Virus record (IMG/VR): IMGVR_UViG_3300042305_001093
Coordinates: 1 to 20,169 of that record
Direction: 5' to 3' (one strand)
From: a virus
Length of the DNA: 20,169 bases
Shown: positions 1 to 20,169 of the stretch, one piece after another
Position numbering within the stretch: the stretch's first letter is position 1
Layout of the letters: each line of letters opens with the position of its first letter
Position numbers and translations under genes: made by a program
The notes under the pieces: model-generated
What the model saw: only the letters and a program-made list of their open reading frames with translations
Database searches by the model: none
What the model was told of the DNA's origin: nothing

Positions 1-1910
1 TAATGCTTCTTTGCGGTCCAGATGCCAGTGTCGGCAATCGTTTCTCGCTTCATGAACATCTTCTGATCGTAGGCATTCATATAGTCTGCCAATTGCTGAT
101 ACGATTTGTCAATGAACGGTTGCAACTTATCTTCACACACTTTGTCTAGAAAGATTACAATCTTTTCTTTTGGTGTGTCTTTGTTGTATAGCTTTTGCAC
201 CAACGGTCCGAGATTCAGATAGATTGAATCGGTATCAGATGCAATTACATAATCGACATCATCGGTACTCAGTATCTTGTTCAAATACTGATTCATTTTC
301 TTTTCGATCCAACGAATAGAAAGTTGACCCGAGAGTGTGATTGCTTCTGCTTGTCGAATGTCAAAGAAACGAAAGTATTCGTTGCCTAGCGCACCATATG
401 CTGAGTTCAGTTGAACTTTCTTAGCTAACTGAAGATTCTTATACTTTGAAATTTGATTTTCAATTTCAAACTTTTCTTTTTTCGTTGTGGCTGTTTCTTT
501 TTTCTTTTGCCATTCGATCATTAGTTTTTTGTACTTTGATCGATCTTCATACATTCGCTCCATCATCTCAGGCAGAAAGCCTTGAACATCTTTGCGAAAG
601 AAGTGTCCATTCGCTGCCATGCAATATTCGCCGTCAGGCTCATATTCATTGTTCAGCAAATTATCAACTGATACTGATTGATACTTGCCATCAACGATTG
701 TGTCTGGTGACACATTGTATTGCATAATGAGGTGCGGATAAAGAGAATTCAAATCGAATGATACAACCCAATCATACATTCCGACCTTTGGTTCTTTGAC
801 ATAAGCACCAGCATACTGAGCATTCTTAGATGAAACTTTTTTCTGCGGTACAACGATGCCTTTCTTTATCAGATGATTGTGTGTTAGTGTGTCCCACATT
901 CTCACTTGTGTAAAGACATCGGTGAGATTCACTTTCGCATCATATGCAAGGGCTAACACCATGTCAAGAAACTTCATCTTGTCATCGATACGACCAACCA
1001 GTTCAACGTCTTTGATGTTATACTCAATAAACTTTTGAAAGTTCAATCGATATAACTGATGAAGATTTTCAAACTCGCTGTAATCAAGTTTCTTTTCGCC
1101 AAGTTCTACAAATGCAATGTGATTCAGACTAAAGCTTTCTTGCTGAGAGTAAGTAAACTTTTTGTATAGCTCAATGTAATCAAGAATAGCAATGCCGACA
1201 AGATCAAACGCAGTTTGTTGTCTGTTATGAATTGTTGTTGTTCGTTCACCAATCATCTTCCAAGGCGACAATCTCTTGGCAGTGTTCTCACCCATCAATC
1301 GATTGATTCGATTATACAGATACGGAATATCAAAGAACTGAATGTTCCAGCCAGTCACAATGTCTGGTGATTCAATCTCCCAAGTCTCAAGAAATTTCAT
1401 GATGAGACTATTCTCATCGCGGCATTTGAAGTAGACTACATCGTCACGATGATTTGTGAAGTCTCCGCAGCCGAACACCATGAACTTGTTTTGAATCTTG
1501 AATGTGATTGCAGTGATTGGTTCACTCGCCACTGATGGCTCTGGAAAGCCATTCTCTGATCCGACCTCAATGTCTAGATTGGCAATTCGAATGTATGAGG
1601 TGTCGTATGGAACTTCATTCGGATACTGTTCATTGATATAGACATAAGCGAAGTTTGTCGATCCATATATCTCGAAATTCTCTACGCCCTCATACTTTCG
1701 AATAAAATCGCTGGCATCTCGCATCGTTCCGAGTTCAATGGGCGAAACTGATTTGCCAAAGAGAGTCTTGTATTCAGACTCTTTGCCTGGCTTTGATGGC
1801 ACGAACAGAATTGGATTATATTCTTTTCTGATTTGAAAACGTTTACCGTTCTCATACCCACGCTCAAGAATATAATTTCCTGCTCGACTGAAGTGAGTGT
1901 AAAATTTCAT
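1..1910 (-). CDS. 43: T4-like family-B DNA polymerase gp43 (C-terminus outside window)
   Basis: This is the replicative DNA polymerase with 3'-5' proofreading. About 636 residues are visible; T4 gp43 has about 900, so the thumb region and C-terminus are missing only because the window ends. Exonuclease motifs are present: Exo I NLDIEV (D113, E115), Exo II VTGWNIQFFDIPYL and Exo III YNIKDVE. Polymerase motif A is SFDLNSLYPH (D386), motif B is KVQLNSAYGALGN (near residue 498) and motif C is IASDTDSIY (D559, D561). All catalytic acids are intact. Motif C has Ser where many relatives have Gly before DTD, and motif A has His where SLYPS is usual. The ATG at 1910 overlaps the stop of the upstream gene as TAATG, which implies translational coupling. 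It should work with the clamp gp45 and loader gp44/gp62 encoded upstream. Confidence 0.97.
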   Translation of the reverse strand, partial: MKFYTHFSRAGNYILERGYENGKRFQIRKEYNPILFVPSKPGKESEYKTLFGKSVSPIELGTMRDASDFIRKYEGVENFEIYGSTNFAYVYINEQYPNEVPYDTSYIRIANLDIEVGSENGFPEPSVASEPITAITFKIQNKFMVFGCGDFTNHRDDVVYFKCRDENSLIMKFLETWEIESPDIVTGWNIQFFDIPYLYNRINRLMGENTAKRLSPWKMIGERTTTIHNRQQTAFDLVGIAILDYIELYKKFTYSQQESFSLNHIAFVELGEKKLDYSEFENLHQLYRLNFQKFIEYNIKDVELVGRIDDKMKFLDMVLALAYDAKVNLTDVFTQVRMWDTLTHNHLIKKGIVVPQKKVSSKNAQYAGAYVKEPKVGMYDWVVSFDLNSLYPHLIMQYNVSPDTIVDGKYQSVSVDNLLNNEYEPDGEYCMAANGHFFRKDVQGFLPEMMERMYEDRSKYKKLMIEWQKKKETATTKKEKFEIENQISKYKNLQLAKKVQLNSAYGALGNEYFRFFDIRQAEAITLSGQLSIRWIEKKMNQYLNKILSTDDVDYVIASDTDSIYLNLGPLVQKLYNKDTPKEKIVIFLDKVCEDKLQPFIDKSYQQLADYMNAYDQKMFMKRETIADTGIWTAKKH

Positions 1911-2209
1911 TAGACAATGAGATTATTTTTTGCTACGACAATTCCTGCACCGAAGATTTCATTGTACTTGTTTTGAATGTTGATGTCAACACCAGCGATA
2001 TAGATGATAAAGTCTCGACTGATTTTGACTGATTTGTCTTCCGAGAACATAAGCATTGGTTGCATGTTCAATCCTGGCTTGCCATTGGCTGCCATGGCAA
2101 GACCTAGAAGACAAGGATTTTCAATGTGAATATTGTTTTGATCTTGGTCTTTGATAACGCCAACAAAATCTTCACCTGTGATCAATTTGAACAATCTAAC
2201 GTCGCTCAT
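1910..2209 (-). CDS. Small conserved T4-like phage protein, possibly Sm-like fold
   Basis: A 99-residue protein that begins MSDVRLFKLITGEDFVG and ends FGAGIVVAKNNLIV. The opening resembles small beta-barrel (LSm/Sm-like) proteins that recur beside replication genes of T4-like phages: a short strand, then a TGED turn, then a strand. I recognise the family style but no function has been assigned to it that I can support. There are no membrane segments and no metal-binding motifs. A GGAG ribosome site lies just upstream of the ATG. Its TAA stop overlaps the gp43 ATG, so translation of the two is probably coupled; a role in setting polymerase level or binding RNA or polymerase is inference only. 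Confidence 0.8.
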   Translation of the reverse strand: MSDVRLFKLITGEDFVGVIKDQDQNNIHIENPCLLGLAMAANGKPGLNMQPMLMFSEDKSVKISRDFIIYIAGVDINIQNKYNEIFGAGIVVAKNNLIV

Positions 2210-2230
2210 AATAACTCCATGAAATTAGAA

Positions 2231-2254
2231 GGGGGCTTGCGCCCCCTATTTTTA
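2231..2254. terminator. Intrinsic-terminator-like hairpin after hsp20
   Basis: A perfect 6-bp GC stem, GGGGGC paired with GCCCCC, encloses a 4-nt loop. On the minus-strand RNA the loop is GCAA, a GNRA tetraloop. It starts 5 nt after the Hsp20 stop codon. The U-rich tail is better on the plus strand (TATTTTTA) than on the minus strand (TTCTAATTT), so it may terminate poorly in the gene direction, act bidirectionally, or serve as a processing or mRNA-stability hairpin between hsp20 and the downstream gene. Confidence 0.6.
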
Positions 2255-2743
2255 TTCTGCTAGAAGTTGTTTCTCTTTAGCAGGTTTGCTTGCAGTAGTT
2301 TCCTTGACTGCAATTTTCTTTGGCTTTTTATGTTCTGGAATGAACATGTCAAGCCAGATGCGAAGCATGCCGTTAATCATCTCGGCATCTTTAACTTCCA
2401 AGTTGTCGTTCAGTAAGAACGTTCTTGTGAAGTTACGATTTGCAATGCCTTTGTAAATCCAATGATCAACTTCTGCGTCATCTTTTGATGTTCCCTTGAC
2501 AACTAGTTTGCCGTCAACAAGTTCGATTTCAATTTCAGACTTGCTAAATCCAGCAACAGCAAGTTCGATAATGTATCGATCTTCAGCAACTTTTTTAATG
2601 TTATATGGGGGATAGTTTGGAATACCTTTGGTCAAATCGTCGTGCATTTTTGCTAGACGGTTGTATTGATCATCGAAACCGACATAGAGTTTATCGAAAT
2701 CTTTGAACAAGTCGCGGCCAAATACATCTTTGAGATATGTCAT
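2252..2743 (-). CDS. hsp20: Small heat-shock protein, Hsp20/alpha-crystallin family
   Basis: A 163-residue ATP-independent holdase chaperone. The alpha-crystallin domain spans roughly residues 45-140 and starts PPYNIKKVAEDRYIIELAVAG, followed by the strand KLVVKG, the RTF segment and the hallmark loop/strand NGMLRIWL. A C-terminal IAV tripeptide (KKIAVKE) matches the I-x-I/V oligomerisation motif. The tail is Lys/Ala-rich. A strong Shine-Dalgarno AAGGAG lies upstream of the ATG. Hsp20 is a familiar accessory gene of T4-like and cyanophages, where it is thought to protect phage proteins during assembly or stress; that role here is inferred. It sits 22 nt downstream of the rubredoxin gene and probably shares its transcript. 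Confidence 0.95.
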   Translation of the reverse strand: MTYLKDVFGRDLFKDFDKLYVGFDDQYNRLAKMHDDLTKGIPNYPPYNIKKVAEDRYIIELAVAGFSKSEIEIELVDGKLVVKGTSKDDAEVDHWIYKGIANRNFTRTFLLNDNLEVKDAEMINGMLRIWLDMFIPEHKKPKKIAVKETTASKPAKEKQLLAE

Positions 2744-2765
2744 TTTAGTCTCCTTTTAAGCAAGA

Positions 2766-2909
2766 TTAAACTTTGACGTATTCGTCTTTGTGGCATCCGC
2801 AGTCTGGACAGAGCCAAAACTGAGGAAGGTCTTTCCACTTTTTACCTTCTTTTTCTTCATCGTACTCATGACCACAAACATCACACACATATACTTCATA
2901 TGATTCCAT
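2766..2909 (-). CDS. Rubredoxin-like small iron protein
   Basis: A 47-residue protein. It contains the two rubredoxin knuckles, YVCDVCGHEYD and LCPDCGCHKDEY, giving the CxxCG...CPxCG ligand set for one tetra-cysteinyl iron. The aromatic core residues (Tyr, Trp in KWKDLPQFW) are also at the usual places. Length matches classical rubredoxins of about 50 residues. The ATG at 2909 is set by AGGAG 6-7 nt upstream. Rubredoxins pass single electrons in the cytoplasm; the partner here cannot be read. It lies between the hairpin-rich segment at 2932-3032 and hsp20, in a small group of stress and redox genes. Confidence 0.92.
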   Translation of the reverse strand: MESYEVYVCDVCGHEYDEEKEGKKWKDLPQFWLCPDCGCHKDEYVKV

Positions 2910-2931
2910 GATTTCTCCTTTTCAGCGAGAT

Positions 2932-2957
2932 AAAAATTGTCACCCCGAAGGCGTGAC
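2932..2957 (-). terminator. Intrinsic terminator with cUUCGg loop upstream of the rubredoxin gene
   Basis: On the minus strand the hairpin is GTCAC-(G)-CC-TTCG-GG-GTGAC: seven pairs with one bulged G and a C(UUCG)G tetraloop. It is followed after AA by TTTTT. This is a convincing Rho-independent terminator or attenuator. It ends transcripts from the winged-helix gene, or a short RNA started at the late-type promoter near 3020, before they reach the rubredoxin ribosome-binding site. Confidence 0.75.
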
Positions 2958-3012
2958 AGGCAGTTTTACCTAGGGTGCCCAGCCTAGTCCCATCCCGAAT
3001 GAGATGGTCTAG
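2932..3012 (-). ncRNA. Candidate hairpin-rich small RNA or leader
   Basis: Between the winged-helix gene and rubredoxin, a minus-strand transcript starting just after the TATAAATA at 3017-3024 would fold into three successive hairpins. These are CCATCTC/GGGATGG (2990-3007, one G-U pair), CTAGG/CCTAG (2970-2987) and the UUCG terminator (2939-2957) with its U-run. No convincing open reading frame occupies the segment. The layout fits an independent RNA of about 80 nt, or a structured leader/attenuator for rubredoxin-hsp20. This is inference from sequence alone. Confidence 0.35.
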
Positions 3013-3032
3013 TATGTATTTATACTAGACCA
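3005..3032. repeat. Perfect 11-bp inverted repeat around a late-promoter-like box
   Basis: TGGTCTAGTAT (3005-3015) is exactly repeated in inverted orientation as ATACTAGACCA (3022-3032), with a 6-nt spacer. The minus-strand TATAAATA overlaps the spacer and the inner part of one arm. It could be a protein-binding operator over the promoter or an RNA hairpin. No T-run follows it, so it is not a simple terminator. Confidence 0.7.
3017..3024 (-). promoter_or_regulatory. T4-type late promoter TATAAATA
   Basis: The minus strand reads TATAAATA, an exact match to the T4 late-promoter minus-10 element recognised by the gp55/gp33/gp45 late system. It is in an intergenic position, about 110 nt upstream of the rubredoxin start and in the right orientation. 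A start near 3010 would give a transcript running into the hairpins and terminator at 2932-3007. Use depends on this phage keeping T4-style late transcription, which the gp45 and DsbA-like genes suggest. Confidence 0.55.
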
Positions 3033-3044
3033 GGTGATGCTAGA

Positions 3045-3272
3045 TCACGATTGCCATGCCATCCGACGGGAAATGAAGTATACGGTGCGGCCGCTCTTGT
3101 TTTGTTCGGTGCGAATGCGATAACCTTCTTGACGAAGTTCGCTCATGCGGGCACGGAGATTACCGATGCCGAAGAGTGCGCGGGCTTGAGGTGCGGTGAG
3201 GCCGCGATTCTTGCCGCGAAGGAAGGTGACGAGGGTTTGGTTCTGGGTCATGCTGGTTTTAACGAATGCCAT
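3045..3272 (-). CDS. Winged helix-turn-helix protein (PF14090-like)
   Basis: A 75-residue basic DNA-binding protein, probably a regulator. The sequence QNQTLVTFLRGKNRGLTAPQ leads into ALFGIGNLRARMSELRQEGY (recognition helix region) and a wing RIRTEQNKSGRTVYFI. This is the pattern of the small phage/prophage helix-turn-helix family PF14090. I start it at the ATG at 3272 (MAFVKTS) because GGAG lies 8 nt upstream; an in-frame TTG at 3290 precedes that site and is less likely. Its stop codon overlaps a small GTGAT/ATCAC hairpin (3034-3048). A 6-bp palindrome within its own promoter region (3334-3350) suggests autoregulation, which is inference. Confidence 0.85.
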   Translation of the reverse strand: MAFVKTSMTQNQTLVTFLRGKNRGLTAPQARALFGIGNLRARMSELRQEGYRIRTEQNKSGRTVYFISRRMAWQS

Positions 3273-3328
3273 AATTATACTCCGTTTCAAATCAAGTTAA
3301 GAATTAGTGCTGTCTTTGCACTGTTATA

Positions 3329-3357
3329 ATTCTCTCATAATTTATATGAGAAGTCAA
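3329..3357 (-). promoter_or_regulatory. Possible promoter and operator of the winged-helix gene
   Basis: The minus strand has TTGACT (3352-3357) and, 17 nt on, GAGAAT (3329-3334), a good minus-35 with a weak minus-10. Between them is the inverted repeat CTCATA-N5-TATGAG (3334-3350), placed where a repressor would block polymerase. The spacer also holds TATAAATT, one base from the late-promoter octamer. Downstream in the leader is a second short repeat AGTGC/GCACT. The position fits the wHTH gene that follows. Confidence 0.4.
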
Positions 3358-3368
3358 ACAATTTTCGG

Positions 3369-3806
3369 TTAACGTTTCATTGTTGCCGAAAACATCCAAA
3401 TGTGCTTCGATAGAGCATCGATCCGACCGGCGATAAAGTCGCTCAGGCCATAAGTTTTGCTCTGCTCAGAGAGTTCAAAGAGAGGAATTAGTTGTGCTTT
3501 GCAGGTATTGAGGTCTTGAAGAGTTCTAGAAATCATCGTCATTGCATCGGCTACCATTATTTCGTCGGCAATCTGAGACAACTCGGTGAATCTGGAAAAA
3601 CTTCCTGGTGTGTATGCACCCAAGGCACGAATTTCTTCGGCAAAAACGTCAACACTATCTGAAATTTCTTGATAAAGTTCACCGAAAAGCTTGTGATACT
3701 GCACAAAGTCTGGACCTTCTACGTTCCAATGATAGTTTTGTGCTTTCAATTGTAGTGCGTATGCATTTGCTAGGGCAATTTTCATACCTTGAATAAGTTC
3801 TTCCAT
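3369..3806 (-). CDS. dps: Dps-like ferritin (DNA protection during starvation)
   Basis: A 145-residue Dps-family mini-ferritin; family members form dodecamers that oxidise and store iron with peroxide. The signature QNYHWNVEGPDFVQYHKLF is followed by EISDSVDVFAEEIRALG. Ferroxidase ligands H26, H38, D53 and E57 have the same spacing as the E. coli Dps site (H51, H63, D78, E82). There is no long Lys-rich N-terminal tail, so DNA binding is uncertain. The ATG is preceded by AAAGGA, and a CATAAATA late-promoter-like octamer lies at 3837-3844. A ferritin in a lytic phage is uncommon. With rubredoxin and Hsp20 nearby it suggests management of iron or oxidative stress during late infection. Confidence 0.95.
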   Translation of the reverse strand: MEELIQGMKIALANAYALQLKAQNYHWNVEGPDFVQYHKLFGELYQEISDSVDVFAEEIRALGAYTPGSFSRFTELSQIADEIMVADAMTMISRTLQDLNTCKAQLIPLFELSEQSKTYGLSDFIAGRIDALSKHIWMFSATMKR

Positions 3807-3836
3807 TATGTTTCCTTTAAAGTTTCGAGTATAACT

Positions 3837-3844
3837 TATTTATG
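3837..3844 (-). promoter_or_regulatory. Possible late promoter before dps
   Basis: The minus strand reads CATAAATA, seven of eight bases of the T4 late box. It lies in the 47-nt gap between the last LamG gene and dps, about 30 nt before the dps start. It would allow late expression of dps independent of the long adhesin transcript. Confidence 0.35.
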
Positions 3845-3853
3845 ATCGAATGT

Positions 3854-5032
3854 CTATAGTCCGTATCGACTTCTAGAAGAAATATAGTTTTGATAAATTT
3901 CGGATGCGGTCAATGCCCTATTATAAATTCGAACGTCTGATAATCGACCTGGAAACGCACTATCGCCTGAAGTATTTTGTGCACCAATCGCAATATCCAT
4001 ATTTCCAGAAGATGTTATTGATTTCCCCGCATCATTAGCAGAAGCGTTTAATACTCCGTTGAAATAAGTTTTCAGTCCAACATTATCATAAACTCCTGTG
4101 ATATGATGCCATACATTAGTGGATAAAGTTTGACCACCATCTATTGCGTAAACCCCAGACACACCACCATCATATTGCCAAAATATTCTACTGCTAGGAT
4201 TAATTAGTAAACATATTCCATTTTCTACATTCACTTTATTAGATATAATACCCGCCCAATAATTCGGCGCGGAAGTTCTATAAACCCAAGCTGAAAAAGT
4301 ACAAGAATTTCCGATCAAAAAGTTCATTCCATTTGTGATGTATCCAAAATCATTTGTTCCGTCAAGAACTAATGCTCCACTATTGTTTGAATTATATGAT
4401 AAACCATTTGTTAAAATTAAATGATTATTTCTTCCACTTAAATCCAACATTGAGGGAAAAGTTCCTCTTTCCATTTTCAAGTTTGTATAGTATCGATATC
4501 CTGTGTATGCACTACCACCATATCCAACGAACCAAGCAAAATCATTATTGTAATCACTCGGTGTGGTGATTAGATCATAACAATACTTCCAAGTAATGCC
4601 GTTCACAACAACCGTTTTTAAAACTGTTCCTATACCAATTCCAAGTGCAACGTGTGCGCCAGAACTACTATGTGCCCTACAGTGAAACATTCTGCTTCCG
4701 TCTGCGCAACTATAGTCACTAGATTCTGCATACCAACCACTTAAACAGTATGCTGTACTTGCAACTAATTGTGATGTAAGGTTGATTTGATATTCGGTAT
4801 AAGCAACAGTGCCTGTCTGTCTTAGTACAAACGCACTGTCTCCAGGATTAGGAAACGCAATTACTTCATTCGTTGGATTACTACCACTCTCGTAAGGCAT
4901 ACCAGAGCCATCACCAAACGCACTATTGGTATAGAAGTTTGATGAAAAGACTGTTTGGTTTTTGATTGTTCCTGCATCCATGCAGAAAACTAAACCATTA
5001 GCGACTCCGTTTGGTCCTGATGAAGAACTCAT
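3854..5032 (-). CDS. Two-domain LamG-type adhesin/tail protein (last of the array)
   Basis: A 392-residue protein whose C-terminal half is a LamG/concanavalin-like jelly roll: LDLSGRNNHLILTNG, LVLDGTNDFGYI, FSAWVYRT, HHITGVYDN and DVRIYNRALTASEIYQNYIS. The N-terminal half has an additional beta-sandwich (TEYQINLTSQLVASTAYCLS, then NLKMERGTFPS) resembling carbohydrate-binding domains of the CBM_4_9 kind. It ends SRSRYGL. I start at the ATG at 5032 (MSSSSGPNG); it overlaps the preceding stop as ATGA, whereas the longer frame begins inside the upstream gene. There is no signal peptide, as expected for a virion protein. The exact role (fibre tip, baseplate or capsid decoration) is not visible. 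Confidence 0.85.
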   Translation of the reverse strand: MSSSSGPNGVANGLVFCMDAGTIKNQTVFSSNFYTNSAFGDGSGMPYESGSNPTNEVIAFPNPGDSAFVLRQTGTVAYTEYQINLTSQLVASTAYCLSGWYAESSDYSCADGSRMFHCRAHSSSGAHVALGIGIGTVLKTVVVNGITWKYCYDLITTPSDYNNDFAWFVGYGGSAYTGYRYYTNLKMERGTFPSMLDLSGRNNHLILTNGLSYNSNNSGALVLDGTNDFGYITNGMNFLIGNSCTFSAWVYRTSAPNYWAGIISNKVNVENGICLLINPSSRIFWQYDGGVSGVYAIDGGQTLSTNVWHHITGVYDNVGLKTYFNGVLNASANDAGKSITSSGNMDIAIGAQNTSGDSAFPGRLSDVRIYNRALTASEIYQNYISSRSRYGL

Positions 5033-5766
5033 AGTCCGTATCTTCCTTTCCAAGAAATCCAATTCGACGATACTTCAGTTTGAGTAAATGGAAAATTGTA
5101 GACTTTTATTGTTGAGCGTCTACCAAAAAATTTCCATCCGTATAGTGTTCCGAACAAGCATCCGCCACCATCATAAACACTAGTTCCTGAAGTATTATTT
5201 GTATTTCCTGTTCCTATTAAATTTCCATTTATATAAAACGAAAAAGTGTTTGCTGATCTATTCCAAACCATTGTTCTAAGTCGCCATGTGTTAAATGTAT
5301 TATATGGGCTAGGGACAGTAAAGATAATTTCGTCTTCATACGATCCACCAGAACTGCTTGACATGCCCATTTTAAAAGAGCCTACACCTATACCATGTTG
5401 CCAATCAAATCCTGTCGCTCCACCACCATAGGCACTATCACTTACAACAGACCCGCCGTCGGCCTCTGGATAATTCGTTGAATATGTATATACAGATTCC
5501 TCTATTGTCCATCCTCCAGTAGTTGTACTGAAAGTATTATTAATAGTTGTAGAATTTGATGTTGAGATATAAAAAAAATCAGAAGTATTAGAAGAATTTT
5601 GAAGCCATGTATTCGACTTCTCTCCCAGATTAATTGTTCCATGATTGCCATTTCCGCTCAGATCATACCATGTGGTTCCACTTCCTGGATAGCTTTTAAC
5701 ATTAGCGGCATCATACGACAAAATCAGTCCCGACAACACCGTTTTTGCTCCATGAAACAAGCTCAT
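5029..5766 (-). CDS. Single-domain LamG-type adhesin/tail protein
   Basis: A 245-residue paralogue. The N-terminal module GLILSYDAANVKSYPGSGTT continues WYDLSGNGNHGTI. A LamG-like fold follows (GGWTIEESVYTY, TWRLRTMVWNR, FSFYINGNLIG, TIKVYNFPFTQTEVSSN) and it ends WKGRYGL. I start at the ATG at 5766 (MSLFHGAK), which forms an ATGA overlap with the upstream stop. A longer in-frame extension only copies the antisense of nothing known and enters the upstream gene, so I rejected it. The start also follows the GGAAGGTATGG purine stretch encoded by the upstream gene's RGRYG tail. Confidence 0.85.
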   Translation of the reverse strand: MSLFHGAKTVLSGLILSYDAANVKSYPGSGTTWYDLSGNGNHGTINLGEKSNTWLQNSSNTSDFFYISTSNSTTINNTFSTTTGGWTIEESVYTYSTNYPEADGGSVVSDSAYGGGATGFDWQHGIGVGSFKMGMSSSSGGSYEDEIIFTVPSPYNTFNTWRLRTMVWNRSANTFSFYINGNLIGTGNTNNTSGTSVYDGGGCLFGTLYGWKFFGRRSTIKVYNFPFTQTEVSSNWISWKGRYGL

Positions 5767-6479
5767 ATACCATACCTTCCGCGTAGGGCTTGAAAATTTT
5801 GCGCGATCTCTGCCGCGCTTAATGCTTTTTTGTATGCCTTGATTACCGATAGTTTTCCAGTATATATGCCGCAGCAAGGACTGCGCACAATTCCAGGTGC
5901 AGACGCATTCTGTGCTGTCTGTGATGCAGGTAAGCCTAGGTAATCCTGATATACTCCATCCAAGTACAATAAAACTCTTGGAGAGCCAGCCACAGAGCCT
6001 GTTCTATTGAACACTGCAACTACCTGATGCCATTTGTTGTTATCAAAAGAACTGGTATATGCAGCAGCGCCCTCTGTGTAATCAGGACCACATAGAGCAT
6101 ATATTCCATTCGTGCCAACACCAAATCTGAATCCATCACCACCGCCGGCGTTACTTATCAGTCCAACTTGACCAGAAGAAGAGTTAACATTTTTAACCCA
6201 AACTTCAAACGTGTAATCTCCTGTGCTATTGGTAATAGCACCACTAAGACTAAAACCTAGAGAAGAATCTGCCGAATAACTGCCTGATGCTGTCGCAAAG
6301 TTAAAACATCTAGTAACATCAGTTTCAAAAGGTACAGAGCCAAACATAGAAGCAGTAATACCACTCGAACTTAAATCGGTCCATGTGGTTCCGCTGCCAG
6401 GATAACTTTTTGTGTTACCTGCATCCAAACACAAGGATAAATTCTCGGTGACCGATCTAGGACTGTAAAAAATTGCCAT
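5763..6479 (-). CDS. Single-domain LamG-type adhesin/tail protein
   Basis: A 238-residue paralogue. It begins MAIFYSPRSVTENLSLCLDA and then has the shared TKSYPGSGTTWTDLSS segment. The LamG jelly roll shows YTFEVWVKN, KWHQVVAVFNR, VLLYLDGVYQ and LSVIKAYKKALSAAEIAQNF, and ends ALRGRYGI. The start is only 1 nt after the TAA of the preceding 85-residue gene, so translation is probably coupled. Around 6381-6440 its DNA is closely similar to 9303-9360 of another family member, so the genes appear to share recently exchanged or duplicated segments. Confidence 0.87.
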   Translation of the reverse strand: MAIFYSPRSVTENLSLCLDAGNTKSYPGSGTTWTDLSSSGITASMFGSVPFETDVTRCFNFATASGSYSADSSLGFSLSGAITNSTGDYTFEVWVKNVNSSSGQVGLISNAGGGDGFRFGVGTNGIYALCGPDYTEGAAAYTSSFDNNKWHQVVAVFNRTGSVAGSPRVLLYLDGVYQDYLGLPASQTAQNASAPGIVRSPCCGIYTGKLSVIKAYKKALSAAEIAQNFQALRGRYGI

Positions 6480-6480
6480 A

Positions 6481-6738
6481 TTACATCTCAGTAGGTCTCA
6501 TCGGCAGCGTCCACTCTTCATTGCTGAGAATAGCTAAGATTTCTTCGTGCGTATATGGGCCCTCTGCGCCTGTGAGTTCTAGTGTAGAAGCAGGTCTTTC
6601 ACCTTCCCACTTCACAAATGTCTTTGTGCCATCTACACTTTTTCTTACTGTGTCGGCAGATGATTCTAACACTTCATTGAAGTTTACTTTGTCTAACTCT
6701 GAGACTGAAAAGATTAAATAATTTCTATCGTTGTACAT
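6481..6738 (-). CDS. Small conserved phage protein of 85 residues (function unknown)
   Basis: Begins MYNDRNYLIFSVSELDKVNF and ends EEWTLPMRPTEM. I do not recognise a domain with a known activity; I have an impression of similar small proteins next to phage tail genes. No Cys pairs or membrane segments are seen. The ATG at 6738 is chosen because AGGAGA lies just upstream; an earlier in-frame ATG at 6762 precedes that site. It is placed between two LamG genes and could be a chaperone, adaptor or small virion component of that set. That idea rests on position alone. Confidence 0.8.
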   Translation of the reverse strand: MYNDRNYLIFSVSELDKVNFNEVLESSADTVRKSVDGTKTFVKWEGERPASTLELTGAEGPYTHEEILAILSNEEWTLPMRPTEM

Positions 6739-6751
6739 TATGTTCTCCTGA

Positions 6752-7489
6752 TTAAATAACATTATATCTATTTCTATGCGCTTTATACTGTACGTTCACC
6801 TGTGAAGCAGTATGAGCAACATCATTATAAACTTGCATTGAACCCATGTCTCCGGAATAATATCCCCACCCCCAAAACACTCCAACACTGCCCATATTTC
6901 CGCCGCCTAATACTCTAGGTGAAGATACTGTCAAAACATAATCTTGTACACCGTTGACATACATGGTCATCGTTGTTGCACTTGATCTTATAAATGCAAG
7001 ATGCTGCCACGTTCCTGTGTTAACAGACGCACCAGTGCTTGTATAGTAGTTCCACTGTCCATCGTATTGAAGATAATATAGTTTTCCACCATTTAATCCG
7101 TACCCGACGTTTACTGGTCCACCGCTCCAATGAGAGAAAAATCCCATCTGAGCAGATGATGTTGTTCGTATCCAAAAGTATACGCTGCATACTGTTGACA
7201 GTAATACTGGCGTGCTTGTATTACCAGTGACACTATCTTGCATAGAAAAATAATCGTTTGTCCCATCAAACGACATATAGCCTAGATGGTCTGATCTAAA
7301 TATTGGGCCGTTGTTCAGTGTGCTATTTACATTTCCTTGTAAATCATATGCAGTAGAAGAGCCAGAGGTGAATGATAGTGGTCGAGCAAAATCTATAGCA
7401 TATGTTAAATTGGTGGGTATTAAACCTACTAGAGAATTTTGTCTCGACTGATTCGCCCAATTTGTAGAAACTCCGTGATTTAGTCCCAT
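6752..7489 (-). CDS. Divergent LamG-type adhesin/tail protein
   Basis: A 245-residue family member with a diverged N-terminus ([20 protein letters not shown]; no SYPGSG motif). Its LamG core is clear: [49 protein letters not shown] and [20 protein letters not shown]. It ends HRNRYNVI rather than RGRYG, and the next gene has its own AGGAGA site. This fits the idea that the RGRYG tail matters where no separate ribosome site exists. Its own start follows CGGAGTATAG, which straddles the upstream gene's end, by 2 nt after the stop. Confidence 0.86.
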
Positions 7490-7491
7490 TT

Positions 7492-8670
7492 CTATACTCC
7501 GTACCTTCCACGTAATGCTTGAAAGTTTTGTATCACTTGTTGTGTGGATAACGCGAGATTATAAAATTTTACGTTACTGATTGAACCAGACCAATATGCC
7601 CCGCCGCCAGTCCAATCATAAATTGATCCGCCTATTTTTACACTGTTGCTCTTATTGACGTTTGTAGATGCATTAGTCCATGTATTAGTAGAAATTAGTA
7701 CGCCATTCGCATATAGATATAATTCATTAGCGGTATGTGACCAAACAACTGTAATATTTTTCCATACGTTAGCTTGAAAAACAGAAGACACTTCTGGAGT
7801 AGGCCCGTTGCCATGACCTCCTCCAGTATCCCAATACACAAAGCCTAAATTACTGCCGTTTTGTCTTACTTGCCATTCCCAATCTAACCCTTTGCCTATT
7901 ATGCCTCTAGTTTGGGAAACAGTTGATGGCTTACACCAAAAATCTATAGACGCACTATTTGTATTGTTCCAACTTAAATCTAAACCTGTATCTATGTAAT
8001 CGTCTGTAGCATCAAAACTAAAAGTGCCATCCGAAGCATACGATAAATTTTGTGCGGTGATAGTATTATTATTTGTTAAATCTAAAATAGCCTGTGTGTT
8101 TGATCTTGTACCATCTACAAACGGTGAATAAATTGAACCTGCTTCCATTTGAGGCTCTTTCAATTCAAAGATATGATTGTACGTCGTGTAATCATCACCG
8201 TCCTGCATAAACCATAAAACTCTTGTTGTATTAGCAGGCGTTGTTAAAGTAATAAAAGCTGTTTGCCAATCCTCTTTATCAGTAATACCTAATTGTGCTG
8301 TAGTAGCAAATGACATCGTGCTTATGTAGCTGACGCCATTATAAGCTTGAATTTGAAAACGTAAGGTGGGCGCGCCTGCTATTTTTCTATATTTTACAGA
8401 AAATGTATATGTTGTACTTGCTGATACACCTTCAATATATGTATTTTGACGAGTATTTTGATTTATATCAGAGATTGTACAATAATAAGTGCTATTAATA
8501 GTACGTGTTCCAATATTACCTTGACCTGAACCATCAACTGACCATGCTGCCCACGAAGGATTTACTAAATTTGTGGTAGGTTTACCTTTCCAAGACTTCT
8601 CGGTGTTATTCGCATCATAACAGAAAACCAGACCACTAGTAGAAATTTCTGGACCTGAGAATGCACTCAT
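7492..8670 (-). CDS. Two-domain CBM-like plus LamG adhesin/tail protein
   Basis: A 392-residue protein. Residues about 30-185 form a carbohydrate-binding-like beta-sandwich ([62 protein letters not shown]). The ending QMEAGSxxSPF is typical of CBM_4_9-like modules. A LamG domain follows ([62 protein letters not shown]) and then ALRGRYGV. The N-terminal module is [19 protein letters not shown]. The start overlaps the upstream stop as ATGA. Probable role: glycan recognition by a virion structure, inferred from the folds. Confidence 0.87.
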
Positions 8671-9401
8671 ATGCTATATCTTCCACGATGAGCTTGAAAA
8701 TTTTGTTGTATATCGGTGTTCGAAAATTTAAATCCATATATTTTTACCACACTAATTCTTCCACTGTACCATCCAGATGATCCTCCTCGACTACCGAGAT
8801 AAAGTGTATAGTTACCAAAGCTTCCTGAGCTAGTCGAAGTGCTTGTAGGATATCCAGGACCAGTAACAAAATTTACTAAATTACCATCGCAGTATGTCAG
8901 TCTTCCTGTGCTATCGGATACTTTAGAAAAAATATTAACATGTGTATTCCAAACAAATCCAGCCGTTTGTATTGCTGGCGGAGAATGTAAATAATTTCTT
9001 ACTGCAACACCATTATGATTAGTGTGATGCATGCCTGAAGAGAAACTATTTCCGTCGCTATTAACAGATAACCCCCAAGCACCGCTGTTTGAATTCCAAT
9101 CCGCACTATGCTCAATCAGCATCGATGATGGGCCTCCAGCTAACCTAAACCATATTTCGCATACTATGTAATCATATGAACTAAGATTTATAGTATTTGT
9201 AGAAGCAGCAAAATCATTGAAGCCATCGAATACAATTGCACCGTCGAGAAATCCGATACCATTGTAAAGTGTAAAATGATTACCGTTTCCACTTATATCA
9301 AACCAAGTGCTTCCACTGCCAGGGTAACTTTTTGTGTTGGCTGCATCTAAACACAGCACCAATGCGTTTGTAACGATTCTAGGACTATGATTAAGTGCCA
9401 T
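8667..9401 (-). CDS. Single-domain LamG-type adhesin/tail protein
   Basis: A 244-residue paralogue. It has MALNHSPRIVTNALVLCLDA, then TKSYPGSGSTWFDISGNGNH and a LamG core (AIVFDGFNDFAAS, VCEIWFRLAGG, VNIFSKVSDSTGRLTYCDGN, ISVVKIYGFKFSNTDIQQNF), ending AHRGRYSI. The ATG starts 2 nt after the stop of the preceding family member, with the purine stretch GGAAGATACGG of that gene's tail as the only visible ribosome site. Its stop overlaps the next ATG. Confidence 0.87.
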   Translation of the reverse strand: MALNHSPRIVTNALVLCLDAANTKSYPGSGSTWFDISGNGNHFTLYNGIGFLDGAIVFDGFNDFAASTNTINLSSYDYIVCEIWFRLAGGPSSMLIEHSADWNSNSGAWGLSVNSDGNSFSSGMHHTNHNGVAVRNYLHSPPAIQTAGFVWNTHVNIFSKVSDSTGRLTYCDGNLVNFVTGPGYPTSTSTSSGSFGNYTLYLGSRGGSSGWYSGRISVVKIYGFKFSNTDIQQNFQAHRGRYSI

Positions 9402-9403
9402 TT

Positions 9404-10567
9404 TTATAATCCGTATCTTCCGCGAAGAGCTTGATAATTTTGTCGAATTTCTGCCGCTGACAAAGGACGATTGTATAATCTAACAGAAGAAATATTTGAA
9501 CTACTAGGATATCCGCCGGCATTATAGTCGCCTATGTATGTTGTTGCAGTATATGTTGTTGGCTGATTAGTCATTACCTGCGTAGCCTCTTGAGAGCCAT
9601 TGACATAAATCGTCATATTTGCCCCATCGAAAGTACCAACAACATGATACCAAACACCAGTTGTAAATACTGTAGTCGAATATATCACACTATATGATGA
9701 TGCCGTTGTTCCTATAACTTCCCACCTCATTTGATTAGTGCTTCCTGGCATCCAAAAATTTACATAAGACGATGAATTAAATCCGAAAAAGCCTTGATTT
9801 CGATTTATGGCATTCAGTTTTATCCAGGACTCTAACGTTCCGCCTGATGAGAAATTAAATTCTCTTGAAGTAATAACGATTCTATCGTCGATTCCATCAA
9901 ATAAGATACTTCCTCTGTTAGAAGAATTATATGACGGACCGTTGGTTAATGTTCCATCATTTCCGCGAAGGGTTAAATCATTCCATGCGTTTCCGTTTTG
10001 ATTATAAAAAGGACTAAAGTTCGTAGCGGCACTTCCTCTTTCTAGTTGCAGTCCGTCAACCCACATTGTTACACCTGTATTATAATTATCTATGCGCACC
10101 TGAACAAATGCAGTAGTTCCTTGCGTCATCGTATACGACCCCGACACTCTGGTCCAGCCAGTAGTTACGCTATAAAATGTTTGTCCAAGTGCTGTGTAAT
10201 TGCCAGAAGAGTTTGCTTCAAATATCATCAAAGAAGCAGTGTGTGACGTTGCGCCTTTTACCCAAAAACTAAATGTCCAAGTTTGTCCTATCGCTGCCGG
10301 AGCAAGATTCCATGTAGATGAATTATAAGTGCCTGTATACGCACTAGAACCACTAGTAACTATTTTTAGTGGAACACCTCCGACAGGACTATCGGTAACA
10401 GAACTATCTCTAGATAGAGTCATTTGATACCCACCACCAGGACCGAACCAAGTATGTGAATCCAAAGGTTGAGGAAATACATTCAGACTGTAGCTTTTCA
10501 TATTAGCGGAATCAAGGGAAAAAATTACTCCGCTGGTTGAAACTCTAGGACTGTAACTTATACCCAT
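9404..10567 (-). CDS. Two-domain CBM-like plus LamG adhesin/tail protein
   Basis: A 387-residue protein, first LamG gene of the array in transcription order. N-terminal motif: SPRVSTSGVIFSLDSANMKSY. Residues about 60-190 form a CBM_4_9-like sandwich (WTFSFWVKGATSHTASLMIF, VSGSYTMTQGTTAFVQVRID, MWVDGLQLERGSAATNFSPF). The LamG domain follows (ILFDGIDDRIVI, LESWIKLNAINRN, WYHVVGTFDGANMTIYVNGS, ISSVRLYNRPLSAAEIRQNY) and then ALRGRYGL. The ATG overlaps the upstream stop as TGATG and GGAG lies upstream. It is the most complete representative of the long architecture. Confidence 0.88.
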   Translation of the reverse strand: MGISYSPRVSTSGVIFSLDSANMKSYSLNVFPQPLDSHTWFGPGGGYQMTLSRDSSVTDSPVGGVPLKIVTSGSSAYTGTYNSSTWNLAPAAIGQTWTFSFWVKGATSHTASLMIFEANSSGNYTALGQTFYSVTTGWTRVSGSYTMTQGTTAFVQVRIDNYNTGVTMWVDGLQLERGSAATNFSPFYNQNGNAWNDLTLRGNDGTLTNGPSYNSSNRGSILFDGIDDRIVITSREFNFSSGGTLESWIKLNAINRNQGFFGFNSSSYVNFWMPGSTNQMRWEVIGTTASSYSVIYSTTVFTTGVWYHVVGTFDGANMTIYVNGSQEATQVMTNQPTTYTATTYIGDYNAGGYPSSSNISSVRLYNRPLSAAEIRQNYQALRGRYGL

Positions 10568-10824
10568 CAGAAACTCTCTCCACAGATATGATTTTCCGTG
10601 ATTGCTCTGATGGCACGAACGTATTCAAATGATGTCAAATTATTCTGTTGAAGAACCATGTCTACTGAATTCCAAAATCCATCGATGACTTCCTGTGAGC
10701 ATTCGCAACTACATATAGCGCGATATGGCACATATCCAAATGGTGCATTGTTGAAATCTATTTCACTTTCAACATCGCCTTGTATCATGCCTTGCGTCGT
10801 TAATATTTGAAAAGTGTATTTCAT
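10567..10824 (-). CDS. Small protein of 85 residues (function unknown)
   Basis: Begins MKYTFQILTTQGMIQGDVES and contains the Cys-rich CSCECSQEVIDGF and a terminal HICGESF. I do not recognise a family. The four Cys are too closely spaced for a classical zinc knuckle. It is coupled at both ends: its ATG overlaps the stop of the fibrinogen-like gene as TAATG, and its stop overlaps the LamG start as TGATG. Like the 85-residue gene at 6481-6738, it immediately precedes a LamG gene, so it may act as an adaptor or assembly chaperone; this is inferred from context only. Confidence 0.72.
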   Translation of the reverse strand: MKYTFQILTTQGMIQGDVESEIDFNNAPFGYVPYRAICSCECSQEVIDGFWNSVDMVLQQNNLTSFEYVRAIRAITENHICGESF

Positions 10825-11579
10825 TATCTTACCATTATCATGTATTGATTGGTTCCGCCATGTGTTAATCCATTGGAGACATAGGTATTGTTTTCAAAGT
10901 TTCCGCTACCGTCAGTAGTTGATCCTCCGCACCATGGACCAGCGTAATAGAAATTTGCGCCACAGTATGTAGTGACCATAGAAGTAGGCACACCACCATA
11001 CCCTGCAAATCCGCAACAATCTCGCATGTAGTAAATATTGCTACTAGTTCCTGTTACAGGATAACCTATTGCGCCTTGCATACCAGGAAATGAATCCGTT
11101 CCGTAGACTGCGGTGTTACTTTTTAGTGTTGATGTTGACGCACCTTGTTGAGTATCGCTAGTCAAAAAAGTAGTGTAGCTTATATCAAACCTTTTGTATA
11201 TGAAAGGTCCCCAAGCATTATTATTTATGTTCGCTCTGTTGCCAAATATAAACTCTGTAAATGTTCTACTGGTTGCATGCCAATATGTCCACCATCCGGC
11301 TTGATATGCTTGCGTGAAATCTTTTACTGAGCCTATTGGACCACCTTGCCAGCCCCAATTCTGCCCATTGTAATTCACTACCGACGGATGGCTTCTTGCT
11401 ATCATCATCCAGCCACCGCCGTCTGTAGTCATGTCGCACCAGACTAGTTGTCCAGAATTATTTCTTCCATTTGGCCATAGCATGTAATAATTATCTTTTT
11501 GATAAAGATAAGGATATTTTTCAAGTAATTCTTTAGCGGTGGATGCCTTAGAGGTGTCTTGATTATAAACTAGTGCCAT
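10824..11579 (-). CDS. Fibrinogen-like (GGGW) domain virion adhesin
   Basis: A 251-residue protein with a fibrinogen-related domain core: the signature VWCDMTTDGGGWMMIARS occupies residues 46-63. This matches the YCDMxTDGGGWT motif of fibrinogen C-terminal domains and of bacterial and phage GGGW proteins. The rest is rich in Gly, Tyr, Trp and Asn, with Cys pairs (RDCCGF, TYCGAN, PWCGGS) and ends GGTNQYMIMVR. In animals such domains bind glycans and acetylated sugars; here a receptor-binding or virion-surface role is probable. It opens the adhesin cassette 6 nt after regA; the only upstream ribosome site is AAGGGA, at a rather long distance of about 11 nt. Confidence 0.85.
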   Translation of the reverse strand: MALVYNQDTSKASTAKELLEKYPYLYQKDNYYMLWPNGRNNSGQLVWCDMTTDGGGWMMIARSHPSVVNYNGQNWGWQGGPIGSVKDFTQAYQAGWWTYWHATSRTFTEFIFGNRANINNNAWGPFIYKRFDISYTTFLTSDTQQGASTSTLKSNTAVYGTDSFPGMQGAIGYPVTGTSSNIYYMRDCCGFAGYGGVPTSMVTTYCGANFYYAGPWCGGSTTDGSGNFENNTYVSNGLTHGGTNQYMIMVR

Positions 11580-11585
11580 AGAAAT

Positions 11586-11993
11586 TTAGTCCCTTCTTTT
11601 TTTATTTCCTATGTTGTACTTAGCAACTAGTTCCCATTCATTACGTTCAGAATATGCAATGATCTTAATCTGAGAAAGTGGAGCAATTAAGTCCCGTGTG
11701 ACACTCTTGTCAACTAGAGACACAAGCCCCCATTCTTCTAATAGGTTTACGATAGTATTTCTTCGAGCAACATCGTTGTCATCGAAGTCTGTTGGTTTGC
11801 CATCAAGTCCGAAAAGTTCTTTGAAGTGTACAATGTAATATTTGCCACGTTTATGTAGAATATGACAAGATTGATAAAGCTTCTTTTCTTTTCTCGATGC
11901 AACCCCGATTCTTGTTAAAGTTTCTCTGACCTTTAAAAAATCGTCTTCCGAAGGCAACAAAACTTCAACTAATGTTTCCACGCTTATGGTCAT
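11586..11993 (-). CDS. regA: Translational repressor RegA
   Basis: A 135-residue homologue of T4 RegA (122 residues), which binds start regions of early mRNAs and represses their translation, including its own. The diagnostic core DDFLKVRETLTRIGVASRKE is followed by KKLYQSCHILHKRGKYYIVHFKELFGLDG, near-identical in pattern to T4. The NTIVNLLEEWGLV helix and the terminal EWELVAKYNIGN also match. The C-terminus carries an extra basic KKRRD. AAGGAG lies 7 nt before the ATG, which sits 29 nt inside the end of gene 62, so it may be translated partly by coupling. Gene order 44-62-regA is as in T4, but gp43 is displaced by about 9.7 kb. Confidence 0.97.
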   Translation of the reverse strand: MTISVETLVEVLLPSEDDFLKVRETLTRIGVASRKEKKLYQSCHILHKRGKYYIVHFKELFGLDGKPTDFDDNDVARRNTIVNLLEEWGLVSLVDKSVTRDLIAPLSQIKIIAYSERNEWELVAKYNIGNKKRRD

Positions 11994-12396
11994 GCTTTTT
12001 CTCCTTGGTGTTCACCCCACCTTTTTCTAATTTATTTTTTATTAATTGTATTTGATCACCATTGAGAATTCTCAATATTTCTTTAGCTTTTCGTTTGCTA
12101 CACTGATAATATTCAGTTAATATATCGAGGTCCTCAATCTTCTCTTCCTTAAGCCATTTTGAGTATCTTTTCCTAGGCCTAAGTGTATTTAGTAAATAAT
12201 TGAACTGAGGACTTCCATCAAGCGAGGCGCGTAGATTCATCTCATTGACGTAGAGAATTGAGTCAGGAAAGAAAGACAAGCCTCTATTTACAATAAAGGC
12301 ATTGTATGATTTTTCAGCAAGATCGTCATTGTCTGTGCCGCGCATCAGGTTTTCTTTTGTCTCTGATGCTGCCCTTATGAAGTCAAAGGGATTCAT
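11965..12396 (-). CDS. 62: Clamp-loader small subunit gp62
   Basis: A 143-residue homologue of T4 gp62 (187 residues), the single small subunit that completes the gp44 tetramer-based clamp loader. It is short compared with T4, as also seen in cyanophage-type relatives. Recognition rests on position (immediately after 44 and before regA) and on the segment MNPFDFIRAASETKENLMRG and NAFIVNRGLSFFPDSILYVNEMN, which is typical of the family (few bases visible, many phages start FxxNRxLSxFPDTI). The C-terminal half is Lys-rich. The start overlaps the gp44 stop by ATGA. Confidence 0.92.
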   Translation of the reverse strand: MNPFDFIRAASETKENLMRGTDNDDLAEKSYNAFIVNRGLSFFPDSILYVNEMNLRASLDGSPQFNYLLNTLRPRKRYSKWLKEEKIEDLDILTEYYQCSKRKAKEILRILNGDQIQLIKNKLEKGGVNTKEKKHDHKRGNIS

Positions 12397-13331
12397 TTGA
12401 ATTCACATGCCGCCATCACTTCAGTCAGAAATGCGGCAAGATTGATTTCTTGGTCTGCTACGAAAGCCGCCTTGTACTGATAGTCGGCGAGCAACAGAAC
12501 CATCTGAGGCACAGAGTTAGGCTGAAGAATATCGACGATGTTATTGTAGAAAGTACGAAACAGAGAAGTCGAATCGTTGTCAATGTTATCAGCCACCCAT
12601 TTTCGCATCGTGGAAAAATCTTTGGCTTTCAGTGCAGAGACTAGAGACTGGAAGGATGCGTCCGACATATTGGCTAGAATGCCAGTGTCGATTTGACCAG
12701 TGGCTGCATATCGCTGAAGTTCATTCAATGTGCGGCGAAAGTCTGGAAAGTGTCGCATGATCAACTCAGGCAACACCTTAGACTCGAACTTTACATTTTC
12801 ATTCTTTAGAATTGTCATCACACGGCCAAAGAACTGTGTTGCAAGTTTCGGCCTGTCTGATTTATTAATCTTGAAATGAACAACAGAGCACCTGCTGTGC
12901 AAAGGTTCAATGATGCGATTCAGAAAATTACAAGTAAGAATGAAGCCGCAGTTAGCGGAGAATTCTTCCATGAAGTTACGCAATGCTGGCTGAGTGCTTT
13001 GCGGATTCAGATAGTCTGCTTCATCGAGGATGACATACTTACGTCCACCACTGAACGAAACAGTAGATGCGAACTGCTTGATTTCGTTGCGCAGTGTATC
13101 AATGTTGCCATTCATGCTACCATTGATAATAATGTAAGTCGCACCAACTTCTTCAAGCATGGCCCTGGCAACAGTAGTCTTACCGATGCCTGGGCCGCCT
13201 GACAGAATCAGATTTGGAATGTTTTTGTCATCGACAAACTTTTGAAAAGTTGATTTCAGTTCTTCAGGAAGAATAGTCTCCGCGATTGTTTTCGGTCGAT
13301 AACGTTCGACCCATAGAAAGTCTTCGAGCAT
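12393..13331 (-). CDS. 44: Clamp-loader large subunit gp44 (AAA+ ATPase)
   Basis: A 312-residue AAA+ ATPase that opens and loads the gp45 clamp (T4 gp44 has 319). Walker A is GGPGIGKT (45-52) and Walker B is VILDEAD (100-106). The sensor 1 region is LTCN and the SRC arginine-finger motif is HSRC (145-148). The N-terminus LWVERYRPKTIAETILPEEL matches the RFC/DnaX-type opening. A GGAGTGAAC ribosome site is present upstream. It shares an ATGA overlap with gene 62, consistent with their fixed stoichiometry, and lies downstream of gp45 and the DsbA-like gene. Confidence 0.97.
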   Translation of the reverse strand: MLEDFLWVERYRPKTIAETILPEELKSTFQKFVDDKNIPNLILSGGPGIGKTTVARAMLEEVGATYIIINGSMNGNIDTLRNEIKQFASTVSFSGGRKYVILDEADYLNPQSTQPALRNFMEEFSANCGFILTCNFLNRIIEPLHSRCSVVHFKINKSDRPKLATQFFGRVMTILKNENVKFESKVLPELIMRHFPDFRRTLNELQRYAATGQIDTGILANMSDASFQSLVSALKAKDFSTMRKWVADNIDNDSTSLFRTFYNNIVDILQPNSVPQMVLLLADYQYKAAFVADQEINLAAFLTEVMAACEFK

Positions 13332-13383
13332 AGTTCACTCCACACATAATAAAATACAATGATAACTCAAATCGACAACGAAA

Positions 13384-13665
13384 TCAATTCTGCTCAGTCT
13401 TCGTTACCGTTTCATAGAGAGAACTAATATCGTCAAGTTCTTGTTGAACTTCTTGGAAGTTTTGCTTGTGATAGATTTTGGCAAGCTTGCGCATGTACTT
13501 CTTAGGAATCTTCTGATTGTCTTGCACAGTCTGAAGAATGTCTTTTACCAAATCTTTCTCTGCTTCGATTCGAGTATAACTCGAAGAGATTTCTTTGAGT
13601 GCATTCTCGATAGCCTTTCGATCAGCACTGGAGGAGGGAACAATCACGTTTGTAGTTGCAGTCAT
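13384..13665 (-). CDS. dsbA: DsbA-like late-transcription accessory DNA-binding protein
   Basis: A 93-residue, highly charged helical protein. It resembles T4 DsbA (89 residues), a double-stranded-DNA-binding protein that enhances late transcription. The shared pattern includes LVKDILQTVQDNQKIPKKYM, RKLAKIYHK and a terminal acidic helix ISSLYETVTK, matching T4 LIKDIR...FNRLLALYHK...VVELYDTV. AAGGATATATT precedes the ATG. Its location between gp45 and gp44 fits a link between replication and late transcription, since gp45 is the sliding clamp activator for late promoters. An assembly or recombination mediator is a less likely alternative. Confidence 0.82.
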   Translation of the reverse strand: MTATTNVIVPSSSADRKAIENALKEISSSYTRIEAEKDLVKDILQTVQDNQKIPKKYMRKLAKIYHKQNFQEVQQELDDISSLYETVTKTEQN

Positions 13666-13681
13666 AATATATCCTTTTCAA

Positions 13682-14353
13682 TTACTCAACAAATTTAGAA
13701 CCAGCTTCAGTTGCAATCCAATATTGAATCTTGCCGTTTGCAGTTTTGAAATGTGCCACACCCTTAGATGAAATGGCAACGTCATAGTTCTCAGATAGCA
13801 ATTTAAAGTTCTCAGTCACAAAGATCATATTGAATTCAGATTGAGTTTCACCAACATCAATCGAGAAAACGTCAGAGTCTTGATTCTTAACATCGATAGC
13901 AGCAATCGAGATTTTGCTGCGGTCGCCTCGAACGCAGACATTAGGCAAGCCCATCACACCAGCAAGCTTCAAAATCTGCGACAGAGTGGCTTGCGGGAGA
14001 GAAAAATTCACTTCGGCGTTTTCTACGTTCAAGTCTTTTTCTGGTGGCGCAATGATCAAAGATTCATCAGAGAGTCCGTAGTTGGTTACGGATGAATCTG
14101 ACTTGATCTTTAGGCTCTTTGCGCCATCGTTAACAATGATGTTAGGGTCCTTAAGAGAACTGACAACAGCAAGAAAACGATTTAGATCATAGATGCAAAT
14201 CGTGTTGTCAAAGCTTTCTGTAATCTCAACCTTAGCCAAAAGGTTCTGAAGCTTAGAAATTGTTCGAAGAGTGTTTCCATTACGAATGATGATTCCTGGA
14301 TTGATTGATGCAAAATTTTTCAATACAGAAATCGTCGTTTCACTTAGTATCAT
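13682..14353 (-). CDS. 45: Sliding clamp gp45
   Basis: A 223-residue homologue of the T4 trimeric clamp gp45 (228 residues), which tethers gp43 to DNA and, in T4, activates late promoters. LSETTISVLKNFASINPGII and CIYDLNRFLAVVSSLKD match the T4 N-terminal domain pattern (TTALLKNFATINSGI; IYDLNGFLGILS). VNFSLPQATLSQILKLAGVM opens the second domain. Two adjacent ATGs occur at 14356 and 14353; I prefer 14353 because GGAG then lies 7 nt upstream rather than 4. It overlaps the end of the upstream small gene by 14 nt. Confidence 0.95.
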   Translation of the reverse strand: MILSETTISVLKNFASINPGIIIRNGNTLRTISKLQNLLAKVEITESFDNTICIYDLNRFLAVVSSLKDPNIIVNDGAKSLKIKSDSSVTNYGLSDESLIIAPPEKDLNVENAEVNFSLPQATLSQILKLAGVMGLPNVCVRGDRSKISIAAIDVKNQDSDVFSIDVGETQSEFNMIFVTENFKLLSENYDVAISSKGVAHFKTANGKIQYWIATEAGSKFVE

Positions 14354-14705
14354 CATTAATCTCCATGTTCCTCAAATTCGAGGGGTAGTATTTCTCAAAC
14401 TCATTAAGCGGCAATTCCATTTGATCCGTTTGATTTTCTTCATGTTCTAGGTCATGAACATACAACATTATAATCGCATAGTGAATAATTTTCAAGATGT
14501 CTTTACGATTATAGCCATTCTTCTTACCATACCTCTGAGCATACTTGATGACATTGCCTCTTGTGAAGCCAATGCCATCACCGTTGTCGATGATGAATTC
14601 AGTGGTTTGAATTCCATCAAGCCCATTTGCATAATGCTCAGTGTATGTTGAATCAATGTATGTCTTGAGTTCTTTTAGCAACTCATCTTCATTGTATTTG
14701 TACAT
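14340..14705 (-). CDS. DUF3310-like small phage protein (SaV-like)
   Basis: A 121-residue protein. The stretch FTRGNVIKYAQRYGKKNGYN, followed by RKDILKIIHYAIIML, is the hallmark of the DUF3310/SaV-like family (GN-IKY-xRYGxKx-DLxKAxHYL), widespread in phages. It is sometimes labelled a nucleotide kinase, with no good biochemical support. The acidic C-terminal tail (EHEENQTDQMELPLNEFEKY) is extra. The ATG at 14705 is chosen because GAGG lies 5 nt upstream; a longer frame to 14765 starts inside the upstream gene. It sits directly before gp45 and overlaps it. Confidence 0.82.
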   Translation of the reverse strand: MYKYNEDELLKELKTYIDSTYTEHYANGLDGIQTTEFIIDNGDGIGFTRGNVIKYAQRYGKKNGYNRKDILKIIHYAIIMLYVHDLEHEENQTDQMELPLNEFEKYYPSNLRNMEINDDTK

Positions 14706-14712
14706 GTTCACC

Positions 14713-15552
14713 TCAACGCTTTGGAGAATCTTTGCTGGCAGTGGGCGATGCGCCAATGGTTGCAATTGCGGCTAGACTACCACCGAAGATATACGTGCCT
14801 GCATGTTTAAGCTTGACCCAAGGAAGCATCCAAACTTTAGAGCCAGACTTTCGAGCATATTGGCAGAACATATAGTCTTCTGACAAATAACGTTTTGAGT
14901 CTGGATCAATCACGCAGTCAAAGTATGCCATGATCTCTCGGCTACCATCAAATGCTTTAGTGCGAACGTGGTCTGGCTTATAGAGCCGTTCTGGATAGTC
15001 TCGGTCCATACGTTCGAATGCTTCACGTTTGATTAGCATGAAGCCAGTGCCACCCTCTTTTACTTCAACGGGTTCATCAACACGAAACTTTTGAATGCCA
15101 TCAACGGGATTGAAAACATAGTCGCCAACAAACTCCTCAAGCAAAAGAGGATTTTTATCAGCATAGCCTTTGTCTACAGCAAGCTTGATTTTTTCCCATG
15201 AGATTGCTTTCTTTGGATACGGACCGCAGATGATGTCCATGTTGTCATTGTTGATAGCATAGTGATGAAGAACCAAAACATCTTGGGCTTCAAAGTGGAT
15301 ATCGCTATCGATGAAAAGAAGGTGGTCATAATCACTTCGGAGAAATTCATCAGCAAGGTAGTTCCTCGCGCGTGTGATCAATGATTCATTAAACATAAAG
15401 AAAAGCTTGGCCTCAATACCATACTTGGTACACATAGTCATGAGGTCTGCAATTGCTTTAGTGTAAGAGCCGTGACACATACCACCGTACATAGGTGTGG
15501 CAATAAAAAGCTTCTTGGTTCTCAGTTGTTCTAGGTTCAATTCAATTTCCAT
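14713..15552 (-). CDS. Glycosyltransferase-like protein (GT-A fold)
   Basis: A 279-residue protein with nucleotide-sugar transferase features. The N-terminal strand KKLFIATPMYGGMCHGSY is followed by FNESLITRARNYLADEFL, and the metal-binding motif is LLFIDSDIHF (DSD, residues 82-84). GGTGFMLIKREAF (167-179) and YLSEDYMFCQYAR (222-234) give the acceptor-side Gly-rich loop and the ED catalytic-base pair. The pattern resembles phage proteins annotated family-2 or Anp1-type glycosyltransferases. The substrate (phage DNA base, virion protein or host glycan) cannot be seen. I start at the ATG at 15552, with TGGAG 6 nt upstream. A sigma70-like promoter and the preceding terminator make this the first gene of a new transcript. 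Confidence 0.82.
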   Translation of the reverse strand: MEIELNLEQLRTKKLFIATPMYGGMCHGSYTKAIADLMTMCTKYGIEAKLFFMFNESLITRARNYLADEFLRSDYDHLLFIDSDIHFEAQDVLVLHHYAINNDNMDIICGPYPKKAISWEKIKLAVDKGYADKNPLLLEEFVGDYVFNPVDGIQKFRVDEPVEVKEGGTGFMLIKREAFERMDRDYPERLYKPDHVRTKAFDGSREIMAYFDCVIDPDSKRYLSEDYMFCQYARKSGSKVWMLPWVKLKHAGTYIFGGSLAAIATIGASPTASKDSPKR

Positions 15553-15579
15553 AGTCACTCCATAAAAAAATACACTCTG

Positions 15580-15609
15580 ATTATATATGCAAAAAGAGGC
15601 CTTTTTCAA
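15580..15609 (-). promoter_or_regulatory. Sigma70-like promoter nested in a terminator
   Basis: The minus strand has TTGAAA (15604-15609), an 18-nt spacer and TATAAT (15580-15585). The minus-35 lies in the loop and stem of the terminator at 15591-15615. It is well placed for the glycosyltransferase gene that starts at 15552 and for the replication genes after it. Confidence 0.6.
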
Positions 15610-15615
15610 GGCCTC
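15591..15615 (-). terminator. Intrinsic terminator after the MoxR-like gene
   Basis: The minus strand reads GAGGCCTT-GAAA-AAGGCCTC, a perfect 8-bp stem, followed by TTTTT. It lies 23 nt past the stop of the AAA+ gene and closes the KOW-VWA-MoxR transcript. Confidence 0.9.
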
Positions 15616-15637
15616 ACTTTGATTTGTACCGCTCAGA

Positions 15638-16810
15638 TTAAGCGGCTTGCACTGCCTCTACTGGCGCAGGCTCAACCGCAGCCGGCTGGGCATCATTGTC
15701 AATCTTGGTGTAGAGGTCCAAGAAGGAAGTTTTTGTTTCGTTATCGAAGCGGTTGATACAGTATTGAATCGCATCAACTTTGTTTCCGAAGATTGCGAAA
15801 GCTTCAGCAATATGCACAAGACGGCGAGTGGAGATCAACTCATCAATCGCACCCTCTTCAAAGGTCTTGCGAATAATGTCTGCCCACTTGACAAGGTTCT
15901 CGGCAAACGCATCGTCATTCAAACCAAGACTATCGAAAACTTTTTTCATAATCTTGATTTCGACTTTAGTGTCGGGATACTCTTGCTCAACGGTGATCGG
16001 AAACCGCTCAAGGAAAGCATCATCGAGAATCGTGGCAGCCATGTAGCGACCAGTATCGTCGCCTTTGCCTTTGGTGTTCGCAGTAGCGACAACCGTGAAG
16101 CCGTTTGCCTTTTCGACAAACTCACCCGTTTTCTTGATGAGAATGCCTTTTCCTTCAAGGACGCCTTGCAAGCAAATTAGTTTGTTAGAACCGCGGTCAA
16201 TCTCATCGAGAACCAAAACAGAACCACGCTTCATGGCCTGAATGACAGGGCCATCAAACCATTTCGTTTCACCATCAATCAGGCGAAAGCCACCGATCAA
16301 ATCATCTTCATCGGTTTCGGGAGAAATATTCACTCGCAAGAATTCACGTTTGGATTGCGCACAAGCTTGCTCAACCATGAAGGTCTTGCCGTTGCCAGAG
16401 AGGCCTGAAACGAACACGGGATAGAATCGATTGCTGGCAATGATCGATTTCATCTTATCGAAGAATCCAAAGGGAACATAGAGGCTGTTCACTTTGGGAA
16501 TAATCGCACCCTCTTCAACACGACCGACTGAAGAAATTTTGGCAAGCGGCTTTGCTACCACAGGAGCAGCCACAGGCGCAGGTTGTTTGGGAAGTTCTAC
16601 CACGTTAGAAACACCAGAAAGGTTAATATTAAATTCATCGAGAGGCAGGCGGTACGTGCCGCGACCGACTCGATATTTATCAGACTCAATCCAGAAGTGC
16701 CGAGCAAAACCTTCATTGGTCATCGAAACCAACTGCTGGCGAGTTACAACGGAACCGAAACGTTTGGCGGCTTCGGTCAGAAAGGTCACTTTATCAGATT
16801 GGCTAAGCAT
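15638..16810 (-). CDS. cobS-like: CobS/MoxR-like AAA+ ATPase
   Basis: A 390-residue ATPase. Walker A is GLSGNGKT (136-143), Walker B VLVLDEID (198-205), sensor 1 VATANT, arginine-finger region ILDDAFLERF (261-270) and sensor 2 near STRRLVHIAEAF. This is the CobS/MoxR branch, phage members of which are often labelled cobaltochelatase CobS. The partner gene upstream is a CobT-like VWA protein, the expected mate. An N-terminal domain of about 60 residues looks helix-turn-helix-like (SVVTRQQLVSMTNEGFAR) and is joined by a Pro/Ala-rich linker (74-90). The C-terminus is Ala/Pro-rich. The ATG at 16810 is favoured, with AAGGA upstream; an earlier TTG is in frame. No other cobalamin genes are present, so cobalamin synthesis is doubtful. 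Confidence 0.92.
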   Translation of the reverse strand: MLSQSDKVTFLTEAAKRFGSVVTRQQLVSMTNEGFARHFWIESDKYRVGRGTYRLPLDEFNINLSGVSNVVELPKQPAPVAAPVVAKPLAKISSVGRVEEGAIIPKVNSLYVPFGFFDKMKSIIASNRFYPVFVSGLSGNGKTFMVEQACAQSKREFLRVNISPETDEDDLIGGFRLIDGETKWFDGPVIQAMKRGSVLVLDEIDRGSNKLICLQGVLEGKGILIKKTGEFVEKANGFTVVATANTKGKGDDTGRYMAATILDDAFLERFPITVEQEYPDTKVEIKIMKKVFDSLGLNDDAFAENLVKWADIIRKTFEEGAIDELISTRRLVHIAEAFAIFGNKVDAIQYCINRFDNETKTSFLDLYTKIDNDAQPAAVEPAPVEAVQAA

Positions 16811-16843
16811 CACAAAGTCCTTGAAAATCAACAGTACATAGGG

Positions 16844-16872
16844 AGAATAACACGATTTCGGCGGTGTGTCAA
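16844..16872 (-). promoter_or_regulatory. Sigma70-like promoter of the MoxR-like gene
   Basis: TTGACA (16867-16872), a 17-nt spacer and TATTCT (16844-16849) on the minus strand. The TGA stop of the VWA gene (16869-16871) is part of the minus-35 hexamer. The start would fall about 30 nt before the ATG. Confidence 0.75.
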
Positions 16873-18983
16873 GAGATTTTTTCGACTACTTTCGAGAGAA
16901 GAACCCGATTGATGACCCGATTCTGGTTCATCTTGAGAAAAGCACCACGAAGACGGCGAGCATTGAACGAAGTGTTGTTTTCTCCCAACAGATCGTCCAG
17001 GTTCTCATCTTCAACTTCCAAATCCTTACCGCCAGGAATCAGGAAGTATTCATCGTAACCATAGTTTTTTACGCCATAGAACTTTTCTTCCTTGAATTTT
17101 TTGAAATTCTCTTCCATGATATCACAACCGAACAAGCCCATGGCATGATCAAAGTCGCGGCGTTTCTTTGGAAGAATATAGAAGCCGATGAGATTGCATC
17201 CAGTTCGATCCTTTAGAATGTTCAGAAGAACAGGAGTAACACCCTTCGATCCAATCATGTAACGTTTGTTCGTTTGCTTATCGAAAATATACGATGATTG
17301 ACTGATGGTCGATTCAGACAAAGAATAAAAAGAACCACGCATGCACAACGAAGAGGAGTCCTCGCCGTCGGTCAAGAAAACTACGTTTACGATTTCAGTT
17401 TTGTATTCTTTTCGGAAAGAATTCACAATACGGCTACTTGCGAAAATCGTATTGTTCAGAGGTGTGCCGCCAAGCCCCATAGCAGGGTTCAAATTCGACC
17501 GAAGCCGAGAGAACGCTAAATGGCTAACCGAAGCCAAGTGCAACAGGTCATTTGCCATGGTTCGAAATTCTGAAATTTTCATCCGACTAGAGAAAAGGTT
17601 CAGAAGATTGAAATGGCTATCCATCATCACCGAATTGGTTTCAAGGGAAGATTGAATACCATTGTCATGATGATTCCGCTCTTCAGAGTGGCGAAGATAT
17701 TCGGTAGAGAATGCATAGACCTCATACGGCACTTTGATTTTCTGACAGAAATAGATTAGTGACAATAACTGTTCGACGGTGCCGAGCAAATTATCACCCA
17801 TTGAACCAGACCAGTCCAAGAACAAAACCAATCCGTGATTCTTGCCAGCAGGAATCGAACCGAACTTACGAAAGATATCGTCATTAAACTTGTAGGTATG
17901 AAGCTTGTTAGTGTCAAGCACACCACTATCAGAAATCACCATGCGGCGAAGTTCGGCAGCCTTTTTGCGAAGTTCAAATTCTTTGACCATGTATAGAATA
18001 GAATTCTTGATTTTCTTTTCAAAGGCCATAATTTGACTTGGCGAATCCGCAACAATCTTCTTACCGATATCATTGAACACGGTACCGACAAGTTTTTTGA
18101 AGGGAACGATAAGCCGTTTCGGCTCGACACTTTGATCGGTAGCGAGATTGCCAACGCGAATAACTTTGTCAGATGACGCCATTTTCTCCAGGGATTCCTG
18201 AAGCTTTTGATCCGTTAGAGACTTGATTTCATCACCATAGGCACCAACCTCATTCGGAGGTAAGGCATAATCAGCACCATCGTTTTCCGAATACTCATCA
18301 TCAAAGTCTTCAGAATCATCGAAATCATCGAAATCAAAATCGTCACCGAAATCATCGTCGTTTTTGCCAGAGAGCCGTTCAGCCATTTGCTCGGCAAACT
18401 CTTGCATCTCTTCTTTTTTGTCTTCCATCTCTTGCTTGCAATACTCGAAAATTTCTTTGCTAACTCGAACAACATCATCGAAAGTATTGCAAGTTTCAAC
18501 TTTGTCAACGAACGATTGTTCGGTGCTATCAAAGTCTAGACTGAGCATTGAGCCAATCTTGAAATGAAGATTGATTCGATCAATCAACAGAAGACCATCA
18601 AGGTTTTTGTTCTTCACGCCGAAGAAATCCATACGCATAAAGTCTTGATAACCTTTGCTGAAGGATCGCTTGAGGCCAGGGTAACGGTCTTTGATTTGCC
18701 GTTCGATACGGGCATCTTCGACAACGTTTAGGAACGTGCCAAAGCCGCTTGGCATACCGTCTTGAACTGAGCCGTATTCAACAGGCGTAAAGATAGCATG
18801 GCCAACCTCATGACCGATAAAGAGGTCATGCATATCGTTGGTCATATCGTTAATGACTGGAAGAGTCAACGTGCGAGTTCCAACGTGAAAACTCGCGGTC
18901 GGAGTTTTTACATACTGAACATTGATGTTCTCGGTAGCCAGAAGCCTAGCGAGATTTGACTTAGAAATTTGATTGTTTTGCAT
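16869..18983 (-). CDS. cobT-like: CobT-like protein with HExxH peptidase motif and VWA domain
   Basis: A 704-residue protein. The N-terminal region has HEVGH (58-62) and NVVEDARIER (86-95), whose Glu fits the third ligand of gluzincin-type zinc peptidases. An acidic stretch follows (about 209-236, almost all Asp/Glu). The C-terminal VWA domain has a full MIDAS: DWSGS (D390, S392, S394), GGTPLN (T507) and FLTDGED (D539). The preceding segment RRMVISDSGVLDTNKLHTYKF is the usual CobT linker. I start at the ATG at 18983; the longer TTG frame overlaps the upstream gene. Pairing with the MoxR-like ATPase 58 nt downstream suggests an AAA+/VWA machine acting on an unknown target. Protease activity is plausible but unproven. 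Confidence 0.9.
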   Translation of the reverse strand: MQNNQISKSNLARLLATENINVQYVKTPTASFHVGTRTLTLPVINDMTNDMHDLFIGHEVGHAIFTPVEYGSVQDGMPSGFGTFLNVVEDARIERQIKDRYPGLKRSFSKGYQDFMRMDFFGVKNKNLDGLLLIDRINLHFKIGSMLSLDFDSTEQSFVDKVETCNTFDDVVRVSKEIFEYCKQEMEDKKEEMQEFAEQMAERLSGKNDDDFGDDFDFDDFDDSEDFDDEYSENDGADYALPPNEVGAYGDEIKSLTDQKLQESLEKMASSDKVIRVGNLATDQSVEPKRLIVPFKKLVGTVFNDIGKKIVADSPSQIMAFEKKIKNSILYMVKEFELRKKAAELRRMVISDSGVLDTNKLHTYKFNDDIFRKFGSIPAGKNHGLVLFLDWSGSMGDNLLGTVEQLLSLIYFCQKIKVPYEVYAFSTEYLRHSEERNHHDNGIQSSLETNSVMMDSHFNLLNLFSSRMKISEFRTMANDLLHLASVSHLAFSRLRSNLNPAMGLGGTPLNNTIFASSRIVNSFRKEYKTEIVNVVFLTDGEDSSSLCMRGSFYSLSESTISQSSYIFDKQTNKRYMIGSKGVTPVLLNILKDRTGCNLIGFYILPKKRRDFDHAMGLFGCDIMEENFKKFKEEKFYGVKNYGYDEYFLIPGGKDLEVEDENLDDLLGENNTSFNARRLRGAFLKMNQNRVINRVLLSKVVEKIS

Positions 18984-19007
18984 AACTTTCTCTCTCAGTA
19001 TGTATGT

Positions 19008-19036
19008 ATCATAGCATGCTGGGATCGATATGTCAA
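19008..19036 (-). promoter_or_regulatory. Strong sigma70-like promoter of the VWA gene
   Basis: TTGACA (19031-19036), 17-nt spacer, TATGAT (19008-19013) on the minus strand; near-consensus. The TGA stop of the KOW gene (19033-19035) lies inside the minus-35. The VWA ATG is about 25 nt downstream. Confidence 0.85.
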
Positions 19037-19692
19037 GCCGCGGCTGTTGCAAATTTACAACAGTTTTTCATCAGAGTGTTCATCTCGATATCGGTATCCG
19101 ATTCAGCAAGGCGCGTGGCAGTGGGAACGTCAATCTTGGGATCGACAACCTCACAGTTCCGTGCCCAAACCCAAACAATATTTTTGTGAGTAGGATACTG
19201 CTTGCCGTTTCGTGCGGTGTAGGTAGTCATCTCATCATCGAGTGCAATGCCGAATTTCATCTCAAGATTGGAGCGCCATCCCGTAGTGTAGGGGCGTTCA
19301 ATTGCAACCACGACCTTGCCTACAGTGCCTTTGGCAGTGCGCCCAGAAACAACCTTGACAACAGAACCTTTCTCGGCAATCTTGGAGTTCTGAATCGCTC
19401 GATTCATACGGTGTTCGAAGTGTCGATTGTAAACAGCCTGCCGAATATCAGCAGCCAGGCTTTCAATATCACCGTCGATAGTATACTCAACATCATCATC
19501 GAGCCACACGGACTTGATGGTTTTGCTTTCTGCATCCCAGTAGTAGGCGCTTGTGATCCACTCCCAAACGTCAGACATTACACGCTCAGAGTTACCCTGA
19601 GTGTACAGAGTAGTGCCGACACCAACCACTTTGGTTTCGCGGATCGGACCCAGATTGGCATCGTAACCAACAGTGCGAGTGAACTTGATCAT
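19033..19692 (-). CDS. KOW-motif protein of unknown function
   Basis: A 219-residue protein that I do not assign to a known function. Residues 107-130 (EKGSVVKVVSGRTAKGTVGK) form a KOW-like SH3 beta-barrel motif, as in NusG and ribosomal proteins, so contact with RNA or protein is possible. The N-terminal part is acidic and rich in Trp/Tyr (VWEWITSAYYWDAESK). The C-terminus NCCKFATAAA is unremarkable. AAGG lies 7 nt before the ATG and a TTGACA promoter lies upstream. It is the first gene of the VWA/MoxR transcript and is probably early. A regulator or cofactor of the VWA/AAA+ pair is an inference from position. Confidence 0.8.
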   Translation of the reverse strand: MIKFTRTVGYDANLGPIRETKVVGVGTTLYTQGNSERVMSDVWEWITSAYYWDAESKTIKSVWLDDDVEYTIDGDIESLAADIRQAVYNRHFEHRMNRAIQNSKIAEKGSVVKVVSGRTAKGTVGKVVVAIERPYTTGWRSNLEMKFGIALDDEMTTYTARNGKQYPTHKNIVWVWARNCEVVDPKIDVPTATRLAESDTDIEMNTLMKNCCKFATAAA

Positions 19693-19722
19693 TTCAAAGC
19701 CTTTTTAATCTCAACAGAATCT

Positions 19723-19750
19723 ATTCTACTCTGATTGCAGGATTTGTCAA
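19723..19750 (-). promoter_or_regulatory. Early-type sigma70-like promoter of the KOW gene
   Basis: TTGACA (19745-19750), 16-nt spacer and TAGAAT (19723-19728) on the minus strand, about 30 nt before the ATG. The 9-bp direct repeat CAACAGAAT occurs on both sides (19712-19720 and 19777-19785), which may mark a regulator site. Confidence 0.75.
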
Positions 19751-19762
19751 GCACTATCGAAA

Positions 19763-19782
19763 CTGTTGTTAAAATACAACAG
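19763..19782. repeat. CTGTTGT...ACAACAG inverted repeat
   Basis: A perfect 7-bp inverted repeat with a 6-nt AT spacer (TAAAAT), centred about 25 bp upstream of the minus-35 of the KOW-gene promoter. It could be an activator or repressor site; it lacks a clear U-run, so a terminator is less likely. Confidence 0.5.
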
Positions 19783-19800
19783 AATGTGTGGGGTAAAAAC

Positions 19801-19820
19801 TACTGTATTCGTATACAGTG
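19801..19820. promoter_or_regulatory. LexA-box-like palindrome, or weak terminator
   Basis: TACTGTATTCGTATACAGTG has CTGT-N8-ACAG and matches 16 of 20 positions of the E. coli LexA consensus. It also forms a hairpin (ACTGTAT/ATACAGT) beginning a few nt after the recombinase stop. On the minus strand AGTTTTTA follows, so it may instead be a weak intrinsic terminator of the recombinase transcript. Both readings fit; it lies too far (over 50 bp) from the promoter at 19750 for simple promoter occlusion. Confidence 0.45.
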
Positions 19821-19823
19821 GTT

Positions 19824-20169
19824 TCAACTTTGGTTGACATGCCGATTGATAAAATCTTGATATTTTATTTTAGGTTTGATATCAATACCTTTACTTTCTA
19901 GATATTGTTGTGCTTTTTCTATTCGTTTTGATTCTTCATATTCATTCATTACCTCATAGTAAGTACCAACTCCAATCTTAATATTTTTACAAATTTTTCT
20001 AATCGAATATCCTGCATCCCGCAATTCAATAATTTGTTTGCGTATTTTTTCTCCGTTTTCGCCAGTTATAGTGCTTGGTCTTCCCCAAGGTTTTCCATCC
20101 AATCTTTTTCTTTCAATACCTTCTTTAATTAATTCGCTACTATTAATTTTTTGAAAAGTAACTATACCA
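19824..20169 (-). CDS. Serine recombinase/resolvase C-terminal part (5' end outside window)
   Basis: About 115 residues are visible; the frame stays open to the window edge. The segment SSELIKEGIERKRLDGKPWG, then RPSTIT, matches the end of serine recombinase catalytic domains (S-E-x-I-K-x-G...GKxxGRP). A Hin/resolvase-type helix-turn-helix follows: KIRKQIIELRDAGYSIRKIC, then KNIKIGVGTYYEVM. The catalytic Ser is outside the window. The tail after the HTH (YLESKGIDIKPKIKYQDFIN) is extra. The visible DNA is noticeably more AT-rich than the next genes, which hints at separate acquisition. It may be an invertase, a resolvase or a mobile-element enzyme; the fragment cannot tell. Confidence 0.82.
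   Translation of the reverse strand, partial: GIVTFQKINSSELIKEGIERKRLDGKPWGRPSTITGENGEKIRKQIIELRDAGYSIRKICKNIKIGVGTYYEVMNEYEESKRIEKAQQYLESKGIDIKPKIKYQDFINRHVNQS

Follow-up and report, generated by a model that had tools for sequence, protein, structure and literature searches.

The window, by which we mean the whole stretch of 20,169 bases analysed here, is the record of an uncultivated virus carrying T4-like genes on the minus strand. Among these genes, Pfam analysis identified the gp45 sliding clamp; from the open reading frames alone, we take others to be clamp-loader and regA genes. The element under study lies between a winged-helix gene and a rubredoxin gene, the latter being followed by hsp20, which specifies a small heat-shock protein (Table 1). 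The structures described below fall in a gene-free interval, as had been claimed for positions 2932-3032; these limits proved too short, with the conserved unit reaching to the Shine-Dalgarno (SD) sequence of rubredoxin at 2914-2930. No tRNA or tmRNA was found in the window. In two relatives dense tRNA arrays were seen 3' of hsp20, with 20 Rfam tRNA matches in L085 and seven in L052. Elsewhere on the minus strand of the window (3854-10567) there is a run of paralogous-looking genes, several with RGRYG-like motifs at the end. The one gene of this run that was tested has a Laminin_G_3 (concanavalin-like) domain, and the run is perhaps an adhesin array.

Table 1. Features of the leader region and its flanking genes (window coordinates)
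Feature	Position	Strand	Remarks	Basis
Winged-helix gene	3045-3272		ends just upstream of leader	Pfam HTH_39
Perfect 11-bp inverted repeat	3005-3032 (arms 3005-3015 / 3022-3032)		6-nt spacer; surrounds promoter	private to lineage
T4-type late promoter octamer, TATAAATA	3017-3024	-	only exact copy in window	conserved place in relatives
HP1, 5'-proximal hairpin	2990-3007	-	CCAUCUC-AUUC-GGGAUGG; conserved core GGGAUGGGA	fold; leaders in relatives
H-type pseudoknot	2958-2987	-		shuffle test; covariation in relatives
Pseudoknot S1	2983-2987 / 2970-2974	-	CUAGG / CCUAG	
Pseudoknot S2	2976-2980 / 2958-2962	-	GGGCA / UGCCU	
Pseudoknot loop 3	2963-2969	-	GUAAAAC	
HP2, bulged-G hairpin	2939-2957	-	GUCAC-g-CC-UUCG-GG-GUGAC; terminator of the original prediction	first hairpin of ROSE-like element
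SD-masking hairpin, at rubredoxin	2914-2930	-	UCUC-g-CU-GAAA-AGGAGA; ROSE U(U/C)GCU motif	fold; motif conservation
Rubredoxin gene	2770-2909	-	first behind leader	Pfam PF00301, E 1.7e-8
Second SD element, at hsp20	2750-2764	-	CUUGCU-UAAA-AGGAG	without HP2
hsp20 (small heat-shock protein)	2252-2743	-		Pfam PF00011, E 6.5e-18

Late promoter and gene order

Relatives were collected by searching viral contigs with the winged-helix protein (42 loci) and with Hsp20 (80 loci). The original prediction of an exact late promoter octamer on the minus strand was borne out. Since 1.08 exact copies of TATAAATA are expected by chance at the composition of the window, the octamer alone proves nothing; what counts is its conservation at the same place in the relatives, which backs the late promoter label. 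The order late promoter, HP1, pseudoknot, HP2, SD element and gene is kept in the relatives, the more distant of which differ in sequence. The 5' strand of HP1 usually starts 5-7 nt after TATAAATA in these phages. T4 late transcripts start at about this distance, and HP1 would accordingly form the 5' terminus of the RNA. A few leaders (L054, L085 and L091) have no octamer directly upstream, so that HP1 and the pseudoknot are not strictly tied to it.

Folding of the leader and its pseudoknot

Folding of the likely transcript (2904-3010) gave four elements, namely HP1, a CUAGG/CCUAG stem, the bulged-G hairpin and an SD hairpin. The last contains the SD sequence of rubredoxin and was absent from the three hairpins originally listed; these three do correspond to structures, the middle one being a pseudoknot rather than a simple hairpin. 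The minimum free energy z-score was tried as proof of structure and dropped: it was -3.4 for 2930-3038, which includes the palindrome, versus -1.2 for 2904-3010, once the untranscribed palindrome arm is omitted. With a z-score of just -1.2 for the likely transcript, the case for structure rests on covariation, and the search for compensatory changes in related phages, proposed together with the original prediction, revealed covarying pairs in both the pseudoknot and HP2.

The leaders were gathered using a pattern of octamer plus HP1 core, a pattern that itself selected for the core; independently of it, GGGATGGG was found upstream of 60 of 72 hsp20 loci. The HP1 loop was also considered as a CsrA/Rsm site (GGGAU before a stem G), a reading kept as a lead only, the hairpin being kept in L011 and L013 with GAAAU within its loop. 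A second context of the HP1 core was seen, in which ATAAATA is followed by CGGGATGGGAAG and a strong intrinsic terminator (L201, L202, L221, L252, L257, L269, L280, L301 and others). The gene preceding this arrangement is capsid-like (C-terminus EIAVQNLTFQ) or of HNH type, and a late RNA of about 60 nt could result.

In the window, the loop closed by the CUAGG stem is paired with bases further downstream (GGGCA/UGCCU), and the same arrangement is found in relatives with other letters: CCGAGG/CCUCGG, GUGUGGGG/CCCCACAC, GUGCG/CGCAC and GUAGU/ACUAC. Across 30 distinct phage leaders, 96% of the S1 cells and 99% of the S2 cells were paired, values that are upper bounds since the pairs were counted in a hand-made register chosen for pairing. 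When the 3' strands were re-dealt 2000 times, the means were 64% and 49% and the maxima 75% and 63%, respectively. The hand-made register was used because MAFFT multiple alignment put the S2 register wrong between subclasses. A dinucleotide-shuffle test, in which the shuffled sequences were given the same free pseudoknot search, covered 21 intervals; 16 were matched in score by at most one of 200 shuffles, the window by five, and two other intervals by three and 14. Under the strict search no pseudoknot was found in two of the 21 intervals (L216 and L314), S1 being broken in L216.

Loop 3 is mostly A-rich across the leaders, as is typical of classical H-type pseudoknots. In the window-class pseudoknot, hardly any letter of S2 is conserved, and the loop length varies. 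Between HP1 and the bulged hairpin, at least 125 distinct leaders, counted among the listed matches to the pattern of octamer plus HP1 core, contain one window-class pseudoknot, a larger knotted module, or chains of these; among these listed matches, the same gene is preceded by different cassettes in different leaders. The larger module (L010, L057, L097, L207, L249 and L271) has the recurring loop letters CCTTAGG, AACGATA and GTAAGC, and its loop pairing seems to covary by eye (CTG/CAG, CCG/CGG). No Rfam match was found for it.

The Shine-Dalgarno element and its relation to ROSE

HP2 is followed by CUCgCU-GAAA-AGGAG, a stretch that folds back onto the SD sequence of rubredoxin. A hairpin with a single bulged G, represented by 103 distinct stem pairs, lies upstream of 208 of 232 distinct CU[CU]GCU..GGAG sites, a set partly picked by a pattern that includes the hairpin. 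Among 39 dereplicated sites unselected for HP2, the hairpin is present in 30, versus 51 of 7800 shuffles (0.65%), and the pairs 3 to 5 from the bulge are of several Watson-Crick types. The second SD element behind rubredoxin accounts for five of the nine sites lacking HP2, and a diverged hairpin is present at some of the others, e.g. in phage Melnitz.

In the window the SD motif precedes a start twice, at rubredoxin and hsp20 only. An SD element lies within 450 nt upstream of hsp20 at every one of the 72 loci whose upstream sequence was long enough; it is located directly at hsp20 in 26 and before the preceding gene in the rest. Each of four long phage records (83, 119, 143 and 164 kb) contains the strict SD pattern once, at hsp20 or its operon. 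Six near-identical contigs share the leader of the window, three of which (L006-L008) are without rubredoxin, the leader abutting hsp20. Flanked by two SD element copies (window 2744-2930), rubredoxin has the look of a cassette, and in L006-L008 the join falls inside the shared AGGAGA. A short gene of about 69 amino acids (MLMYANMAIDAIQ...), with no Pfam or PHROG match, is often situated between leader and hsp20 (L009, L016-L022, L057 and others). Nearest-neighbour folding, which describes the non-canonical pairs of ROSE elements poorly, predicted the SD hairpin to be stable over a wide range (probability of being unpaired 0.04 at 37°C and 0.19 at 60°C). The same type of model predicts an open SD in Melnitz, and the SDs of other window genes are also predicted to be paired.

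Of 16 named phage records with hsp20, 13 carry the strict SD element, most together with the bulged-G hairpin: Melnitz, S-SSM5, S-PM2, P-RSM3, P-SSM7, C48C1, ACG-2014f, Phosso, S-PRM1, ACG-2014a, S-RIM2, P-RSM6 and S-RIM32. In Pseudomonas phage Cassandra a near version, CUUGCG..AAGGAG, follows a similar hairpin, and no SD element was found in S-TIM5 and the Vibrio phage. Both cyanophages and a jumbo phage, the 469-kb Sinorhizobium phage Phosso, have the bulged-G hairpin with CUCGCU-SD, so the element extends beyond T4-like cyanophages. The part comprising HP1 and the pseudoknot was not seen in the leaders of the 16 named phages. BLAST searches of the named phages with a pseudoknot-class leader and with the winged-helix protein both came back empty, and this form was thus not found in cultured phages. 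BLASTN comparison of the region with named phages gave matches to four Methylophilales phages, confined to hsp20. When 84,980 genomes of bacteria and archaea were scanned with a DNA pattern for the phage-type HP2 and SD element, a narrow one that diverged bacterial versions could escape, a single match was obtained; its contig also bears T4-like gp44, gp62, regA and hsp20-like genes.

ROSE elements are defined by pairing of U(U/C)GCU with the SD, and the short two-hairpin elements with this motif at Pseudomonas ibpA are proven thermometers (PMC3669281). The phage leader shares with these a stable first hairpin (HP2), a short 3'-most hairpin in which the U(U/C)GCU motif is imperfectly paired with the SD (UCUC-g-CU/AGGAGA in the predicted fold), and a small heat-shock gene: the window leader serves rubredoxin and hsp20, the second SD element lies at hsp20 and, in relatives, the element can lie directly at hsp20. 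In the consensus of Rfam family ROSE_3 (RF02523), CC in the first hairpin is likewise preceded by a one-base gap, and ACUCGCU..AGGAG recurs. No other Rfam family matches the 3' half of the relatives' leaders as well as ROSE_3, with which it aligns end to end; the scores were 39.9 bits (E 4.9e-6) for the record of L114, 34.1 bits for the cultured phage Melnitz, 30 bits for the record of L118, 23.4 bits (E 0.0066) for L010 and 13 bits for the window, all below the gathering score of 43 that marks membership, as in every phage tested. At gathering thresholds Rfam yielded nothing in the window and tRNAs only in 15 relatives. Unlike ROSE_3, the phage leader belongs to a T4-like phage, has a late promoter and rubredoxin as first gene, and is extended 5' by HP1 and the pseudoknot; its thermosensing is putative. 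By analogy with the Pseudomonas elements, the 3' half probably works like a short ROSE element, although we do not file it as a member of ROSE_3.

Proposed function and competing readings

Comparison of the relatives shows that the late octamer, the pseudoknot, the bulged hairpin and the strand pairing with the SD are conserved, as is the link to hsp20. From these we propose that the region is probably a late 5' leader serving heat-shock genes, which combines an exchangeable pseudoknot with a ROSE-like switch acting on translation. It would head the rubredoxin-hsp20 mRNA that a T4-like phage makes late in infection. Transcription would start a few bases past TATAAATA, the RNA beginning near HP1 and continuing into the H-type pseudoknot, and the polymerase would read through HP2. 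The 3' half would then form the stable bulged-G hairpin followed by the short hairpin in which U(U/C)GCU is imperfectly paired with the SD. By analogy with bacterial ROSE, we infer that this hairpin holds translation low until it is opened by warming or another trigger. The most likely role of HP1 and the pseudoknot is to keep the 5' end of the late mRNA stable and ordered, which may protect the message from decay and help the switch to fold correctly; this is the least certain step. The HP1/pseudoknot parts appear to be swapped as cassettes between related phages.

It is conceivable, if unlikely, that a phage protein binds the leader and represses translation, temperature being uninvolved, as with gp32 on the gene 32 pseudoknot of T4. 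The gene 32 leaders of T4, T2 and RB69 use a pseudoknot for autoregulation, which a review of T4 describes as perhaps the only viral example in translational autoregulation (PMC3014915). Our leader resembles them in having an H-type pseudoknot with an A-rich loop within the 5' leader of a T4-like mRNA. It differs in the gene that follows, which is rubredoxin-hsp20 and not gene 32, in that structured HP2 rather than an unstructured A+U-rich stretch separates pseudoknot from SD, and in having no known protein partner. The pseudoknot sequence is freely exchangeable among relatives, so that a protein would have to recognize shape, and marine relatives keep HP2 and the SD element with the pseudoknot absent.

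We give still less weight to a riboswitch, with the SD hairpin as expression platform and a small molecule as the ligand of the pseudoknot modules. Compact pseudoknots with A-rich loops look like several riboswitch folds, and the recurring loop letters of the larger module would fit such a reading. The scarcity of conserved letters in S2 of the window class, its variable loop length, the swapping of modules before the same gene and the lack of an Rfam match argue against it. The structured manA RNA motif (RF01745), known from marine metagenomes and cyanophages, has been reported upstream of ibpA chaperones among other genes (PMC2864571), and our leader is like it in preceding small heat-shock chaperone genes in phages. 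The manA covariance model matched none of 20 leader-carrying phage records at E up to 1, a weak test in which no positive control matched either, and manA was not among the matches in Rfam scans of the window and other leaders.

One alternative in the original prediction was a free small RNA of about 80 nt, expressed late and with its end set by intrinsic termination at the UUCG hairpin, a reading we consider very improbable. In the window the UUCG loop is indeed followed by ATTTTTA with its tract of five Ts, and a terminator scan includes this hairpin, ranked last of 25. Across the HP2 versions the combination of G+C-rich hairpin and T tract does not hold: only 24 of the 103 distinct ones have a run of at least five Ts within the next 12 bases. 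What HP2 does keep is its bulged G and its short spacing to the SD; it is coupled to the anti-SD hairpin and aligns with ROSE_3. There is no other exact late octamer between HP2 and rubredoxin or hsp20, and HP2 is unlikely to be a terminator because transcription must pass it to reach these genes. The region is thus probably the start of a late phage mRNA, judged from its sequence, rather than a small RNA with a terminator, and the second alternative originally offered, a structured leader controlling rubredoxin and hsp20, was on the right track.

The perfect 11-bp inverted repeat at the promoter was found as described; a longer imperfect pair containing it (2992-3015/3022-3045) tops the nearby inverted repeats of the window. 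It is common only to the near-identical contigs L003-L008 and, being absent from L009 and other relatives, is a private feature of this lineage. That it is an operator for a dimer, such as the winged-helix protein whose gene ends just upstream, hardly seems credible in spite of its perfect arms, since the closest diverged relative, L009 (winged-helix protein 88% identical), is without the palindrome yet keeps the gene, octamer, HP1, pseudoknot, bulged hairpin and SD element.

The preferred reading, a late leader with a ROSE-like switch, bears on hsp20, a core gene of marine T4-like cyanophages (PMC3037559). Among the open-access papers listed, we found no description of translational control of hsp20 in these phages and nothing joining cyanophages with RNA thermometers; a paper on marine viral small heat-shock proteins refers to neither a thermometer nor a promoter nor an untranslated region. 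The layout, which precedes the small heat-shock gene of many aquatic phages, is apparently new to the literature. We tentatively suggest that the 5' part may represent a new kind of phage regulatory RNA, in which a freely exchangeable pseudoknot, or a chain of several, stands as a cassette behind a 5'-terminal GGGAUGGGA hairpin, fold rather than sequence is selected, and the whole is joined to a ROSE-like switch that several phage groups carry on small heat-shock genes. If the ROSE-like element is conserved, lytic phages would sense temperature or another RNA-melting cue during infection. In the pseudoknot cassettes, nature offers dozens of ways to build the same fold at the same site, from which the effect of a structured 5' end on a phage mRNA could be learned.

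Follow-up and report, generated by a model that had tools for sequence, protein, structure and literature searches.

Sequence comparison points, with a probability that we put at about 65%, to a mobile, shuffling cassette of the adsorption apparatus at positions 3854-11579 (minus strand) of the window, a 20,169-bp metagenomic virus fragment that leaves the phage's own tail region outside it. Ten co-directional genes make up this array, which is bounded by regA and Dps: a fibrinogen-like gene (FBG), s85, seven LamG/ConA-fold genes (LG2-LG8), and s93 (Table 1). A probable receptor-binding repertoire would thus lie in the core replication operon, whereas the usual place to look for such genes in T4-like phages is beside the tail genes. 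An earlier note on this DNA had reported seven LamG-type ORFs and a fibrinogen-like ORF, which Pfam and PHROG profiles confirmed on the minus strand; the small genes s85 and s93 were absent from it.

Gene content and layout of the array

The gene order on the minus strand is large protein, MoxR-type ATPase, phrog_1574 protein, DUF3310 protein, gp45, RpbA-like regulator, gp44, gp62, regA, FBG, s85, LG2, LG3, LG4, LG5, s93, LG6, LG7, LG8, Dps, winged-helix protein, rubredoxin, Hsp20, phrog_527 protein, and gp43. PHROG matches identified a T4-like replication block in the order gp45-gp44-gp62-regA, with gp43, an ORF with DNA polymerase sequence, downstream. Neighboring array genes either share 1-4 nt or lie a few nucleotides apart, and the LG5-s93 spacing varies with the chosen start. 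In the upstream flank, the PHROG 1574 protein (14713-15553, minus strand), located between gp45 and MoxR, shows weak similarity to a glycosyltransferase family. The MoxR-type AAA ATPase (region 15638-18989, minus strand) lies beside the large protein, which is VWA/CobT-like by eye and gave no Pfam match.

Table 1 Features of the array and its borders in the window.
Feature	Position	Strand	Evidence or remark
regA, translation repressor, last core gene ahead of the array	11586..11993	-	PHROG 242, E 3e-59
FBG, fibrinogen-like, 251 aa, array gene 1	10824..11579	-	Pfam PF00147, 22.1 bits
s85, 85-aa FBG partner	10567..10824	-	directly downstream of FBG
LG2, N-motif + CBM_4_9-like insert + LamG, 387 aa	9404..10567	-	PF13385, 100 bits; PF02018, 30 bits
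LG3, LamG, 244 aa	8667..9401	-	PHROG 24074, E 2e-17; Pfam below cut-off (21.5 bits)
LG4, N-motif + insert + LamG, 392 aa	7492..8670	-	PF13385, 66.5 bits
LG5, LamG, 245 aa	6752..7489	-	PF13385, 57.7 bits
s93, 85 aa from ATG at 6738 (likely start)	6481..6738; ORF open to 6762	-	homologues adjoin LamG genes
LG6, LamG, 238 aa	5763..6479	-	PF13385, 52.6 bits
LG7, LamG-type, 245 aa from ATG overlapping LG6 stop (ATGA)	5029..5766	-	PHROG 24074, E 2.5e-12; no Pfam match
LG8, N-motif + insert + LamG, 392 aa, final array gene	3854..5032	-	PF13385, 107.9 bits
Promoter-like TAGACA-17-TATACT ahead of Dps, array 3' edge	3828..3856	-	consensus match only
Dps/ferritin	3369..3806	-	PF00210, E 5e-19

All seven LG proteins matched the phage LamG families PHROG 24074 and/or 8510, and five of them (LG2, LG4, LG5, LG6, and LG8) exceeded the curated cut-off of Laminin_G_3 (PF13385; 27.6 bits). 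LG3, LG5, LG6, and LG7 have ca. 240 aa; LG2, LG4, and LG8 are longer (ca. 390 aa) because they contain an extra domain between the N-terminal motif and the remaining LamG fold. The mean pairwise identity among the LG proteins was 38% in the first 25 residues and 43% in the last 25, compared with 27% in the stretch ahead of the C-terminus. The ending [RK][YF][GSN], typically RGRYGI, was present in 36 of 48 LamG-type proteins of 13 other FBG-bearing loci. Short DNA repeats mark the gene starts and ends in the array, and neither tandem repeats nor long near-identical repeats were found within it. When the ORFs of the window were scanned, no reverse transcriptase or template/variable repeats of a diversity-generating retroelement were recognized.

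Position of the array in the genome

The regA-gp43 gap of the window is 9,675 bp, including the 7,726 bp of the array, in agreement with the ca. 9.7 and 7.7 kb given earlier. In T4, regA adjoins gene 43. The earlier note took this arrangement as its baseline, which overstates the anomaly; the proper baseline is the ca. 2-kb interval of the lineage, the gap in 53 distinct relatives among the loci listed being 793-5,743 bp (median, 2,253 bp). Each scan covered the best 80 loci by score, and the frequencies therefore describe close relatives. Dps directly follows regA in all 12 relatives having both Dps and gp43 among the loci listed, and the regA stop overlaps the Dps start in L117 (flanks 73-78% identical to those of the window). 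Contigs of this species were the only ones among the 157 regA-bearing loci listed in which LamG genes came after regA. From the gap, which is longer than in the 53 relatives, the regA-Dps adjacency, and this species-specific placement, the array is best read as an insertion specific to this lineage, and L117 and the 12 relatives would represent the empty ancestral site. The nearest isolates by gp44 were phages of Stenotrophomonas (67% identity) and Methylophilales (61%); no isolate phage nearly identical to the window was found.

The ATG of FBG is located 6 nt after the regA stop, and this 6-nt junction contains no promoter or terminator, as the earlier note had remarked for the passage from regA into the array. 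The late-promoter core is ATAAATA, with NATAAATA in S-PM2 (PMC2984593). This core was not enriched (four found against 5.5 expected), and its single copy in the array lies inside FBG. A perfect T4 late-promoter core, TATAAATA, was observed at 3017-3024 (minus strand) between the winged-helix and rubredoxin genes; a single match may be due to chance. Both hexamers of the promoter-like site ahead of Dps are also present in L113, a contig of this species that does not carry the array. No RNA families were found. The operon position predicts that the array is expressed together with the replication genes.

FBG-s85 pair and s93

FBG showed a marginal match to Fibrinogen_C (PF00147; 22.1 bits against a cut-off of 22.0) at residues 28-76 only. 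A profile built from 14 FBG homologues matched tenascin, ficolin, and fibrinogen chains over residues ca. 13-107, and the longer FBG relatives of L020 and L021 matched PF00147 at E values of ca. 1e-7 (in L021, profile positions 6-192 of 221, E 1.5e-7). FBG and LamG are fused in one polypeptide in L020 (by Pfam) and L021 (by PHROG), which argues that the two act together. The AlphaFold2 model of FBG had a mean pLDDT of 49.8 and was confident only at residues ca. 11-60, and s85 was predicted to form a beta-beta-alpha-beta-beta structure (pLDDT 93). A fold search with s85 gave no clear match (best structural Z, 3.0), an absence that does not show a new fold. As for s85 being a gp38/Tfa-type tail-fibre chaperone, neither PHROG nor Pfam gave a match and the structural Z is that just given, so that the linkage to FBG is the sole tie.

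Homologues of FBG (56-80% identical) were found in 18 contigs by protein search, one of them from the same species, and a few more were obtained via the s85 search. In every locus with downstream sequence, FBG was directly followed by s85 or a divergent homologue. The settings comprised tail-fibre clusters (L010 and L018), the vicinity of ribonucleotide reductase genes (L011, L015, L016, and L019), and methyl- or glycosyltransferase genes (L021, L023, and L024); FBG and s85 thus appear to travel between genomic settings as a fixed pair. In a distant T4-like contig with gp44 (L356:447-5795), FBG-s85 lies two genes upstream of gp43, which gives a second case of a location near replication genes. 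Neither gene was found among 50,697 isolate phage records, so the role of FBG and s85 is judged from their neighbors. No FBG turned up in species-representative genomes of bacteria and archaea, which were queried with two peptide patterns only. The literature searched contained no description of an FBG-LamG array, and the conserved FBG-s85 module, likewise undescribed there, may mark such cassettes in unknown phages.

Homologues of s93 are common. Among the loci listed, a LamG gene was their neighbor in 75 of 78 other loci and LamG was present in all 78, and they adjoin LamG genes in the isolates S-SKS1 and immuto, too. Tail or baseplate genes accounted for four of the nine large neighbors of s93 loci. 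In L267, six LamG genes form an array together with s93 (69% identical); it comes from metagenome 3300046010, which is also the source of L114, a contig of this species without the array.

Possible function of the array

The earlier note had proposed a receptor-binding or decoration repertoire. Receptor binding is the better reading of the two, given the fibre, baseplate, or structural annotations of relatives and the tail-fibre clusters, and decoration is less likely. Homologues occur in tail or baseplate clusters in L010, L018, S-SKS1, and immuto, whereas the window's own array is in the replication block. These settings, the carbohydrate-binding folds, the FBG-LamG fusion, and the annotated structural relatives make a role in adsorption the best reading.

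In the mechanism that we propose, this phage species acquired the cassette by insertion between regA and Dps, so that the array genes would form a tightly spaced extension of the gp45-44-62-regA operon. The array would probably be translationally coupled and expressed by read-through from the clamp-loader/regA operon. The LamG proteins, with constant ends and variable middles, and the fixed FBG-s85 pair probably become part of the tail-fibre or baseplate periphery, and the LamG/FBG proteins would bind surface glycans. The constant LG ends may serve as docking surfaces and as recombination sites. Whole genes would be gained, lost, and exchanged with the arrays of other phages, so that members of one species would differ in repertoire. 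For virion proteins, however, transcription together with a middle-type operon would be unusual, and there is no evident late promoter.

We also entertain, while leaning against it, a shared pool of LamG proteins with constant docking ends that are exchanged as whole genes among unrelated phages, FBG-s85 (and s93) being fixed adapter or assembly factors. Because its parts would be assembled in trans, such an array could sit anywhere, even in a replication operon. If this is the case, the tips on each virion would be mixed or chosen.

Alternatively, the LamG proteins might cover the head or neck as a capsid or virion-surface decoration of the kind ascribed to T4 Hoc, sticking to mucus, particles, or glycans with no part in host choice. 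The label of PHROG 8510, to which six of the seven LG proteins matched, is 'head and packaging, virion structural protein', and short separate proteins that lack a fibre shaft might be subunits of a decoration. However, the neighborhoods of the homologues point to genes of the tail fibre, tail spike, or baseplate and not to capsid genes, and the Syn9 relative bears the annotation putative fibre; decoration is considered unlikely. We give still less credence to a non-virion role, in which the products would appear along with those of the middle genes and might, for instance, act on the host surface or block superinfection. The direction and spacing shared with gp45-44-62-regA, the lack of an evident late promoter, the arrays near ribonucleotide reductase genes, and the FBG-s85 of L356 near gp43 would fit such products, but the N-termini have no obvious signal peptides by eye, and the relatives known from cultured phages have structural annotations. 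Purifying selection of the array genes resembles that of a neighboring gene and does not separate a virion from a non-virion role.

Origin of the LamG genes

The closest relative of each LG gene was located in the array of another phage (38-70% identity), and the best matches within the window were 25-33%. The best matches were 46% for LG2 (L017), 58% for LG3 (L347), 48% for LG4 (L011), 42% for LG5 (L015), 51% for LG6 (L016), and 70% for LG7 (L019); that of LG8 (38%, L010) was marginal and of partial length. All these loci bear FBG-s85. A 408-aa protein of L017 matches LG2 overall and LG3 across its LamG half, a sign, in our reading, of domain shuffling. The term 'paralogue array' in the earlier note, which suggests duplication in place, is unsupported by these identities. 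Tandem amplification of one LamG gene, to which the adjacency, common direction, and common termini of the LG genes might point, is accordingly disfavored and very improbable.

Variation within the species

The array is missing in L113, L114, and L115, which come from three metagenomes and have flanks 98.7-99.2% identical to the window. Their scar consists of the FBG ATGGCA, a stop soon after, and a ca. 315-bp LamG remnant ending GGAAGATACGGACTATAG, followed by Dps. The remnant derives from a LamG gene absent in the window; array content therefore differed between strains. L116 (3' flank 98.3%) has kept LG4-LG5-s93-LG8 and lacks LG6 and LG7, at whose place a 28-codon relic runs from the LG6 N-terminus into a terminal RGRYGI. 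The scars in L113-L115 and L116 argue for loss from an array formerly present. The strains without the array show that it is dispensable in some backgrounds, although they may carry arrays elsewhere. A chimeric assembly fusing a tail-fibre region with the replication region, conceivable for a 20-kb metagenomic fragment, is vanishingly improbable, since the arrangement recurs in L111 and L112 (100% identity over 13,028 and 6,905 bp) and L116, from a different metagenome, has its 3' part (LG4-LG5-s93-LG8-Dps) at 95-98%, which rules out the assembly artefact considered in the earlier note, and since L113-L115 bear the LamG scar in the corresponding place.

Between the window and L113-L115, the 838 bp of gp62-regA that extend to the array edge show no differences, compared with ca. 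19 differences/kb in gp44 and ca. 13/kb in the gp45-gp44 stretch just upstream. This pattern, noticed post hoc, suggests recent exchange of the array-adjacent gp62-regA segment. Farther upstream, the 1.2 kb surrounding MoxR contain 46 differences between L113 and the window, compared with 13 in 3 kb beyond, hinting at another recombination tract. On the other side of the array, a 47-aa rubredoxin-like gene (2769-2909, minus strand; Pfam E 1.8e-8) between the winged-helix gene and Hsp20 is missing in L113-L115, which are ca. 140 bp shorter there.

In the one strain pair compared (window and L116), dN/dS of the array genes was 0.03-0.15, indicating purifying selection and giving no support to point hypervariation. 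The dS values in the same pair were 0.11-0.30 for LG4, LG5, and s93 and 0.03-0.10 for the flanking genes, as expected under allele exchange with more distant strains. Thus, the earlier suggestion of a repertoire under diversification holds for gain, loss, and exchange of whole genes or domains, but not for point hypervariation. Near-identical phages that have lost part or all of the array would represent a receptor-binding repertoire caught during reshuffling, and their partial and complete deletions in public data provide a natural presence/absence comparison of LamG repertoire with host range.

Comparison with known systems

The LamG/ConA virion proteins of cyanophages (S-PM2p176, S-SKS1 SWZG_00005/00007, and Syn9 ORF 101) belong, like those of the window, to the PHROG 24074/8510 families, and have fibre, baseplate-neighbor, or structural annotations. 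In S-SKS1, the LamG proteins adjoin a baseplate wedge protein, and an s93 homologue lies just downstream, as with s93 and LamG in the window; the Syn9 relative is an 18-kb 'structural protein, putative fiber'. The cyanophages have several LamG domains per long polypeptide in structural or variable regions, whereas the window has seven separate short genes in a replication block. Its LG proteins are ca. 25-45% identical to the cyanophage relatives, and it adds FBG and s85.

Flavobacterium phage vB_FspM_immuto resembles the window in having separate short LamG 'structural protein' genes and an s93 homologue; proteomic support for that label was not found in the open literature searched. Unlike in the window, with its replication-gene setting, the immuto LamG genes are located between annotated tail-fibre genes, and no FBG or s85 was found there. 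The uncultured FBG-s85-LamG arrays (L010, L011, L015-L019, and L347) share with the window FBG (66-80% identical), s85, and the LamG allele pool; their locations are tail-fibre clusters or the vicinity of ribonucleotide reductase genes, whereas the window's array lies between regA and Dps. In the hyperplastic (variable) regions of T4-like phages, accessory genes are inserted among conserved core genes, and the cyanophage hyperplastic region, located between g15 and g18, contains metabolic genes (PMC2984593). The window differs from the latter in having adhesin-type genes, and these lie between regA and gp43.
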